Shown one piece after another: positions 1 to 64,000 of a stretch of DNA of 64,000 bases. The stretch comes from Streptomyces rimosus (GTDB lineage Bacteria; Actinomycetota; Actinomycetes; Streptomycetales; Streptomycetaceae): assembly GCF_008704655.1 (NCBI RefSeq), contig NZ_CP023688.1, positions 3,286,001 through 3,350,000 of the forward strand. Direction: 5' to 3'. A program made the translations under genes and the position numbers. The first letter of the stretch is position 1. Every line of letters starts with the position of its first letter. The notes beneath the pieces were generated by a model, which saw only the letters and a program-made list of their open reading frames with translations, had not been told where the DNA came from and made no database searches.

Positions 1-1
1 T

Positions 2-178
2 CTGACGCCGTGCGCGTGGCATCTGGACGTGCAGTACGCGGCGCTGGCGCCCGAGGGGGCCGAGGCGGCGATCAGCGACGAGTCGCTGGATCTGCGCTGG
101 TTCCCGTACGACGAGGTGGCGGACGTGGCGGACGACTCGGTCGTGCGCCTCGTGGAGCGTACGCGCGCGCTGCTGTAG
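2..178 (+). CDS. NUDIX hydrolase, C-terminal fragment
   Basis: Only the last 58 codons lie in the window; the start and the Nudix box are upstream. The visible part reads like the end of a NUDIX fold: a core strand (HLDVQYAA) followed by LRWFPYDEVADV, the typical strand and helix that close the domain. NUDIX enzymes hydrolyse nucleoside diphosphates linked to another group, but the substrate cannot be told from this piece. It converges with the AIM24 gene to its right, and a strong hairpin separates the two. The family call rests on a short fragment. Confidence 0.6.
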   Translation: MTPCAWHLDVQYAALAPEGAEAAISDESLDLRWFPYDEVADVADDSVVRLVERTRALL

Positions 179-192
179 AGCGCGCCGGTCTG

Positions 193-220
193 CCGCGCGC
201 CCCGGTCGAGGGGCGCGCGG
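193..220. terminator. Bidirectional hairpin terminator
   Basis: A perfect 11-bp stem (CCGCGCGCCCC with its complement) and 6-base loop lie between two convergent stop codons. There is no T-run, as is common for Streptomyces terminators. Confidence 0.7.
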
Positions 221-230
221 CCGGTGGGCC

Positions 231-989
231 TCAGTTGGTGAAGATGTTGCCCTGGTTCTGCCCGTGGGCGCCCTGCTGGCCCATGCCGAACTGGGCGGCC
301 AGGCCGGACCCGATGACGGCGTTCTGCGGCGGCAGCAGCTCGCTGGGCTGGACGAGCGCGTAGCCCTGTCCCAGGAAGCTCAGCTCCCAGCCCTCGCCCG
401 TATTGCCGCGGCGCCGCCACACGCCCGTGGAGTGCGTCTGCGCCTGCATCTGTACGCGGAGCGAGGCGGACCAGGCGACCACCGCGTCGGCGTCGGCGTT
501 GACGTACTTGTCCGGGGTGACCTGCATCATCAGCGGCTGGCCCGAGGTCATCAGGACGACCTTGCCGCGGCCGGAGATGTTGAGCTGGTACTTGCCGGTG
601 CCGGAGATCCCGTACTGGCTGTCCACCGAGATGACCTCCCAGTGGAGGCCGGAGTCCAGCGCCAGCACGTAATTGCTGTCCACGGTCAGGCCGTCGTGGT
701 CCACGTCCATGATGTGGACGTACTGGGCGAGGTTGGCCAGGTAGACCGTGCCCTGTCCGGAGACGCGCATCAGGTCCAGGCCCTCGCCCGACATCGCGCG
801 GGCGTGCTGCTGTCCCGGCGTCTGGTGGTTCCCGTCGAATTCCAGCAGCCCCTGATAGGCGACCATGGTGCCCTTACGGGCGAGCAGGTCCTCGTGGCCC
901 TGTAGGGCGACCCGCAGCAACTGCGGGTTCTGGAGGGCGAACCGCTCCTGGGTCTGCGCCTCGGTGTAGGCGAAAAGCGGACTCTGCAT
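231..989 (-). CDS. AIM24 family protein (first of three)
   Basis: A 252-residue protein that is one AIM24-type beta-rich domain. The family was named after a yeast mitochondrial protein, and bacterial members often sit beside TerD-type stress genes; the biochemical role is unknown. Visible features are the MVAYQGLLEF segment near residue 45, a run of Gly-rich strands, the ADAVVAWSASL block near residue 165 and a final GYALVQPSELLPP. The same blocks recur in the two genes upstream, so this is the third member of a tandem paralogue set read leftwards. There is no signal peptide or membrane segment. A gap of 21 bases to the previous stop suggests one transcript. Confidence 0.85.
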   Translation of the reverse strand: MQSPLFAYTEAQTQERFALQNPQLLRVALQGHEDLLARKGTMVAYQGLLEFDGNHQTPGQQHARAMSGEGLDLMRVSGQGTVYLANLAQYVHIMDVDHDGLTVDSNYVLALDSGLHWEVISVDSQYGISGTGKYQLNISGRGKVVLMTSGQPLMMQVTPDKYVNADADAVVAWSASLRVQMQAQTHSTGVWRRRGNTGEGWELSFLGQGYALVQPSELLPPQNAVIGSGLAAQFGMGQQGAHGQNQGNIFTN

Positions 990-1010
990 GATGGCTTGAC
1001 GTCCTCCCCC

Positions 1011-1694
1011 TCAGCCCCGGGCCCGGAGCCGGTCGGTGCTGTCCTCACTGGGCTGTACGACGACGAAGCCCTGGCCGGAGAAGCCGAGCTGATACGCCTC
1101 GCCGCTGCCGCGCCCGATCATCGAGGACGCCTTGAAGCTGCGCTTGCCCTTCATCTTCAGGTTGGTCGACCAGGCGACGAGCGCGTCGGGATCGACGTAC
1201 GTCTCGTCCTCGCCGCGCCCGCAGTCCACCACGATCGGGGTGCCGCGGGAGGTCAGCGCGACCCAGCCGGTGCCCGAGATACCGACGTTGAACAGCCCCT
1301 GACCGGCGAACTTCGCCATGCCCTTGACCCGCTGCACGCCCCACTGGAGGTGTGCGTCGAAGGCCAGGAGGTTGGTGCCGTTGACGGAGAGCGCGTCGCC
1401 GTCGAGGTTGATGCAGACGACGTCCGCCCCGTAGTCGGCGAGGTAGAGCAGGCCGTCACCGGAGCACTTCATCAGGGGCGCGCCCTCGCCGGTCAGCCAC
1501 TGGGAGGCCATCTGGCGGACCGCGGGCGGGTTCGGCTCGTACTGGACGAAGCCCTCGTAGGCGACCATCGAGCCGGTGCGGGCGAAGACGTCCTGGCCGC
1601 TCTGCATGGCGATCTTGACCATCGCGCTGCCGTGGTTCTCCATACGGGCCACGGGCCCGGCCGGGGCATAGCCCGGGACTTGCTGTTCGTACAT
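1011..1694 (-). CDS. AIM24 family protein (second of three)
   Basis: A 227-residue AIM24-domain protein starting MYEQQVPGY. It shares with its neighbours the SMVAYEGFVQYE block, a DALVAWSTNLKMKG block and a closing GQGFVVVQPSE. The reading frame stays open far upstream, but that extension only shadows the next gene, so the ATG 11 bases after the upstream stop is preferred; a GAGGGAGCC ribosome site precedes it. It is a cytoplasmic protein of unknown function, probably co-transcribed with and partly redundant to the flanking AIM24 genes. The paralogue relation is read from the sequence; any stress role is inferred from the TerD fusion next door. Confidence 0.85.
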   Translation of the reverse strand: MYEQQVPGYAPAGPVARMENHGSAMVKIAMQSGQDVFARTGSMVAYEGFVQYEPNPPAVRQMASQWLTGEGAPLMKCSGDGLLYLADYGADVVCINLDGDALSVNGTNLLAFDAHLQWGVQRVKGMAKFAGQGLFNVGISGTGWVALTSRGTPIVVDCGRGEDETYVDPDALVAWSTNLKMKGKRSFKASSMIGRGSGEAYQLGFSGQGFVVVQPSEDSTDRLRARG

Positions 1695-1705
1695 GGCGGG
1701 CTCCC

Positions 1706-3442
1706 TCAGACCTCGTAGGGCTGGACGACGATGAAATTGCCGGGCGCGCCGCGGAACTGGAGGTTCACGGTCTCGCCGGAGTGCCCCGGGTACGCGTGGC
1801 GGCGCAGGCTCACCTGGCTGGAGATGATCACCTGGGAGGCTGCCGACCAGGCGACGATGGCGTTGGCGTCCGCGAAGGTCGTCGGGGTGACCGGGAGGAC
1901 GACCGGGGTGCCCCGGGTCTTGACCACGACCGTGCCGGTGCCCTGGAACTGCATGGTGAACAGCGCGCCGCCCGGTATGCCGTGCCCCTCGATGCGGCGG
2001 ACCTCGTGCTGGAGCGACTCGTCGAAGGCGAGCACGCTCTCGGACGACACGCAGATCGCGTCGCCCTGGAGCTCGATCGGGTGCACATGGGCGCTGTTGT
2101 CCGCGAAGAACACCTGGCCCTGGCCCGTGCAGCGCATCAGCTGCATCTCCTGGCCGGTGGCGTTGCCCACGATGCGGCCCCGTATACCGGCGCCCTTGTA
2201 GCTGAAGTCGACCTTGCCCTGGTAGAGGACCATGCTGCCCTGGCGGGCGAGCACGGGCTGCCCGTCGATGCCGAGGTCGGCGCGGATCAGCTTCTCGTTC
2301 TGCGGGGTCCACCGCTGGCCGGTCGGCGCCTCGCGGTACTTGTCCAGGACGACGCCGAGGCCGGGCCCCTGGGCGGACGGCTGTCCGTACGGGGACGGTT
2401 GGCCCTGGGGAGCGCCGTACGGGGCCGGAGCCTGCTGGCCGGGGAACTGGCCGCCCGGCTGGCCGTACGAGGCCTGAGGCGGCGCCTGGGGCGGTGCCTG
2501 CGGGGCTGCCTGGGGCGGCCGGCCGTACGGGGCGGGCGGTGCCTGCTGGTACGGGTCCTGGCCGAACGGCGGCTGCCGGCCGGGCGGGGCGCCGGGCGGC
2601 ACCATCGGGGCCGCGATGGTCGGGGCGCTGTGCACCGGCGGGGCCGGGGGCTGCGCCTGCGGCGGAATCTGCGGCTCCGGCCGGGGCGGCGCCGGCGGCT
2701 GCGGTGCTCCGTAGGGCTGCTGGCCCTGCGGGGCGCCCTGGGGCGTGCTCGGGGGCGCGCCGAAGGCCGGGGCGGGCGGCTGCGGTGCTGCGGGCGCCGG
2801 GGCGGGCTGCCCCTGCGCCGTCGGAACCGCGAAGCCCGGCGCGGGCTCGGAGGCGGCGGGCGGCGCGAAGCCCGGCACGCCGCCCTGCGGCGCGGGCCCG
2901 GCCGCGGGCTCCTCCTCGGCGACCTCGCCGCCGAAGTTCTTCAGCAGCGCTTCCAGTCCGCCGTCGAAGCCCTGCCCGACCGCGGCGAAGCGCCACTCGC
3001 CCTTCAGGTAGAAGTCGCCGAGCATGACGGCGCGCTCGGTGGTGAACTCGCCGCCGTTGAACGCGTAGCGGGCGACCTCCTCGCCGCCGGCGACGATGCG
3101 CAGGTAGCCGGGCCCGACCTGGGACATCTGGCCCGCGCCGTCCAGGGTGGCGGTGAAGGAGAGCTTCTGGATGTGCCGCGGGATCCGGTCGAGCGTGACC
3201 CGGAAGGACTCGGTGTCGCCCGCCTGGGGGCCAAGCTGCTGGATCGCGCCCTCGGGCGACGCGGGCTGGTTGAAGAAGACGAAGTACCGGTCGTCGGAGA
3301 GCCGCTCGTCCGCGTCGAGTCCGAAGCAGCTGATGTCGAAGGTCAGGCCGGAACCCGCGATCTGCACGCCCACGTACAGATCCGTCCCGGCCGTCAGATC
3401 ACTGATCCTGGCCTTGTGGCCCCGCTGGAATTCCCTGGCCAT
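1706..3442 (-). CDS. TerD-AIM24 fusion protein
   Basis: A 578-residue three-part protein. Residues 1 to about 175 form a TerD domain (start MAREFQRG, then DISCFGLDADERLSDDRY and FVFFNQP, the acidic calcium-binding signature of tellurium-resistance proteins). Residues 185 to 360 are a low-complexity Pro/Gln/Gly/Ala linker. Residues 365 to 575 are an AIM24 domain like those of the two following genes. TerD proteins bind Ca2+ and are tied to envelope, oxidative and tellurite stress. The fusion physically links AIM24 to that system and suggests the three genes form one module. It is the first gene of the leftward operon, and its start follows a divergent-looking gap of about 115 bases. Confidence 0.88.
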   Translation of the reverse strand: MAREFQRGHKARISDLTAGTDLYVGVQIAGSGLTFDISCFGLDADERLSDDRYFVFFNQPASPEGAIQQLGPQAGDTESFRVTLDRIPRHIQKLSFTATLDGAGQMSQVGPGYLRIVAGGEEVARYAFNGGEFTTERAVMLGDFYLKGEWRFAAVGQGFDGGLEALLKNFGGEVAEEEPAAGPAPQGGVPGFAPPAASEPAPGFAVPTAQGQPAPAPAAPQPPAPAFGAPPSTPQGAPQGQQPYGAPQPPAPPRPEPQIPPQAQPPAPPVHSAPTIAAPMVPPGAPPGRQPPFGQDPYQQAPPAPYGRPPQAAPQAPPQAPPQASYGQPGGQFPGQQAPAPYGAPQGQPSPYGQPSAQGPGLGVVLDKYREAPTGQRWTPQNEKLIRADLGIDGQPVLARQGSMVLYQGKVDFSYKGAGIRGRIVGNATGQEMQLMRCTGQGQVFFADNSAHVHPIELQGDAICVSSESVLAFDESLQHEVRRIEGHGIPGGALFTMQFQGTGTVVVKTRGTPVVLPVTPTTFADANAIVAWSAASQVIISSQVSLRRHAYPGHSGETVNLQFRGAPGNFIVVQPYEV

Positions 3443-3557
3443 ACGTAACGACCGTCCCCCGCTCCCGCTCCGCGCTCTGATTGACGTCGCGCCAGGCTAA
3501 CCGCTGCCGCTGACGGCGGACGATGCCGGGGCGCGGCACGCATCGCGCGGAACGGCC

Positions 3558-4157
3558 TTATTCCGTACGGGCGGCGGGCAGATGCGGCAGCCGCTCCGCC
3601 GCGACCACACCTTCGAGATAGCCGCGCGCCCGCTCCGTTCGTGGGTATGACTCCAGGAGCTGCCAGAAACGCTGTCCGTGACCGGGGACGAGAAGATGCG
3701 CCAGCTCATGGAGGAGCACATAGTCGATGACGTACTCGGGCATGCCCTGGAGCCGGTGCGAGAGGCGGATGCTGCCCTCGGCGGGCGTGCAGGAACCCCA
3801 GCGGGTGTTCTGGTTGGTCACCCAGCGCACCGTGTCGGGCCGGGCGCGGCCGTCCAGGTACTGCAGCGACAGGCGCTCCGCGCGCTCGGCCAGCTCGCCG
3901 TCGCCGAGCACCCGCTTGCTCTCCTGCGCGGCCAGCTTGTCCAGCATCACCGTCACCCAGCGCCGTTCCTCCGCCTCGGACATCCGGGCCGGGATCAGCA
4001 CGATGGTGCGGTCGCCCTCGCGGTAGGCGGAGACCGTACGGCGGCGCCGCGAGCTTCTGCGCACCTCGACCGCGCTCGTCGCGGAGCCGCCGGTCGCGGG
4101 GCGCGCGGCGGTCCTGCGTTGGGGGTCTGCGGCTCGGCGCAAAGGGTCGGCGGGCAC
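3558..4157 (-). CDS. YgjP-like (DUF45) zinc metallopeptidase
   Basis: A 199-residue protein of the YgjP/M48-like, SprT-related family. The zinc motif HELAH is at residues 150-154, with a third histidine at 160 (VPGHGQRFW). Upstream the family signature NTRWGSC (about 117-123) precedes the IRLSHRL strand. The first 40 residues are basic and variable, so the true start could be internal. It has no signal peptide and is predicted to be cytosolic. Family members are presumed proteases with unknown substrates. It is divergent from the ThiF-like gene on its right; nothing nearby defines a partner. Confidence 0.85.
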   Translation of the reverse strand: MPADPLRRAADPQRRTAARPATGGSATSAVEVRRSSRRRRTVSAYREGDRTIVLIPARMSEAEERRWVTVMLDKLAAQESKRVLGDGELAERAERLSLQYLDGRARPDTVRWVTNQNTRWGSCTPAEGSIRLSHRLQGMPEYVIDYVLLHELAHLLVPGHGQRFWQLLESYPRTERARGYLEGVVAAERLPHLPAARTE

Positions 4158-4346
4158 GCCCCGACGTTACCCGCTGCCCGCGCGGGAAGTCCCGCCTCCC
4201 GGTTCTGCCGTGCGGCCGAAACGCCCAGAGGCGGTCATGGCTTGTACGACTATTGCCCGCCGGCTGTGGACAACTTCCGATGCCCGTCCGGCGGCCGGGG
4301 CATGCTGGCGGTGCTGGACGAGATCCGATCGACGGGGGACGGATTC

Positions 4347-5492
4347 ATGCATCCGATGTTGAAGCCCGCGCTGCGGCGCGGCTGGCGGGACCGGGAGACG
4401 GTGCGGTTCGGGGTGGCCCCGGCGCACGCGGTGGAGCTGGGGCCCGTGGACACCGCGACGGGCAGCTTTCTGGCCTTGATCGACGGCACGCGCAGCCTCG
4501 GTCAGCTGGCGGAAGCGGCCGAGTCGCTGGGGTTGTCCGCCGAGCGCGCGCGGCGGACGGTGGAGCGGCTGGGGCGGGCGGGGCTGTTGGACACGCCGTC
4601 GGGGGGCGGTCCGGCGGCCGAGGCGGTGCGGTCGGACGCCGCGGCCTTCGGGCGGTTGCGGGCGGATCTCGCGTCGCTGTCGGTGCGGCATCCCGAGGCC
4701 GCGGGTGGACTGGAGCGCATGGGAGCGCGCCGCGCCGTACGAGCGCGGGTGCGCGGCGCGGGGCGAGTGGGGGCCTCGGTCGCGGCGCTGCTCTCGGCGG
4801 CGGGCATCGGGCGGGTGGAGGTGCAGGACGGCGGGAAGGTCGAGCCGTGGGACGTCCTGCCGGGCGGCGTGCGAGCGGATCACATCGGCATACGGCGCGA
4901 CGCCGCCGCGCGTAGCGTGGTGCACCGCGCCTCTCCCTGGTCGCGCGGAAACCGCGCCGGAGAGGCGCCGCCGGAAGCGGGCGAGTCGGGCCTCGCGCTC
5001 GTCGTGATCACACCGCGCGACGGCCTCGCCGCCTACGCTCCCGACCCGGTCCTGGTCGAGCCCTTCCTGTCCGCAGGCATCCCGCACCTGTTGGCCGGAG
5101 TGGTCGAAGGCACGGGTGTGGTGGGACCGCTGGTCCTGCCGGGCGGCTCCTCCTGCGCGGGCTGCCTGGAGCTGCGGCGTACGGACGCGGAACCGGCCTG
5201 GCCGCGGCTGCTCGCCCAGTGGCGCTCGGGGCGCGGGGCACCGGCCGTGCCAGCGTGCGACGCTGCGCTGGCGACGACGGTGGCAGGGCTGGCGGCCGTA
5301 CAGGCGCTGGCGTTCCTGGACGGCCAGTTGCCACCCTGCACCGGGGCCCGGATGGAGGTCGCGCTGCCGTGCGCGGACTGGCGGACGACCCGGATCGCGC
5401 CGCATCCGGAGTGCGGCTGCGGTGCGGCGGGGCCGGCCGGGGCCACGGGTGCCTCGGAACCGCGTCGGCAACACGTAACAATGGCGGAGTAA
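4347..5492 (+). CDS. Orphan ThiF/E1-like protein (RiPP-associated type)
   Basis: A 381-residue protein. The N-terminal 85 residues look like a small winged-helix domain (LGPVDTATGSFLALIDGTRS then a helical pair), like leader-peptide-binding modules of ocin-ThiF proteins. Residues 130-225 are a degenerate Rossmann/ThiF core with the loop RGAGRVGASV at about 136-145. A C-x2-C pair (Cys270, Cys273, in SSCAGC) and a final ECGCG suggest a structural zinc. E1-like proteins adenylate or bind peptide C-termini; here the glycine loop is poor, so binding rather than catalysis is possible. No YcaO or precursor peptide is nearby. The start chosen has GGGGGA upstream; an in-frame ATG lies 45 bases earlier. 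Confidence 0.7.
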   Translation: MHPMLKPALRRGWRDRETVRFGVAPAHAVELGPVDTATGSFLALIDGTRSLGQLAEAAESLGLSAERARRTVERLGRAGLLDTPSGGGPAAEAVRSDAAAFGRLRADLASLSVRHPEAAGGLERMGARRAVRARVRGAGRVGASVAALLSAAGIGRVEVQDGGKVEPWDVLPGGVRADHIGIRRDAAARSVVHRASPWSRGNRAGEAPPEAGESGLALVVITPRDGLAAYAPDPVLVEPFLSAGIPHLLAGVVEGTGVVGPLVLPGGSSCAGCLELRRTDAEPAWPRLLAQWRSGRGAPAVPACDAALATTVAGLAAVQALAFLDGQLPPCTGARMEVALPCADWRTTRIAPHPECGCGAAGPAGATGASEPRRQHVTMAE

Positions 5493-5526
5493 CCCCGGTT
5501 GGGGACAGTGTGAGTTGGAGGGGCGA

Positions 5527-6924
5527 ATGTCAGATCTTCCCCGCAAGGCGGTCACCCGCACCGCCAAGCTGGCCGCGCTGCCACTGGGATTCGCCGGCCG
5601 TGCCACCTGGGGGCTGGGCAAGCGGATCGGGGGCAGGTCGGCGGACCTCGTCGGCCGCGAGCTCCAGCAGCGGACCGCCGAACAGCTCTTCCGGGTGCTC
5701 GGCGAGCTGAAGGGCGGCGCCATGAAGTTCGGGCAGGCGCTGTCCGTCTTCGAGTCGGCGCTGCCGGAGGAGATCGCCGGCCCCTACCGCGCCGCGCTCA
5801 CCAAACTCCAGGAAGCCGCGCCGCCGATGCCGACGGACACCGTGCACAAGGTGCTGGCGGAGCGGCTCGGCGAGGACTGGCGCGAGCTGTTCACGGAGTT
5901 CGACGACAAACCGTCGGCCGCCGCCTCGATCGGGCAGGTGCACCGCGCGGTCTGGCACGACGGCCGCGAGGTGGCCGTCAAGGTGCAGTATCCGGGGGCG
6001 GGCGCCGCCCTGCTCTCCGATCTGTCCCAGCTCGGCCGGTTCGCCCGGCTGCTCGGTCCGCTGATCCCCGGCATGGACATCAAGCCGCTGATCTCCGAGC
6101 TGCGCGACCGGGTCTCCGAGGAGCTGGACTACGCCCTGGAGGCCGAGGCCCAGCAGGCGCACGCCGAGGAGTTCGCCGACGACCCGGACGTCCTGGTGCC
6201 CGCGGTGATCCACCAGGGCGACCAGGTGCTGGTGACCGAGTGGATGGACGGCATCCCCCTGTCGGAGGTCATCGCCGACGGCACCGAGGAGGAGCGCGAC
6301 CGGGCCGGGCAGCTCCTGGCCCGCTTCCTCTTCTCGGGCACCGCGCGTACGGGCCTGCTGCACGCCGACCCCCACCCGGGGAACTTCCGCCTGCTGACCG
6401 GTGACGCCCCGGAAGGACCGGCGGAGAAGTGGCGGCTGGGCGTGCTGGACTTCGGCACGGTCGACCGCCTGCCGGACGGCCTACCGTCCACGATCGGCAC
6501 CTCACTGCGGATGACGCTCGACGGCGAGGCCGAGGCGGTCTACGAGCTGCTGTGCGAGGAGGGCTTCGTCAAGGAGTCCATCGAGCTGGATCCCGAAGCG
6601 GTGCTGGACTATCTGCTCCCGATCATCGAACCGGCCCAGGCGGACGCCTTCACCTTCACCCGCTCCTGGATGCGCACCCAGGCCGCGCGCATCGCCGATC
6701 CCCGCTCCCCCGCCTACCAGCTCGGCCGCCAGCTCAATCTGCCCCCGTCCTACCTCCTCATACACCGCGTGACGCTGAGCACGATCGGTGTCCTGTGCCA
6801 GCTGGGCGCCACCGTCCGCATGCGCGACGAGCTGGAGTCCTGGCTCCCGGGCTTCACCCCGGCCGACACCTCGCCGTCCGTACCGGAACAGCCCCGGTCC
6901 ACGGCGGAGGAGACCACGGCCTGA
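5527..6924 (+). CDS. ABC1/AarF/UbiB family atypical kinase
   Basis: A 465-residue protein with hallmarks of the UbiB/ADCK family: KFGQ (residues 67-70, the regulatory KxGQ motif), the Ala-rich nucleotide loop ASIGQVHRA near 133-141, the VKVQYPG lysine near 152, and HADPHPGN plus DFG as catalytic loop and metal site. Family members are ATPases or kinases acting on isoprenoid-lipid metabolism. The ribosome site GGAGGGG fixes the ATG; an earlier in-frame ATG 12 bases upstream is badly placed. It follows the ThiF-like gene by 34 bases. An ABC1 gene close to whiB7 and uvrD2 is a conserved actinobacterial arrangement. Confidence 0.93.
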   Translation: MSDLPRKAVTRTAKLAALPLGFAGRATWGLGKRIGGRSADLVGRELQQRTAEQLFRVLGELKGGAMKFGQALSVFESALPEEIAGPYRAALTKLQEAAPPMPTDTVHKVLAERLGEDWRELFTEFDDKPSAAASIGQVHRAVWHDGREVAVKVQYPGAGAALLSDLSQLGRFARLLGPLIPGMDIKPLISELRDRVSEELDYALEAEAQQAHAEEFADDPDVLVPAVIHQGDQVLVTEWMDGIPLSEVIADGTEEERDRAGQLLARFLFSGTARTGLLHADPHPGNFRLLTGDAPEGPAEKWRLGVLDFGTVDRLPDGLPSTIGTSLRMTLDGEAEAVYELLCEEGFVKESIELDPEAVLDYLLPIIEPAQADAFTFTRSWMRTQAARIADPRSPAYQLGRQLNLPPSYLLIHRVTLSTIGVLCQLGATVRMRDELESWLPGFTPADTSPSVPEQPRSTAEETTA

Positions 6925-6963
6925 CGCGACCGTGCCGCCCCTCCGCACCGCGCGGCGAGCCGC

Positions 6964-7164
6964 TCATCTCGCGGCGACCGGGTCCAGGTGGGACTCGATG
7001 GTGCGGAGGCAGGCGCGGGTGCAGGTGTCGCAGAGGTGCTGGCGGGTGCCGTTGACGATGGTGCAGGTCCAGGTCGGCGCGGCGCCCTCGGCCACGGCAC
7101 CGCACCGGACACACACCGCGTCACCGGTCGCCAACTCCGCCTGTTCATACGTCTTCTGGTTCAT
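6964..7164 (-). CDS. Small two-CxxC protein, unknown function
   Basis: A 66-residue protein with two CxxC pairs (CVRC and CDTC) about 28 residues apart, plus a third cysteine in TCTIVNG between them, so it probably folds around one zinc. No enzyme or DNA-binding motif is recognisable. There is no ribosome site. Instead TATTGT sits 6 bases before the ATG, the layout of a leaderless transcript. It converges with the ABC1 kinase gene. The reading frame is supported by typical codon bias; function unknown. Confidence 0.7.
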   Translation of the reverse strand: MNQKTYEQAELATGDAVCVRCGAVAEGAAPTWTCTIVNGTRQHLCDTCTRACLRTIESHLDPVAAR

Positions 7165-7209
7165 CAGCCGACAATATCCCCGGCACCGCCGGTAAAGGGG
7201 GCACAACGC

Positions 7210-7243
7210 CCTCAGGGGCCGCCCAGTTGGACAGCCCCTGAGG
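7210..7243 (-). terminator. Terminator after the wblC unit
   Basis: A perfect 10-bp inverted repeat (CCTCAGGGGC and complement) with a 14-base loop lies about 85 bases beyond the stop of the gene after wblC. It is the likely 3' end of that transcript. Confidence 0.6.
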
Positions 7244-7327
7244 TGCGTGCTACCGCATGGCCGCGTGATGCGGTGGTGACACCGCCGGGCGGCGCCGGCA
7301 CGGTGCGCGTGCCAGGCCGCCGGTGGC

Positions 7328-7657
7328 TCACTGCATGACGGCCATGGCCAAGGCGCGCCGGGCGCGCAGCGACGCCCGCTCGGCACGGCGCTGCATGCGC
7401 CGGGCCGCGGCGAGGCGCTGGGCCCTGCGTTCGGACTCGGCCTCCTGCAAGCGCTCTTGCATTTGCGCACGAGCCAGGGCTTCTGGGATGAGTTGCATTT
7501 CGAGGGTCCTGTTCTGGCGCGACTCGATCGCGCCGGAGTTCGCGGGTGCGGTGGTGTCGGTGAGGGTGGGGTTCATCGGGTCCTGCTTCTGGGGGTCCCG
7601 CTGGGCGGGACGGTCGATCGTTCCGGTGCCGCTGGTGTACGCGCCGCTGAGGTTCAT
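7328..7657 (-). CDS. Small helical Arg-rich protein coupled to wblC
   Basis: A 109-residue protein starting MNLSGAYTSG. The second half is a continuous charged helix rich in Arg, Ala, Glu and Gln (ARAQMQERLQEAESERRAQR and onward), likely coiled-coil or RNA/ribosome-binding. Its ATG overlaps the TGA of wblC in an ATGA, so translation is probably coupled and the pair is co-induced. A second Met (MNPTLTD, residue 28) is an alternative start. I do not recognise a family. Its link to antibiotic stress is inferred only from the overlap. Confidence 0.7.
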   Translation of the reverse strand: MNLSGAYTSGTGTIDRPAQRDPQKQDPMNPTLTDTTAPANSGAIESRQNRTLEMQLIPEALARAQMQERLQEAESERRAQRLAAARRMQRRAERASLRARRALAMAVMQ

Positions 7658-8007
7658 GCCGCGACCGGGTTCTTGCGCGGACGGCCACGCGGACGCTTGC
7701 GGGGCACCACGACGCCCTGGACGAAGAGTTCGCCGCCCCAGACGCCCCACGGCTCACGACGGTCCTTGGCGCCGGCGAGACACGCCTCGCGCACCGGACA
7801 GGTCTGGCACAGGGACTTGGCGTACTCCACGTCGGCCGGGGTCTCGGCGAAGAAGACCTCCGGGTCGTAGGTACGGCACGGTACGGCGGCGCCGAGGCGG
7901 TCGATCTCGTCGTCGAGCTCGGTGAGGGGCAGCAAAGGGGTCTCCTGGGAGTCGGGCGGAGGGATCAGGTCGGTGGCGACGGACGGGGTGTGCGTCTGGA
8001 GTTGCAC
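7654..8007 (-). CDS. wblC: WhiB7/WblC redox-type regulator of antibiotic resistance
   Basis: A 117-residue WhiB-like protein. Cys44, Cys67, Cys70 and Cys76 form the 4Fe-4S ligand set (C-x22-C-x2-C-x5-C). GVWGG at 88-92 is the sigma-factor-contact turn. An AT-hook, RPRGRPRK at about 105-112, distinguishes the WhiB7/WblC subgroup. WblC binds the primary sigma factor and activates intrinsic resistance genes when ribosomes are inhibited, including its own gene. The adjacent uvrD2 and ABC1 genes match the conserved whiB7 neighbourhood. Control appears to be through the long leader upstream, described separately. Confidence 0.93.
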   Translation of the reverse strand: MQLQTHTPSVATDLIPPPDSQETPLLPLTELDDEIDRLGAAVPCRTYDPEVFFAETPADVEYAKSLCQTCPVREACLAGAKDRREPWGVWGGELFVQGVVVPRKRPRGRPRKNPVAA

Positions 8008-8058
8008 GGTGGTGTGTTCCTCGTCTGTTCGGCCCGGCTGGTGGCCGGGCTCTTGGGT

Positions 8059-8100
8059 AAAACAAAAGGGCCGCGGATCCCGGTGTGGGTTCCGCGGCCC
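8059..8100 (-). terminator. Attenuator terminator in the wblC leader
   Basis: On the minus strand a perfect 10-bp stem (GGGCCGCGGA with TCCGCGGCCC) and 13-base loop is followed at once by TTTTGTTTT. This is a textbook intrinsic terminator, unusual in Streptomyces, placed about 50 bases before the wblC start. It must be bypassed for wblC to be transcribed. Confidence 0.9.
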
Positions 8101-8148
8101 TGGAAGGTGCCGACCTGATCATGCCGATCAGGCTGGATCTCTCCAGGG
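8098..8148 (-). promoter_or_regulatory. Antiterminator pairing in the wblC leader
   Basis: CCCTGGA (8142-8148 in minus orientation) can pair with TCCAGGG (8098-8104), which includes the first three bases of the terminator stem. A nested perfect 7-bp hairpin CCTGATC-GATCAGG (8114-8132) spans the upstream ORF stop codon. A ribosome finishing the upstream ORF would cover CCCTGGA and let the terminator form. A ribosome stalled earlier would leave it free to block termination. Confidence 0.65.
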
Positions 8149-8460
8149 TTCGTGCCCGCGGTGGGCCCACGTGTCCTGCTGCGTCTGGTACTGCTTCCGG
8201 GATTCGGCACCGTTGGTCGCCGCGCCGGCAAAGGCATGCGCGTTCGCTGCCGGTGCCGCTGCCACTACTGCGGGTGCCTGGGTCGGTCGCTCGTCACGCT
8301 TCGCCTCCGGCAGGATCACCAGGGAAGCGGCACGGGAGACCTCGAGGCCGGACAGCCGGCCGGAGCCGGACAGACCGGTGCCCTGCAGCGAGGCGCCAAG
8401 GGTGCAGGCGGCGACGACCGAACGATCGGTCATTTTCTGGCTCGTCATGAAGCTGATCAC
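8128..8460 (-). CDS. Upstream ORF (leader peptide) of wblC
   Basis: A 110-codon ORF starting GTG, with AGGAGG ending 8 bases before it, an excellent ribosome site. An in-frame ATG follows four codons later. The product begins MISFMTSQKMTDRS and then becomes Ala/Pro-rich without recognisable domains. It ends inside the hairpins that control the attenuator, as expected for a regulatory ORF whose translation senses ribosome inhibition. WhiB7/WblC leaders with such an ORF and terminator are established in mycobacteria and Streptomyces. The translated product itself may be irrelevant. Confidence 0.75.
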   Translation of the reverse strand: MISFMTSQKMTDRSVVAACTLGASLQGTGLSGSGRLSGLEVSRAASLVILPEAKRDERPTQAPAVVAAAPAANAHAFAGAATNGAESRKQYQTQQDTWAHRGHEPWRDPA

Positions 8461-8495
8461 TGGTCTCGCCTCCTCTCGGCGTCTCGGGGGACCGG

Positions 8496-8524
8496 AGAAT
8501 CCGGTCCGAGCTTGTTCAGTACAA
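8496..8524 (-). promoter_or_regulatory. wblC: Candidate wblC promoter
   Basis: TTGTAC and GATTCT are separated by 17 bases, about 35 bases before the leader ORF start. This resembles a primary-sigma promoter and would give a leader of nearly 480 bases, consistent with long whiB7 leaders. Confidence 0.5.
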
Positions 8525-8602
8525 CACGAATCCAGCGGATCCCGAAAGGCCCGTTGTCCTCGTGCCTGTGAAGGCTATGGGGATGCGCTCCGCGCGCGCA
8601 AA

Positions 8603-10876
8603 CTATTTTTCTGACGACTTTCCGGAGCTTCTTGCACCGCCCTCCGAAAGATCGTCCGACGAGGGCCCGTCCGCTGCCGGAACCAGCTCCTCACCCGCGC
8701 ACAGTGCGAGGACGTCGGCTCCGAACCTGCCGAGCTTGCGTCCCCCCACACCAGGGATGGCCGCGAGCTCCCCTTCGGTTCCCGGTACGGCCTCGGCGAT
8801 CGCCATCAGGGTCTTGTCCGTGAAGACGCAGTACGCGGGCTGGCCCAGCTGCCGCGCCTGCCCGGCCCGCCAGTCGCGCAGCCGCTCGTACAGCGCCTCG
8901 TCGAGCTCGCAGGGGCAGTCGTCGCAGCGCATGAGCTTCATCTCGCCCGCGTCGGTCAGCGTCTTGCCGCAGACCCGGCAGCGGGCCGGGGAGCGGTCGC
9001 GGCGCCTGCTCACGCTCCGGACGCTGCCGCCGCCCCGCTCGATGCCGCCCGCGACGGCCGCCGCCGTACGGCGCCCGGCGGCGCCCGAGCCGGGCCGCAG
9101 GCCGTCCAGGAAGCGGCTGGGGCGGCGGACCGCGCGGCCCCCTGGGGAGCGGGCCAGGGACCATGACAGGCCTAGGTGGTGCCGGGCCCGGGTCACGCCG
9201 ACGTACAGCAGGCGGCGCTCTTCCTCCACCTGCTCGTCGGTCTTGGCGTAGGTGATCGGCATCATGCCCTCGGTCAGGCCGACCAGGAAGACGGCGTCCC
9301 ACTCCAGGCCCTTGGCCGCGTGGAAAGAGGCGAGCGTCACACCGTCGACCGTCGGCGCGTGCTGGGCGTTGGCCCGCTCGTCCAGTTCGGCGACCAGGTC
9401 GGCGAGGGTGGCCGTCGGCCGGGCCTTGGCGAACTCCTCGGCGAGGCGGACCAGGGCGGCCAGCGACTCCCAGCGGTCCCGTACGGCGCCGGAGCCGGCC
9501 GGTGGCGTGCTCGTCCAGCCCATGTCGCTGAGCACCGCCCGCACCTCGGACGGGAGGTCCACGGCGTCGTCGAGGAGCGCGTCGTTGGCGCCGAAGCGGG
9601 CGGCGCCGCGCAGCTTGACGCCTGCCTCGCGCACCTCGGGCCGCTCGAAGAAGCGCTCGGCACCGCGCAGCTGATACGGCACGCCGAGATCGGCGAGGGC
9701 CTGCTCGTAGACCTCGGACTGGGCGTTGATACGGAAGAGGACCGCTATCTCACTCGCCGGGACGCCGGAGGCGATCAGGTCGCGGATGCGGCGGGCGGTG
9801 CCCTCGGCCTCGGCGGGCTCGTCCCCGTACTCGACGTACGTCGGCTCGGGGCCCGGGTCCCGCTGCGAGATCAGCTCCAGGCGGTGTTCGGCGGCGCGGC
9901 CGCGCGCCTGCGACAGGAGGCCGTTGGCGAGGTGCACGACCTGGGGCGTGGAGCGGTAGTCGCGGACCAGCTTGACGACCGTCGCGTTCGGATGGCGGGT
10001 GCGGAAGTTCAGCAGGTGGTCGGGGGTGGCGCCGGTGAAGCTGTAGATCGTCTGGCTGGCGTCGCCGACGACGCAGAGGTTGTCGCGGTCGCCGAGCCAC
10101 AGGTCGAGCAGCCGCTGCTGGAGCGGGCTGACGTCCTGGTACTCGTCCACGACGAAGTGCTGGTACTGGGCGCGGACCTGCTCGGCGATGTCGTGCCGGT
10201 CCTGGAGGACGCCGACGGTCAGCAGCAGGACGTCCTCGAAATCGATGGTCCCCCGGTCGCGCTTGAGCTGCTCGTACGTCCCGTAGATCTGCCCGATCTC
10301 GGCCGGGTCGCGGGGGGCCTCCCGGCCCGCCTTGTGGACGGCGGCCGGGTAGTCGGCGGGCACGGTCTGGGTGACCTTGGACCACTCGATCTCGCTGGTG
10401 ACGTCGCGCAGCTCGTTGCGGTCCAGACGGATGCGGCAGCGGGCGGCGGCCTCGGCGACCAGCTGGACCTTGCGCTCCACGAGCCGTGGCAGCTCGCCGC
10501 CGACCGCCTTGGGCCAGAAGTACTGGAGCTGGCGCAGGGCGGCGGAGTGGAACGTACGGGCCTGGACGCCGCCCGCGCCGAGCTGGCGCAGCCGCCCGCG
10601 CATCTCCCCCGCCGCGCGGGCGGTGAACGTGACGGCGAGCACCGTGCCGGGCTGCAGGATGCCCGCACGGACGCCGTACGCGATCCGGTGGGTGATCGCG
10701 CGGGTCTTGCCCGTCCCGGCGCCCGCCAGGACGCACACGGGGCCGTGCAGGGCCGTGGCGACCTCGCGCTGCTCGGGGTCGAGGCCGTCGAGCACCGCGT
10801 CGGCACCCTCGGGCGTGGCCGGGAACTGGGTCGCGGCCGCCTGCGGGAAGAGAGTGGAGTCCGATGCTGCTGTCAC
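8603..10876 (-). CDS. uvrD2: UvrD2-type ATP-dependent DNA helicase
   Basis: A 757-residue superfamily 1A helicase. Walker A GAGTGKT is at residues 52-58, the DEYQD Walker B box follows in domain 1A, and later motifs include DYRST and the VGVTRARHHL motif VI. After the motor comes a four-cysteine segment (CRVC and CDDCPC), then a C-terminal HRDC domain (the last ~75 residues). Cysteine motif plus HRDC define the actinobacterial UvrD2 class, 3'-5' helicases active in repair and essential in mycobacteria. It starts with GTG and is divergent from the mycoredoxin gene, as in other actinobacteria. Confidence 0.95.
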   Translation of the reverse strand: MTAASDSTLFPQAAATQFPATPEGADAVLDGLDPEQREVATALHGPVCVLAGAGTGKTRAITHRIAYGVRAGILQPGTVLAVTFTARAAGEMRGRLRQLGAGGVQARTFHSAALRQLQYFWPKAVGGELPRLVERKVQLVAEAAARCRIRLDRNELRDVTSEIEWSKVTQTVPADYPAAVHKAGREAPRDPAEIGQIYGTYEQLKRDRGTIDFEDVLLLTVGVLQDRHDIAEQVRAQYQHFVVDEYQDVSPLQQRLLDLWLGDRDNLCVVGDASQTIYSFTGATPDHLLNFRTRHPNATVVKLVRDYRSTPQVVHLANGLLSQARGRAAEHRLELISQRDPGPEPTYVEYGDEPAEAEGTARRIRDLIASGVPASEIAVLFRINAQSEVYEQALADLGVPYQLRGAERFFERPEVREAGVKLRGAARFGANDALLDDAVDLPSEVRAVLSDMGWTSTPPAGSGAVRDRWESLAALVRLAEEFAKARPTATLADLVAELDERANAQHAPTVDGVTLASFHAAKGLEWDAVFLVGLTEGMMPITYAKTDEQVEEERRLLYVGVTRARHHLGLSWSLARSPGGRAVRRPSRFLDGLRPGSGAAGRRTAAAVAGGIERGGGSVRSVSRRRDRSPARCRVCGKTLTDAGEMKLMRCDDCPCELDEALYERLRDWRAGQARQLGQPAYCVFTDKTLMAIAEAVPGTEGELAAIPGVGGRKLGRFGADVLALCAGEELVPAADGPSSDDLSEGGARSSGKSSEK

Positions 10877-11095
10877 ACCGCAATGCTGCCAGGTCGACCG
10901 GGACAGCCGGGAAAGTTGTCCACAGCCGCCGCTGCGTGGTCATACGAATACGCGCGCCTACGGATGCGCAGCCGTACGCATGCCGATACGGAACCGTACG
11001 CGTGCGGAAGCGGCCCGGTACGGACGGGAATGGTCCCGGTCGGGCGGACGTTCCCCTACTGCAAACACGCCGAGCTTGAAGGAGCGCGAGGACCC

Positions 11096-11338
11096 ATGGC
11101 GGGCACTGTGACGATGTACAGCACCACGTGGTGCGGCTACTGCCGCCGCCTGAAGAGCCAGATGGACCGCGAGGGCATCGCGTACACCGAGATCAACATC
11201 GAGCAGGACCCCGAGTCCGCCGCCTTCGTCGAAAAGGCCAACGGCGGCAACCAGACCGTCCCCACGGTCCTCTTCCCCGACGGCTCCACCCTGACGAACC
11301 CGTCCCTGGCCCAGGTCAAGCAGGCCCTGGGGGCCTGA
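11096..11338 (+). CDS. mrx1: Mycoredoxin (glutaredoxin-like)
   Basis: An 80-residue thioredoxin-fold protein starting MAGTVTMYSTTWCGYC. The redox pair is Cys13 and Cys16 in WCGYC, and the cis-proline lies in QTVPTVLF. This is the mycoredoxin-1 type, which reduces mycothiol-mixed disulfides in the cytosol in place of the glutathione/glutaredoxin pair. A GGAG ribosome site lies about 12 bases before the ATG. Its position next to uvrD2 is conserved in actinobacteria. Confidence 0.92.
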   Translation: MAGTVTMYSTTWCGYCRRLKSQMDREGIAYTEINIEQDPESAAFVEKANGGNQTVPTVLFPDGSTLTNPSLAQVKQALGA

Positions 11339-11376
11339 GCCCCGGGGCTCCACCCGAGCCTCCGGTTACACGGGTG

Positions 11377-11404
11377 AACCCCCGGTCGTGGCGACCGGGG
11401 GTTT
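11377..11404. terminator. Hairpin terminator between mrx1 and the XRE gene
   Basis: A 12-bp perfect stem (AACCCCCGGTCG and complement) with a 3-base loop ends in TTT on the plus strand, between convergent genes. A strong intrinsic terminator. Confidence 0.85.
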
Positions 11405-11429
11405 CGTCATGCCCCGACCGGCTGCCGCG

Positions 11430-12533
11430 TCAGGTCCTGACCTCCTCCATGAGCATCCGCAGCGTGAGCGAGTGCTTCGCGGGCGGCAGCCGGTCCAGGG
11501 CCGCCTCGGCGTAGGCCGCGCCCCCGGCGCGGTCGCCGGACCGGGCCAGCATCAGTCCCCGGTGCATCTCCAGGTGCGTCGCGAACCTGGGCAGGCTCGC
11601 CGGAAGCTCGCGGCGTGCCTGCTCCTGGGCCTCGACCGCCTTCTTCTCGTCCCCCACCCTGGCGAGCAGCAGGGACAGGAAGACGTTCATCCGCCACCAG
11701 GGGACCGCGTAGTCGGACGTCTGCTCGTGGCTACCGACACAGTCGAAGAGGCGACGGCCGTGGTCGGCAAGACGCACGGCAGTCGCCCTGTCGCCACGGA
11801 CGGCTGCCGTGTGAGCTTTCCCCATCACGGCGTTCACGAGCCCGAGAGACGGCTTGTCGGAGATCGCCATGGCCTGGTCCGCCAGTATGTCGGCGACGCC
11901 CAGGGAAGCGCCTTCGTACCCGAGGGCGATCGCGGCCCGGCCGCGCACCCATACGCGGGTTCGTTCGTCCCCTGACCGGTCGGCGGCCCTGGCAGCCGTG
12001 CCGTACCACGAGACGGCCCTGGAGCCGTCCGAGCCGGGGAACGTCTTGGCGTACAAGGTCATGAGCCGCGCGGCCACCGACCACAGACGGGGGTCGTCGA
12101 GCTGTTGTTGCACGACGACGAGTTCGCCGGCCACGCGGCGCTGGATGTCCGCGGCCCCCATCGACATGTAGTCGGTGCCGTACGTGGCCAGCGTGGCTTC
12201 CCAGTGTTCCGCCGTCGGGCCGCCCCGCAGGCGCGCGGCGAACCCCGCGCTGAGCAGATCCGAAGCCACCACGGGAGCTATCGCGGTGGCGGCCACGTCA
12301 CTGAGGAAGGTACGCTGGCCCACTTCGCCCTCAAGGGTGGCCAGAGGAACGTCCAGGACGGCTGACAGATGTCTGAGGTGACAGGCCCCCGGCGTGACCT
12401 TGGAGCACTCCCAGCGGCTCACATACTCCCGGGTCAGCCCCGTACCGAACGCCTTGTTGATCTCCGACACCAAACGTCCCTGGCTCCAGCCGCGGGCCTT
12501 GCGCAGGTTCCTGACCAGATCCCCGATGGGCAT
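11430..12533 (-). CDS. XRE-family regulator with TPR-like C-terminus
   Basis: A 367-residue protein. An N-terminal helix-turn-helix spans about residues 5-65 (RNLRKARGWSQGRL and YVSRWE). The rest, from about residue 100, is a helical repeat region typical of large Streptomyces XRE sensors that bind a small peptide or protein. It is divergent from a 54-residue Cys/His protein, and such regulator/small-protein pairs are abundant in Streptomyces. The pair separates mrx1 from nudC, which I recall as near neighbours in mycobacteria, so it looks like an insertion into the conserved block. The effector is unknown. Confidence 0.85.
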   Translation of the reverse strand: MPIGDLVRNLRKARGWSQGRLVSEINKAFGTGLTREYVSRWECSKVTPGACHLRHLSAVLDVPLATLEGEVGQRTFLSDVAATAIAPVVASDLLSAGFAARLRGGPTAEHWEATLATYGTDYMSMGAADIQRRVAGELVVVQQQLDDPRLWSVAARLMTLYAKTFPGSDGSRAVSWYGTAARAADRSGDERTRVWVRGRAAIALGYEGASLGVADILADQAMAISDKPSLGLVNAVMGKAHTAAVRGDRATAVRLADHGRRLFDCVGSHEQTSDYAVPWWRMNVFLSLLLARVGDEKKAVEAQEQARRELPASLPRFATHLEMHRGLMLARSGDRAGGAAYAEAALDRLPPAKHSLTLRMLMEEVRT

Positions 12534-12646
12534 GGGGCCATGATGCTCCTACGCACCCGCTCCGGGAGACCAAAAGGGCGGAGATCCGGAACTTGCCCCT
12601 ACGGATGCCACTGGGCGGGAGCCCCGTAAGGACCGATCGTGTCGGC

Positions 12647-12811
12647 ATGACAGAAATTCCGACGGACGGGTGCGAAGTATGCGTGCTGCTGAAGACCCTC
12701 GAAGCCAAGGGCCGGGAAAGCCGGGACCAGTCGATGGAAGTGGACGCCCGGGTGCGGTATCGCCGGCATATGAGGGAGACGCATCGGCGGGAGGTTCCGT
12801 TGCCGTCGTGA
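12647..12811 (+). CDS. Small Cys/His protein paired with the XRE regulator
   Basis: A 54-residue protein starting MTEIPTDGCEVC. It has a CEVC pair and a closing RHMRETH (C-x2-C ... H-x4-H), which could bind one zinc, with a charged helix between. The chosen ATG gives a compact protein; a longer in-frame version exists but only adds an Arg/Pro-rich stretch. It is divergent from the XRE gene across about 110 bases that should hold both promoters. I do not recognise a characterised family. Confidence 0.65.
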   Translation: MTEIPTDGCEVCVLLKTLEAKGRESRDQSMEVDARVRYRRHMRETHRREVPLPS

Positions 12812-12905
12812 GGGGCGGGGGTGTCGTTCCGCCGTGTCCGTTTCCCTGTGCGCTTTGCGTGGCCAAGGGGAGGCAGGGAGAGCGGGGTGCCTGCCCCTGA
12901 AGAGA

Positions 12906-12931
12906 GGCCGGGGCCCGTCCAGGCCCCGGCC
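12906..12931. terminator. Hairpin between convergent genes
   Basis: A perfect 10-bp inverted repeat GGCCGGGGCC with a 6-base loop lies just before the nudC stop codon and is shared by both converging transcripts. Confidence 0.6.
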
Positions 12932-12940
12932 CCGTCGTCA

Positions 12941-13876
12941 TCACGGCTTCGGCAGCGGCTTTCCGTACCACATTTCGATCAGGCGGGCGGCGATGGAGAT
13001 GCCGTACGGAGGGAGGACCTCGCCGGATTCGAAGGCGGTCTTGAGGTCTTCGCGGGAGAACCAGCGGGCCTCTTCGATCTCCTCGCCGTCGACCTGGATC
13101 TCGGAGGACGTGGCGCGGGCCATGAAGCCGAGCATCAGGCTGGAGGGGAACGGCCAGGGCTGGCTGGCGACGTATTCGACGTCGCCGACGACCACGCCCG
13201 CCTCTTCGTAGACCTCGCGGGCCACCGACTGCTCGATGGACTCGCCGGGCTCCACGAAGCCCGCCAGGGTGGAGAAGCGGCCTTCGGGCCAGTGGACCTG
13301 GCGGCCGAGCAGGGCGCGGTCCTCCTCGTCCGTGACGAGCATGATCACGGCGGGGTCGGTGCGCGGGTAGTGCTCGGCGCCGCAGGCGGGGCAGCGGCGG
13401 ATGTGGCCCGCCGCGGCGATCACGGTGCGTTCGCCGCAGCGCGAGCAGAAGCGGTGCAGGCGCTGCCAGTTCTCCAGGGCGACGGCGTGGACGAGCAGGC
13501 CGGCGTCGCGCGGCGAGAGCAGCAGGCCCGCCTCGCGGAGGCCGGCGGGGCGCGCTGACTGGTCCATGCGGCCCGGCAGCGCGTCCTTCTGGAGCGCGAA
13601 GTAGCGCACGCCGTCCTCGTCGGTACCGAGGAAGTAGCGGTGTGTCTCGGTGAGCGGCGCCTCGAAGGAGGGCGTCATGACCAGTTCCGTACGCCCGTCC
13701 GGGGTGTCGTCGACGAGTGCCTGGCCGCCGGAGACCACGAAGACGCGCGTCGTCGGGTGGCTCCAGGCCGCCGCGAGCCACGCCTCGTCGAGGCGGTGGT
13801 GGGCGGCGCGGTCGATGCCGCTCGGCGCGCTGAAGGTGATCGGCCGGTCGGCGCTGTGGTCGGTCCAGGTGGTCAC
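12941..13876 (-). CDS. nudC: NAD(H) pyrophosphatase NudC
   Basis: A protein of about 311 residues. A zinc ribbon (FCSRCG and CPACG) precedes the Nudix box, which reads G-x5-E-x7-REVYEEAG, and the NudC-specific SQPWPFPSS follows. NudC cleaves NADH or NAD+ to NMN and AMP and can remove NAD caps from RNA. The GTG start is preferred because GGA lies 7 bases before it; a TTG four codons earlier sits too close to its GGGGG. The mrx1-nudC-adnB-adnA order is shared with mycobacteria, here interrupted by the XRE pair. Confidence 0.93.
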   Translation of the reverse strand: MTTWTDHSADRPITFSAPSGIDRAAHHRLDEAWLAAAWSHPTTRVFVVSGGQALVDDTPDGRTELVMTPSFEAPLTETHRYFLGTDEDGVRYFALQKDALPGRMDQSARPAGLREAGLLLSPRDAGLLVHAVALENWQRLHRFCSRCGERTVIAAAGHIRRCPACGAEHYPRTDPAVIMLVTDEEDRALLGRQVHWPEGRFSTLAGFVEPGESIEQSVAREVYEEAGVVVGDVEYVASQPWPFPSSLMLGFMARATSSEIQVDGEEIEEARWFSREDLKTAFESGEVLPPYGISIAARLIEMWYGKPLPKP

Positions 13877-14165
13877 TGCGGTTTCCAACTCCCCCTATGG
13901 CGTGGGTGATTGCGGTGGTGGCCGTGCTTGCCGGGCGTGCCGGTCCTGCCGGACGTGCCGTGCTCGCCGCGTACGGGCGCCGGGCGGGCGGCGGTACGGT
14001 CCGTACGCATGGCGGTACGACCGTACGGGCGGTCGTGGAAGCCGTGCGGGCAGCCGTACAGCCGACGCGGTCGTACGGGCACGCCCCCGCACACACCCGT
14101 CGGCCCGGTCACGCGTCGCGCCGTCCGGGGCACGGGCACGGGCGCCGTCGCGGCGCGGTCACCGG
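13877..14165 (-). other. Promoter-length gap rich in CGTACG words
   Basis: No credible gene. The stretch holds at least eight GTACG or CGTACG-type words, is rich in short inverted repeats and presumably carries the nudC promoter and the end of the dipeptidase transcript. Confidence 0.4.
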
Positions 14166-15566
14166 TCAAGCCACGCGCCAGTTCTCCGCCAGGTCGCCCC
14201 ACAGGTGCGCGGCGGTTTCGACGCCCTTCATCAGCAGGTCCAGTTCGACCTTCTCGTTCGGGGCGTGCCAGCCGTCCGAGGGGATGGATATGCCGAGGAA
14301 GAGGACCGGGACGCCGAGGACGTCCTGGAGGTCGGCGGCGGGGCCCGAGCCGCCCTCGCGGGTGAAGCGGATCTTCTGGTTGAAGGCGCGGCCCATGGCC
14401 CGTACGACGGACTGGAGGGCGGGGTGGTCGAGCGGGGTCAGGCAGGGGCGGGTGGCGCCCCAGAAGGTGATCTCGTGGCGGATGCCGTCGGGGAGGCGGG
14501 CGGCGACCCAGTCCCGTACGGACTGCTGGACGGCGGCCGCGTCCTGGCCCGCCACCAGGCGGAAGGACAGCTTCAGCTGCGCGGCGGACGGCACGATGGT
14601 CTTGCCGCCGGGGCCCTGGTAGCCGCCGCCGATGCCGTTGACCTCGGCGGTGGGGCGGGCCCAGATGCGCTCCAGGGTGCTGTGGCCGGCCTCGCCGAGC
14701 GCGGCGTGGGAGTGGGCCGTACGCAGCCAGCCGGCCTCGTCGAAGGGCAGCTCGGCGAAGAGCTCGCGCTCGCGGTCGGTCAGCTCGACGATGCCGTCGT
14801 AGAAGCCGGGGATGGCCACCCGGCGCTCGTCGTCGTGCAGGGCGGCGGCCAGGCGGGCGGCCTCGGTGGCGGGGTTGGGCACCGCGCCGCCGAAGGAGCC
14901 GGAGTGGATGTCCTGGTCGGGGCCGTACAGGTCGATCTGGCAGTCGGTGAGGCCGCGCATGCCCGTGCAGACGGTGGGGGTGTCCTTGGACCACATGCCG
15001 GTGTCGGAGACGATCACCGCGTCGCAGGCCAGGCGGTCGGCGTGCTTGGTGATCAGGGCGGGGAAGTTCGGGGAGCCGGACTCCTCCTCGCCCTCGATGA
15101 GCAGCTTGAGGTTGACGGCGGGCGCGGTGCGGCCGGTCGCGGCCAGGTGGGCGCGCACGCCGAGGGTGTGGAAGAACACCTGGCCCTTGTCGTCGGCGGC
15201 GCCGCGGGCGTACAGCTTGCCGTCGACGGTCTGCGGCTCGAACGGGTCGGTGTGCCAGCCGTCCTCGCGGGCGGCGGGCTGCACGTCGTGGTGGCCGTAC
15301 ACGAGGACGGTGGGGGCCGTCGGATCCCCGGAGGGCCACTCGGCGAAGACCGCGGGAGCACCGTCCGTCTCCCAGATCTCGGCGGTCGGGAAGCCGGTCG
15401 CGGTGAGCCGGCCGGCCAGCCACTCGGCGCTGCGGCGCACGTCGGCGGCGCGCTCCGGGTCCGCGGACACGGAGGGGATGCGCAGCCAGGCGGCGAGGTC
15501 GTCGAGGAACTCTTCGCGGTGGACGTTGATGTACGCGCGGACGGCGCTGTCCGAGGTGGTGCTCAT
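14166..15566 (-). CDS. M20 family zinc dipeptidase
   Basis: A 466-residue M20/ArgE/CNDP-like peptidase. Metal ligands are visible in VYGHHDVQPA, in the bridging-Asp block GAADDKGQ and in the catalytic-Glu block EGEEESGSP; a dimerisation lid domain interrupts the fold around residues 215-370. It should be a cytosolic Zn-dependent dipeptidase recycling peptides. The start is the ATG of MSTTSDSAV. No ribosome site precedes it, but TAGGCT lies 7 bases upstream, so the transcript is probably leaderless. Confidence 0.93.
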   Translation of the reverse strand: MSTTSDSAVRAYINVHREEFLDDLAAWLRIPSVSADPERAADVRRSAEWLAGRLTATGFPTAEIWETDGAPAVFAEWPSGDPTAPTVLVYGHHDVQPAAREDGWHTDPFEPQTVDGKLYARGAADDKGQVFFHTLGVRAHLAATGRTAPAVNLKLLIEGEEESGSPNFPALITKHADRLACDAVIVSDTGMWSKDTPTVCTGMRGLTDCQIDLYGPDQDIHSGSFGGAVPNPATEAARLAAALHDDERRVAIPGFYDGIVELTDRERELFAELPFDEAGWLRTAHSHAALGEAGHSTLERIWARPTAEVNGIGGGYQGPGGKTIVPSAAQLKLSFRLVAGQDAAAVQQSVRDWVAARLPDGIRHEITFWGATRPCLTPLDHPALQSVVRAMGRAFNQKIRFTREGGSGPAADLQDVLGVPVLFLGISIPSDGWHAPNEKVELDLLMKGVETAAHLWGDLAENWRVA

Positions 15567-15573
15567 GTGTCCG

Positions 15574-15579
15574 AGCCTA
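15574..15579 (-). promoter_or_regulatory. Leaderless -10 box of the M20 dipeptidase
   Basis: TAGGCT (TANNNT consensus) lies 7 bases before the ATG, with no Shine-Dalgarno sequence. Confidence 0.45.
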
Positions 15580-15622
15580 TCCGGCGCGCGGACATGCTCC
15601 GCCGCCGGTCTCGACGATCTTG

Positions 15623-18600
15623 TCACCTCTGGTCTCCTCCCCCTCCGTCCTCCTCGCCGGCGGCCCGGTCGTGCTCGCCGAGCAGGATGCGCTCCAGCCC
15701 GGCCCGGTCGGGCAGCCGCTGGGGGCGGACGGTCTCGCCGCTGCGTACGTACAGGAACGCGGCGTCCACCGCGGAGAGGGGCAGGCCGTGCTGCTCGGCC
15801 CAGGCCACCCGGTAGAGGGCCAGTTGCAGCGGGTCGGCGGTCTGCGCGTGGTGGGTCTTCCAGTCGATGATTTCGTACCGGTCGCCCTCGGGGCCGCGGG
15901 TGCGGTAGACGGCGTCGATACGGCCGCGTACCACCCGGCCCGCGAGGGTGAGCTGTACGGGGACCTCGATGCGGTACGGGGTGCGCCGGGCGTACGGGGT
16001 GCGGGCGAACGCCTCCTTGAGGGCTTCGAGATCGTCCTCGTCGGCGATCTGCTCCGCCTCCCCGGCCGCGTCCTGGGCGCGCGCCTCATGGCCGTACGCA
16101 CCGCCCGGCAGCTCGTCCGGGCCGAGCACGGGCAGCGTCAGCTCCTCGAAGCGGGACTCGACCCAGGCGTGGAAGCGGGTACCGCGACGGGCGGCGGGAC
16201 GGGGCGGGTGCGGCATGGGCCGCGCCAGCTCCCGGGTGAAGCCGTCCGGGTCGGCGGCCAGCCACAGGAGCTGCGAGGCGCTGAGCGAGGACGGCAGGGG
16301 CACGTCCCGGACGGTCGCGCGGGCCCGGCGCAGCTCGTCGGCGAGCGCGTCGAGATCGCGGTCCCAGGAGGCGACGGTGCGGTGCTCCTCGGGGAGGAGG
16401 GCGGGCGTTCCAGGGTGGCGGTCCGGGGCCGCCGCGGGGCCGGGGACCTGCTCGGAGGCGTGCTGCGGTGGTGCTCCCGGGGCGGGGGCCTGGGCCGGTA
16501 CGTGGGCGCGCTCACGCGCGGGGCGCTCGGCGCTCCAGGCGTCCCAGTCGGCCAGGTCGTGCGCGGCCCCGGGCCCGTGGTCGTCCTCGACGGCATACGC
16601 GTCGGCTTCGCCGTAACCGTGGGCATCGATGTCGCCGTACGGATCGTCCTCGGGCGAAGGCCGCTCCGGGCTGCGGGCGGGCGGGGCCTGACCGGGCACC
16701 GTGGCGCCCCCCGCCCCCGCCGCCGGATGCGGAGCATCGTGCGCGGCGGCCGCCTCCGCCCCATCGGTCGCGGTCGCGTGCGGCGGCGCGGCGTCAGCCG
16801 TCATCCCGTCCAGATACGCCCGTACCGTCGCGGCAGCCGCGCGGCGGCGCTCCGTCGCCACGGCGTCGAGCGGCAGTGGCCACTCCAGCTCGGCCTCGGC
16901 CTCCTTGAGCGACGGGTTTTCCGCGCCCTCCTCAGGGGGCTCGGCCCACTCCTCGATCTCGCCGTGGCCCGCCTCGCAGTGCGCCCGCAGCGCCTCCAGG
17001 AAGGCGGACGGGCCGCGCGGCCGCTTCTGGTCGGGGCCCCACCAGTGCCCGGAGCCGAGCAGCAGGGAGCGGGGGCGGGTGAAGGTCACGTAGCCGAGGC
17101 GCAATTCCTCGACCGACTGGTGCTCCTTCATCGCCTCCTTGAAGGACTTCACGCCGCGGCTGCTCCAGTCGTCCACGTCCGGCAGCGTCGCGGCGTCGCC
17201 ACGGAGAGCGTGCGGGAGGACCTTGGGCTGGGTGAGCCAGGAGTCGCGGGACTGCTCGCTGGGGAACTGCTTGCCGACCAGGCCGGGGACGGCGACCACA
17301 TCCCATTCCAGGCCCTTGGACTTGTGGGCGGTCAGCACCTTGACCGTGTTGTCGCCACCCGGCAGGGAGCTGTCCAGGCCCTTTTCGTGCTGGACGGCCG
17401 TACGCAGGAAGCCCAGGAAGGCCAGCAGCGTCGCGTCGCCGTCCAGAGCGGCGCCGCCCTGCTTGGCGGCGAACCCGGCCGCGATGTCCAGGAACGCGCC
17501 AAGGGTCTCCCGTCGGCGGGCCGCCAGAGCGCGCGGGGACGCGGACAGCTCGACCTCCAGGCCGGTGACGGTCAGCACCCGGTGCAGTACGTCCATCAGC
17601 GGGTCGCCCAGCGAGCGCCGCAGCTCGCGCAGCTCGCGCGCCAGGTAGGCGAAGCGGACGCGGGCCTCGGGGGAGAACGGCAGACCGTCGTCGTGGCCGT
17701 CCGATTCCAGGAACGTGTCGAGCGCGTCGGCGAGCGAGATCGTCTCGGCCGGGTCCACGCCCTCCACGGCCTCGGCCAGGCGGCGTTCGGGGTCCTCGGA
17801 CTGGCCCTCCCGGTGGACGAGCAGCCGCGCGCGGCGGCCCAGGAGGGCCAGGTCGCGGGGGCCGATCCGCCAGCGCGGGCCGATCAGGAGCCGTACCAGG
17901 GCGGCGTTGGCCGTGGGGTCCTGGAGGACCTCGCACACCGCCACCAGGTCGGCGATCTCCGGCAGGTGCAGCAGCCCGGAGAGGCCGACGACCTCCACCG
18001 GGATCTCCCGCGCGACCAGCTCGCCCTGGATACGGGCGAAGTCGCCGGCCGTACGGCACAGGACGGCGATCTCGCCGGGCGGGGTGCCCGTGCCGACCAG
18101 GTGGGCGATGCGGTCGGCGAGCCAGGTCATCTCCTCCGCGTGGGTGGGCAGCAGCGCGCAGCGCACCACGCCGTCGCGCTCCGCGCCCGGCGCCGGGCGC
18201 AGCGCCTCGACGCCTTCGTGCATGCCGCGCAGCGGCTCGGCGAGGCCGTTGGCCAGGTCGAGGAGGCGGCCGCCGCTGCGGCGGTTCTGGCTGAGGGCGG
18301 CGCGGCGGGCCGGGGTGCCGTCCTCGAAGGGGAAGTGGGCGGGGAAGTCGTCCAGGTTGGCGACGGAGGCGCCGCGCCATCCGTAGATGGCCTGGCAGGG
18401 GTCGCCGACGGCGGTCACGGCATGGCCCGTACCGCCACCGAACAGGCCGGACAGCATGATCCGCTGGGCCACGGAGGTGTCCTGGTACTCGTCCAGGAGG
18501 ACGACCCTGAACTCCTCGCGCAACAGCGCGCCCACCTCTGGGCGGGTGGTCGCGAGCGTCGCCGACAGGGCGATCTGGTCGCCGAAGTCCAGCAGCTCGC

Positions 18601-19333
18601 GCCGCCGCTTCTGGTCGCGGTACGCCTCGACCAGCTCCAGCAGTTCCAGGCGGCCGCGGGCCGTCTCGGGCACCTTGCGCAGATCGGCGTTGGAGAGCTT
18701 GACCTTCTCCAGGGCGGCCAGCAGCTCGGTGTCGTACGCCCGCAGCCGGTCCGGCTCCACCAGATGCTCGGCCAGCTCGCCGTCGAGCGCGAGCAGGTCC
18801 TCCACGAGGGTGGGCAGCGACCTCGTCAGCGCCGGATACGGGCCCGGCGCGGCACGCAGCACCCGGGCGGCCAGCTGGAAGCGGGTCGCGTCGGCGAGCA
18901 GGCGGGCGCTGGGCTCCAGACCGATGCGCAGGCCGTGGTCCTTGAGGAGCTGGCCGGCGAAGGAGTGGTACGTCGAGATGCGGGGCTCACCGGGGACGGC
19001 GTCGGCCGGGCCGCCGGCCCCCGGCGCCGGGACGCCGAACGGGTCGGCCGGCTCCGTCACCCCCGCCGCCGCCAGGGCCTTGCGGACGCGCTCGGCCAGC
19101 TCGCCCGCCGCCTTGTTCGTGAACGTCAGCCCGAGCACCTGCTCCGGGGCGACCTGGCCCGTGCCGACCAGCCACACCACGCGCGCGGCCATGACCGTGG
19201 TCTTGCCGGAACCGGCACCGGCCACGATGACCTGCGGGGCGGGCGGAGCCGTGATGCAGGCCGTCTGCTCCGGGGTGAACGGGATGCCGAGGAGCTCCTT
19301 GAGCTGCTCGGGGTCGGTGATACGCGCTGACAC
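15623..19333 (-). CDS. adnB: AdnB helicase-nuclease subunit
   Basis: A protein of about 1236 residues. An N-terminal UvrD-type motor has the Walker A AGAGSGKT, the DEYQDTSVAQ Walker B and the VTFTRPRSLL motif VI. A long acidic, Ala/Pro/Gly-rich insertion (about residues 860-1000) follows, then a RecB-type nuclease domain with RIDAVYR and EIIDWKT as metal-binding Asp and D-x-K motif. AdnA and AdnB form the actinobacterial end-resection machine that replaces RecBCD/AddAB in double-strand-break repair. The MAARVVWLV strand after Walker A matches the AdnB rather than the AdnA type. The start is the GTG of VSARITDPEQ; a TTG 39 bases upstream is a weaker option. Confidence 0.92.
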   Translation of the reverse strand: MSARITDPEQLKELLGIPFTPEQTACITAPPAPQVIVAGAGSGKTTVMAARVVWLVGTGQVAPEQVLGLTFTNKAAGELAERVRKALAAAGVTEPADPFGVPAPGAGGPADAVPGEPRISTYHSFAGQLLKDHGLRIGLEPSARLLADATRFQLAARVLRAAPGPYPALTRSLPTLVEDLLALDGELAEHLVEPDRLRAYDTELLAALEKVKLSNADLRKVPETARGRLELLELVEAYRDQKRRRELLDFGDQIALSATLATTRPEVGALLREEFRVVLLDEYQDTSVAQRIMLSGLFGGGTGHAVTAVGDPCQAIYGWRGASVANLDDFPAHFPFEDGTPARRAALSQNRRSGGRLLDLANGLAEPLRGMHEGVEALRPAPGAERDGVVRCALLPTHAEEMTWLADRIAHLVGTGTPPGEIAVLCRTAGDFARIQGELVAREIPVEVVGLSGLLHLPEIADLVAVCEVLQDPTANAALVRLLIGPRWRIGPRDLALLGRRARLLVHREGQSEDPERRLAEAVEGVDPAETISLADALDTFLESDGHDDGLPFSPEARVRFAYLARELRELRRSLGDPLMDVLHRVLTVTGLEVELSASPRALAARRRETLGAFLDIAAGFAAKQGGAALDGDATLLAFLGFLRTAVQHEKGLDSSLPGGDNTVKVLTAHKSKGLEWDVVAVPGLVGKQFPSEQSRDSWLTQPKVLPHALRGDAATLPDVDDWSSRGVKSFKEAMKEHQSVEELRLGYVTFTRPRSLLLGSGHWWGPDQKRPRGPSAFLEALRAHCEAGHGEIEEWAEPPEEGAENPSLKEAEAELEWPLPLDAVATERRRAAAATVRAYLDGMTADAAPPHATATDGAEAAAAHDAPHPAAGAGGATVPGQAPPARSPERPSPEDDPYGDIDAHGYGEADAYAVEDDHGPGAAHDLADWDAWSAERPARERAHVPAQAPAPGAPPQHASEQVPGPAAAPDRHPGTPALLPEEHRTVASWDRDLDALADELRRARATVRDVPLPSSLSASQLLWLAADPDGFTRELARPMPHPPRPAARRGTRFHAWVESRFEELTLPVLGPDELPGGAYGHEARAQDAAGEAEQIADEDDLEALKEAFARTPYARRTPYRIEVPVQLTLAGRVVRGRIDAVYRTRGPEGDRYEIIDWKTHHAQTADPLQLALYRVAWAEQHGLPLSAVDAAFLYVRSGETVRPQRLPDRAGLERILLGEHDRAAGEEDGGGGDQR

Positions 19334-19426
19334 ATCCGAGACCGTATCGGCCCCCACTGACAATCGCGGCAAAACCCAGCTGAGCGGGCCGGTGGGACGC
19401 CGGGAGACCGGTGCCGCCCCACGGCG

Positions 19427-22400
19427 TCACTCCACCACGTGCTGTCCCTCCGGCAGTGCCGAGCAGGAGTTGCGGAACGTGCAGTGGGTGCAGTGCTGGC
19501 CCGTGGTGGGCGTGAAGCGCTCCTCCAGTACGCGCCCGGCGGCGGTGGCCAGCAGCTCCCCCACCCACTCGCCGTCGACCGGCCCCTGCGCCTGCACGGC
19601 GGGCAGCGCGTCCCCGCCCTCCTTCTGGGGCGCGCCCAGCCGCAGGTGGACGAGTTCCGCGCCGCCCGGCTCCGGCCGCCGCCCCTCGAAGACGGCGTCC
19701 ACCGCGCCCTCCCGTACCGCGAGCTGGTACACCGCGAGCTGCGGGTGGCGGGCGACCTCCGGGCCGGTCGGCTTCTGCTTGCCGGTCTTGAAGTCGACGA
19801 CGTACGCGCGGCCCTCCGCGTCCCGCTCGACGCGGTCCATGCTGCCCCGGATGCGGACCGCGTACTCGCCCGCTTCGAGGGTGACGTCGAAGCCGTGCTC
19901 GGTCGCGACGGTCTCGCGGCCCAGCGTGGCACGCTCCATCACGTGCCAGCGCAGGAAGCGCTCCAGGGCGGCGCGCGCGTTGTCCTTCTCCTGCCGCGAC
20001 TTCCAGGGCGCGTCGAAGGCGAGCGCGTCCCAGACCGAGTCCAGGCGCTCCATCAGGACGGACAGGTCGGCGGGCGTACGGCCGGAGGCGACCTCGTCGG
20101 CGAGTACGTGGACGACGTTGCCGAAGCCCTGGGCGGCGGTCGCGGGGCTGTCCGCCTTCACCTCGCGCCCGAGGAACCACTGAAGCGCGCAGGTGTTGGC
20201 GAGCTGGTCCAGCGCGCTGCCCGAGAGCGTCACGGGACGGTCGCGGTCGCGCAGCGGCACGGCGCTGTGCGTCGGCTCGTACAGGCCCCACCACTGATCG
20301 GGGTGAGCGGCCGGCACCAGCGGCTGGCCGTCGTCGTCGCGCAGCGCGGCCAGCTTCGCCAGGCGCTGCGCGGCGGCCTCGCGCAGCGCCGGGGTGGCCT
20401 GCGGGTCCACGGTGGTGGCCCGCAGCTCGGCGACCAGCGCGGCGACCGACAGCGGGCGGCGGGGGCGCCCGGTGACGTCCCGCAGCTCCACGCCCAGCTC
20501 GGTCAGGAAGCGGGACGGCTGGTCGCCGTCGTCGGACGCGGCCTTGACGGCGGTGACCACCAGGCGGTCGCGGGCGCGGGTCGCCGCCACGTAGAACAGC
20601 CGGCGCTCCTCGGTGAGCAGCGCGCCCGGGGGCAGCGGTTCGGCCAGCCCGTCCCGGCCGATCCGGTCCGCCTCCAGGAGAGAGCCGCGGCGGCGCAGGT
20701 CCGGCCAGAGCCCTTCCTGTACGCCCGCGACGACCACGAGGCGCCACTCCAGGCCCTTGGAGCGGTGCGCGGTCATCAGGCGCACGGCGTCGGGGCGCAC
20801 GGTCCGGCGGGTCAGGGTGTCGGCGGCGATGTCCTGGGCGTCCAGCTCCTCCAGGAAGTTAAGCGCGCCCCGGCCGCCGGTCCGGGCCTCCGCGCGGGCG
20901 GCGGTCTCGAACAGCGCCACCACGGCGTCCAGGTCACGGTCGGCGTTGCGGGCCGCCGCACCGCCGCGCCGGGCGGTCCGCTCCAGCCGCTGCGACCAGG
21001 TGGGCGTGCCGTCCCACAGCGTCCACAGGGCTTCCTCGGCGGTGCCGCCGGCGGCCAGCAGGTCGCGGGTGGTGCGCAGCAGCTCGCCGAGGTGCCGGGC
21101 GCCCCGCGCGTACGCCGGATCGTGCGCGACCAGGCGCTCCGGCTCGGCGAGCGCCCGCGCGATCAGTTCGTCGGAGGGCGGCGGTACGTCGTGGCCGGCC
21201 ACCCGCTCCTCCTCGCGCAGCGCCCGGCCCAGCCGGCGCAGATCCGCGGCGTCCATGCCGCCGAGGGGGGAGGTGAGCAGTTCTATGGCCGTCTCGGTGG
21301 AGATCCCGTGCGCGGCCTCGGTGGACCCGTCGGCCGGTACGGGGGCGTCGGCGGCAGGCGCGTCCTCGGCAAGTGCCTCATCGGCGGGCGCGGGCGCCAC
21401 CACCGCCGAAGCCGCCTCCGTCGAGGCCGTCACCGCCGAAGCCGCCACCCGCAGCGCCGTGAGCAGCGGCGCCACCGCCGGTTCCCGGCGCAGCGGCAGT
21501 TCGTCGCCGTCGATCTCCAGAGGGACGCCGGCCGAGGTCAGCGCCCGGCGCACGCCGGGGATGGAGCGGGCGCCGGCGCGTACGAGGACGGCCATGTCAC
21601 GCCACGGCACGCCGTCCTCCAGGTGCGCGCGGCGCAGGATGTCGGCGATGTTGTCCAGCTCGGCGCCCGGCGTCGGGTACGTGTAGACCTCGACGCGGCC
21701 CCCGTCCCGTACGGCCGCGAGGTCGCGGTGCTCCCGTACCTTCTGGGCGGGCAGGCGGGTCAGCGGCATACGGGACGTGAGCCGCCGGGTGGCCGCCAGG
21801 ACCGCGGCGCCCGAACGGCGGGAGGTGCCGAGGACCTCCACCGGCGCCGGATCGCCACCCGTTCGGGGGAACATCAGCGGGAAGTCGAGGATGCCGTTGA
21901 CGTCGGCGCCGCGGAACGCGTAGATCGACTGGTCCGGGTCGCCGAAGGCCACGAGCGTACGGCCGCCGCCGGCCAGCGCGCGCAGCAGCCGTATCTGTGA
22001 GGCGTCCGTGTCCTGGTACTCGTCCACGAACACCGCGTCGTAGCGCGCTGCCAGCTCCGCGGCGACCTCGTCGCGCTCTGCGAGCAGCACCGCCCGATGC
22101 ACCAGTTCGGCGTAGTCGAGCACGCCCTGCGCGTCCAGCACGTCCAGGTACTCGGCGAGGAAGTCGGCAGCCGCGCCCCAGTCGGGCCGCCCGGTGCGCC
22201 GCGCGAAGTCGGCAAGCGCTTCCGGGCCCAGTCCCAGTTCGCGGCTGCGCGCGAGCACCGCGCGCACCTCGTCGGCGAAACCCCGCGTCGTCAGGCAGGC
22301 CCGCAGCTCGTCCGGCCAGCGCACCCTGGCCCGCCCGGCGGCCGCCAGCCCGGCCTGCCCTTCGAGCAGCTCGCGCACCACGAGGTCCTGCTCGGGCCCG

Positions 22401-22837
22401 GACAGCAGGCGCAGCGGGTCGGCGAACAGGTCGGCGTCCTGGTGGGCCCGTACGAGCGCGTAGCAGTACGAGTGGAAGGTGGTGGCCTGTGGGGCGGCGG
22501 CGCTGCCCAAGCGGGCGGCGATCCGGTCCCGCAGTTCGACGGCGGCCTTGCGGCTGAAGGTCAGCACGAGCAGCCGCTCGGGGTCGGCGCCGTCCCGTAC
22601 CCGCCGGGCGACCGCCTCCACGAGGGTCGTGGTCTTGCCCGTACCGGGGCCCGCGAGCACCAGCAGCGGCCCGGTGCGATGGTCAACCACAGCGCGCTGG
22701 CGTGCGTCCAAAGCAGGAGGGTCCGCCGGTCCCGGCCGGGTACGCACCAGTCGGTACGCGCCGGAGGCATCCCGGCGCGCCGCTCGCCGGCGCGGCTGCG
22801 CGGACGGCACGGCCGAGGCCGAGAAGGAGGAACTCAC
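19427..22837 (-). CDS. adnA: AdnA helicase-nuclease subunit
   Basis: A 1136-residue UvrD/RecB-type protein. Walker A is AGPGTGKTTT near residue 62, Walker B is DEYQDTDASQ, motif VI is VAATRARDRL. The C-terminal nuclease holds GSMDRVERD and VVDFKTGK. Cysteines in TCALQW and in the terminal CTHCTFRNSC make a four-Cys cage for an iron-sulfur cluster that staples the nuclease domain, as in AddB/AdnA. The GTG start follows directly after AGTTCCTCC on the opposite strand, with no clear ribosome site. It lies 93 bases upstream of adnB and is the first gene of the pair. Confidence 0.92.
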   Translation of the reverse strand: MSSSFSASAVPSAQPRRRAARRDASGAYRLVRTRPGPADPPALDARQRAVVDHRTGPLLVLAGPGTGKTTTLVEAVARRVRDGADPERLLVLTFSRKAAVELRDRIAARLGSAAAPQATTFHSYCYALVRAHQDADLFADPLRLLSGPEQDLVVRELLEGQAGLAAAGRARVRWPDELRACLTTRGFADEVRAVLARSRELGLGPEALADFARRTGRPDWGAAADFLAEYLDVLDAQGVLDYAELVHRAVLLAERDEVAAELAARYDAVFVDEYQDTDASQIRLLRALAGGGRTLVAFGDPDQSIYAFRGADVNGILDFPLMFPRTGGDPAPVEVLGTSRRSGAAVLAATRRLTSRMPLTRLPAQKVREHRDLAAVRDGGRVEVYTYPTPGAELDNIADILRRAHLEDGVPWRDMAVLVRAGARSIPGVRRALTSAGVPLEIDGDELPLRREPAVAPLLTALRVAASAVTASTEAASAVVAPAPADEALAEDAPAADAPVPADGSTEAAHGISTETAIELLTSPLGGMDAADLRRLGRALREEERVAGHDVPPPSDELIARALAEPERLVAHDPAYARGARHLGELLRTTRDLLAAGGTAEEALWTLWDGTPTWSQRLERTARRGGAAARNADRDLDAVVALFETAARAEARTGGRGALNFLEELDAQDIAADTLTRRTVRPDAVRLMTAHRSKGLEWRLVVVAGVQEGLWPDLRRRGSLLEADRIGRDGLAEPLPPGALLTEERRLFYVAATRARDRLVVTAVKAASDDGDQPSRFLTELGVELRDVTGRPRRPLSVAALVAELRATTVDPQATPALREAAAQRLAKLAALRDDDGQPLVPAAHPDQWWGLYEPTHSAVPLRDRDRPVTLSGSALDQLANTCALQWFLGREVKADSPATAAQGFGNVVHVLADEVASGRTPADLSVLMERLDSVWDALAFDAPWKSRQEKDNARAALERFLRWHVMERATLGRETVATEHGFDVTLEAGEYAVRIRGSMDRVERDAEGRAYVVDFKTGKQKPTGPEVARHPQLAVYQLAVREGAVDAVFEGRRPEPGGAELVHLRLGAPQKEGGDALPAVQAQGPVDGEWVGELLATAAGRVLEERFTPTTGQHCTHCTFRNSCSALPEGQHVVE

Positions 22838-23272
22838 GTGGATCGCCGGTCCTGGGAGGAGGTGCTGGTCGTGGTGCGCACCGCGGTGCGGCGCGGGCCG
22901 GTGCGGCCACCGCGCCGGTCGCCGGGCGGCGGGGCGGTGGTGCGGGCCGTGCCCGACGCTACGCCAGACGGCGCACGAGCCGCAGCGCGTCCCACGACGG
23001 TACCCGGGGCCGGGGACCGAGCGCGGAGGTCTGTGCCGGACGGGCCCGGCCGGAAGGGGACGCTCCAGCGGCCGGGCGCGCCGGGCATGCCGTACGGGCG
23101 GACCGGAACCGCCGCGCCCTACGGAGCGACCGGTACAGGCTCGGCCGGCACCCGGTCGGCCGGTACGCGCTCGGCCGTCACCCGGTCGGCCGGTACGCGC
23201 TCGGCCGTCACGGCGGGCAGGCTGCGGGCCGGACCCGCTGGGAAGTCCTCCCCGGCTCAGCCACCCATCGCC
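22838..23272. other. Non-coding stretch upstream of adnA with direct repeats
   Basis: A 435-base gap with long open frames but no conserved protein. It should hold the adnA promoter. Its right half carries a 30-bp tandem repeat (listed separately). The frames are low-complexity Arg/Pro/Gly/Ala and I regard them as GC artefacts. Confidence 0.5.
23129..23210. repeat. 30-bp tandem repeat, two exact copies plus one decayed
   Basis: The unit beginning CCCGGTCGGCCGGTACGCGC occurs identically at 23151-23180 and 23181-23210. A shortened copy with substitutions lies just upstream (about 23129-23150). Confidence 0.85.
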
Positions 23273-23761
23273 TCAGTCCCTTCGCACCGGATCGCTGCCG
23301 TCCCAGCGGGCCCGCCGCAGGTCGAGGCGCGGTACGTGGCCCTCGGCCGACCGGCCGGCCTCCCGCAGCGGGGTGCCCTCCTCTCGGTAGTGCGCCATCG
23401 CGCGCAGCTCGCCGCCGGGCAGCAGGCGGCCGTCGGCGCGCACGACGCGCCACCACGGCACGGCGCCTCCGTACAGGGCCATCACCCGGCCCACCTGGCG
23501 CGGCCCGCCCACGCGCCACCCCGGGTCGTCCTCACGGCACCCTTCGGGCGGGTCCTCCCCCGCGAGCCACTCGGCGATGTCGCCGTACGTCATCACGCGG
23601 CCGGGCGGGATCAGCTCGGCGACCGCGAGTACGCGTTCCGCGTACACGGGGAGCTGCGATCCGCCGGAGTCCGGTGGGCCGCCGCCCTCCTCGCCCACCC
23701 CGTCACCGCCGTGTCCGCCGGGCCCGCCGGGCCCGTGCGGCCCTCCCGTTTTCCCACTCAT
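23273..23761 (-). CDS. MGMT-fold alkyltransferase-like protein (ATL)
   Basis: A 162-residue protein with the DNA-binding half of O6-alkylguanine transferases: PPGRVMTYGDIAEWL, then a recognition helix RQVGRVMALYGG and VPWWRVVRADGRL. The catalytic PCHR is replaced by PWWR, so it cannot accept alkyl groups. ATL proteins instead bind and flip O6-alkylguanine and recruit nucleotide excision repair. The first 40 residues are Gly-rich. The ATG of MSGKTGG is preferred over an upstream ATG whose AGGA is too close. Position next to adnA fits a repair cluster. Confidence 0.88.
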   Translation of the reverse strand: MSGKTGGPHGPGGPGGHGGDGVGEEGGGPPDSGGSQLPVYAERVLAVAELIPPGRVMTYGDIAEWLAGEDPPEGCREDDPGWRVGGPRQVGRVMALYGGAVPWWRVVRADGRLLPGGELRAMAHYREEGTPLREAGRSAEGHVPRLDLRRARWDGSDPVRRD

Positions 23762-23934
23762 TCGGCCCATCCTGCACCACGCCACCGACAGTCACCCGTG
23801 GCCTGCGCGGTTGCCCACCGACGGCGTGCGCGGGCGGGCGCGGCGGCGTATGTTCCGTTTCCCGGCCCTTCGAAATGCACCCTGATGCCCCCCGCCTCCC
23901 CGCGGCCATGCCACCATCTTCCGGGCGGTGACTG

Positions 23935-26900
23935 GTGATACGAGATCAAGAAGAGACGGCCGAACAGCAGGGTGCGGTGCCTCCGCGGGAGGCCGGCACC
24001 CCTGAGGCGCTGTCCACCGACACCCCCGCCCGGGGGGACGGGACATCACGGGGGAAGCCGTCACAGGCTTCCGCGACCGAAAAGGCGAGCACGATCGAGA
24101 AGGCCGGAAGAGCCGAGGAGTCCGCGAGTCCGGAGGGGCCGGATCAGCCCCGCCGGGCCGACACGGCGACCGCTTCCAGCGGAGCGGGGGGCGCGGCAGA
24201 AGAGGAATGCACGGCCGGAGGGGCCGGGGGGGCCGGATCGCCCGCACCATCGGGGGCGACCGGCACATCCACCCGGAAGAAGTCCGCACCCGACCGGCCG
24301 AAGACGGACAAGCCCGTGCCCGACAAGCCAAAGTCGGAGAAAACAGAGAAGGCGGACCGCACCGCCCCACTCTCCGACCGCGTCGGCAGCGAGTTCCACG
24401 TGGACCAGGTCTCCGGTGACGAGCCGCTGCTCCCCGCCCGGGTGCACCGGCCCTCCGACCTGATGCGCCTGCTGCTGGGCATCGTCGGCATCGCGCTGGT
24501 GCTGCTGCTGGCCAACTACGCGCACGGCACGACCCAAGGTCTCCAGCGCGACATCGGCGAGGGCGCCGGGCTGGCGCCGCGGCTGCTGATCAATTTCGCC
24601 GGGCTGGCGTCGAGCGTTGCCGTGCTGATCGTGCCGGTGGCCTTCGCCGTGGAACGGCTGATCAAACGCGACGGGCTGCGGATCGCGGACGGCGTGCTGG
24701 CGGCGGTCCTCGCGCACGGCGTCTCGCTGGCCACCGATCTGTGGGTCGCCGAGGCGGCCCCGGAGTCCATCCGGGTCGCACTGACCCAGCCGCTGGCCAA
24801 CGGCGGACTGACCGCGCCGGTGCACAGCTATCTCGCGCCGGTCATCGCGTACATGACAGCAGTGGGTATGTCGCGGCGTCCCCGCTGGCGGGTGGCGATG
24901 TGGTGCGTCCTGCTGCTGGACGCCTTCGCCGTGCTCGTCGGCCGCTACACGACACCGCTCGCCATCGTCACCACCATCCTCATCGGCTGGACGGTGGCCT
25001 TCGGGACGCTGTACGCGGTCGGCTCCCCCAATGTGCGCCCCACCGGGCAGAACCTCCTGGCCGGACTGCGCCGGGTCGGCTTCCACCCGGTCAGCGCGGT
25101 ACGCGCGGAGGACATCGGCAACCCCGAGCACCCGGAGCACGTCGACCGCGGCCGCCGCTACATCGTCACCCTGGAGGACGGCCCGCCCATCGACGTGACC
25201 GTCGTGGACCGCGAGCGGCAGGCCCAGGGATTCTTCTACCGGGTGTGGCGCCGGCTGTCGCTGCGGGGCATCAACCAGCGCCGCAGCCTCCAGTCACTGC
25301 GCCAGGCGCTGGAGCAGGAGGCGCTGCTGGCATACGCGGCGATCGCGGCCGGCGCCAGCGCCCCCAAGCTGATCGCCACCTCCGAGCTGGGCCCGGACGC
25401 CGTGATGCTCGTGTACGAGCACATCGACGGCCGGCCGCTGGACGCACTGCCGGACGAGGAGATCACCGACGAGCTGATGCGCAACGCCTGGCGACAGGTG
25501 GCGGCGCTCCAGTCGCGGCGCATCGCGCACCGCCGCCTGGTGGGTGACGCCCTCCTGGTGGATCGTTCCGGCAGCATCATCCTGACCGATCTGCGCGGCG
25601 GCGAGATCGCGGCGGGCGACCTGGTCCTGCGGATGGACATCGCGCAGCTGCTGACCACGTTCGCGCTGCGGACCGGCGCCGAGCGGGCGGTGGCCGCCGC
25701 CGTCGACGTACTCGACCCGGACGCGGTGGCCGACAGCCTGCCGCTGCTCCAGCCGATCGCCCTCAGCCGCACCACCCGGTCCACGCTGCGGCAGCTGGCC
25801 CGCGAGCGCTCCGCGCGGGAGCGCGAGGCGGTCCTGGAGGCGTCGCGCGCCACCAAGGAACGCAAGGCCGCCGAGGCGGCCCGGCGGGGCGGCGCACACA
25901 CACAGGAGCAGCCGGCCAACCGCAAGGTGGCGCGCGCCGAGAAGAGCGCCGAGAAGCGGGCGGTCGACGAGGCGCTGGAGGAGGCCCGCGAGGAGGACCT
26001 GCTCTCGCAGATCCGCCAGCAGGTGCTGCTGATCCGCCCGGCCGCGCCGGTGGAACCGGCCCGTCTGGAACGCATCCGGCCACGCACCCTCGTCACCTGG
26101 ATCGCCGGCGTGTTCGCCGCGTACTTCCTGGCCTCACAGATCACCCACGCCAAGTTCGGCGAGGTGGTCGGCGAGGCCCAGTGGGTGTGGGTGGTGGCGG
26201 CGCTGGTCTTCTCGACGCTGACCTACCCGGCGGCGGCGATGAGCCTGCTCGGCTTCGTACCCGAGAAGGTGTCCTTCCTGCGGACGGTGATCGCGCAGGT
26301 GGCGGGCAACTTCGTCAAGCTGGTCGCGCCCGCCGCGGTGGGCGGTGTGGCGCTGAACACCCGCTTCCTCCAGCGCTCGGGCATCCGGCCCGGTCTCGCG
26401 GTGGCGAGCGTGGGCGCGTCCCAGCTGTTCGGCCTGGGCTGCCACATCCTGCTGCTGCTGACCTTCGGCTACCTGACCGGCACCGAGCGCACGCCGTCGC
26501 TCTCCCCGTCCCGCGCGGTGATCGCGGGCCTGCTGACGGCGGCCGTGCTGGTGCTCGTGGTGACCGCGGTCCCGGGGCTGCGCAAGTTCATCGGCACCCG
26601 CGTACGGTCCCTGTTCGCGGGCGTGGTGCCGCGCATCCTGGACGTGCTCCAGCGCCCGAAGAAGCTGGTGGTCGGCATCAGCGGCACGCTGCTGCTCACG
26701 GCGGCGAACGTGCTGTGCCTGGACGCGTCGATCCGCGCGTTCGGCGGGGGCGGACAGCTCAGCTACGCGGCCATCGCGGTGGTGTTCCTCGCGGGCAACG
26801 CGGTGGGCTCCGCGGCGCCCACCCCCGGCGGTGTGGCGGCCATCGAGACCGCGCTGACCACCACGCTGACGCTGGCCGGGCTCACCACGGACATCGCGTT

Positions 26901-26997
26901 CCCCGCGGTTCTGCTGTTCCGGCTGATGACCTTCTGGCTGCCGGTGCTGCCGGGCTGGATCTCGTTCACACAGCTGACGCGTAAGGGGCAGATCTGA
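23935..26997 (+). CDS. Large MprF-like flippase with a kinase-like middle domain
   Basis: A 1020-residue membrane protein. Residues 1-165 are a charged, disordered, Pro/Ala/Lys-rich region. About 175-370 hold a first membrane block (LMRLLLGIVGIALVLLL and several more helices). About 390-610 are soluble and kinase-like, with VYEHIDGRPLD as hinge and HRRLVGDALLV in place of the catalytic HxD loop. A charged linker leads to a second block (about 715-1010) of the lysylphosphatidylglycerol-synthase transmembrane family, including GNAVGSAAPTPGGV. No aminoacyltransferase domain is present, so it should move lipids or polyprenyl substrates rather than lysylate lipids. GTG start; weak ribosome site. 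Confidence 0.85.
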   Translation: MIRDQEETAEQQGAVPPREAGTPEALSTDTPARGDGTSRGKPSQASATEKASTIEKAGRAEESASPEGPDQPRRADTATASSGAGGAAEEECTAGGAGGAGSPAPSGATGTSTRKKSAPDRPKTDKPVPDKPKSEKTEKADRTAPLSDRVGSEFHVDQVSGDEPLLPARVHRPSDLMRLLLGIVGIALVLLLANYAHGTTQGLQRDIGEGAGLAPRLLINFAGLASSVAVLIVPVAFAVERLIKRDGLRIADGVLAAVLAHGVSLATDLWVAEAAPESIRVALTQPLANGGLTAPVHSYLAPVIAYMTAVGMSRRPRWRVAMWCVLLLDAFAVLVGRYTTPLAIVTTILIGWTVAFGTLYAVGSPNVRPTGQNLLAGLRRVGFHPVSAVRAEDIGNPEHPEHVDRGRRYIVTLEDGPPIDVTVVDRERQAQGFFYRVWRRLSLRGINQRRSLQSLRQALEQEALLAYAAIAAGASAPKLIATSELGPDAVMLVYEHIDGRPLDALPDEEITDELMRNAWRQVAALQSRRIAHRRLVGDALLVDRSGSIILTDLRGGEIAAGDLVLRMDIAQLLTTFALRTGAERAVAAAVDVLDPDAVADSLPLLQPIALSRTTRSTLRQLARERSAREREAVLEASRATKERKAAEAARRGGAHTQEQPANRKVARAEKSAEKRAVDEALEEAREEDLLSQIRQQVLLIRPAAPVEPARLERIRPRTLVTWIAGVFAAYFLASQITHAKFGEVVGEAQWVWVVAALVFSTLTYPAAAMSLLGFVPEKVSFLRTVIAQVAGNFVKLVAPAAVGGVALNTRFLQRSGIRPGLAVASVGASQLFGLGCHILLLLTFGYLTGTERTPSLSPSRAVIAGLLTAAVLVLVVTAVPGLRKFIGTRVRSLFAGVVPRILDVLQRPKKLVVGISGTLLLTAANVLCLDASIRAFGGGGQLSYAAIAVVFLAGNAVGSAAPTPGGVAAIETALTTTLTLAGLTTDIAFPAVLLFRLMTFWLPVLPGWISFTQLTRKGQI

Positions 26998-27037
26998 CGG
27001 CGTACGGCACGGGCACGCACGCCGGGCGCATACGACG

Positions 27038-27071
27038 AGGGCCCGCACACCAGCCGGTGTGCGGGCCCTTT
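27038..27071. terminator. Strong bidirectional terminator
   Basis: A perfect 14-bp stem (AGGGCCCGCACACC and complement) with a 4-base loop and trailing TT lies between the convergent flippase and moeZ genes. Confidence 0.9.
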
Positions 27072-27093
27072 CGTACGCCGTGCGGAGCACCGG

Positions 27094-28272
27094 TCAGTAC
27101 ACCGGCTTCTCCGGCTCAACCGTGTTCACCCAGCCGATCACGCCGCCGCCCACGTGGACCGCGTCCGCGAAGCCGGCGGACTTCAGGACGGCGAGGACCT
27201 CGGCGGAGCGGACGCCGGTCTTGCAGTGCAGGACGATCTTCTTGTCCTGCGGGAGGTCCTGGAGGGCGGTGCCCATCAGGAACTCGTTCTTCGGGATCAG
27301 CTTGGCGCCGGGGATCGAGACGATCTCGTACTCGTTCGGCTCCCGGACGTCGATGATCTCGATCTTCTCGTCCGTGTCGATCCACTCCTTGAGCTGCTGC
27401 GGAGTGATCGTGGAACCGGCCGCCGCCTCCTGGGCCTCCTCGGACACGACGCCGCAGAAGGCCTCGTAGTCGATGAGTTCGGTGACGGTCGGGTTCTCGC
27501 CGCAGACCGCGCACTCGGGGTCCTTGCGTACCTTGACCTGGCGGTACGTCATCTCCAGCGCGTCGTAGATCATCAGGCGGCCGACCAGCGGCTCACCGAT
27601 GCCGGCCAGCAGCTTGATCGCCTCGTTGACCTGGATGGAGCCGATGGACGCGCACAGCACGCCCAGGACGCCGCCCTCGGCGCAGGAGGGGACCATGCCG
27701 GGCGGCGGGGGCTCCGGGTACAGGCAGCGGTAGCAGGGGCCGTGCTCGCTCCAGAACACCGACGCCTGGCCGTCGAACCGGTAGATCGAGCCCCAGACGT
27801 ACGGCTTGTTCAGCAGCACGCAGGCGTCGTTGACCAGGTAGCGGGTGGCGAAGTTGTCCGTGCCGTCGACGATCAGGTCGTACTGGGCGAACAGCTCCAT
27901 GACGTTGGTGGAGTCGAGGCGCTCTTCGTGGAGGTTGACCGTGACGTACGGGTTGATGCCCAGCACCGTGTCCTTGGCGGAGGCGGCCTTGGAGCGGCCG
28001 ATGTCCGCCTGGCTGTGGATGATCTGGCGCTGGAGGTTGGACTCGTCGACCTCGTCGAACTCCACGATGCCGAGGGTCCCGACGCCCGCCGCGGCCAGGT
28101 ACATCAGCGCGGGCGAGCCCAGGCCGCCGGCGCCGACACACAGCACCTTGGCGTTCTTCAGCCGCTTCTGCCCGTCCATCCCGACATCCGGGATGATCAG
28201 GTGGCGGGAGTACCTGCGGACCTCGTCGACGGTGAGCTCCTCGGCGGGCTCGACCAGGGGTGGCAGCGACAC
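27094..28272 (-). CDS. moeZ: Adenylyltransferase/sulfurtransferase MoeZ
   Basis: A 392-residue two-domain protein. The N-terminal E1/ThiF domain has GAGGLGS at residues 47-53 and zinc cysteines in CYRC and CAVC. The C-terminal rhodanese domain carries the active-site cysteine in LHCKTGVRS. MoeZ adenylates and then sulfurates C-terminal Gly-Gly carrier proteins, supplying sulfur for molybdopterin, thiamine or cysteine-related pathways and, in actinomycetes, for thio-containing natural products. GTG start with GGAG 5 bases upstream; the open frame before it has no conserved sequence. Confidence 0.95.
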   Translation of the reverse strand: MSLPPLVEPAEELTVDEVRRYSRHLIIPDVGMDGQKRLKNAKVLCVGAGGLGSPALMYLAAAGVGTLGIVEFDEVDESNLQRQIIHSQADIGRSKAASAKDTVLGINPYVTVNLHEERLDSTNVMELFAQYDLIVDGTDNFATRYLVNDACVLLNKPYVWGSIYRFDGQASVFWSEHGPCYRCLYPEPPPPGMVPSCAEGGVLGVLCASIGSIQVNEAIKLLAGIGEPLVGRLMIYDALEMTYRQVKVRKDPECAVCGENPTVTELIDYEAFCGVVSEEAQEAAAGSTITPQQLKEWIDTDEKIEIIDVREPNEYEIVSIPGAKLIPKNEFLMGTALQDLPQDKKIVLHCKTGVRSAEVLAVLKSAGFADAVHVGGGVIGWVNTVEPEKPVY

Positions 28273-28370
28273 GGGGACTCCGTTGGTCGGTTCTCGATGG
28301 GCGACCCCCCGCTCCGGGCGGACCCGGGGCGGGGGACGGTGGTCTTCCCGTAACACTGCCACGCCCTTCT

Positions 28371-29177
28371 TCATTCCGAGACACCAGGTCCGATACGCGA
28401 GACGAATTCGTCCCAGTAGCCGGGCAGCGACTCCCAGGCGCCGCCGCCGTGGTCGAGCCGGTCGGTGAAATAGACCGTTCCGGCGCCCTGCCAGCGGGCG
28501 ATGCGCAGGGCTTCTTCCAGGTGCGTACGGGGAACGCCGTGCACCAGGTGGCAGAAGCGCCCGGCCGGGTACTCGGCGGTCCACTCGGCCACTTGCGACC
28601 AGCGGTAGTCGGACCAGCGCCCGGCGAAGGTGACGAGCTGGTCGGCGGCGTCCGCGTAACCGGGGTGCGGGTGGCGGCCGTGCCCGGTGACCAGGTGCGC
28701 GCCGTCCCTCAGGGCGCGCAGCGTGGTGGTCAGGCGCCGGGTCTCGGACAGCTGTGTCCGCTCTGTGGGACAGCTGTCCAGATAGAAGCCGTCGACCTTG
28801 TACCAGTCCAGGAAGCGGTGCGCGTCGGAGACCAGCTCACCGAAGGGCCGGGCCCCGTGCTCCAGGTCGAGGTGGCCCAGCAGCCGGGCGCCCGCGTCCC
28901 GCAACTGGGCGGTGGCGGGCAGGCAGTACGGGTCGGGCCGGGCCCCAGGGCCCCGCGCGACGTTGAGCACCACCCAGTGCAACGCCGCCGCGGTGCCCTG
29001 CGGACCCGGCGCCCGGCCTGCTCCCCCGGTGCAGGCCAGGCCTCGGGAGAGCCGCAGCAGTTCGGCCCACTCCGTGGGTGCCATCAGCGGATGGGCGAAC
29101 CCGGGGACGCCGACGCCCAGCGGCGCGGCACCGGTCGCTGCGCGCCCGCCGTCCACCGGAGTCGTCAGATACGGCAT
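28371..29177 (-). CDS. Spherulin-4 family glycosidase (GH135-like)
   Basis: A 268-residue TIM-barrel protein of the spherulation-specific family 4. Typical blocks are visible: GVGVPGFAHP with the following W, HWVVLNVARGPG (the NP-x-x-GPG-like strand) and DGFYLDSCPTE, the acidic strand end that in fungal Sph3 holds the catalytic Asp. Sph3 (GH135) cuts galactosaminogalactan and is needed for its synthesis. No signal peptide is visible, so it is probably intracellular or unusually exported. Its start overlaps the end of the epimerase gene by 13 bases, making it the last gene of the polysaccharide locus. Confidence 0.85.
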   Translation of the reverse strand: MPYLTTPVDGGRAATGAAPLGVGVPGFAHPLMAPTEWAELLRLSRGLACTGGAGRAPGPQGTAAALHWVVLNVARGPGARPDPYCLPATAQLRDAGARLLGHLDLEHGARPFGELVSDAHRFLDWYKVDGFYLDSCPTERTQLSETRRLTTTLRALRDGAHLVTGHGRHPHPGYADAADQLVTFAGRWSDYRWSQVAEWTAEYPAGRFCHLVHGVPRTHLEEALRIARWQGAGTVYFTDRLDHGGGAWESLPGYWDEFVSRIGPGVSE

Positions 29178-30142
29178 GCGGCCTCCATCCAGATGTCGGC
29201 GAGGGACTCCTCCAGCCCGATCCGGGGCCGCCACCCCAGGCGGTCGCGAGCGGTGCGCACGTCCGCCTGCTGCCAGCTCCCGCACCCGTCCGGATAGGGG
29301 TACGCAGGGGGGATGGTGCCGTGTTCAGATGTCGGCCCCGGAATCGCGAGGCGGGCCGCGGCGGGGCCGCCGCCCGGGTAGCCGGGCGGGGTGTCCAGTT
29401 CGTGGAGTGAGCCGCCGAACCCGGCGACGCGGGCGAGCAGCGCGGCGGCCTCGCGCAGCCGTACGGCGTGCCCCGTACCGATGTTGACCACGCCCTGCGC
29501 GGCGGAGAGGGAGGCGGCGTGCACGGCCCGCGCCACGTCCCGTACGTCCACGAAGTCGCGCTGTACGCCCAGGCCGCCCAGCTTCAGTTCGGTGTCGCCG
29601 GACTGCATCGCGCGCCGCATCGCCTCCGCGAGGCGGCCCAGCGGCGAGCCCGCCGGGGTCCCGGGGCCGACGGGCGAGAAGACCCGCAGCACGACGGCGT
29701 CCAGGCCGGAGCCGAGGACCAGTTCGGTGGCGGCGAGCTTGCTGACGCCGTACGGGCCGCCGGGGCGCGGGACGGCGTCCTCGGCGGTCGAGGAACCGGG
29801 CTGCGAGGGGCCGTACTCGGAGGCGCAGCCCAGGTGCACGAGCCGGGCGCCGCAGCTGCTGCGCCGCAGCGACTCGCAGACGGTGGCGACCGCGACGGTG
29901 TTGTGCCGGGTCAGGTCGCGGGCGCCGCCCCGGGTGGTGCCCGCGCAGTTGATCACTACGCCGGGGTGGACGGCGTCCAGGAAGCGGGTGAGCGCTCCCG
30001 GGCTGCCGGAGGCCAGGTCGAAGCGGACGTCCGCGTCGTCGCCGCGCCCGAGGGCGGTCAGCTGGACGGCGGGGTCGGCGAGCAGCCGGTCGGCGACATA
30101 GCGCCCGAGGTACCCGTTGGCACCGATGAGCAGCACCCTCAT
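29165..30142 (-). CDS. NAD-dependent epimerase/dehydratase (extended SDR)
   Basis: A 325-residue extended short-chain dehydrogenase starting MRVLLIGANGYLG, the Rossmann GxxGxxG. The catalytic pair lies in PYGVSK. NAD-binding acidic residues in DADVRFDLAS and a sugar-binding C-terminal half fit a nucleotide-sugar 4-epimerase or dehydratase. In this locus an epimerase making UDP-Gal or UDP-GalNAc would supply the PelF-like transferase. Its ATG overlaps the stop of a 16-codon ORF in an ATGA, so it lacks its own strong ribosome site and is likely translated by coupling. Confidence 0.88.
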   Translation of the reverse strand: MRVLLIGANGYLGRYVADRLLADPAVQLTALGRGDDADVRFDLASGSPGALTRFLDAVHPGVVINCAGTTRGGARDLTRHNTVAVATVCESLRRSSCGARLVHLGCASEYGPSQPGSSTAEDAVPRPGGPYGVSKLAATELVLGSGLDAVVLRVFSPVGPGTPAGSPLGRLAEAMRRAMQSGDTELKLGGLGVQRDFVDVRDVARAVHAASLSAAQGVVNIGTGHAVRLREAAALLARVAGFGGSLHELDTPPGYPGGGPAAARLAIPGPTSEHGTIPPAYPYPDGCGSWQQADVRTARDRLGWRPRIGLEESLADIWMEAACRI

Positions 30143-30189
30143 CGCGCGACCCCCCGGTCCCGGTGTGCTTCGGTGGGCTGGACGTTCAT
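30139..30189 (-). CDS. 16-codon leader-like ORF before the epimerase
   Basis: MNVQPTEAHRDRGVAR followed by a stop. It is preceded by GAGGAGAAAAAG about 3 bases before the ATG, the strongest ribosome site in this locus. Its TGA overlaps the epimerase ATG (ATGA), and its own ATG overlaps the stop of the upstream small ORF. It may serve only to load ribosomes for the epimerase. Confidence 0.45.
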   Translation of the reverse strand: MNVQPTEAHRDRGVAR

Positions 30190-30476
30190 GGTCTTTTTCT
30201 CCTCGTGCAGGGAGTTGGGGGACGTGGTACGGCAGGGGCGGCCACCACCACATCGGGGGCCGGGAAGTGGCGGTGAGCGCCGCGTGGACGGCGGCGGACG
30301 TACGTACGGGGACGACCGGCGCCACGGGAGCGCGGCAGGCGTCCTGCCGGTGCCCGCGCGCCCGCCAGGGGTACCGGCGTGCGCGCAGACGGTGATGGCA
30401 CGCGCGCCGGGGGTGGTGGCGTGCGCGCCGGTGGAAGTGGCGTGCGTATCGCGGGTGGCGAGGTGCGTGGGGTCAT
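30186..30476 (-). CDS. Possible 96-residue Pro/Arg-rich protein
   Basis: An ORF starting MTPRTSPPAIRT whose ATG overlaps the stop codon of the membrane protein gene (ATGA) and whose stop overlaps the next ATG in the same way. The product is Pro/Arg/Ala-rich with no domain. The DNA contains short near-repeats (GTGCGCGCCGG-type words), so the composition could be accidental; the double overlap argues for translation. Otherwise this 283-base stretch holds no gene. Confidence 0.35.
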   Translation of the reverse strand: MTPRTSPPAIRTPLPPARTPPPPARVPSPSARTPVPLAGARAPAGRLPRSRGAGRPRTYVRRRPRGAHRHFPAPDVVVAAPAVPRPPTPCTRRKRP

Positions 30477-31723
30477 GGCCGGTCCGCCTCCGCCGGTGGG
30501 GCGGCGGAGGCCGCGACGGGGTCAGGGGCGTGCGCCGAGGCGCCGGTCAGGGCGCGCAGCGCGTACAGCAGCAGGCCGGCGGCGGGCAGCGCGCAGGCCA
30601 CGGCCGGTACGGCGGACGGGCCGAGGAGGGTGACGGCGGTCTCGACCGGCTTGCCGAGCGGCGCCAGGCCCGGCAGCCGGGCGGCCGGTACGGAGGCCAG
30701 GGCGGCGGCCTCCAGCGCGACGGCGGCGGCCGGTCCCGCGGCGGCCGCGGCGGGGAAGCCGTGCCGGGCGAGCAGCCGCGCCAGGAAGAGCAGGAGGCCG
30801 AGGGCCGTGGCGGCGACCACCGGTCCCGCTCCCCCGTCGCCGACGGCGGCACCCAGGGCGGCCGACAGGGCGAGCAGCGCGGCGAGTTGCATGGTCACGG
30901 CGACCAGCAGCAGCGGCCGTACGCGTGAGCCGAAGGCGGTCAGGCACCGGCTGTCCGCCAGTCCGCGCCGCGCGCGGGCCGCGAACCAGTGCGCGCACCA
31001 GGCGGCGGGCACGACGGCACACGTCAGGGCCAGGGCGGTGCCGGTGTCGAACTGCGGCCTTACATAAGGGAGCTCGGGACCACCGGCCAGCAGCAGCCGC
31101 AGCAGCCAGTCGCCGCACAGCGCGTACGCGGCCAGCCAGCAGGTCCACAGCCCGGCGGCGCGCGCGGACGGACGCCGGGCGCGCAGCGGGCCGTGGCGGA
31201 CGCACAGGCGCAGGGCCAGGAGGACCAGGCAGGCTCCGGCCGCGCCGACGACCGCCTGGGCAAGTTGGGTTGACGGGGCATCAATCCATGCCGTGGGTAC
31301 GGGAGTGGACGCGTGGGCGGCCGCGGCGACGGCGGCCACGGTCGCCGCGCACAGGGCGCCGGGCAGCAGGTGCAGCACCGCGCGGACGCCCCGCCCGCGC
31401 CGTACGGACTCGGTCCCGGGCGCGTCGGGCGGCGGTGTCTCGGCGCGCGGGACCCGGGCGTACAGCTCCTCGGCCAGCGAGAAGACGTCGCGGTGGCGGA
31501 AGCGGGCCGCCGTGCGGTCGGTGACGCCGTGGGCCTCCAGACCGGCGGCGATCTCCATCGGGTCGACGGCGTGCTCGCACAGCGTCCGGTGCCGGTGCAT
31601 CAGCGTCTTCACGGGGTCGGCGGGGCCGCGGCGGGTGGGGGCGTCGGGTGGGCGGGGGCCCGGACGGGTCCCGGGCTCCGAAGGCGGCCCGTCGGGTCCG
31701 GTGCCGGTTTCGGCTGTGGTCAC
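30473..31723 (-). CDS. Polytopic membrane protein of the polysaccharide locus
   Basis: A 416-residue protein. The first 115 residues are cytosolic and include a conserved-looking block (LMHRHRTLCEHAVDP, GLEAHGVTDRTAARFRHRD, VFSLAEELYARVP). The remainder holds roughly nine or ten hydrophobic helices (for example AVVGAAGACLVLLALRL and LLLVAVTMQLAALLALSAAL). It could be the export or scaffold partner of the glycosyltransferase, in the position PelG or PelE take in Pel systems, though I see no clear PelG signature. GAGAGGAGCG precedes the GTG start, which overlaps the stop of the glycosyltransferase gene (GTGA). Confidence 0.8.
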   Translation of the reverse strand: MTTAETGTGPDGPPSEPGTRPGPRPPDAPTRRGPADPVKTLMHRHRTLCEHAVDPMEIAAGLEAHGVTDRTAARFRHRDVFSLAEELYARVPRAETPPPDAPGTESVRRGRGVRAVLHLLPGALCAATVAAVAAAAHASTPVPTAWIDAPSTQLAQAVVGAAGACLVLLALRLCVRHGPLRARRPSARAAGLWTCWLAAYALCGDWLLRLLLAGGPELPYVRPQFDTGTALALTCAVVPAAWCAHWFAARARRGLADSRCLTAFGSRVRPLLLVAVTMQLAALLALSAALGAAVGDGGAGPVVAATALGLLLFLARLLARHGFPAAAAAGPAAAVALEAAALASVPAARLPGLAPLGKPVETAVTLLGPSAVPAVACALPAAGLLLYALRALTGASAHAPDPVAASAAPPAEADRP

Positions 31724-33699
31724 GGCCGCGCTCCTCTCTGGCGGTCGGCACCGGCGGCCGTTCCGGCGGCGGCAGGCTGGGCGGGCTGCGGGCGGGCGGT
31801 AGCCGCTTCGGCAGGCTGCGGGCGGGCGGGGGAGGTGGTGGGCAGGCGCTCGCTTTCGGCGGGCGGGGGGTCCACGCGCCGCGCGCCGTCCCCGTCCGGG
31901 TCCGGGCCCGGGTCTGCCCAGCTCGGGGTGCGGCCGGTCGGCGGTGCGGGCTGTCCGGTGCCGCGCACCGCGGCCCAGCGGCCCGGCACATGGGCTTCGG
32001 CAGGCCGGGCGAACAGGCGGGGCGCGCCGCCCTGGCCGAGCGGGGCGCCAACAGCCGGACGGCACGGCGTACGGGACATCAGCTCCAGATAGATGCCACG
32101 AAATGCCGCGACGTTCTGCTCCACCGTGAACAGTTCGAGTGCGCGGGCGCGCGCGGCGGCGCCCAGCCGGGCGCGCCTGCCGGGGTCGCGGAGCAGCGCC
32201 AGGCACGCGTCGGCGAGCGCGCGCGGGTTGCGGGGCGGTACGACCAGGCCCGTACCGCCGATGACCTCGCACACCGCGCCGACGTCGGTGGAGACCGTGG
32301 CCCGGCCGCTGAGCATCGCCTCCACCAAGGAGCGCGGGAAACCCTCCGCCACACTGGAGAGGACCAGCACCGCACCGGCCGCGTAGGCGTCCTGCGGGCG
32401 GGGCGCCTCCGGGCCGCCGATCTCCTCGAAGGAGACCGGATTGTCGCCCGCGCTGCACGCGTCGGCGGCCTCGTCGGGGAAAAGCTGGGCGGCCAGCGCC
32501 CGGCAGTGCGCCAGGTAGGCGGCGTCCTCCGGTCCGGTGCCCGGCGCCCCGACGATGCGCAGGGTGGCGGCGGGTTCGGCCCGGTGGACGCGCGCGAAGG
32601 CGTGCAGCAGGCAGACGAGGTCCTTGGCGGGCTCGACGGTGCCGGTCCACACCAGGGTCGTGGAGTGGTCGGCCACGGCGTCCGGGACGGCGGTGAAGCC
32701 GCCGGCGTCCATGCCCGGGTGGATGGTGCGCAGGCGCTCCCGGTCGGCGCCGCAGCGCTCCTGCCAGCGCCGGGTGTGGGCAGTGCCCGGGACGACGAGC
32801 GCGGCCTGGGCGTACGTCTCGGCGGCCAGCGCGGTTTCGAAGGCGCCCAGCAGGGACCGTACGGGGGCGCTGAGCCGTGCTCCGGCGCGCGCGAGGTAGT
32901 GCTCGCGCAGCCGCACGCCGTATTCGGTGAGCAGGAGAGGCGTGCCGAAGAAGCGTTTGGCCAGCAGCCCGGGGAGGGCGGCCGGGCCGCCGGTGGCGGC
33001 GTGGCAGAGATCGACCGCGGCGAGTCCGCCGCCTGCGGGTACGTCACCGGCCCCGAAGGCGTACGCGCTGCCCGGCGCATCGCCGTACCAGTCGAGGGAG
33101 AGGGGGCGCAGGGCGCGCTCCAGCTCCTCGGTCACGGCCAGCAGGTCGGCCACGCGCGCGCCGTGCGCGGCGCGCGGTGCGCCGGGGGCGCGGCAGGCGG
33201 CTTCCAGGAGGCGTACGGCCTGTTCGGAGCGGAGGAGACCGGGCAGGCGGCCCTGCGCGCGGGCCAGCTCGGCCAGCCCGTGGAGCCCGGCGGCGAAACG
33301 GTCCGCCTGATCCTCGCGACGCTCCTCACCGGCCCCTGCCGAAGCGCCGGGGAAGGCGCCCCCGCCCGCCTCCTCGGCGGCCCGTGCTCCGGGAGCCCGT
33401 ACGGTGACGAACCCCGCCACCAAGTCGGCGAAGCACGCGGCGAACCGCCGGCGCGCAAGCCGCCCGCGCGCCCGTGCGCGCCGCCTTTCCGGCCGCCACA
33501 TCAGCGGGGCGGGGAGTTCCCCGTACAGCGGTGCGGTCCGCACCGTCCGGCCGCGGTACGGGGCGCCCTCGGGGCCGCGGGCGAGGGTGTAGATCTCGAA
33601 CTCGTGGCCGGTGAGCCCGCGCACGAGCCGGTCGCACCACGGACGCGTCTCACCGGACGCGTCCAGGGCACCACTCTCGGTGAGCAGAGCAATGCGCAC
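31720..33699 (-). CDS. PelF-like GT4 glycosyltransferase (DUF3492)
   Basis: A 659-residue protein. Residues 1 to about 270 match DUF3492 (MRIALLTESG, then WCDRLVRGLTGHEFEIYTL), the N-terminal half of PelF. About 300-540 form a GT4 domain with the nucleotide-sugar signature EGFPRSLVEAM. The last ~110 residues are a disordered Pro/Arg tail absent from PelF. PelF is the cytosolic polymerase of the cationic Pel polysaccharide and uses UDP-GalNAc/UDP-GlcNAc. It heads a leftward set: transferase, membrane protein, epimerase, Spherulin-4 hydrolase. Confidence 0.88.
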   Translation of the reverse strand: MRIALLTESGALDASGETRPWCDRLVRGLTGHEFEIYTLARGPEGAPYRGRTVRTAPLYGELPAPLMWRPERRRARARGRLARRRFAACFADLVAGFVTVRAPGARAAEEAGGGAFPGASAGAGEERREDQADRFAAGLHGLAELARAQGRLPGLLRSEQAVRLLEAACRAPGAPRAAHGARVADLLAVTEELERALRPLSLDWYGDAPGSAYAFGAGDVPAGGGLAAVDLCHAATGGPAALPGLLAKRFFGTPLLLTEYGVRLREHYLARAGARLSAPVRSLLGAFETALAAETYAQAALVVPGTAHTRRWQERCGADRERLRTIHPGMDAGGFTAVPDAVADHSTTLVWTGTVEPAKDLVCLLHAFARVHRAEPAATLRIVGAPGTGPEDAAYLAHCRALAAQLFPDEAADACSAGDNPVSFEEIGGPEAPRPQDAYAAGAVLVLSSVAEGFPRSLVEAMLSGRATVSTDVGAVCEVIGGTGLVVPPRNPRALADACLALLRDPGRRARLGAAARARALELFTVEQNVAAFRGIYLELMSRTPCRPAVGAPLGQGGAPRLFARPAEAHVPGRWAAVRGTGQPAPPTGRTPSWADPGPDPDGDGARRVDPPPAESERLPTTSPARPQPAEAATARPQPAQPAAAGTAAGADRQRGARP

Positions 33700-33890
33700 G
33701 AGTGCACCCCCGTTCTCCCTGATAGGCGTCGGACGACGGCGGCCGCCCCTGGGAGGCCCGCCGCTACCTGCAGGAAGAAGCTACGCAGAGATCCCGGTGA
33801 CACGACGGACGGTTGTCCGTCGCGCCACCGGAAGGGGTGAAGAGACGTAACTTTCCACCCCGGTGGGCGTTCTGGCGCGCTATGTGCCCG

Positions 33891-35600
33891 TCACGCCGCG
33901 GCCCGCAGGGCCCGGCGGCCGGCAGACACGTCCGGGTCGAGCACGGGCACCGCCGCCAGCAGGCCCTTCGTGTACGGGTGCGCGGGACGCCCGTACACCT
34001 CGCCGGTGGGGCCCTCCTCCACGATCCGGCCGCCGCGCATCACCGCGACCCGGTCGCTGACCGCCCGCACCACCGCCAGGTCGTGCGCGATGAAGACCAG
34101 CGCCAGGCCCAGTTCCCGCCGCAGTTCGCCGAGGAGTTCCATGATCTGCGCCTGGGTGGTGACGTCGAGCGCCGAGACCGGCTCGTCGCAGACCAGCAGC
34201 CGGGGGCCGGGGGCGAGCGCCCGCGCGATGCCGACGCGCTGCCGCTGGCCGCCGCTGAACTCGTGCGGGTAGCGGTGGTACCAGGCCGGGTCCAGGCCGA
34301 CCCGCTCCAGCAGCTCGCACGCCCGGCGCACCACGCGCGCGTCGTCCCGGTCACCGGCCGCGCGCAGCGGGTCGGCGACCGACTCGCCGATGCTGCGCCG
34401 CGGGTTGAGCGAGGACACCGGGTCCTGGAAGACCATCTGCAACTCGCTGCGCAGCGGCCGCAGCTTGCGGTCGGTGAGCGCCCCGATGTCGTGGCCGCGG
34501 TAGCGCAGGGTCCCGGCGGTCGGGTCCAGCAGCCGTACGAGCATCCGTCCGAGCGTCGTCTTGCCGCTGCCCGACTCACCGACGAGGCCGAGGACCTCCC
34601 CTTCCCGTACGGTCAGCGAGACCTCGTCGACCGCGGTCGTACGATTCCGGCGGCCGCCGAACTCGCGCCGCAGCCCGGCGGCTTCGAGCAGGACGCCGTC
34701 CTCGCCGCCGGAGGCCCGTGCGCGGCGTACGGCCGGTTCGGCGTCCACGCGGGGCACCGCCGCCAGCAGTTCCTTCGTGTACGGCTCGCGCGGCGTGCGC
34801 AGCACCTCCCCGACGGTGCCGTGCTCGACCGCCCGGCCGCCGCGCATCACCAGCACCTCGTCCACGCTGCCCGCGACCACTCCCAGGTCGTGGGTGACCA
34901 GGAGCAGTCCCATGCCGGTCTCGGCCCGGAGGTCGTGCAGCAGGTCGAGGATCTGCGCCTGCACGGTGACGTCCAGCGCGGTGGTCGGCTCATCGGCGAT
35001 CAGCAGGCGCGGTTCGCAGGCGAGCGCCATGGCGAGCAACGCGCGCTGGCGCATGCCCCCGCTGAATTCGTGCGGCCGCGAGCGGGCGCGCCGGGGGGCG
35101 TCCGCGATGCCGACGCGCTCCAGCACCTCGACGGCGCGGGCACGGGCCGCGCGCCGGGAGACGTCCGGCCGGTGCACCCGGTAGACCTCGGCTATCTGGT
35201 CGCCGATCGCGTAGTACGGGTCGAGCGAGGACAGCGGGTCCTGGAAGACCATCGCGGCCCGGCCGCCGCGCAGTCGCCGCAGCGCGCGCTCGTCAGCGGC
35301 CCGTACGTCCGTACCGGCGACCCGTACCGTACCGCCGACCCACGCCCCGGTCCCCCGGTGCAGGTCGAGCAGGGCGGCCGCGACGGTGGACTTGCCGGAG
35401 CCGGACTCGCCGACGATGCCCAGGGCGCGGCCCGGGGCGAGCGTGAAGGAGAGGCCGTCCACAGCCCGTACGGCGGAATCGCCGTCGCCGTCGGCGGGGA
35501 AGGCGACCGACAGGTCCCGGACCTCCACCAGAAGGTCCTCCGCCGCTCCGGAAACGTCAGCGGGACGCGTGTCCGGGGAGGTCACGCCGGGTGAGGTCAT
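33891..35600 (-). CDS. Fused oligopeptide ABC transporter ATPase (DppD-DppF type)
   Basis: A 569-residue protein with two complete ATPase domains in one chain. The first has Walker A GESGSGKS (near residue 70), signature FSGGMRQR and DEPTTALD. The second has [16 protein letters not shown] and DEPVSALD, and starts near residue 290. It powers a peptide or nickel-type importer together with the two permeases upstream. Its ATG overlaps the stop of the permease gene (ATGA). The open frame extends upstream only as a shadow of the permeases. Confidence 0.94.
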
Positions 35601-36586
35601 GTCAGGGCCACCCTTCGGTCGGCGAGTGTGTAGAGGATGTCCGCCACCAGGTTGGCGACGACGACGGCCGCGCCGGTGCCCAGCGTCACCCCGACGACGA
35701 CGGGCAGATCGACGACCCGCACCGAGTGCACCAGGAGCTGCCCGATGCCCGGCAGCCCGAAGAGGGTCTCGGTGAGCATCGCGCCGCCGAACATCGTGCC
35801 GAGGTCGAGCGCGGTGAGCGCGATGACGGGCGGCAGCGCGCCGCGCAGCGCGTGCCGGGTGACGACGGAACGTTCCCGCACGCCGTACGCGCGGAAGGTG
35901 CGGATATGGTCCTCGGCCAGCGTCTCCAGCGTCGAGGCGCGGGTCAGCCGGGCGTACTTGGCGGATTCCAGCAGCGCCAGCGCCGTCCAGGGCAGCAGCA
36001 GGTTCCAGGCCCACTGCTCGGGGTCCTCGGACAGCGGGACGTAGGTGGGAAACGGCAGCCATTGCAGGTACGCGCAGAAGACCATCAGCAGCAGGAGCCC
36101 GGTGATGAAGACCGGAGTGGCGGTGCCGACGAGGGTCAGGCCGGTCAGGACGCGCTCCGTCGTGCCGCCGCGGCGCAGCGCGGACAGCAGCCCGGTGCCG
36201 ACGCCGAGCAGCAGCCAGAGCACCATCGCGCCGAGCGCGAGGGACGCGGTGACCGGCAGCCGGTCGCCCAGCAGTTCGGTGACCGGGGTGCTGTTCTGAT
36301 AGGAGAGGCCGAGGCAGGGCGCGTCGCAGTGGAGCACGGTGGTGCCGGACGAGAAGTCGCGGCCGGCCACCAGCCCCTGGAGGAAGTGCAGGTACTGCGT
36401 CAGGAGCGGCGCGTCCAGCTCCAGGCGTTCGCGCACCTGCTGGATCTGCCCGGGGTTGCAGCGCGGGCCGCAGGCCAGTTTGGCGGGGTCGCCGGGCGCC
36501 ACGTAGAAGAGCGCGTAGACGGCGACCGTCAGCAGGAGGAGGACGACGAGCGCGCCGCCCAGCCGGCGCAGGGCGTAGCCGGTCAT
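35597..36586 (-). CDS. Peptide ABC transporter permease (DppB type)
   Basis: A 329-residue inner-membrane permease with the DppB layout: a first helix (LVVLLLLTVAVYALFYVAPGDP), an extracytoplasmic loop with CGPRC, then five more helices and the EAA-like loop ending in FGLPGIGQLL. It forms the translocation channel with the next permease. It overlaps both neighbours by four bases and belongs to one transcript with the binding protein and ATPase genes. Confidence 0.94.
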   Translation of the reverse strand: MTGYALRRLGGALVVLLLLTVAVYALFYVAPGDPAKLACGPRCNPGQIQQVRERLELDAPLLTQYLHFLQGLVAGRDFSSGTTVLHCDAPCLGLSYQNSTPVTELLGDRLPVTASLALGAMVLWLLLGVGTGLLSALRRGGTTERVLTGLTLVGTATPVFITGLLLLMVFCAYLQWLPFPTYVPLSEDPEQWAWNLLLPWTALALLESAKYARLTRASTLETLAEDHIRTFRAYGVRERSVVTRHALRGALPPVIALTALDLGTMFGGAMLTETLFGLPGIGQLLVHSVRVVDLPVVVGVTLGTGAAVVVANLVADILYTLADRRVALT

Positions 36587-37626
36587 ACTGCGGCCTCCTT
36601 CTCACGGGTGGCGTCCGCGGTCACGGTGGCGGCCGCGATCCGCTTCGTACGGGCCGCGCGGCTGCCGACCCGCAGCCGGGACCGCTCGCGCGGATCGAGC
36701 GCCGTACGGACCACGTCGCCGAGCACGGTGAACGCCAGGACGGTCACCAGCAGGCAGCCCGCCGGAAGCAGGACGTACATGGGGTCGGCCCGGAACCAGG
36801 TCGTCGCGGTGGACAGCATCTGGCCCCAGGACGCGGTGGGCGGTGTGACGCCGATGCCGAGGAAGGACAGCGACGCCTCCGCGACGATGTTGCCGGGCAC
36901 CAGGACCGCCGCGTAGGTGATCACGGGCGCGGCGAGCGCGGGCAGCAGTTCGCGGCGCGCCACCCGCAGCGGTCCCGAGCCGCCCAGCCGGGCCGCCGCC
37001 ACATGGTCCAGCTTCTTCAGGGCGAGAGTGCGGGCCCGCACGATACGGGAGGTGCCGACCCAGCCGAGCAGCCCGATGACCAGCACCAGCAGCAGCGGGC
37101 GGGGGAAGTCGGCGGGCACGATCGCGGTCAGCGAGATCGCGATGACGAGCGTCGGCAGCGCGGTCAGCACCTCGGTGAACCGGGAGAGCACCTGGTCGGC
37201 GAGCCGGTGGCCGAGGCCCGCGGCGAGGCCGACCACCAGGCCGACCAGGACCTGTACGGCCGTGGCGCCGAGCGCGATGAGCAGCGAGACCCGGGCCCCG
37301 TACAGCAGCCGCGCGAACAGGTCACGGCCGGTGCCGGGTTCGACGCCCAGCCAGTGGTCGCCGCTGATCCCGCCGTACGGGCCGAGCGGCACGCCGCCGC
37401 GCGCGGAGTCGATCAGACCGTCGTGGTACGTGGTCGGGTCCTGGCCCTCCAGCGCCGCGAGCAGCGGGGCGGCGAGGGCGAGCAGGACGAGCGCGAGGAG
37501 CACGGCGGCGGAGGCGACGGCGGCGGGCCGCTGCCGCAGCCGCCGCCACACCGCGTCGCGCTGATGGGGTGTCACTTCGGGTACCGGCGGCACGTGCGCT
37601 GCCGGGGTTTCTTCAGGTGCCGACAT
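36583..37626 (-). CDS. Peptide ABC transporter permease (DppC type)
   Basis: A 347-residue permease starting MSAPEETPAAH. It has the long first periplasmic segment of DppC proteins (HWLGVEPGTGRDLFARLLYGAR), followed by five helices and an EAA loop (EASLSFLGIGVTPP). The C-terminal 30 residues are a basic cytosolic tail. The ATG shares one base with the stop of the binding-protein gene (TGATG), so translation is coupled. Confidence 0.94.
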   Translation of the reverse strand: MSAPEETPAAHVPPVPEVTPHQRDAVWRRLRQRPAAVASAAVLLALVLLALAAPLLAALEGQDPTTYHDGLIDSARGGVPLGPYGGISGDHWLGVEPGTGRDLFARLLYGARVSLLIALGATAVQVLVGLVVGLAAGLGHRLADQVLSRFTEVLTALPTLVIAISLTAIVPADFPRPLLLVLVIGLLGWVGTSRIVRARTLALKKLDHVAAARLGGSGPLRVARRELLPALAAPVITYAAVLVPGNIVAEASLSFLGIGVTPPTASWGQMLSTATTWFRADPMYVLLPAGCLLVTVLAFTVLGDVVRTALDPRERSRLRVGSRAARTKRIAAATVTADATREKEAAV

Positions 37627-39356
37627 CACTTGACCGCGACCTGCGAGATGTCCAGCACGCCGGTCCAGTCGCTGATGACGACGTTCTTGATGTCCTTGCC
37701 GTACAAGCGCTTGTAGACCGGGTGGAACAGCGGTACGGACAGGGCCTGCTCGCCGATCTTCTTGTCCAGCGCGCCCCACCGGGGGGCCGCCGCCGTCAGG
37801 TCGGTCAGCTTGTTGATCTCGTCGATCTCGTGGTTGACCGCCGGGTCGTCGAGCTGCGCGTGGTTGAAGTTCGCGGCGTCCCGGACGATCTGCCGGCCGT
37901 CGAAGATCGGCGCCAGGAATGCGCCGCCGGACGGCCAGTCCGCTCCCCAGCTGCCGAAGAACAGGCCGGGTTCGTCGTCGACGCTGTGCACCTTCTCCTG
38001 GTAGTCGTTGTTCTCCAGCCCCTGGAGCCTGACGGTGATCCCGGCCTTCTTCAGGGCTTCCTGGACGGCGGTGGCGATTTCCGGGCTGGTCGAGAAGTTC
38101 TTGGCGGTGGAATGGGCGAGGGTGATGTTCAGCCCGTTCTCGTAACCGGCCTCCTTGAGCAGTTCTCTGGCCTTCGCCGGATTTCCGGTGCGCCCGGCCG
38201 GGAACGGGTCGTACGGGGTGTATCCGAAGGGTTTGCTGTTCGGCAGGAAGGTGGTGGCCGGCTCGGCCAGCGCGGAGCCGCCCGCGGCGTTCACCACGCT
38301 CTGCCGGTTGACGGCGTAGGCAATGGCCTGGCGCACCTTGGGGTTGTCGAAGGGCTTCACCTTCGGATTGAACGCGAGGTAATTGGTGTAGCCGAAGTGG
38401 CCGGTGCCGACCCGCTTGCCGAGTTCCTTGTCGCCGCCGATCCGCGCGAGTTCGGCCGGGCCGAGATCGGTGTCGGTGGTCACCGCGGCGGCGTCCGGAC
38501 CGGCGCCGGTGGCCAGCCGCTGGTTGACGACCGCGGAATCCAGACCCGATTTCACGTCGATGGTATCGGGGTAGGCATGCCGCTCGGAGTCGGTCTTCTC
38601 GGACCAGTGCGGATTGCGTTCCAGGACAAGGTGCTCACCGTCGCCGGTGTTCTTCGCGACCTTGTACGGGCCCGAGGAGACCGGGTGTTCCTCGTATTTC
38701 GTGCCCGTGTCCTTCGCCTTCGGCACCGGCGCGAACTGCGTCTGCGTGGCGAGCAGCGGGAATTCACCTTCGGGCTTCTTCAGGTGGAAGACGATGGTCT
38801 TCGCGTCCGGCGTCTCGATGGACTTGAGCCCGTCCTTGTCCTTGTACGGGCCCTGGTAGCTTTCCCCGCCCACCAGCCAGTCACGCAAAAAGGGCGCCCC
38901 GCCGGAGAGTTCGGCGGCGAAGGAGCGCTCGATGCCGTATTTGATGTCGGCGCTGGTGATCGGCGACCCGTCCTCGAACTTGAGGCCGTCCTTGAGCGTG
39001 TACGTCCACACGGTGGCGTTCTCGCTGGGACGGCCGGTGTCGGTGGCGAGGTCCGGTACGGCCTTGGCGCCGGCCGCGCCGTTCTCCCGGTTGCGGGTGG
39101 TCAGCGTACGGAAGACCAGCGTCGGTACGTTGCCGCCGCCGGAGGTGTAGAGGCGCGCCGGGTCGAAGTTGGTCTGCGGCTGGGAGTTCAGGACGGTGAG
39201 CGTGCCGCCCTTGGCCGGCGCGGCGCTCGTGCCGTCACCCGCGGCGGCGTCCTTGGGGCCGCAGGCGGTGGCGGTGGCGGCGAGCACGACGCCCACCGCG
39301 ACGGCGACCACCCGTCTGGCGGGAGGAAAATGGAGAAAACGGAACGTCTGGGACAT
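37626..39356 (-). CDS. Solute-binding lipoprotein, family 5 (peptide/nickel)
   Basis: A 576-residue secreted binding protein. The signal peptide has an Arg pair (residues 14-15), a hydrophobic core and a lipobox ending at Cys32 (TATACGPKD). The mature part shows family-5 features: GGTLTVLNSQPQTNFDPARL near its start, KFEDGSPITSADIKYGIER, NPKVRQAIAYAVNRQ and, near the end, PLFHPVYKRLYGKDI. It delivers oligopeptides or similar ligands to the permeases encoded downstream. The first gene of the importer operon; the ribosome site is weak. Confidence 0.94.
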   Translation of the reverse strand: MSQTFRFLHFPPARRVVAVAVGVVLAATATACGPKDAAAGDGTSAAPAKGGTLTVLNSQPQTNFDPARLYTSGGGNVPTLVFRTLTTRNRENGAAGAKAVPDLATDTGRPSENATVWTYTLKDGLKFEDGSPITSADIKYGIERSFAAELSGGAPFLRDWLVGGESYQGPYKDKDGLKSIETPDAKTIVFHLKKPEGEFPLLATQTQFAPVPKAKDTGTKYEEHPVSSGPYKVAKNTGDGEHLVLERNPHWSEKTDSERHAYPDTIDVKSGLDSAVVNQRLATGAGPDAAAVTTDTDLGPAELARIGGDKELGKRVGTGHFGYTNYLAFNPKVKPFDNPKVRQAIAYAVNRQSVVNAAGGSALAEPATTFLPNSKPFGYTPYDPFPAGRTGNPAKARELLKEAGYENGLNITLAHSTAKNFSTSPEIATAVQEALKKAGITVRLQGLENNDYQEKVHSVDDEPGLFFGSWGADWPSGGAFLAPIFDGRQIVRDAANFNHAQLDDPAVNHEIDEINKLTDLTAAAPRWGALDKKIGEQALSVPLFHPVYKRLYGKDIKNVVISDWTGVLDISQVAVK

Positions 39357-39881
39357 GACGATGGGCGCCTTTCGCGGCTGGACGTACCCGAGGAAGGCGG
39401 CAGCAGAAGCGCGGCGAGGCGCGGGACCGCCCCTGCGGACACGTTCGGGTGGGATACGTGGATGCGCGGGGGACGCCCCGGCCCGGGGTCACACGTCGCC
39501 GCGGTGGTACGGACCCGGGGAACACGGGCCGTCGCGGCGCTCCAGCGCGCGGCCGGGGACGGGCCTCAGCGACAGCGGATGTCGGCCACGGACTGCGCGG
39601 ACACGCCGATCAGCGCCAGCTCGAAGGCGGCGCGCTCGTAGGCGGTTGCAGGGTGCGGCATGGGCATGAAGACATCACGAAGGGGCGGGTGCTGGCAAAA
39701 GCGTCCCGTTATGGGAGACGATTCGTCCCACATTTCGGTTTACGGGTCCGGTTCAGGCACCGGTTCAACCCGGCCCGACGGCCGCCGGGGGGCGCCTGTC
39801 GCGCCCCGGCTCAGCGGACGTCACGTCCCGGCCGAGCGCCCGTCACACCGCGCCTGCCTCAGCGCACGTCACACCCCGGGC
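39357..39881. other. 525-base gap upstream of the ABC importer
   Basis: This stretch should hold the importer promoter and leader. One small ORF (listed separately) is the only plausible coding sequence; the other open frames are Arg/Pro/Gly artefacts. AGCGCCCGTCACACC-like words recur around 39830-39890. Confidence 0.45.
39566..39667 (-). CDS. Possible 33-residue leader peptide of the importer operon
   Basis: Starts MPMPHPATAYERAAFELALI and ends ADIRCR. It reads in the same direction as the importer operon, about 210 bases before it. There is no ribosome site, but TGATGT lies 4 bases before the ATG and TTTTGC 17 bases further up, so a leaderless transcript is possible. The balanced amino-acid composition is unlike the Arg/Pro artefacts around it. 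No conserved function is known to me. Confidence 0.35.
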   Translation of the reverse strand: MPMPHPATAYERAAFELALIGVSAQSVADIRCR

Positions 39882-41639
39882 TCAGCGCCCGTCCGGGAAC
39901 GGCCAGGCGTTGGGCCGGCAGGTCGCGCCGTCGGTGGTCAGGAACTTGGTCTGCTGCATCATCACCGGCGCCAGGGCGCCCTGCCGCGTGCAGCTCTCGT
40001 GGTTGTGCCCGAGCCGGTGGCCCACCTCGTGGTTGATGAGCATCTGCCGGTAGGCGTGCATCTTGTCCGGCCCGTAGGTCTTGGCGCCCTGCGCCCACCG
40101 GTACGCGTTGATCATGACGCGTTCGGTCGCCGCGGAGTCGCACGACACGTTGTCCTGGGTCGTGTCGAGACCGGATTTGGCGCACCACTTGGCGGTGGTG
40201 CCCGGGCTGGCCAGTGTGATGACGAAGTCGGCGCGGCCGGAACCCACCCGCTCGAACGTGCGCTGTCCGCCGTGCGCCCAGCTCCGCTCGTCGTTGAGGG
40301 TCTTGTGCACCGCGTCGGCGAACAGCTGACCGTCGAGGCCCATGCCCGCCTCGATGTCCACCCGGTAGCGCCAGACCCGGCCGTGGCCGGGCGCCTTGGC
40401 GTCCCCGCCGACCGGCTCGAACCGCCCGGAGGCCGTCAGCTTCTCGTCCAGCGGGAAGACCTGCGCCATCTTCTGGTCGTAGGTGGCGGGGGCCGCCTGC
40501 TGCGTCGGCCGCGTCTGCGAGCGCGAGGCCCCGGCGCCGTCGGCCGTACGGTCCCCCTCGCCCAGCGCCTGCGGCTTGCCGTCGTCCTGCTGCTGCTCGG
40601 CGACCTGCCCGGCCACCACGACCGCGAGCACGGTCGTCACGGCCGCCGCGGCGACGCCGGTGAACGTACGGCCCTTGGCGCCCTTCTTGCCGGGGCCGGG
40701 CCGGTCCCCCTCGGCTTCGAGTCCGCCCAGGTCCATGTCCTCGTACGGCTCGTACGGTTCGCCGTGCGCCCCGTCGGCCGCGTACCCGAAGGCCCCCGGC
40801 CGCCCGGCGGTAGGCACCGGTCCGCGCCCCGGGGCACCGGCCGCGAACACATCGTCGTCCACGTCCTCAAGAGCGCCGGGCCGCTGCCCGGCCGACATCC
40901 GGTCGAAGGCGTCCACGTAGTCCTGGCGTGGCGCCGGGACGCGGCCCTGGGCGGCGAGCGGCGCTCCGAGCGACCCGGCGCCCGTGGTGGTGGGGCCGTT
41001 GGGAGCCGATGGGCTGCCGGGGGCTGCGGACGGACCGCTGGACGCTGTGCTGCCCGGGGCCGGTTCGGGGGCGGGCCGGGCCGCGGCGCCCTCGCCGGTG
41101 TCGTTCCCGAAGGGGGTGAATCCGTGTGCCGGGGTGGCCGAACCGGACGGGGTGGAGGGCGTCGTCTGCGGTCCGCCGCGCGGGCGCGGCACACGCGGTG
41201 GGCCCTGAGGGGCCTGTGGTGTGGCCTGCGGCGTACCCGGAACCGGGTTGCGTGCCGACGTACGCGCCGGTCCGTGCCCCGGCGCGGGGTGCCCGAATCC
41301 GTACCGGAGTGCGCCCTGCGCGGGCCCGTGCTCGGGCGCGCGCTGCTGCGGCATCGGCCGGGACGCTCCGCGCGCGGACGTGCCCCGGGGTACGCCCGGG
41401 ACGGCGCCCGCCTCGGCGGACGTACCGCCGTCGGCCCCGGCTCCGGTCTCCGTACCCGTACGCGCATCCGTACGCGCATCCGCCCCGGCCTCCGCGCGGC
41501 GGCGCCGGCGGCCCGTGCCCGGTCCGGGAGCGGGTACGGCGCCACCAGCCGCGCCGGGCCCGCTCGCGCCGTCCACCTCAGCTATTCCGGAGGTGTCACC
41601 GGCGGTTGCGGCCGGACCCCGGCGGCTGTGACGTCCCAC
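39882..41639 (-). CDS. DUF3152 secreted metallopeptidase-like protein
   Basis: A 585-residue protein. Residues 1-310 are a disordered Pro/Gly/Ala/Arg region, one membrane helix follows near 325-345 (GVAAAAVTTVLAVVVAGQV), and the C-terminal 200 residues are the DUF3152 domain. That domain contains HEVGHRLGHNH, an exact HExxHxxGxxH zinc motif of metzincin peptidases, followed by APVMMQQT, similar to a Met-turn. It is therefore probably a membrane-anchored extracellular peptidase with a long cytoplasmic tail. GTG start. A DUF3152 gene next to TetR and moeZ is also found in mycobacteria, as I recall. Confidence 0.85.
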   Translation of the reverse strand: MGRHSRRGPAATAGDTSGIAEVDGASGPGAAGGAVPAPGPGTGRRRRRAEAGADARTDARTGTETGAGADGGTSAEAGAVPGVPRGTSARGASRPMPQQRAPEHGPAQGALRYGFGHPAPGHGPARTSARNPVPGTPQATPQAPQGPPRVPRPRGGPQTTPSTPSGSATPAHGFTPFGNDTGEGAAARPAPEPAPGSTASSGPSAAPGSPSAPNGPTTTGAGSLGAPLAAQGRVPAPRQDYVDAFDRMSAGQRPGALEDVDDDVFAAGAPGRGPVPTAGRPGAFGYAADGAHGEPYEPYEDMDLGGLEAEGDRPGPGKKGAKGRTFTGVAAAAVTTVLAVVVAGQVAEQQQDDGKPQALGEGDRTADGAGASRSQTRPTQQAAPATYDQKMAQVFPLDEKLTASGRFEPVGGDAKAPGHGRVWRYRVDIEAGMGLDGQLFADAVHKTLNDERSWAHGGQRTFERVGSGRADFVITLASPGTTAKWCAKSGLDTTQDNVSCDSAATERVMINAYRWAQGAKTYGPDKMHAYRQMLINHEVGHRLGHNHESCTRQGALAPVMMQQTKFLTTDGATCRPNAWPFPDGR

Positions 41640-41647
41640 TCGGCCTG

Positions 41648-42700
41648 TCAGCTCCTACCCACGTCGCCGGACACGGCCCCGGCGGCGGACCGTACCGCCC
41701 CGGCGCTCCCGTCCGCCCCGGCCGCGCCCCGCGCGGCCGCTTCGTCGTCCAACAGCTCGCGGAAGGCCCGCGCCACCGTTTCCGGGCACTCCATCATCGC
41801 CACGTGCCCCGCCTCCGGCAGCGTCAGCAGCCGGGAGCCGCGGAAAGCGGCGGCCGCCCGGCGTGCCATACGGAAGGAGACCAGGCGATCGCGCCCACCG
41901 TAGACGAGAAGCGTGGGCGCGAGCACCCGCTGCGCCTGCCGCCACAGATTGTGCTGCCCGCCGAGCGTGTACGCATTGACGATGCCCCGTGCCGAACGGG
42001 TCATCACCTCCCAGAAGTACGGGAGTTCGAGACGCCGTGCGTATTCCTCGGCGGCGGCGGTGAAGCCGTCCGGGGTCACCAGCGCCGGATCGCCGTAACA
42101 CAGGGCGAGCACCTCACGGGTGCGCCGCTCCGGCGTCCAGTCCCGCGTCAGCCGGCTGAACAGCCGGGTCACGCCCGGAACCGCGAGCAGCCCGGTCGGC
42201 ACCGCGGTCAGCTGCGGCCGCAGCTCGGGCAGCGCGGGCGAGATCAGCGTCAGGGTCCGCACCAGGTCCGGGCGGACCGCCGCCACGCGGGTGACCGCCG
42301 CGCCGCCCATCGAGTTGCCCACCAGGTGGACGGGGCCGCGGCCGCTCGCGTCCAGATAGCGGATGACCGCCCGCGCCTGCGCGGAGACCGAGTAGTCGCC
42401 GTCGTCCGGCGGCGGCGCGTCGCCGAAGCCGGGGAGGTCCAGCGCCTCGCCGTCGACCCGGTCGGCGAGCAGCGGCATCAGCGCGGACCAGTTCTGGGAG
42501 GAGCCGCCGAGGCCGTGGACGTACAGCGCGGGCGGCAGTCCGGCGCGCTTGCCGGGCACCCCCCGCACGCTCAGCGTCAGGCCGGGCAGGCTCACGGAAC
42601 GCACCGTCTCCCCAGCGCCGACACGCGAGGGACGGCCCGCCGGGGGCACCGGGAGCACGGCGCGGGTGTCCGGCGATCCGGTCGACTCCGTCGAAGACAT
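41648..42700 (-). CDS. Alpha/beta hydrolase
   Basis: A 350-residue alpha/beta-hydrolase. The oxyanion strand is YVHGLGGSSQNW, the nucleophile elbow GNSMGG (catalytic Ser), the late Asp lies in LLVYGGRDRLVSF and the His in LPEAGHVAMMECPE. It is probably a cytosolic esterase or lipase of unknown substrate. The stop is 8 bases before the DUF3152 start, so they are likely co-transcribed. There is no ribosome site; TAACAT lies 6 bases before the ATG, suggesting a leaderless mRNA. Confidence 0.9.
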   Translation of the reverse strand: MSSTESTGSPDTRAVLPVPPAGRPSRVGAGETVRSVSLPGLTLSVRGVPGKRAGLPPALYVHGLGGSSQNWSALMPLLADRVDGEALDLPGFGDAPPPDDGDYSVSAQARAVIRYLDASGRGPVHLVGNSMGGAAVTRVAAVRPDLVRTLTLISPALPELRPQLTAVPTGLLAVPGVTRLFSRLTRDWTPERRTREVLALCYGDPALVTPDGFTAAAEEYARRLELPYFWEVMTRSARGIVNAYTLGGQHNLWRQAQRVLAPTLLVYGGRDRLVSFRMARRAAAAFRGSRLLTLPEAGHVAMMECPETVARAFRELLDDEAAARGAAGADGSAGAVRSAAGAVSGDVGRS

Positions 42701-42706
42701 GCGTCG

Positions 42707-42752
42707 ATGTTACGAGACGATCACGCCGCCGATCGTGTGTTCGCGCTCACAC
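42707..42752. promoter_or_regulatory. Leaderless -10 box and short inverted repeat, divergent promoter region
   Basis: On the minus strand TAACAT (42707-42712) precedes the hydrolase ATG by 6 bases. Nearby GTGTG and CACAC flank 8 bases (42735-42752), a possible operator given the TetR gene close by. The operator call is speculative. Confidence 0.35.
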
Positions 42753-42873
42753 ACCACATCGCATTTCGGAACCCGCTCTCTTAGGCTCGGGCGTGAAGGG
42801 CACCCGTGTGATGAGCGCTCGCGTGCGGGCACTCGCCCTGGCCTCCGTAGTACGTGAGAGAAAGGGAGCCACC

Positions 42874-43092
42874 ATGCCCGTCGACCCGACCGACCCGGAC
42901 ACCTTCGAGGACGAGACGGAAGCCGCCGAGTTCGACGTCGAGGCGCCGGAGGCGGACGCCGCCGAACAGCACACCGACGTCGGCCACGCGCAGGACGACC
43001 CGCTGACCGGCATCGATCCGGCCGTCGCGAACGAGGCGGACATCGCCGAGCAGGCCCGTGTCGTGGATCTCGACGAAGACGATTACCGATGA
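42874..43092 (+). CDS. Small acidic protein, unknown function
   Basis: A 72-residue, very acidic protein (start MPVDPTDPDTFEDETEAAEF) with over a quarter Asp plus Glu and almost no hydrophobic core, so probably disordered. It has a good ribosome site, AAGGGAG, 6 bases before the ATG. It sits between the divergent hydrolase promoter and the TetR gene. No family is recognised with confidence; it resembles short acidic Streptomyces hypotheticals. Confidence 0.7.
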   Translation: MPVDPTDPDTFEDETEAAEFDVEAPEADAAEQHTDVGHAQDDPLTGIDPAVANEADIAEQARVVDLDEDDYR

Positions 43093-43234
43093 CCTGGGGC
43101 CATATGTCGGCTTCCCACAGCGTTCGGCGGCAGATTTTCTCGCCCGCGACCGCGCGCGGCCGGGTTACCCAAAAGTACGATGGCGGGCGCGGCGCGTGCG
43201 TACGCCGCGGACGGAACAACACCTGGGAGGCAGC

Positions 43235-43876
43235 GTGAGCGCCATCGAGCAGACCGAGGCGGCACGCCCGCGGGGCACGCGCCTGCCACGCCGAGCCCGG
43301 CGCAACCAGCTCCTGGGCGCGGCCCAGGAGGTCTTCGTGGCGCAGGGCTACCACGCGGCCGCGATGGACGACATCGCCGAGCGCGCCGGTGTCAGCAAGC
43401 CCGTGCTCTACCAGCACTTCCCGGGCAAGCTCGACCTCTACCTGGCCCTCCTGGACCAGCACTGCGAGGCGCTGCTGCAGTCCGTGCGCAGCGCGCTGGC
43501 CTCGACGACCGACAACAAGCAGCGCGTCGCCGCGACGATGGACGCCTACTTCGCGTACGTCGAGGACCCGGGCGGCGCCTTCCGCCTCGTCTTCGAGTCC
43601 GACCTGACCAACGAGCCCGCCGTGCGCGAGCGGGTGGACAAGGTCTCCCTGGAGTGCGCCGAGGCGATCAGCGAGGTCATCGCCGAGGACACCGGCCTGT
43701 CCAAGGACGAGTCGATGCTGCTGGCCGTCGGGCTGGGCGGCGTCTCGCAGGTGGTCGCGCGCTACTGGCTCTCCTCGGAGAGCACCGTGCCGCGCGAGAC
43801 CGCCGTCCAGCTGCTGACCTCGCTCGCCTGGAAGGGCATCGCGGGCTTCCCGCTGCACGGCGCCGACGGGCAGTGA
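43235..43876 (+). CDS. TetR family transcriptional regulator
   Basis: A 213-residue regulator. The N-terminal DNA-binding domain (residues about 20-65) includes RRNQLLGAAQEVFVAQGYHA and the recognition region ISKP-like VSKPVLYQHFPGK. The remainder is a helical ligand-binding and dimer domain with FRLVFESDL. GGGAGG lies 4 bases before the GTG start. It is followed by DUF3107, as in mycobacteria, where the TetR/DUF3107 pair is conserved. Target genes cannot be inferred from the window. Confidence 0.93.
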   Translation: MSAIEQTEAARPRGTRLPRRARRNQLLGAAQEVFVAQGYHAAAMDDIAERAGVSKPVLYQHFPGKLDLYLALLDQHCEALLQSVRSALASTTDNKQRVAATMDAYFAYVEDPGGAFRLVFESDLTNEPAVRERVDKVSLECAEAISEVIAEDTGLSKDESMLLAVGLGGVSQVVARYWLSSESTVPRETAVQLLTSLAWKGIAGFPLHGADGQ

Positions 43877-43890
43877 GCGCCACCGTGCGT

Positions 43891-43997
43891 CGGTGAACTC
43901 CGCCACAGGTCGGTGAACTCCGCCGCGAGCCGGCGTGAACTCCGCCATGGGCCGGTGAGCTCCGCCGTCGGCCGGTGAGCTCCGCCATGGGCGGGTG
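43891..43997. repeat. Tandem ~20-bp repeat after the TetR gene
   Basis: Five imperfect copies of a unit like CGGTGAACTCCGCCATGGGC stand head to tail just after the TetR stop codon. Copies 4 and 5 have GAGCTCC instead of GAACTCC. Confidence 0.85.
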
Positions 43998-44183
43998 GGC
44001 CGGACGGAACCCGAGGCCGCCTCCGGTGGCCGCCGCGCCTGCCGGGTGTTCGCTGCGGGCGTGCTCCGCGGCGTCACTGTCCGTCCGCGTACCGGGCTAA
44101 TGTGTGCTGGGTACGGCGCGGATCACCGCGCACCTGCCCCATGGCCCGGCCAAGGGGACCGAGACCGTCGGAGGGACAAAGCC

Positions 44184-44411
44184 GTGGAGGTCAAGATCGG
44201 CGTGCAGCACGCGCCCCGCGAGATCGTTCTGGAGAGCGGGCAGACCGCCGAGGACGTCGAGCGAGCGGTGGCGGACGCACTGGGCGGCAAGACGGAACTG
44301 CTGAGCCTCGTGGACGAGCACGGCCGCAAGGTCCTGGTGCCGGCGGACCGGCTGGCCTACGTGGAGATCGGCGAGCAGACCACGCGCAAGGTCGGTTTCG
44401 GCACGCTGTAG
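44184..44411 (+). CDS. DUF3107 protein
   Basis: A 75-residue single-domain protein (start MEVKIGVQHAPREIVLESGQ) covering the whole DUF3107 family, small actinobacterial ATP-binding-like or ubiquitin-sized proteins of unknown role. Typical features are VERAVADAL in the first helix and the closing YVEIGEQTTRKVGFG. GGAGGGAC lies 7 bases before the GTG start. It lies downstream of the TetR regulator with a 300-base interval. Confidence 0.88.
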   Translation: MEVKIGVQHAPREIVLESGQTAEDVERAVADALGGKTELLSLVDEHGRKVLVPADRLAYVEIGEQTTRKVGFGTL

Positions 44412-44450
44412 TCGGCCGCGGGCCCCTGGAAGGCCCGCGCGCACGCGTAA

Positions 44451-44491
44451 CGAGCGGCGGCCCGGAGAGATCGTCTCCGGGCCGCCGCTCG
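44451..44491. terminator. Strong hairpin terminator after DUF3107
   Basis: A perfect 18-bp stem (CGAGCGGCGGCCCGGAGA and complement) with a 5-base loop, 40 bases after the stop codon. No T-run, but the longest perfect stem in the window. Confidence 0.85.
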
Positions 44492-44613
44492 TCGTACGAG
44501 ACCCTTCGCCGACCGGGTGCGCCGACGAGGGTTGCCGCGCATTCCCGCTGGGTACGACGGCCTACGACCGATTTGTGTCGTCCAACCGGTCGCTACCGCG
44601 GGAGGGATAAACC

Positions 44614-44898
44614 ATGGTCTGGGAAGCTCTCGGTTCCGTGCTCGTCGGACTCGTCATCGCACTCGCCGCCACCCACTGGCTGCCCGGCCGCTTCCCCGCC
44701 CGCCTCCTCACCCTGGCCACCGGCCCCGCCGCGGCCCTCCTGGGCGCCTTCCTCGCCCACTCCATCCTCGGCCCCGGCCACTTCGTCCACACGCTGCTGG
44801 CCGCCGCCGGACTCAGCGCGGCGATGCTGTCACTGCTGGTACGACCGCGCGGCAGGCTGGTGCGGGGCGTGGCGGAGCGGGGCCTGTCCGGCGTTTGA
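44614..44898 (+). CDS. Small membrane protein, unknown function
   Basis: A 94-residue protein with three hydrophobic helices (VLVGLVIALAATHWLPG, LTLATGPAAALLGAFLAHS, LLAAAGLSAAMLSLLV) and a basic C-terminus. It resembles short YeaQ/GlsB-like integral proteins in size, but the signature glycines are not clear enough for that name. GGGAGGG precedes the ATG. Its 3' end runs directly into the repeat field: the last codons (GLSGV) are encoded by a decayed repeat unit. Confidence 0.75.
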   Translation: MVWEALGSVLVGLVIALAATHWLPGRFPARLLTLATGPAAALLGAFLAHSILGPGHFVHTLLAAAGLSAAMLSLLVRPRGRLVRGVAERGLSGV

Positions 44899-45391
44899 GA
44901 AGGGGCGGAGGAAGATCGAACCGCCCCCGCGCCTGAGGACGAGCGAAGCGGGAACGCCCCGCCGGGCGGGTGAGGGAGCGGACGAGACCGAACCAGCGCG
45001 TGCGGCCCCTGGGGACGAGCGAAGCAAATCCAGCCGAGCGGGCGCTTGAGCACCAGCGAAGCGAAACCAGCGCGTCCGGCCCTTGGGGGACGAGCCAAGC
45101 AAATTCAGCCCGTCCGGCGCTCAAGGACGAGCAAAGCGAAACCAGCCCGTCCGGCCCTTGGGGACAGGCGAAGCAAAACCAGCCCGTCCAGCGCCTGGGA
45201 ACGAGCCAAGCAAAACCAGCTCGCCCGGCCCTTGGGGGACAGGCGAAGCAAAACCAGCTTGCCCGGCCCTTGGGGACGAGCCAAGCGCATCCAGCCCGTC
45301 CGGCGCTTGAGGACGCCCGCCGCAGGCGACACCCCCGCGACAGGAGGGGGCCGGCCACCACAAGACCGACCCCCCGGCCGCTGCGCGGCCG
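44899..45391. other. Gene-free repeat field
   Basis: 493 bases between convergent genes with no credible coding sequence. Most is a tandem repeat (listed separately); open frames across it on both strands encode the repeat and are not genes. Confidence 0.75.
44991..45318. repeat. Nine-copy ~37-bp tandem repeat
   Basis: Nine diverged copies of a 37-38 base unit of the form AGCCCGTCCGGCSCTTGRGG-ACGAGCGAAGCRAAACC. Two sub-types alternate, one with GGCGCTTGAGGACGAGC and one with GGCCCTTGGGGACAGGC or -GAGCC. Decayed half-units precede it from about 44885. Single copies of this unit are common between Streptomyces genes, usually as terminal decorations; a nine-fold array is unusual. Confidence 0.9.
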
Positions 45392-46138
45392 TTACGCGGC
45401 CAAGCCCAGCGCAGCCATCCGCTTCGTGTGCGCCTCCGTGATCCGCGAGAACATCCGCCCGACCTCGGCCAGATCGAACCCGTCGGCGACGCCGCCGACC
45501 AGCATGGTCGACAGCGAGTCCCGCTCGGCGACGACCCGCTGCGCCTGGGACAGCGCCTCGCCCATCAGCCGCCGCGCCCACAGCGCCAGCCGTCCGCCGA
45601 CCCGCGGCTCGGCCTCGATCGCGGCCCGTACCTTCTCGACCGCGAACGTCGCGTGCCCGGTGTCGTCGAGGACGCCGAGCACCAGGTCGCGGGTGTCGGA
45701 GTCGAGCCGGGCCGCCACCTCCCGGTAGAAGTCGCTGGCGATCGAGTCGCCGACGTACGCCTTGACCAGGCCCTCCAGCCAGTCGGACGGCGCCGTCTGC
45801 CGGTGGAACTCGTCCAGCGCCGCGGCGAACGGCTCCATGGCCTCGTTCGGCTCCGCCTGGATCTCCGCGAGCCGGTCCCGCAGCCGCTCGAAGTGATGGA
45901 ATTCGGCCGACGCCATCTTGGCCAGCTCCGCCTTGTCGTCCATCGTCGGCGCCAGCTTCGCGTCCTCCGCGAGCCGCTCGAAGGCGGACAGCTCCCCGTA
46001 GGCGAGCGCTCCGAGCAGGTCGATGACGGCGGCCCGGTACTGCGGTTCCTCGGAGGCCGCGGCCCAGTCCTGGGCGGCGATCCCGGTGTGTTCTTGCGCG
46101 TCGTCGGCGGTCTGCGCTGCGTTGTCAGGCGTCTCCAT
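45392..46138 (-). CDS. Ferritin-like fold protein
   Basis: A 248-residue all-helical protein of the ferritin-like superfamily. Candidate iron ligands are in YGELSAFERLAED and MASAEFHHFERLRD, an E...ExxH arrangement, with further acidic helices later (DDTGHATFAVEKV). Actinobacterial orthologues are annotated as ferritin-like with unknown substrate; a role as hydroxylase or iron-binding protein is inference. No ribosome site; TATTGT lies 7 bases before the ATG, implying a leaderless mRNA. It is divergent from the RhlE-type helicase, an order shared with mycobacteria. Confidence 0.85.
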   Translation of the reverse strand: METPDNAAQTADDAQEHTGIAAQDWAAASEEPQYRAAVIDLLGALAYGELSAFERLAEDAKLAPTMDDKAELAKMASAEFHHFERLRDRLAEIQAEPNEAMEPFAAALDEFHRQTAPSDWLEGLVKAYVGDSIASDFYREVAARLDSDTRDLVLGVLDDTGHATFAVEKVRAAIEAEPRVGGRLALWARRLMGEALSQAQRVVAERDSLSTMLVGGVADGFDLAEVGRMFSRITEAHTKRMAALGLAA

Positions 46139-46520
46139 GCAGCGCACAATAGCCCGCCCCGCAACCGGGGGAAGTGGCTGGTCAGCCACTCCCGTCCCAC
46201 CCGACCGAACGATTGCCCGGACACACGTGTGGCCATCCGGGGTATGGTGGTAATGCGCCCGCCGAGTATCGGTGGGTTGTTCCACGCATGCGGATGCCCG
46301 GTCGGTGGCCCGATCGGCTCCAACCCGACCGCCCTCTTTCGCGGCGCGTACGCGACGTACGCACAGCGGGAGGGACACCGCTCGCGGTTCGAGTGCTTGC
46401 GCGAAGGCAGTGGTCCCGCGCCGTCCCGGCCGATCGAGGCCGGCCCCGTACGAAACCGTGCGAGGCGCGGTACGACCCCCTTGGCCGCCTCGTGCCGCGT
46501 CTCACAGAAGAGGCAAGATT
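46139..46520. other. Divergent promoter region and long helicase leader
   Basis: 382 bases without a gene. It contains the ferritin-like gene promoter (TATTGT at 46146-46151 on the minus strand), two palindromes and a probable 250-base 5' leader for the helicase gene. Long leaders are usual for autoregulated or cold-responsive RNA helicases. Confidence 0.5.
46173..46190. promoter_or_regulatory. Palindrome AGTGGCTG-GT-CAGCCACT
   Basis: Two 8-base arms form a perfect inverted repeat around GT, close to the ferritin-like promoter. A second palindrome, CACACGTGTG, lies at 46222-46231. They may be operators or RNA hairpins. Confidence 0.45.
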
Positions 46521-49244
46521 CTGTCTACGTTCCGAGAGCTCGGGATTCTCCCCGAGACCGCCGAGGCCCTGGAAGCCGTCGGCATCACGTCCCCCTTCCC
46601 CATCCAGGAGATGACGCTCCCGGTGGCCCTGTCGGGCTCCGACGTCATCGGCCAGGCCAAGACCGGCACCGGCAAGACCCTGGGCTTCGGCCTCCCCCTG
46701 CTGGAGCGCGTCACCGTCCCCGCGGACGTCGAGGCGGGCCGGGCCAAGCCCGAGCAGCTGACGGAGGCCCCGCAGGCCCTCGTGGTGGTTCCCACCCGCG
46801 AACTGTGCCAGCAGGTCACCAACGACCTGCTGACCGCCGGCAAGGTCCGTAACGTACGGGTGCTGTCGATCTACGGCGGCCGGGCGTACGAGCCGCAGGT
46901 CGAGGCCCTGAAGAAGGGCGTCGACGTGGTCGTCGGCACCCCGGGCCGGCTGCTGGACCTGGCGGGCCAGAAGAAGCTGAACCTTTCGCACGTCAAGGCG
47001 CTCGTCCTGGACGAGGCCGACGAGATGCTGGACCTGGGCTTCCTGCCCGATGTCGAGCGCATCATCAACATGCTGCCGGCGCGCCGGCAGACCATGCTGT
47101 TCTCCGCGACCATGCCGGGCGCGGTCATCGGCCTGGCCCGCCGCTACATGTCGCAGCCCACGCACATCCGCGCCGCCGCGCCGGACGACCAGGGCAAGAC
47201 CGTCGCCAACATCAAGCAGCACGTCTTCCGTGCCCACTCGATGGACAAGCCGGAGCTGGTCTCCCGCATCCTCCAGGCGGACGGCCGCGGCCTCGCGATG
47301 ATCTTCTGCCGTACGAAGCGGACCGCCGCCGACATCGCCGAGCAGCTCACCCGCCGCGGCTTCGCGGCCGGCGCGGTGCACGGCGACCTCGGCCAGGGGG
47401 CGCGCGAGCAGGCGCTGCGCGCCTTCCGCAACGGCAAGGTCGACGTGCTGGTGTGCACCGACGTCGCCGCCCGCGGCATCGACGTCGAGGGTGTGACGCA
47501 CGTCATCAACTACCAGACCCCCGAGGACGAGAAGACCTATCTGCACCGCATCGGCCGGACCGGCCGCGCGGGCGCCAAGGGCACCGCGGTCACGCTGGTC
47601 GACTGGGACGACATCCCGCGCTGGAAGCTGATCAACAAGGCGCTGGACCTCCCGTTCGACGAGCCGGAGGAGACGTACTCCACCTCCCCGCACCTCTACG
47701 AGCTGCTGGAGATCCCCGAGGGCACCAAGGGCATCCTGCCGCGCGCGGAGCGTACGCGGGCCGGGCTGGCGGCCGAAGAGGTCGAGGACCTGGGCGAGAC
47801 GGGCGGCCGTGGCCGCGGTCCGCGCCGGGGCGCGCCCGCCGTCGAGGAGGAGCGCCCGAGCCGCACCCGTACGCCGCGCCAGCGCCGGCGCACGCGCGGT
47901 GGAGCGCCGCTGGACGAGTCCGGCACGCCTGCCGCTTCCGGTTCGCCCGCCGCTTCCGGTACGGCCGAGGGCGGCAGCGCCGCCACGGACGGGCCGCGCC
48001 AGCCGCGCCGTCGTCGTCGTACGCGCGGCGGTTCCGGTGGCGCGTCGTCCGCCGCCGTGACCCCGGCCCGCGACGAGAGCATCGCGTCCGAGGCCGCGCA
48101 GGCCGACGCCACCGCGGCGCCGTCCAAGCCGCGCCGCCGCCGTACGCGAGGTGGCGCGAACGGCGCCGCCAAGGCGGAGGCCGCCGGTACGACGGCCTCC
48201 GTCGCCGTGGACACGGCCGAGGACGCCGCCGCGACCGTCAAGGTCCCGGCCCAGGCCACCGCCGAGGCCACGGTCGTCACGGAGGCGCCCGCCGTCACCG
48301 AGCCCGCCGAGGCCCCCGCGAAGTCGCGCCGCCGTACGCGCAGCGCCAAGCCCGCGGCGGAAACCGCCGTGGAGACGGCGGAGAGCGTGGCGGCTGCCCC
48401 GGAGGCCGTTGCGGAGACGGTCGCGGACGAGGCCCCGGCCAAGCCCCGCCGTACCCGCAAGACCGCCGCCAAGAAGACCGGGACGGCTGCCGAAGCCGTT
48501 GAGGCCGCGGCGGAGACGGTCGCGGAGGAAGCGCCGGCGAAGCCGCGCCGCACCCGCAAGACGGCGGCCAAGAAGGCGGAAGCCGCGGTCGACACCGCCG
48601 AGGCCGCCGAGGCGGTCGCGGAGGAGGCCCCGGCGAAGCCGCGCCGCACCCGCAAGACGGCTGCCAAGAAGGCCGAGGCCGCGGTCGACACCGCCGAGGG
48701 CACGGAGGCCGTCGCGGAGACGGCTGCGGAGGAGGCTCCGGCCAAGCCGCGCCGCACCCGTAAGACGGCCGCCAAGAAGACCGAGGCTGCTGCCGAGCCC
48801 GTCGCGGAGGAGGCGGCTGCCAAGCCGCGTCGCACCCGCAAGACGGCCGCGAAGAAGGCCGAGGCCGCGGTCGATGCGGCCGAAGGCACGCAGGCGGTGG
48901 CGGAGACGGCCGCGGACGAGGCGGCTGCCAAGCCGCGGCGTACCCGCAAGACGGCCGCCGCCAAGAAGGCGGAAGCCGCGGTCGACACCGCCGAAGCGGT
49001 CGCGGAAGAGGCGCCGGCGAAGCCGCGCCGCACCCGCAAGACCGCCGCCGAGAAGGCCGAGGCCACCGCCGAAGCCGCCGAGCCGTCGGCGGAGGAGGCC
49101 GCTGCCAAGCCGCGCCGTACCCGCAAGGCCACCGCGGCGAAGGCCGAGGCGGCCCCGGCCGCGGACGAGGCGCCGGCCAAGCCCCGGCGTACCCGTAAGA
49201 CGGCGGCCAAGAAGGTCACCGCGGAGGCCCCTGCCGAGGGCTGA
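46521..49244 (+). CDS. rhlE: DEAD-box RNA helicase, RhlE type, with repeat tail
   Basis: A protein of about 907 residues. Residues 1-400 form the helicase core: FPIQEMTLP (Q motif), AKTGTGKT (I), PTRELC (Ia), DEAD (II), SAT (III) and HRIGRTGRAG (VI). After residue 440 comes a disordered basic tail with RRRTRGG clusters and then nine copies of KPRRTRK separated by acidic Ala/Glu segments. The tail probably binds RNA non-specifically. No ATG, GTG or TTG fits the start of the conserved core (STFRELGI). CTG at this position, or ATT three bases earlier, follows AGAGG at correct spacing; a GTG further upstream would add Arg/Pro-rich sequence. Confidence 0.88.
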   Translation: MSTFRELGILPETAEALEAVGITSPFPIQEMTLPVALSGSDVIGQAKTGTGKTLGFGLPLLERVTVPADVEAGRAKPEQLTEAPQALVVVPTRELCQQVTNDLLTAGKVRNVRVLSIYGGRAYEPQVEALKKGVDVVVGTPGRLLDLAGQKKLNLSHVKALVLDEADEMLDLGFLPDVERIINMLPARRQTMLFSATMPGAVIGLARRYMSQPTHIRAAAPDDQGKTVANIKQHVFRAHSMDKPELVSRILQADGRGLAMIFCRTKRTAADIAEQLTRRGFAAGAVHGDLGQGAREQALRAFRNGKVDVLVCTDVAARGIDVEGVTHVINYQTPEDEKTYLHRIGRTGRAGAKGTAVTLVDWDDIPRWKLINKALDLPFDEPEETYSTSPHLYELLEIPEGTKGILPRAERTRAGLAAEEVEDLGETGGRGRGPRRGAPAVEEERPSRTRTPRQRRRTRGGAPLDESGTPAASGSPAASGTAEGGSAATDGPRQPRRRRRTRGGSGGASSAAVTPARDESIASEAAQADATAAPSKPRRRRTRGGANGAAKAEAAGTTASVAVDTAEDAAATVKVPAQATAEATVVTEAPAVTEPAEAPAKSRRRTRSAKPAAETAVETAESVAAAPEAVAETVADEAPAKPRRTRKTAAKKTGTAAEAVEAAAETVAEEAPAKPRRTRKTAAKKAEAAVDTAEAAEAVAEEAPAKPRRTRKTAAKKAEAAVDTAEGTEAVAETAAEEAPAKPRRTRKTAAKKTEAAAEPVAEEAAAKPRRTRKTAAKKAEAAVDAAEGTQAVAETAADEAAAKPRRTRKTAAAKKAEAAVDTAEAVAEEAPAKPRRTRKTAAEKAEATAEAAEPSAEEAAAKPRRTRKATAAKAEAAPAADEAPAKPRRTRKTAAKKVTAEAPAEG

Positions 49245-49250
49245 TCCCGC

Positions 49251-49303
49251 ACACGCCGACGGCCCGGTTTCCCGCAGCACGCGGGGCCGGGCCGTCGGCG
49301 TGT
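49251..49303. terminator. Terminator after the helicase gene
   Basis: A perfect 17-bp stem (ACACGCCGACGGCCCGG and complement) with a 19-base loop begins 6 bases past the stop codon. Confidence 0.85.
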
Positions 49304-49350
49304 GCGCCCGCGCCCGGCGGTCCCCACGCGCCCCCCGATAGCCTCGTCCC

Positions 49351-50223
49351 ATGAGCAAGCCGCCCACCCTCACCTTGCCCGCGTGCGCCCGCGCACGCCG
49401 ACTCGCCACCGAACGCGGCGAGTTCGCCGTGCACGACGCCCGTCCCGACGGGACACCGGCCGGGACCGCGCTCCTCGTGCCGGGCTTCACCGGCAGCAAG
49501 GAGGACTTCATCGGCCTCCTGGAACCGCTGGCCGCCGCGGGTTTCCGGGTGGTGGCCGTGGACGGCCGTGGACAGCACGAGACGCCCGGCCCGGACGACG
49601 AATCCGCTTACGCGCTGAGCGAGTTGGCGCAGGACGTGCACGCCCAGGCCCGCGCCCTGGACGCCGGCCCGGTGCATCTCCTGGGCCACTCCTTCGGCGG
49701 CCTGGTCTCCCGTACCGCCGTCCTGCGCGACTCCGCGCCGTTCCGTTCCCTGACCGTCATGAGTTCCGGTCCGGGCGCCATCGTCGAGGCCCAGCAGATC
49801 CGCGTACGGATGCTCATCGACGCCCTCGGGCGGATGGACATGCAGTCGGTGTGGCTGGCCATGCGCGACCTCGACCCGCCGGAGGCCGAGGACGCCGCCA
49901 CCCCGCCCGAGATCGGCGCGTTCCTGCACCGGCGCTGGATGAACACCGCGCCGCGGCAGCTGGTCGCCACCGGACTGCAGATGATCGCGGAGCCGGACCG
50001 GGTGGCGGAGCTGGCCGCCGTACCGCTGCCCAAGCACGTCGTGTCGGGCACGGCGGACTACGTCTGGCCGGTGTCGGAGATGGACACGATGGCCGAGCGG
50101 CTGGGGGCCCGCCGTACGGTCGTCGAGGGCGCGGAACACTCCCCCAACGCGCAGCGCCCGGCCGCAACGGCCGCGGCACTCGCCGCGTTCTGGCACGACG
50201 CGGACCGCGAGACGGACCGCTAG
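49351..50223 (+). CDS. Alpha/beta hydrolase
   Basis: A 290-residue hydrolase with the oxyanion strand LLVPGFTGSKEDF, a nucleophile elbow GHSFGG (Ser), the acid Asp in VSGTADYVWPV and the His in EGAEHSPN. It is a cytosolic esterase-like enzyme with unknown substrate. No ribosome site; TAGCCT at 49339-49344 lies 6 bases before the ATG, giving a leaderless transcript. It converges with the NYN gene with only 40 bases between stops. Confidence 0.9.
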   Translation: MSKPPTLTLPACARARRLATERGEFAVHDARPDGTPAGTALLVPGFTGSKEDFIGLLEPLAAAGFRVVAVDGRGQHETPGPDDESAYALSELAQDVHAQARALDAGPVHLLGHSFGGLVSRTAVLRDSAPFRSLTVMSSGPGAIVEAQQIRVRMLIDALGRMDMQSVWLAMRDLDPPEAEDAATPPEIGAFLHRRWMNTAPRQLVATGLQMIAEPDRVAELAAVPLPKHVVSGTADYVWPVSEMDTMAERLGARRTVVEGAEHSPNAQRPAATAAALAAFWHDADRETDR

Positions 50224-50263
50224 CCGGACAACCGGCCTCCGGCCGCACCCCCGCGCGTACGCC

Positions 50264-51205
50264 CTACCCCTGCGCCCGTACGCGCTCCCAGAAGCCGTCC
50301 CGCAGCGCCCGGCGCAGGTCCGCGTGCCCGCGCAGCGAGTGCCCGAGCAGGGCCTCGGCGGCGGTCAGCAGTTCTTGATCGACCGCGCCGGGCAGGTACG
50401 GGTGGCCGGGCAGCAGCTCGGTGACCCAGGGGGCGCCGCGTTCGGCGAGCCAGCGGGCGGCGACCTGAGCGCCGACGAAACGCACCTCGTCACGCGTGGG
50501 CGGCAGGCCGCCGCTGCCGTCGGCCGCCGGGTCCCCGCCCTCGAACGCGACGGCCCGCCGGGTCACGTACGGCTTGCAGAACTCCAGGTCGAAGGTGCGC
50601 TGGCTGTCCACCTCCCACAGCAGCGGCTCGGCCTGGTTGCGCCCGCCGACCGCCTCGATGCCCCACAGGTGCACCCGGGCGCCGTACCCCTGCGCGGCCT
50701 CCACCGCCGAGACCAGGTCCTCGTCACCGCCGATGAGCACCGCGTCGCTGATCGCGCGGTGCCGGGCCAGCGACTCCAGGTCGGAACGGATCAGCGAGTC
50801 GACGCCCTTCTGCTGGTTGTTCGCGTTCAGGTTGCCGAGCCGGACCTTGACGTCGGGCAGCTCGGCAACGCGCTGCTGTTCCGCGGTGTGGATACGGCGC
50901 CGGGCGCCGTCGTACCAGTAGACGCGCAGCAGCCGGCTGTCCGGGAAGATCGTGCGGGCCTTGTCGATGAACGCCTCGATCAGGCCCTCGGCGTCCAGCT
51001 CGAAGGCCCGCCGGTCCTCCGTCCCGGCGACCAGCCGCCCGGCGGCGGCGTACACATAGCCCGCGTCGACGAAGGCCGCGTGGGTGGACGGGGTGGTGGC
51101 GACCTCCGCGAGCACCCGCGTGAGCAGCTCGTTCGTCCGCTCGATGCCCGCGAGCACGGCGGTGAGGTCGGGTGGGGGGCCGGTGGGCCGCACGTCGTCG
51201 TTCAT
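50264..51205 (-). CDS. NYN-domain ribonuclease-like protein
   Basis: A 313-residue protein. The NYN/PIN-like nuclease fold spans about residues 45-215: FVDAGYVYAAAG carries the first acidic residue, KGVDSLIRSDL the second and LIGGDEDLVSAVEAA the third. The C-terminal 90 residues are a separate helical module. NYN proteins are single-stranded RNA nucleases in RNA turnover; the substrate here is not known. Divergent from the small conserved peptide gene on its right. Confidence 0.88.
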   Translation of the reverse strand: MNDDVRPTGPPPDLTAVLAGIERTNELLTRVLAEVATTPSTHAAFVDAGYVYAAAGRLVAGTEDRRAFELDAEGLIEAFIDKARTIFPDSRLLRVYWYDGARRRIHTAEQQRVAELPDVKVRLGNLNANNQQKGVDSLIRSDLESLARHRAISDAVLIGGDEDLVSAVEAAQGYGARVHLWGIEAVGGRNQAEPLLWEVDSQRTFDLEFCKPYVTRRAVAFEGGDPAADGSGGLPPTRDEVRFVGAQVAARWLAERGAPWVTELLPGHPYLPGAVDQELLTAAEALLGHSLRGHADLRRALRDGFWERVRAQG

Positions 51206-51265
51206 ACGGGCCCATTGTCCGGCCGGTCACTCAGCGCGCACAACCGCTCTCACTACCCACCAGTA

Positions 51266-51294
51266 TTTAGACGGCCGAAAATTTTCTTTAGCGT
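51266..51294 (+). promoter_or_regulatory. Candidate promoter in an AT-rich patch
   Basis: TTTAGA and TAGCGT are 17 bases apart in a stretch much richer in A/T than its surroundings. It would give the small gene downstream a leader of about 120 bases. Confidence 0.45.
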
Positions 51295-51417
51295 AGGGAA
51301 TGATTGCAGGGAGCATGTCGTTGTACCCACTGGGCACGCCAGGCAGCGACGCCTCACGCGTACCCCGTACAACAGCAAAGTTCTCCGCAGGAGGATCAGA
51401 CGAAGGGAGAAGCCGTT

Positions 51418-51570
51418 ATGCGCTTCGAGATCATGCGCCTGGACGACGTCGACGGCACCGCCGTGGACAGCACCGTCGTGGACGCCGCCTCCGTCAACCG
51501 GATCGTGCAGCAGGCCGCCGCAGTCGGCCAGCGCATCTACATCCGCCCAGCCGATACCGCCGCCCGATGA
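51418..51570 (+). CDS. Conserved-looking 50-residue protein
   Basis: Starts MRFEIMRLDDVDGTAVDSTV and continues with VVDAASVNRIVQQAA and a final GQRIYIRPAD. Composition is balanced and the pattern alternates like a small beta-alpha-beta fold. AGGGAG lies 7 bases before the ATG. A dedicated promoter, a long leader and a terminator make it an independent unit. I do not know its function; it could be a small regulator or peptide precursor, but no biosynthetic partner is adjacent. Confidence 0.75.
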   Translation: MRFEIMRLDDVDGTAVDSTVVDAASVNRIVQQAAAVGQRIYIRPADTAAR

Positions 51571-51625
51571 CCCACACCGCGTCACTCATGGACGCGTGAC
51601 GCAACGCGTCATGACCGGCGCACGG

Positions 51626-51659
51626 AGCGCCCCGCACGAATCACTTCGCGCGGGGCGCT
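51626..51659 (+). terminator. Terminator of the small gene
   Basis: A 10-bp stem AGCGCCCCGC with complement and 14-base loop, followed by TTTT seven bases later. It lies before the convergent MarC stop. Confidence 0.65.
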
Positions 51660-51702
51660 TCGCGTTTTGCGGGCCCTGGAGCCCGGTACGGGCCGCCCGC
51701 CG

Positions 51703-52308
51703 TCAGCCGCCGCGCACCACCTGCATGACGCCGTTGATGATCTGCTGCACCGCGAGCGCGGAGAGCATCATGCCGGCGAGCCGGGTCACCAGCACCACAC
51801 CGCCGTCCTTGATCACCCGGATGATCACCAGCGAGAAGCGCATCACGAGATAGAGCACCACGTGGATGGCGACGATCGCCGCCCATACGGACACCTCGGC
51901 GCTGAACCCGTCCGCGTGCTGCACCGCCAGGATCACCGAGACGATCGCGCCCGGCCCGGCCAGCAGCGGCATGCCCAGCGGCACCAGCGCCACATTGACG
52001 TCCTTGGTCTGCGTCGGCTGCTCCGACTTGCCGGTCAGCAGGCTGAGCGCGACCAGCAGGAGCAGCAGCCCGCCCGCGATCATCAGGGCGGGCGGCGTGA
52101 TGTGCAGCCGGCCGAGGATCTGCTCGCCGAAGAGCCCGAAGACGGCGATGACGCAGAACGCGACGGTAGCGGCCTGCCAGGCCATCTTGCGCTGCACCTT
52201 GGCGGGGCGGCCGGAGCTGAGGGCGAGGAAGATCGGGATGATCCCCGGCGGATCCATGATCACGAACAGGGTGACGAAGAGGGTGCTGAAGACAGCGAAG
52301 TCGAACAC
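51703..52308 (-). CDS. MarC family membrane protein
   Basis: A 201-residue integral membrane protein with six hydrophobic helices. Family hallmarks are the early FVIMDPPGIIPIFLALSSG and the later PLLAGPGAIVSVI. MarC proteins are inner-membrane proteins once linked, wrongly, to multiple antibiotic resistance; transport function is presumed but unproven. It starts with ATG. It shares direction with the PHP gene upstream, but 313 bases lie between them. Confidence 0.9.
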   Translation of the reverse strand: MFDFAVFSTLFVTLFVIMDPPGIIPIFLALSSGRPAKVQRKMAWQAATVAFCVIAVFGLFGEQILGRLHITPPALMIAGGLLLLLVALSLLTGKSEQPTQTKDVNVALVPLGMPLLAGPGAIVSVILAVQHADGFSAEVSVWAAIVAIHVVLYLVMRFSLVIIRVIKDGGVVLVTRLAGMMLSALAVQQIINGVMQVVRGG

Positions 52309-52621
52309 GGTGATGGCCTTGCGGGAGGTGGTACGGGAGAGCGGGGAAAGCGGGTGGAGGGCGGTCGGTGGAGAGAAGAGCGGTAACGAGGAGAGGTGGC
52401 GGGGAGGGGCGCCAGGCGGGAGCGGAGAAGCTCAGGCGAGCGCACAGACAAGCACGCGCCGGGCGTACGAGCCGGCAGGCGCGCCCCGGCAGGCGCGCCC
52501 CGGCAGACGCGCCCCGGCACCCACGACCCGGCCGCGACGTGGCTCGGGCAGGGTGCGGTGAGGTGATCGGCCGGCGGGTGCGGAGCGCGGTACGAACCGG
52601 TCGGCCGGAACGCGGTACGGG
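52309..52621. other. Gap between PHP and MarC genes
   Basis: No credible gene. It contains purine-rich GGAGAGAAG-type tracts (52360-52430) and a short tandem repeat, and should include the MarC promoter. Confidence 0.45.
52474..52519. repeat. Three-copy 14-bp tandem repeat
   Basis: GGCAGGCGCGCCCC occurs twice exactly, then once with one change (GGCAGACGCGCCCC), and then the first four bases again. Confidence 0.8.
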
Positions 52622-53476
52622 TCAGCCGCCCGCGCCGGGCACGGGGAAGGCGCCGAACGCGCGGCGCACGATCTCACCGTAGATCTCGGGATCGGTGGTG
52701 TACTCGCCGAGCGCGACGGTCTTGCGGCTGCCGTGGTAGTCGCTGGAGCCGGTGGTCAGCAGGCCGAGGTCGGCGGCGAGGCCGCGCAGGCGCGCCCGCG
52801 CGACGTCGTCGTGTTCCATGTGGTCCACCTCGATGCCGTCCAGCCCGGCCGCCGTCAGCTCGGCGATGACGCTCTCGGGGATGGTCCGCCCCCGCTTGAC
52901 CGCCAGCGGGTGCGCGAAGACGGTGACCCCGCCCGCGGCCTTGACCAGGCGGATCGCGTCGAACGGATCCAGCTCGTGCTCCTCGGCGTAGGCCCGTCCG
53001 TCGTTGGCGAGCCACTGCGGCGTGAAGGCGTCGGAGACGGTTTCGACGACGCCCAGCTCCACCATCGCGGCGGCGACGTGCGGACGGCCCACCGCGCCGT
53101 CCCCGGCGATCCGCGCCACCTGCTCCCAGGTGACCGGGACGCCCAGCTCCTGGAGCTTGGCGACCATGCTCTGGGCGCGCGGCACCCGGTCGTCGCGGAC
53201 CAGCTCCCGCTCGCGGGCGAGTTCGGGCTCGTCGGGGTCGAAGAGGTACGCCAGCATGTGCATGCTCACGCCGCCGACGCGGCAGGACAGCTCGGCGCCG
53301 GTGACCAGCGTGAGCCCGGCCGGCAGCGCGGCCTTGGCCTCGGCGTACCCGCCCACGGAGTCGTGATCGGTCAGCGCGACGACGTCCAGCCCGGCAGCGG
53401 CGGCGTTGCGCACCAGCTCGGCGGGGGTGTCCGTACCGTCGGAAGCAGTGGAGTGGGTGTGCAGGTCGATGCGCAC
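52622..53476 (-). CDS. PHP-domain phosphoesterase
   Basis: A 284-residue PHP protein. Metal ligands are visible in DLHTHSTASDG, LTDHDS and, near the C-terminus, GSSDYHGS. It belongs to the RNase AM/YciV-like group, which acts as a 3',5'-nucleoside bisphosphate phosphatase or 5'-3' exoribonuclease on short RNA. GGAG lies 9 bases before the GTG start. Proximity to an NYN nuclease may be accidental. Confidence 0.9.
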   Translation of the reverse strand: MRIDLHTHSTASDGTDTPAELVRNAAAAGLDVVALTDHDSVGGYAEAKAALPAGLTLVTGAELSCRVGGVSMHMLAYLFDPDEPELARERELVRDDRVPRAQSMVAKLQELGVPVTWEQVARIAGDGAVGRPHVAAAMVELGVVETVSDAFTPQWLANDGRAYAEEHELDPFDAIRLVKAAGGVTVFAHPLAVKRGRTIPESVIAELTAAGLDGIEVDHMEHDDVARARLRGLAADLGLLTTGSSDYHGSRKTVALGEYTTDPEIYGEIVRRAFGAFPVPGAGG

Positions 53477-53775
53477 GACGCGGAACTCCAGACTGCTACG
53501 GGGCGGGCCAGGGGACGTCAGAAGAATACCGGCCGCCCGCCGCCCCTCGAACGCACGACCGCGCGGGCTCCGTCACACGCCGCGCAGAAGCCGCCGGCCC
53601 TGCGGTCGGGCCCGCCGCCGGAGCTCCGGGCGCGGAACGGCTGCCCGTAGGCAGGTCGACCAGGCAGCCGCCCTTGAACGTCGCCCAGGCAACCGCCCGT
53701 AAACAGGAAGGGCGGGAGCCCGTAAAGCCAACGAAGAGTCGGCATCCGTAGAAGGACCCGAACTCCGGGCGCCCC
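53477..53775. other. Gap without a recognisable gene
   Basis: 299 bases between two same-direction genes. Short frames on both strands have no conserved features. GCAGGTCGACCAGGCAGCCGCCC and CGCCCAGGCAACCGCCC-like words (53648-53700) are imperfect repeats. I see no terminator of quality. Confidence 0.4.
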
Positions 53776-54414
53776 TCAAGCAAGCAACCGCGGCGACAGC
53801 GCCCCACAAGGCAGCAGGTCCACCTCGGCGCCCGCGTCCCGCAGGTCGGTGAGGACCAGTTCGTCGTAGAGGAGCAGGCCCGACTCGGCGGGCCAGACCA
53901 CCGCCCACAGCCACAGGCCGCGCGCCTCCCCGGCGAAGACCGCGCGGTCCTCGGGGGCTCCCTCGACGTGCCACAGCGGGGTCGGGCGTCCGGCGGCCAG
54001 CACTTTCACGTGGGGCGGCTTGTTCACGCACATGTGGGGGCCGGGGTCGGGGCCGTCGATGCCCGCGTAGCGTGCGCCGAGGCCGACGCCCAGTTCCTCG
54101 GCGATCAGCAGCAGTTCGCCGGGGCCGCCGAGCGGGCCGGGTCCCGAGCAGGCCACGGCGGTGGCGCGGCCGCCGCTGCGGTCGTCGCCCGCGCAGGCCA
54201 CGCCCGTGAACAGCCAGCCGACGGGCAGCGGCCACGGCATCCACACCGGTACGCAGGCGCGGCGCACCACCACGGCCAGTGCTTCGACGCTGGGCGGGAC
54301 GACCGGTTGCAGCGGGTGCACGGTGCCGTGCACGCCGCACTGCCAGGAGTCGGCAAAGAGACCGGGCGCCCGCACCCGGCCACCGCACTTCGGGCAACTG
54401 GGTTCGCCCCTCAT
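53776..54414 (-). CDS. DUF6758 family protein with zinc ribbon
   Basis: A 212-residue actinobacterial hypothetical. It starts MRGEPSCPKCGGRV; the CPKCG with a later WQCGVH probably forms a zinc ribbon (residues 7 to 35). The rest is a globular domain with VPVWMPWPLPVGWLFTGV and PHMCVNKPPHVKV. No enzymatic motif is evident. It is divergent from the MFS gene, about 180 bases away. Confidence 0.75.
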   Translation of the reverse strand: MRGEPSCPKCGGRVRAPGLFADSWQCGVHGTVHPLQPVVPPSVEALAVVVRRACVPVWMPWPLPVGWLFTGVACAGDDRSGGRATAVACSGPGPLGGPGELLLIAEELGVGLGARYAGIDGPDPGPHMCVNKPPHVKVLAAGRPTPLWHVEGAPEDRAVFAGEARGLWLWAVVWPAESGLLLYDELVLTDLRDAGAEVDLLPCGALSPRLLA

Positions 54415-54505
54415 AGGGCCCCACGGTCCTCCGGGCCGGGCGCCGCGTCAAGGACGATCACCCATCCGGAGCCCCGGCCGGACATACGCCAGTGGTAGTT
54501 GCAGC

Positions 54506-54544
54506 TTGCACTCTTTAGGGCGACTAACTTATTGTGTGTATACA
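54506..54544 (+). promoter_or_regulatory. Candidate promoter of the MFS gene with palindrome
   Basis: TTGCAC and TATTGT with 18-base spacing lie about 60 bases before the ATG. A perfect TGTATACA palindrome (54537-54544) sits at the expected transcription start, where a repressor could bind. Confidence 0.5.
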
Positions 54545-54592
54545 GCAACGTTCCGCTGGGGCGGAAGCCGACGAGCAGGAAGGGACAGCGGC

Positions 54593-55846
54593 ATGCGGGC
54601 AAGCGACAGCGGCGGCGCCGGAGAGGACCCGTTCGACGAGGGCGGCACCAGCATCCTGCGCCAGCCGATGGCCGTCTGGGCCACGGCCGGCGCCTCGGTC
54701 GTCGCCTTCATGGGCATCGGTCTCGTCGACCCGATCCTCCCCTCGATCGCCAAGGGGCTCCACGCCTCCAACAGCCAGGTCTCCCTGCTGTTCACCTCCT
54801 ACTTCCTGATCACCGCGGTCGCCATGCTGGTCACCGGCTTCGTCTCCAGCCGGATCGGCGGCCGCAAGACGCTGCTGGCCGGGCTGGCGCTGGTGGTGGT
54901 CTTCGCGGCGCTGTCCGGCACGTCCTCCTCGGTGGGCGAACTGGTCGGCTTCCGCGCCGGCTGGGGCCTCGGCAACGCGCTGTTCGTCTCCACCTCACTC
55001 GCCGTGATCGTCGGTGCGGCGGCCGGGGGCAGCGCCGCGGCGATCCTGCTGTACGAGTCGGCGCTCGGCCTCGGCATGGCCTGCGGGCCGCTGCTCGGCG
55101 CGGTCCTCGGCGACATGAAGTGGCGCTACCCCTTCTTCGGCACCGCCGTGCTGATGGCCATCGGCTTCATCGCGATCACCGCGTTCCTCAAGGAGCAGCC
55201 CCGCCCGGCCCGCAAGACGTCCGTACTGGACCCGATCAAGGCGCTCGGCCACGGCGGTCTGGCCTCCGCCGCCGTCTCCGCGTTCTTCTACAACTACGCG
55301 TTCTTCACGGTGCTGGCCTTCACGCCGTTCGTGCTGGACATGAGCCCGTACAAGTCCGGCGGTGTGTTCTTCGCCTGGGGCGTGCTGCTCGCCGTCTTCT
55401 CCGTGCTGGTGGCGCCGCGCGTCCAGGAGCGCTTCGGGTCGCTGAAGGTGCTGGGCGGCTCGCTGGTGCTGCTCGCCGCGGACCTGCTGGTGCTCGGGTA
55501 CGGCAACCACACCACCGCCGTCGTCTGCACGATCCTGTCCGGCGCCTTCATCGGCCTGAACAACACTGTCTTCACCGAGCTGGCCCTCGGCGTCTCCGAC
55601 GCGCCGCGGCCGGTGGCGAGCGCGGGCTACAACTTCGTGCGCTGGTTCGCCGCGGCGGCGGCGCCGTTCCTGGCGCCGAAGATCGAGGAGTGGACGGACG
55701 CGCACATCCCGTTCGTGGTCGCGGCGCTGGCGGCGCTGGTCGGCGCGGGCATCGTGGCCGTACGGCGCCGGGCGCTGACGCTGCGGGCGCACGAGCTGGA
55801 GCCGCGGCACGCCACGGAGGACGGCGTGTCCGCCTTCGCCAACTGA
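54593..55846 (+). CDS. MFS transporter, drug:proton antiporter type
   Basis: A 417-residue major facilitator with 12 predicted helices. After a charged 30-residue N-terminus, helix 1 reads VVAFMGIGLVDPILPSIA, and the loop 2-3 signature SRIGGRKTLLAG is clear. Motif C in helix 5 appears as ALGLGMACGPLLGAVLG, typical of exporters. Small-molecule efflux is likely; the substrate is unknown. AGGAAGGGA precedes the ATG. No regulator gene is adjacent. Confidence 0.92.
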   Translation: MRASDSGGAGEDPFDEGGTSILRQPMAVWATAGASVVAFMGIGLVDPILPSIAKGLHASNSQVSLLFTSYFLITAVAMLVTGFVSSRIGGRKTLLAGLALVVVFAALSGTSSSVGELVGFRAGWGLGNALFVSTSLAVIVGAAAGGSAAAILLYESALGLGMACGPLLGAVLGDMKWRYPFFGTAVLMAIGFIAITAFLKEQPRPARKTSVLDPIKALGHGGLASAAVSAFFYNYAFFTVLAFTPFVLDMSPYKSGGVFFAWGVLLAVFSVLVAPRVQERFGSLKVLGGSLVLLAADLLVLGYGNHTTAVVCTILSGAFIGLNNTVFTELALGVSDAPRPVASAGYNFVRWFAAAAAPFLAPKIEEWTDAHIPFVVAALAALVGAGIVAVRRRALTLRAHELEPRHATEDGVSAFAN

Positions 55847-55864
55847 CGGGCCCTCAGTGCCACG

Positions 55865-55901
55865 GTACGGCGCGCCACCCACCCCGGGCGGCGCGCCGTA
55901 C
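55865..55901. terminator. Bidirectional terminator
   Basis: A perfect 12-bp stem (GTACGGCGCGCC and complement) with a 13-base loop lies between the convergent MFS and SUFU genes. Confidence 0.8.
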
Positions 55902-55969
55902 GCCGTCACGCCCGCCCGTACGCCGTCGCGTCCGCCCTACAACCGGCGCCCACCCCGCAAGCACCCGCC

Positions 55970-56566
55970 CTACGCCAGCGAAACCCCCGCACGCAGCGGA
56001 TCACGCAGATCCGTCCCGCCCTTGAGCCACCGCTCCTGGAGCGCCTCGGCGCCGTGCACCCGCTTCCAGGCGGCCTCGTTGGGCGTCATCGGCAGCAGCG
56101 GCAGGAAGCGGACCGGGTCCAGCGGGGCGTCCAGCTCCAGGTCCTCGATCAGACCGCCGGACTCCGCGACCAGTACGGAGGTGAACGGCGCGCCGGGCCA
56201 CAGCGGCTCCCCCACGTCCAGCGACGCGCCCGGCGCCACGATCACGCCCTCGACCTGCGGGGACGCGGCGAGCACGGCCAGTGCGCGAAGGGCCTTGTCG
56301 GTGTCGGCGCGCCCGGCACGCACCGAGAGCACCAGTTCCGCGCGCGGGCCGCGCACCGGGTCGGCCAGCACCGCCGTGGGGTCGGCCATCGGCCGGTCCG
56401 ACATTCCGAGGGTGACATAGCGCACGAGATCGCCGTCCGGACCGCCACCGAGGAAGCGCAGCACCTCGATGCGGTCGGTGCCGAGGAAGGTGACGGCGGC
56501 GCGCGCGTCCGGCTCGCCCAGGGTCGTACGCAAACGGGCTTCGACCAGCTCAAGAACGTCAGACAT
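55970..56566 (-). CDS. Suppressor-of-fused (SUFU) domain protein
   Basis: A 198-residue single SUFU-like domain: FLGGGPDGDLVRYVTLGMSD, ELVLSVRAG and the late LPLLPMTPNEAAWKRVHG are characteristic. Bacterial SUFU proteins are often immunity-like or of unknown role; here no toxin gene is adjacent. The start is the ATG of MSDVLELVEA. No ribosome site; TATGCT lies 6 bases before it, so the mRNA is likely leaderless. Confidence 0.88.
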   Translation of the reverse strand: MSDVLELVEARLRTTLGEPDARAAVTFLGTDRIEVLRFLGGGPDGDLVRYVTLGMSDRPMADPTAVLADPVRGPRAELVLSVRAGRADTDKALRALAVLAASPQVEGVIVAPGASLDVGEPLWPGAPFTSVLVAESGGLIEDLELDAPLDPVRFLPLLPMTPNEAAWKRVHGAEALQERWLKGGTDLRDPLRAGVSLA

Positions 56567-56769
56567 GCCGCGAGCATAGGCCGGGGCGCGGGCCCGGCCG
56601 CCGCCGCCCGGCGAACGGGCGTACGGCCCCGACGGGGCGTTCGCGGGGACGTTCGTATGGAACGGGCAAAGGCGCGCCGGATCGGTTCCAGCGGCTGATA
56701 GCCTTGCCGTCTGGTCAGGGAATGACGTTCGTCCCCCAGCGGGGACCGGCCGGAGGAGGTGGGGCTGCG

Positions 56770-56841
56770 GTGGATCCAAGTCGACCGTGCAGTACCGACA
56801 GTTCTCCCGTCATCTCCCCGCGCGCCCAGCGGCTTTCTTGA
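56770..56841 (+). CDS. Leader ORF upstream of corA, MgtL-like
   Basis: A 23-codon ORF encoding MDPSRPCSTDSSPVISPR and five more residues. It has GGAGGAGGT ending 9 bases before the GTG, the best ribosome site in the region. The peptide begins with an acidic residue and a proline and has four prolines in its first 17 residues. In enterobacteria MgtL starts MEPDPTP, and such acidic/Pro-rich nascent chains destabilise ribosomes when Mg2+ is low. Its codons 12-16 coincide with one arm of a long RNA stem. Function is inferred; translation is strongly supported by the ribosome site. Confidence 0.6.
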   Translation: MDPSRPCSTDSSPVISPRAQRLS

Positions 56842-56948
56842 TCCAGGGGCTTCCGTACCCCCGCCGCCCGCGGTGAAACCCGCGAAATTCCTTCGCGCCG
56901 GAAGCAGATGACGGAAGAGCGCCTTCGACTCTCGTTTCCGTGTTTTCT
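56803..56948 (+). promoter_or_regulatory. Candidate attenuator in the corA leader
   Basis: TCTCCCGTCATCT (inside the leader ORF) pairs with AGATGACGGAAGA at 56906-56918 at 12 of 13 positions. The alternative partner of that second arm is TTCCGT (56936-56941), pairing with ACGGAA (56911-56916) and followed by GTTTTCT. The two pairings exclude each other. The terminator-like stem is weak (6 bp), so a Rho- or translation-based mechanism is also possible. Confidence 0.45.
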
Positions 56949-57087
56949 GCGAACCGCCGTCAGACCTGCGCACGGAGCGCCGCCCGCTTTGCGGACGTAT
57001 GGCCAGCGCCTACGCGTACGTCCACGTTCCGGGCAGCGTTACGCCGCGCGCCCGCGGCCGGCGGCGTACCCGTGAAGGAGCCTGCCC

Positions 57088-58221
57088 ATGTCGATGATCC
57101 GCGACCTGCGTGCCGCCGTCCGCCCGTCCCGGCGCCGCGAGGACTCCCCGTACAAGTACGACACCGACCTCCGCACGTCCGCCCACACCAACAGCGCCAT
57201 CGTGGACTGCGGCGTCTACCGGGACGGCCGGCGCGTCAGCGACCACGTCACGCCGTCCCAGGCGATGGCGAGCGTGCGCGCCGACAGCGGCTTCGCCTGG
57301 ATCGGGCTGCACGAGCCCACCGAGGCGGAATTCGCCGAGATCGCACGGGAGTTCGGGCTGCACCCGCTGGCGGTGGAGGACGCCGTCCACGCCCACCAGC
57401 GGCCCAAGCTGGAGCGCTACGACGACACCCTGTTCACCGTCTTCAAGACGGTCCACTACGTGGAGCACGCGGAGCTGACCGCCACCAGTGAGGTGGTGGA
57501 GACCGGCGAGGTGATGTGCTTCACCGGCCGGGACTTCATCGTGACCGTGCGGCACGGCGGCCAGGGCTCGCTGCGCGCGCTGCGCCACCGCCTCCAGGAC
57601 GACCCCGAGCTGCTGGGCAAGGGCCCCTCCGCGGTGCTGCACGCCATCGCCGACCAGGTCGTGGACGGCTACATCGCGGTGGCCGGGGCGATGCAGGACG
57701 ACATCGACGAAGTGGAGATCGACGTCTTCAGCTCCGGGTCCGACGGCAAGGGCGCGGGCGGCAAGGGCTCGGCGAAGGGCGGCGACGCCGGGCGGATCTA
57801 CCAACTCAAGCGCGAGGTCCTGGAGTTCAAGCGGGCCGTGTCGCCGCTGCTGCGGCCGATGCAGGTGCTCAGCGAGCGGCCGATGCGGCTGATCGACACC
57901 GACATCCAGAAGTACTTCCGGGACGTGGCCGACCACCTGGCCCGGGTCACCGAGCAGGTGCTCTCCTTCGACGACCTGCTCAACTCGATCCTCCAGGCCA
58001 ATCTGGCGCAGGCGACGGTGGCGCAGAACGAGGACATGCGCAAGATCACCTCGTGGGCGGCGATCTTCGCGGTGCCCACGATGATCGCCGGGATCTACGG
58101 CATGAACTTCGAGTACATGCCCGAGCTGAAGTGGAAGTACGGCTACCCGCTGGTCCTGCTGGTCACGGTCGCCATCTGCTTCGGCATCCACCGCGGCTTC
58201 AAGCGCAACGGCTGGCTGTGA
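57088..58221 (+). CDS. corA: CorA magnesium/cobalt transporter
   Basis: A 377-residue CorA channel. The long N-terminal cytoplasmic funnel (residues 1-315) is rich in acidic residues and includes FAWIGLHEPTEAEF and a Lys/Gly-rich insertion near 213-230 (GSDGKGAGGKGSAKGG). Two C-terminal helices frame the selectivity motif GMN in GIYGMNFEYMPE, and a basic tail ends KRNGWL. CorA pentamers import Mg2+ down its gradient and are gated by cytoplasmic Mg2+. AAGGAG lies 8 bases before the ATG. Upstream lies a long structured leader that may sense Mg2+. Confidence 0.95.
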   Translation: MSMIRDLRAAVRPSRRREDSPYKYDTDLRTSAHTNSAIVDCGVYRDGRRVSDHVTPSQAMASVRADSGFAWIGLHEPTEAEFAEIAREFGLHPLAVEDAVHAHQRPKLERYDDTLFTVFKTVHYVEHAELTATSEVVETGEVMCFTGRDFIVTVRHGGQGSLRALRHRLQDDPELLGKGPSAVLHAIADQVVDGYIAVAGAMQDDIDEVEIDVFSSGSDGKGAGGKGSAKGGDAGRIYQLKREVLEFKRAVSPLLRPMQVLSERPMRLIDTDIQKYFRDVADHLARVTEQVLSFDDLLNSILQANLAQATVAQNEDMRKITSWAAIFAVPTMIAGIYGMNFEYMPELKWKYGYPLVLLVTVAICFGIHRGFKRNGWL

Positions 58222-58256
58222 CGCCCGGCGGTCCGGGCGGCCCGCCCGGACCCCAT

Positions 58257-58262
58257 TAGGCT
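58257..58262 (+). promoter_or_regulatory. Leaderless -10 box
   Basis: TAGGCT lies 6 bases before the ATG of the next gene, which lacks a ribosome site. Confidence 0.4.
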
Positions 58263-58268
58263 GATCCC

Positions 58269-58835
58269 ATGACGGAGACCGTGTCGCAGGCGCTGCTGGA
58301 CCGCGCGCTCATCGAAGAGGCCACGAAGAAGTCCGGCCTCATCTGGGTACGGGGCGCCACCGGCCCGGCGCGGGCCCTGTGGCACGTCTGGCACGACGGC
58401 GCCGCGTGCGTGGTCGGCACGGACGGCGACGGTACGGGCCGGGCCGCCGGGCCCGCCCACGAGCAGCCGCTGCACGACCTCGGCCTGGTGGACGGCGGCA
58501 CCGCGACCGTCACCGTACGCAGCAAGGACAAGGGCGGCCGGCTGGTCAGCTGGCAGGCCCGGGTCAGCGAGCTGGCGCCGGACGGCGAGGCGTGGCAGGC
58601 CGCCGTGGAGGACCTCAAGGGCAAGCGGCTGAACGCGCCGGACGCGGAGACGATGCCGGGGCGCTGGGCGCGCGAATGCCGCGTCCTGAAGCTGGCCCCG
58701 ATCACGGAGGCCGCGGCCCACACGGACTTCGACGACTCCTCCCAGGCCGCCGTGCCCCTCCCCACCCCGGCCACCACCCGCCGCCCGATCCCGGCGGCCC
58801 TCCCGAAGCTCCTGCGGAGGAAGCGGAAGGGGTGA
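58269..58835 (+). CDS. Conserved actinobacterial hypothetical protein
   Basis: A 188-residue protein. The first 145 residues look like a compact beta-barrel (SGLIWVRGATGPARALWHVW, ACVVGTDGDG, LVSWQARVSEL) reminiscent of split-barrel flavin-binding folds, though no cofactor motif is clear. The last 30 residues are Pro-rich, then basic (LPKLLRRKRKG). It lies 47 bases after corA with its own apparent leaderless promoter, so it may or may not be coupled to magnesium uptake. Function unknown. Confidence 0.75.
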   Translation: MTETVSQALLDRALIEEATKKSGLIWVRGATGPARALWHVWHDGAACVVGTDGDGTGRAAGPAHEQPLHDLGLVDGGTATVTVRSKDKGGRLVSWQARVSELAPDGEAWQAAVEDLKGKRLNAPDAETMPGRWARECRVLKLAPITEAAAHTDFDDSSQAAVPLPTPATTRRPIPAALPKLLRRKRKG

Positions 58836-58931
58836 GGGGCGGCAGGGTCCCGGACCGGGGCTTGCGGCGCCCGGCCGATCCGGTGGGTACGCCCCGGTCG
58901 GCTCTGGTCGCCGAGAGCCATCGATGGGAAC

Positions 58932-59726
58932 TCAGTCCCCGATCGTGATCGACTTCCCGTAGTCGATCACCTGGTCCGCCGCCGGCGCCCGCAGGTCCAC
59001 CGGCTTGCCCCAGTCGGTGAGCCGCACCTCCCCGGCGCCGCCCGCGCGGCGCAGCCGCAGTGGATACGGCTTGCCTTCGAGGGAGACGTCGAGGGTGCCG
59101 CCGCTGCCCTGGGCGGCGGCTATGCGGATGGTGCGGGTGCCGTCCACGGCGCCGCGTTCGCCGGCGGTCAGTTTGCCGTGCAGGCCCAGCAGGCTGCTCA
59201 GCAGCGTGCTCTTGTCGGTGAAGCCGCTGAAGCGCTTGTAGACCGGGTCGGAGGCGGGCACCTTCACGTACTTGCCGATGAGCTTGGAGGCGGCCGTCCC
59301 GTCGTTCTTCGAGGGGGCGGCGCCCTTCTCGCGCTCCCAGAAGCCGGCGTCCGCCTTCAGGTACAGCGCGTCGCCGACCCGCAGCAGCTGGAAGGTGGCG
59401 GCCTTGGTGGACAGCTGGCCCTGGGCGCCGTTCTGCCCGAGTCGCATGTCGAGCTTGTACGTACGGCCCTGGCTGACCAGGTTGCCGGCCAGCCGTACCG
59501 TTCCGGCACCGCGGGCGGCCGTCTGCGCCTTGGTCTGGATCTGGTCGGCGGGCAGCTTGCCGACCCCGTTCGTACCGGCGTCCGGGTCCTCGGCCGCACA
59601 GCCCGCCAGCGCCCCGGCGAGCACCGCGCACACCGCCGCCGTCAGCGCCGCCCCGCGCCTGCGGTGCGATGCGGCCGGGCGGCGGGAGCAGGCCCGGACG
59701 GGGCCTGCCGAGGGGTATGTGGTCAC
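58932..59726 (-). CDS. Lipoprotein, LppX/LprG-like
   Basis: A 264-residue lipoprotein. A basic N-terminus, a hydrophobic core (LTAAVCAVLAGALAGC) and a lipobox LAGC give lipidation at about Cys43. The mature part has the half-barrel pattern of LppX_LprAFG/LolA-like proteins: AARGAGTVRLAGNL, YKLDMRLGQN, FQLLRVGDALYLKADAGFW, and IRIAAAQGSG. Such proteins carry lipids or glycolipids outside the membrane. The start is GTG in VTTYPSAGP. It is divergent from the MgtE-like gene. Confidence 0.82.
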   Translation of the reverse strand: MTTYPSAGPVRACSRRPAASHRRRGAALTAAVCAVLAGALAGCAAEDPDAGTNGVGKLPADQIQTKAQTAARGAGTVRLAGNLVSQGRTYKLDMRLGQNGAQGQLSTKAATFQLLRVGDALYLKADAGFWEREKGAAPSKNDGTAASKLIGKYVKVPASDPVYKRFSGFTDKSTLLSSLLGLHGKLTAGERGAVDGTRTIRIAAAQGSGGTLDVSLEGKPYPLRLRRAGGAGEVRLTDWGKPVDLRAPAADQVIDYGKSITIGD

Positions 59727-60006
59727 GACGGCTCTGCTTCCTGATACGGATGACCTCGGCGGCAGTACGGCAGCGTACCCGGGGCCGGGCACGCCGTACG
59801 GCGGAGTACGTGGTGGACACCGTACGGCCCTTCCCACCCGGGCGGCACCGGCCGGTGCACGTTAGCCTGAATTCGGATCAAGGCTCCGCGGGACGCTTCA
59901 CCTGCGGAGGAGCGGCAACACGTAACGCGAGGCAGAAACGGGCGCGGCCGTGGCGACGCGGCGGCCGGGTCCCGGCGGCGGCGGAACGGAAGCGGAGGCA
60001 CTCGGC

Positions 60007-61305
60007 ATGGCGGTGATCACCCCCCGGGTGTTCGTCTCGCATCTCTCGGGCGTCGCCGTCTTCGACCCCAACGGCGACCAGGTCGGCCGGGTGCGCGACC
60101 TGGTGGCGCTGCTGCGGGTCGGCGGCCGGCCGCCCCGGCTGCTGGGCCTGGTCGTCGAGGTGATCAGCCGCCGCCGGATCTTCCTGCCGATGACCCGGGT
60201 GACGGGCGTGGAGTCCGGCCAGGTCATCACCACCGGCGTGGTCAACATGCGGCGCTTCGAACAGCGCGCCTCGGAGACGCTGGTCCTCGGCGAGCTGCTG
60301 GACCGCCGGGTGCGGCTGGTCGAGACGGACGAGGAGGTCACCGTCCTCGACATCGGCATCACCCAGCTGCCGGCCCGCCGCGACTGGGAGATCGAGAAGG
60401 TCTTCGTGCGGAAGGGGAAGGGCGGGGCGCTGCGTCGTAAGGGAGAGACGCTGACGGTCGAGTGGTCGGCCGTCACCGGATTCTCGCTGGAGGAGCACGG
60501 GCAGGGCGCGGAGAATCTGCTCGCCACCTTCGACCAGCTGCGCCCGGCCGACCTGGCCAGCGCCCTGCACCACCTGACGCCCAAGCGGCGCGGCGAGGTG
60601 GCCGCCGCGCTGGACGACGACCGGCTGGCGGACGTCCTGGAGGAGCTGCCGGAGGACGACCGGGTCGAGATCATGGGCAAGCTCGCCGAGGAGCGGGCCG
60701 CCGACGTGCTGGAGGCGATGGACCCGGACGACGCCGCCGACCTGCTCTCCGAGCTGCCGGAGGAGGAGAAGGAGCGGCTGCTCGGCCTGATGCGTCCGGA
60801 CGACGCGGCGGACGTACGGCGCCTGATGGCGTACGAGGAGCGCACCGCGGGCGGCCTGATGACCACCGAGCCAATCGTGCTGCGGCCGGACGCGACGATC
60901 GCGGACGCGCTGGCCCGGGTGCGCGACCCGGACCTCTCGCCGTCGCTGGCCGCCCAGGTGTACGTGTGCCGGCCGCCGGACGAGACGCCGACCGGCAAGT
61001 ACCTGGGCCTGGTGCACTTCCAGCGGCTGCTGCGCGACCCGCCGTTCACGCTCGTCAGCTCCGTCGCCGACACCGATCTGCCGCCGCTCCCGCCGGACAC
61101 CCCGCTGAACGAGGTGACCAGCTATCTGGCCACGTACAACATGGTCGCGGCGCCGGTCGTGGACGAGAGCGGCTCGCTGCTGGGCGCGGTGACCGTCGAC
61201 GACGTACTGGACCATCTGCTGCCCGAGGACTGGCGCGAGGCGGAGATGCACGGCCCGCCCGGCGCGGCGGCGGACCGGGAGGGAGAGCCGGACGATGGGC
61301 GTTGA
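60007..61305 (+). CDS. MgtE N-domain and CBS protein without a channel
   Basis: A 432-residue soluble protein. Residues 1-165 hold PRC-barrel-like repeats (VFDPNGDQVGRVRDLVALL). About 165-275 form the MgtE N-terminal superhelix (LRPADLASALHHL, EELPEDDRVEIM, MDPDDAADLLSELP). About 280-415 are a CBS pair with ERTAGGLMTTEP and MVAAPVVDESGSLLGAV. The transmembrane channel of true MgtE is missing: no hydrophobic helix follows. It likely senses Mg2+ and regulates a partner. GGAGG lies 8 bases before the ATG. It overlaps the DUF1003 gene by 11 bases. Confidence 0.9.
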   Translation: MAVITPRVFVSHLSGVAVFDPNGDQVGRVRDLVALLRVGGRPPRLLGLVVEVISRRRIFLPMTRVTGVESGQVITTGVVNMRRFEQRASETLVLGELLDRRVRLVETDEEVTVLDIGITQLPARRDWEIEKVFVRKGKGGALRRKGETLTVEWSAVTGFSLEEHGQGAENLLATFDQLRPADLASALHHLTPKRRGEVAAALDDDRLADVLEELPEDDRVEIMGKLAEERAADVLEAMDPDDAADLLSELPEEEKERLLGLMRPDDAADVRRLMAYEERTAGGLMTTEPIVLRPDATIADALARVRDPDLSPSLAAQVYVCRPPDETPTGKYLGLVHFQRLLRDPPFTLVSSVADTDLPPLPPDTPLNEVTSYLATYNMVAAPVVDESGSLLGAVTVDDVLDHLLPEDWREAEMHGPPGAAADREGEPDDGR

Positions 61306-61885
61306 GGATCGGGACGGTGTCAAGGAGCGCGCGCGGGCGCTGAGCGCGACGCCCGGGTCCGGAGTGGGCGGCGGGCGCCCCCGCGTGCGCCTGGACCAGC
61401 CCCGCGCGCCGCGCCGCAGCCTGCTGCCGGAGTACGACCCGGAGGCGTTCGGGCGGCTGTCGGAGAAGATCGCCCGCTTCCTGGGGACCGGCCGCTTCAT
61501 CGTCTGGATGACGGTGATCATCGTGGTGTGGATCATCTGGAACGTCGCCGCGCCCGACCATCTGCGCTTCGACAAGTACCCGTTCATCTTCCTGACGCTG
61601 ATGCTCTCGCTCCAGGCGTCCTACGCGGCCCCGCTGATCCTGCTCGCGCAGAACCGGCAGGACGACCGGGACCGGGTCACCCGCGAACAGGACCGCAAGC
61701 AGAACGAGCGCGCCATCGCCGACACCGAGTACCTGACGCGGGAGATCGCGGCGCTCCGGCTGGGCCTGGGCGAGGTGGCCACCCGCGACTGGATCCGCTC
61801 CGAACTCCAGGACGTGCTCAAGGAGCTGGAGCTGCGTCAGCTGGTGGACGCGGAGAGCGACGGGGAGTACCGGCGGCGGGAGTAG
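61295..61885 (+). CDS. DUF1003 membrane protein
   Basis: A 196-residue protein. A disordered basic N-terminus (about 65 residues) leads into the DUF1003 core: two helices, FIVWMTVIIVVWIIWNVAA and FIFLTLMLSLQASYAAPLIL, followed by NRQDDRDRVTREQDRKQNE and an acidic C-terminal coil. Function of the family is unproven. The gene overlaps the MgtE-like gene, so the two products may form a membrane partner and sensor. GGAGAG precedes the ATG. Confidence 0.92.
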   Translation: MGVEDRDGVKERARALSATPGSGVGGGRPRVRLDQPRAPRRSLLPEYDPEAFGRLSEKIARFLGTGRFIVWMTVIIVVWIIWNVAAPDHLRFDKYPFIFLTLMLSLQASYAAPLILLAQNRQDDRDRVTREQDRKQNERAIADTEYLTREIAALRLGLGEVATRDWIRSELQDVLKELELRQLVDAESDGEYRRRE

Positions 61886-61974
61886 CGGGGCGGCGTACCG
61901 GGGACGGGGCCGGCGTACCGGGAGTGACGAACACGACCGCCGACCGGCCTTTCCGGAGGCCCCCTCAAGCGCCG

Positions 61975-61980
61975 TAGTCT
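61975..61980 (+). promoter_or_regulatory. Leaderless -10 box of mrp
   Basis: TAGTCT lies 6 bases before the mrp ATG, with no Shine-Dalgarno sequence between. Confidence 0.5.
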
Positions 61981-61986
61981 TGGCAC

Positions 61987-63147
61987 ATGGCTACCGACAC
62001 GCCCCGAAGCGCAGCGCCCAGCGAGGACGCGGTCCGCGCCGCGCTCGCCACGGTGAACGACCCCGAGATCCACCGCCCCATCACCGACCTCGGCATGGTC
62101 AAATCGGTGGAGATCGCGGCGGACGGCACGGTCGCGGTGGCGGTCTATCTGACGGTCGCGGGCTGCCCGATGCGCGAGACGATCACCGCGAACGTCCGGG
62201 ACGCCGTGTCGCGTGTCGAGGGCGTCACCGGGGTCACCGTCGAGCTGGACGTGATGAGCGACGAGCAGCGCAAGGAGCTGGCCTCCTCGCTGCGCGGTGG
62301 CACCGCCGAGCGCGAGGTGCCGTTCGCCAAGCCCGGCTCGCTGACCCGGGTGTACGCGGTCGCCTCCGGCAAGGGCGGCGTCGGCAAGTCCTCGGTGACG
62401 GTCAACCTGGCGGCGGCGATGGCGGCCGACGGTCTGAAGGTCGGCGTGGTGGACGCCGACATCTACGGCCACTCGGTGCCCCGGATGCTGGGCGCGGACG
62501 GCCGTCCCACCCAGGTCGAGAACATGATCATGCCGCCGTCGGCCAACGGCGTGAAGGTGATCTCCATCGGCATGTTCACCCCGGGCAACGCCCCGGTGGT
62601 CTGGCGCGGCCCGATGCTGCACCGCGCGCTCCAGCAGTTCCTGGCCGATGTGTACTGGGGCGACCTGGACGTCCTGCTGCTCGACCTGCCCCCGGGCACC
62701 GGCGACATCGCCATCTCGGTGGCGCAGCTCGTCCCGAACGCCGAGATCCTGGTCGTCACGACCCCGCAGCAGGCCGCCGCCGAGGTCGCCGAGCGGGCCG
62801 GCTCCATCGCCGTACAGACCCACCAGAAGATCGTCGGCGTGGTGGAGAACATGTCCGGGCTGCCCTGCCCGCACTGCGACGAGATGGTGGACGTGTTCGG
62901 CACCGGCGGCGGCGAGCGGGTCGCCGAGGGCCTGACGAAGACGACCGGCACCCAGGTGCCGGTGCTGGGCGCCATCCCGATCGACGTACGGCTGCGCGAG
63001 GGCGGCGACGAGGGCAAGCCGGTGGTGCTGACCGATCCGGAGTCCCCCGCCGGCGCGGCGATCCGCGCCATCGCGGGCAAGCTGGGCGGCCGGCAGCGCG
63101 GCCTGGCGGGCATGTCGCTGGGCATCACGCCGCGCAACAAGTTCTGA
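61987..63147 (+). CDS. mrp: Mrp/ApbC iron-sulfur carrier ATPase
   Basis: A 386-residue P-loop protein. The N-terminal 100 residues are a DUF59/MIP18 domain (VNDPEIHRPITDLGMV and AGCPMR). The deviant Walker A GKGGVGKSS follows near residue 128, with DADIYGHSVPRML as switch I and LDLPPGTGD as Walker B. CPHC near residue 297 binds the bridging Fe-S cluster at the dimer interface. Mrp proteins assemble or transfer Fe-S clusters in the cytosol. Probably leaderless, as noted separately. Confidence 0.95.
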   Translation: MATDTPRSAAPSEDAVRAALATVNDPEIHRPITDLGMVKSVEIAADGTVAVAVYLTVAGCPMRETITANVRDAVSRVEGVTGVTVELDVMSDEQRKELASSLRGGTAEREVPFAKPGSLTRVYAVASGKGGVGKSSVTVNLAAAMAADGLKVGVVDADIYGHSVPRMLGADGRPTQVENMIMPPSANGVKVISIGMFTPGNAPVVWRGPMLHRALQQFLADVYWGDLDVLLLDLPPGTGDIAISVAQLVPNAEILVVTTPQQAAAEVAERAGSIAVQTHQKIVGVVENMSGLPCPHCDEMVDVFGTGGGERVAEGLTKTTGTQVPVLGAIPIDVRLREGGDEGKPVVLTDPESPAGAAIRAIAGKLGGRQRGLAGMSLGITPRNKF

Positions 63148-63150
63148 GCC

Positions 63151-63182
63151 GTTCCGGCCGCCGTCCGGGCGGTGGCCGGAAC
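63151..63182. terminator. First hairpin after mrp
   Basis: GTTCCGGCC and its complement form a 9-bp stem with further inner pairing (CCG/CGG), starting 4 bases past the stop codon. Confidence 0.6.
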
Positions 63183-63188
63183 GTGCGG

Positions 63189-63219
63189 AGGGGCGGGCCC
63201 GATGGGCTCGCCCCTTCTT
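63189..63219 (+). terminator. Second hairpin after mrp, with T-run
   Basis: A 12-bp stem with one G-T pair (AGGGGCGGGCCC and partner) and 3-base loop, followed by TTCTT. A good intrinsic terminator. Confidence 0.8.
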
Positions 63220-63292
63220 GGTGTGCCGTCCGGCCCGCTCAGAGCGTCCGGCATGCCGTCCGGCTCGTACGGGATGGCCTGCGGCCCGTCCG

Positions 63293-63985
63293 TCAGTCCG
63301 CGGTCACGCCCTCCGCGGGCACGTCGTCCGCCCGCGCGTCCTCCCTGGCCGCGCCGCGCCTCCCGTGCTCGTACACGCTCAGGTCCTTGACCACGGCGAA
63401 GCCCAGCCCGTACGCGCTCATCCCGCGCCCGTACGCTCCGATGTGCACGCCCCCGGGGCCCTCACCGGCCGAGCCGGCCAGCACCCAGCCGTACTCCGAC
63501 TCGCGGTAGCGGAACGGCGTCGGTACGCCGTCCACCGGCAGCGTCAGCGCGCTCCAGCCCTCGCCGGCGAGGTCGTCGGCCAGCTCCCAGGCGAGCATCG
63601 TCTGCTGGTCGAGCCAGTCCTGGCGCAGCGAGCGGTCCATCTGCGTCGGCCACGTACGGGAGAGCAGGCCCGACCCGGCGAGCCAGGCCGCCGTGGAGAC
63701 GGAGGTGGCCTCCAGGACTCCCGTGCCGTCGGCACTGCGCCGCACCGGCCGGCTGGCGACGGTCACCACGACCGCGAAGCGCTCCGCGTCCGGCGCGGTC
63801 TCCACCTTTATGGTGGGCTCCTGGCCGTGGCCGGTGGCGCCGTGCTCGACCGTGCCGTCCGCCGCCGCGCCGACCTGCATCAGCCAGCGGGGGCCGGTGA
63901 ACGCCTCGTCGAGTCCGTACCACGGGAAAGCGGCCATCAGATAGCCGTCCACCTTGCGCGCGGCGTCGGCGGTGACCGCCTGCAC
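63293..63985 (-). CDS. Conserved hypothetical protein, possibly truncated by the window edge
   Basis: At least 230 residues of a globular protein with no membrane segment. Recognisable blocks are MAAFPWYGLDEAFTGPRWLM near the start, YGWVLAGSAGEGPGGVHIGA in the last third and an Asp/Glu-rich end. I do not recognise an enzyme family. The GTG used here is only 15 bases from the window edge and its GGA is too close, and the frame stays open to the edge, so the true start may lie outside. Confidence 0.7.
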   Translation of the reverse strand: MQAVTADAARKVDGYLMAAFPWYGLDEAFTGPRWLMQVGAAADGTVEHGATGHGQEPTIKVETAPDAERFAVVVTVASRPVRRSADGTGVLEATSVSTAAWLAGSGLLSRTWPTQMDRSLRQDWLDQQTMLAWELADDLAGEGWSALTLPVDGVPTPFRYRESEYGWVLAGSAGEGPGGVHIGAYGRGMSAYGLGFAVVKDLSVYEHGRRGAAREDARADDVPAEGVTAD

Positions 63986-64000
63986 TCCTGCCCGACCCGT

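Follow-up and report, generated by a model that had tools for sequence, protein, structure and literature searches.

The M-box (ykoK) riboswitch is a leader element of a Mg2+ transporter gene. So far, a layout in which a short upstream open reading frame (uORF) precedes corA has been known from enteric bacteria, E. coli among them. The E. coli study (PMC11552253) describes a corA leader with the uORF corL and two alternative structures, in which Rho is involved and Mg2+ matters; it reports corL translation to be inversely related to corA expression and notes that enterobacterial corA was formerly considered constitutive. Within Streptomyces, the main text of a leader catalogue of S. lividans TK24 (PMC8079986) lists trpL, leuL, ilvL, thrL, metL, and alaL, which are ribosome-mediated attenuators interpreted as sensors of the cognate amino acid, together with 22 Rfam elements.

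The window analyzed here is a stretch of 64,000 nucleotides (G000:C1:3286001-3350000), judged from its relatives to belong to Streptomyces. It contains the following gene and ribosome-binding site:
57088..58221, plus strand: corA, 377 amino acids, CorA-like Mg2+ transporter (Pfam PF01544, E 2.4e-57)
57074..57080, plus strand: corA Shine-Dalgarno (SD) GAAGGAG, read from the sequence; AGGAG is kept in the alignment

A divergent gene on the minus strand lies 5' of the leader (window 55970-56566) and encodes a SUFU domain (PF05076, E 4.6e-27). A few open reading frames 3' of corA, a gene at window 59950-61305 has MgtE_N and CBS domains (Pfam), and it may form a small magnesium locus with corA. No Rfam family, the M-box included, matched window positions 54000-60000 even at E values up to 1, and an Rfam-listed element was rejected on this basis.

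The closest known layout to the leader of this gene appears to be that of enterobacterial corL-corA, with which homology is not demonstrable. As corL-corA is described (PMC11552253), the two share the target gene corA and a uORF near the 5' end, and would also have in common alternative leader structures, a uORF SD that can be sequestered, a further stem ahead of corA, and a conserved N-terminus with a single proline, although E. coli belongs to a different phylum. With the mgtA leader and its MgtL peptide (Salmonella/E. coli), as covered in the same paper (PMC11552253), the leader has in common a uORF, putative alternative mRNA structures, and a Mg2+ transporter as target; however, the target is CorA and not MgtA, and where the peptide is conserved it is not rich in proline or acidic residues. 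The Streptomyces attenuators are likewise small genes for leader peptides within 5' UTRs, and some of them lack a U-rich terminator, but the corA leader goes unmentioned in their catalogue, in the main text of which "cora" and "magnesium" occur 0 times (PMC8079986). Comparison of sequences established a conserved uORF with a conserved frame, a pairing between two leader segments (arm1 and arm2), and linkage to one corA gene. In Streptomyces and its relatives, this tiny conserved gene of the corA leader is apparently translated, and it seems to toggle the RNA between alternative folds.

The uORF and its conserved parts are located as follows:
56770..56841, plus strand: uORF, 23 codons and a stop, MDPSRPCSTDSSPVISPRAQRLS; start, SD spacing, and frame are conserved
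56754..56761, plus strand: uORF SD AGGAGGTG; invariant columns in alignment A1 (88 sequences)
56785..56796, plus strand: conserved codons 6-9, CCG TGC AGT ACC, encoding P-C-S-T; counted over 64 distinct sequences and also present in another family

Direct reading places the GTG start codon at 56770 and the TGA stop codon at 56839-56841. A preliminary description of this DNA had proposed a 23-codon open reading frame with the SD AGGAGGTG; both lie at these positions, the start residue being encoded by GTG, not ATG. In many other genera, the SD takes the form GGGAGGTG. The block GGGACCGGCCGGAGGAGGTGGGG, with two substitutions allowed in its SD part, is found 258-510 nt 5' of corA in 80/80 loci representing the best 80 of at least 590 confirmed corA relatives (79 titled Streptomyces and one "Actinobacteria bacterium OK074"), and a uORF follows it in each of these (L004 was read separately). 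In a more divergent set of 29 loci, from which L192 was left unparsed, the block is followed by the CorA start at a distance of 151-515 nt in 28/28 parsed loci. The feature shared with corL-corA, namely, a uORF in the presumably transcribed corA 5' leader, was found in all 80 and all 28 of these loci. The uORF comprises 15-31 codons (median 21) in 108/109 leaders parsed, starting with ATG in 61 and GTG in 47 of the 108; the 109th, L035, was missed by the parsing pattern, yet its uORF closed in a separate reading.

Codon usage was counted over the 64 distinct first-36-nt sequences found among 98 leaders without an indel; L194 is out of register among the 64, and the parsing script assigned L188, L189, L191, L193, and L194 an upstream in-frame GTG. 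The conserved core of the peptide is S-x-P-C-S-T. Codon 3 encodes Pro in 33 sequences and Arg in 25, with Thr (4) and His (2) making up the rest; codon 4 is Ser in 62/64, codon 6 is Pro in 59/64, codon 7 is Cys in 58/64 (with four Gly and two Ala), codon 8 is AGT (Ser) in 63/64, and codon 9 is Thr in 57/64. The place of codon 7 is taken by Arg or Ser in loci L004, L155, L157, and L190, and Asp2 can be replaced by His or Asn in other genera. Example peptides from other genera are MDTSRPCSTGSSP and MHTSTPCSTGGSP. In G150, a genome of another family, the peptide reads MNTSQPCSTSCSPLSARVG and retains P-C-S-T. The analogy with MgtL drawn in the preliminary description holds for a uORF with pairing arms but, given the counts at codons 3 and 6, not for a proline- or acid-rich peptide.

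The constancy of Cys7 and Ser8 could point to an amino-acid attenuator, in which starvation for cysteine (or for serine or proline) would stall the ribosome at codons 6-9 and switch the fold, and a comparative study (PMC1262725) reports cysteine leader peptides without obvious terminators in other Actinobacteria. We consider this very unlikely, because Cys7 gives way to four other residues in the sequences and loci listed above, the uORF lacks a run of any one amino acid's codons, a test for U-tract intrinsic terminators was negative (0 sites within 56560-57100 and none common across clades in 109 leaders), and the controlled gene serves metal transport instead of biosynthesis.

Every insertion or deletion seen within codons 1-8 has a length divisible by three (+3 in L004, +6 in L064, +3 in L155 and L157, +3 in L182, -3 in L190, and -3 in L194), whereas single-base indels occur only beyond codon 8: L042 has lost a base at codons 9-10, and L077 has gained one past codon 10. 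Because of this pattern, we argue that the first codons of the uORF are translated, and the events in L042 and L077 suggest that its tail is free of frame constraint. Conservation of the start and codons, put forward as a check in the preliminary description, was supported, with the SD and start fixed and indels of codons 1-8 in frame.

The segments predicted to pair within the leader are as follows:
56801..56815, plus strand: arm1 GTTCTCCCGTCATCT, inside the uORF (codons 11-16, with a 9-nt core in codons 11-14); pairs with arm2 and could also pair with the uORF SD
56906..56920, plus strand: arm2 AGATGACGGAAGAGC, with the conserved core CGGAAGAGC
56911..56948, plus strand: local arm2/arm3 hairpin, ACGGAA (56911-56916) and TTCCGT (56936-56941) followed by GTTTTCT, in the window and close relatives

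A 13-base pairing of 56803-56815 with 56906-56918 had been described previously; it is present and extends to 56801-56815/56906-56920, comprising 13 Watson-Crick pairs, one G-U pair, and one C-A mismatch. Its score of 30 compares with a shuffled mean of 20.9 (0/20 shuffles as high). As the same single-leader test (at most 1/20 shuffles as high) was passed by only 34/109 leaders, it is conservation that carries the case. The arm2 core CGGAAGAGC is exact in 77/109 leaders and has at most one mismatch in 91/109, versus 0.0 and 2.2, respectively, in shuffles of the same leaders. When arms were permuted among leaders, own arms gave 219/297 Watson-Crick pairs over 33 distinct arm pairs versus a permuted mean of 204.2, and 0/5000 permutations were as high; this test ignores kinship among leaders and located arm2 by a loose motif of its own (3 mismatches), present in 103/109 leaders and lacking in 6/109. 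Coordinated changes were seen in L003/L005/L018, L176, L183-L185, and L187, including GTTC..:..GAAC (L003, L005, and L018), CTTCCC:GGGAAG (L176), CTCTCCCG:CGGGAGAG (L184), and GCTCGCCCG:CGGGTGAGC (L187). The best-scoring arm1 begins 3-4 nt past codon 9 in 75/109 leaders, and the uORF stop lies 2 to 53 nt beyond the arm1 core (median 20, 109 leaders). The covariation upholds the earlier claim that an arm within the uORF pairs downstream, but masking of that arm by full translation is not forced, given these positions of the stop codon.

Pairing of arm1 with the uORF SD is predicted from computed duplex energies, which amount to -12.5 kcal/mol in the window and range from -12.5 to -25.4 kcal/mol over 20 leaders. 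The corresponding range for arm1 with its best downstream partner is -15.7 to -29.7 kcal/mol (20 leaders), this being the best partner found, which in L187 differs from arm2. The folds would be mutually exclusive; the arm1:arm2 state is backed by covariation, the rival SD:arm1 state by the energies, and arm2 can also fold locally. Of the two stems for which covariation had likewise been suggested earlier as a check, arm1:arm2 showed it in the permutation test, and the arm2/arm3 stem carries a matching change, ACGGTA/TACCG, in L010, L013, L014, and L016.

The 6-bp stem at 56911-56941 with its GTTTTCT tail had been regarded as terminator-like. The stem exists, but its reading as a terminator was not sustained: a consensus scan of 56560-57100 returned 0 terminator-like sites (shuffled mean, 0.7), inspection of 109 leaders found no hairpin with a U-run common to different clades, and the stem with its U-tract is confined to the window's own clade. 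A general intrinsic terminator was rejected on the basis of the scan and the clade-limited stem. Candidate Rho rut signals were present 3' of arm2 in 13/103 leaders and between the uORF and arm2 in 7/109, versus 185/12788 background stretches, and the bias of C over G in the spacer is modest (0.40 versus 0.26).

A translation-gated switch of corA operating through the leader uORF is the best reading of these data and is probably correct. We infer that corA mRNA begins with a long leader and that the short uORF close to its 5' end is translated in vivo. Arm1, situated just past codon 9, could pair either with the uORF SD or with arm2, and arm2 could alternatively form a local hairpin with arm3. 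A ribosome that decodes or pauses at codons 6-9 (P-C-S-T) would, given the size of a ribosome footprint, sit over the start of arm1 and leave arm2 free; upon failure to initiate or early drop-off, arm1 would engage arm2 or re-close the uORF SD. The RNA state arising from uORF translation would then set the amount of corA mRNA or of CorA. By analogy with enterobacterial corL, high internal Mg2+ may allow efficient uORF translation and lower corA, the sign of this effect being a guess, and the same analogy suggests that lowering would probably involve Rho and not an intrinsic terminator.

The uORF could instead act on corA translation or mRNA stability, without transcription attenuation. Such an action would fit the lack of a conserved intrinsic terminator, the complementarity between arm1 and the uORF SD in the 20 leaders for which energies were computed, and the position of two further elements, P1 and H3 (listed below), adjoining the corA SD. 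However, the uORF stop and the corA start are separated by 34 to 443 nt, with a median of 246 over 109 leaders, which makes direct translational coupling unlikely in most leaders, and we regard this alternative as somewhat improbable.

Additional elements lie on either side of the uORF and the pairing arms:
56699..56704, plus strand: TAGCCT, a candidate -10 box of the TAnnnT type, part of a conserved GGCTGATAG-YCTTGG element; weak, from an alignment of 81 loci
56731..56746, plus strand: H1, 5' hairpin GTCCCC-CAGC-GGGGAC directly 5' of the uORF SD; 99.1% of cells paired in 88 sequences
56973..57048, plus strand: H3, long hairpin with conserved CUUUG and UUCC internal-loop flanks; from its 5'-arm pattern and covariation on alignment A2
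56956..56961, plus strand: 5' strand of P1, GCCGTC; clade consensus fold, alignment A4
57060..57065, plus strand: 3' strand of P1, GGCGGC; clade consensus fold, alignment A4, by inspection

TAnnnT is the -10 consensus of S. lividans according to the catalogue (PMC8079986); the candidate box is weak because a sigma-70-type scan of the sequence gave 0 sites. The distance from the GGCTGATAG-YCTTGG (TGATAG) element to the uORF block differs between clades in the alignment of 81 loci. In H1, one pair varies as CG 53, UG 20, and UA 13 among the 88 sequences, and the covariation score exceeded all 500 shuffles, yet its 1 double-change pair was also reached by 499/500 shuffles. The H3 5'-arm pattern (at most 4 mismatches) was found in 80/81 corA loci, with L011 as the miss. 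On alignment A2, which holds 42 of the 80 H3 loci, mostly with short loops, and from which the tested structure was itself derived, 97.6% of cells are paired and 5/14 pairs show double changes, with 0/500 shuffles as high. When the H3 model R2 was run against 26 genomes (the own genome, three leader-less ones of the genus, and other genera), the own genome alone matched (0/25 others), and the pattern is absent from three divergent loci of the same genus (L155-L157); H3 therefore looks like an addition within Streptomyces. With its conserved pyrimidine-rich internal-loop flanks, it could represent a riboswitch-like or protein-binding element in its own right. By inspection, P1 encloses H3 and ends 8 nt ahead of the corA SD.

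Wobble positions of uORF codons 4-8 are almost as constant as the other positions; since these third positions vary so little, part of the constraint would seem to act on RNA or DNA and not on the peptide. Pairing around the uORF start codon was predicted as a cause of this conservation, but showed no double changes. An explanation that takes the constraint further is that the whole block functions as RNA or DNA, whether as a riboswitch domain, a protein-binding site, or part of a promoter, and that the open reading frame in it is incidental. The very high wobble conservation, the covariation in H1 and H3, and the resemblance of H3 and P1, beside the corA SD, to a riboswitch-like junction all agree with it. 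It is nonetheless unlikely, as indels in codons 1-8 are in frame only, the arrangement of SD and start codon is constant, spacing to the upstream TGATAG element is variable, and model R2 of H3 gives no match in other genera retaining the uORF block.

Relatedness of the putative translation-gated switch to corL was assessed at the peptide and locus levels. E. coli CorL (annotated ysgD; L212:4219-4275) begins MDTPSR, recalling the MDPSR/MDTSR of Streptomycetaceae uORFs. This likeness is insignificant, with 56/5000 shuffles and 117/5000 random peptides scoring as high and CorL ranking fifth among 148 short open reading frames of the same 10 kb, and model R3 gave no match to the E. coli corA locus L212, the one E. 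coli sequence compared. A conserved counterpart spanning an actinobacterial family, without detectable homology, would point to more than one origin of translation-gated CorA control. It is possible, if doubtful, that corA control by uORF translation arose independently in Actinobacteria, with ribosome performance on P-C-S-T serving as a proxy for internal Mg2+ and the Streptomyces H3 and P1 elements providing a separate input; were an independent origin true, translation-sensing uORFs would be a general bacterial way of controlling CorA. Among the open-licence titles listed, none has a Streptomyces corA leader as its topic, with a description elsewhere being possible, and "cora" is absent from the main texts of an actinobacterial attenuator comparison (PMC1262725) and a 50-genome noncoding RNA study (PMC11109978). 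The leader would add a regulatory element outside all Rfam families and the main text of the S. lividans catalogue (PMC8079986), and it would offer a compact, testable system in a model Streptomyces for how ribosome behavior reports Mg2+ or another signal.

The distribution of the block was surveyed at several taxonomic depths. A DNA search found it in 143/150 genomes of the genus; among the seven others, three have no CorA match and four have only a relative of 61-64% identity, which is the level of the own genome's 64% paralog, itself without such a leader. Identity does not decide whether these four may be orthologs that lost the leader. A covariance model of the block matched 180/197 genomes of the order, namely, 179/181 of the genus and G150 of another family; it missed G176, G247, and G298, which have CorA relatives of 31-33% only, and all 14 genomes of family f3. 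In a sample of the family, the block was present in 24/31 genomes and 15/17 genera sampled; 26/31 had passed E 0.001, and G326 and G349 were dropped as chance matches. G349 is a counter-example, having a 68% CorA with a similar N-terminus and no leader found. A search of 346 genomes across the phylum, run under stricter filters, yielded 11 matches at E 1e-4, 10 of which fall in the genus; occurrence in other Actinobacteria was rejected, as G519, outside the genus, gave only a partial, weak match.

Some loci did not enter the alignments. Alignment A1 omits the identical segments L005, L014, L016, L048, L061, L081, L082, L087, and L110, and the loci L083, L084, L086, L088, L090, L093, L094, L099-L102, L106, L107, and L109 were unused because the pattern missed the block in their stored orientation; the DNA search does report block matches there.

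The own genome has a single block match, and 18 genomes searched again each gave one strong match, with E at 1.3e-11 or better. The idea of another leader at other sites in Streptomyces genomes was rejected, the 12 weaker matches (L159-L170) being other sequence by eye, as was a leader at the two own CorA paralogs (L116 and L119), where the model has no match. The own genome also carries a CorA-like fragment with an in-frame TAG (G000:C1:2231142-2231336), close to a full CorA at 2217169. The assembly of Streptomyces sp. ERV7 has two contigs (L060 and L061) on which corA is preceded by this leader block and uORF.
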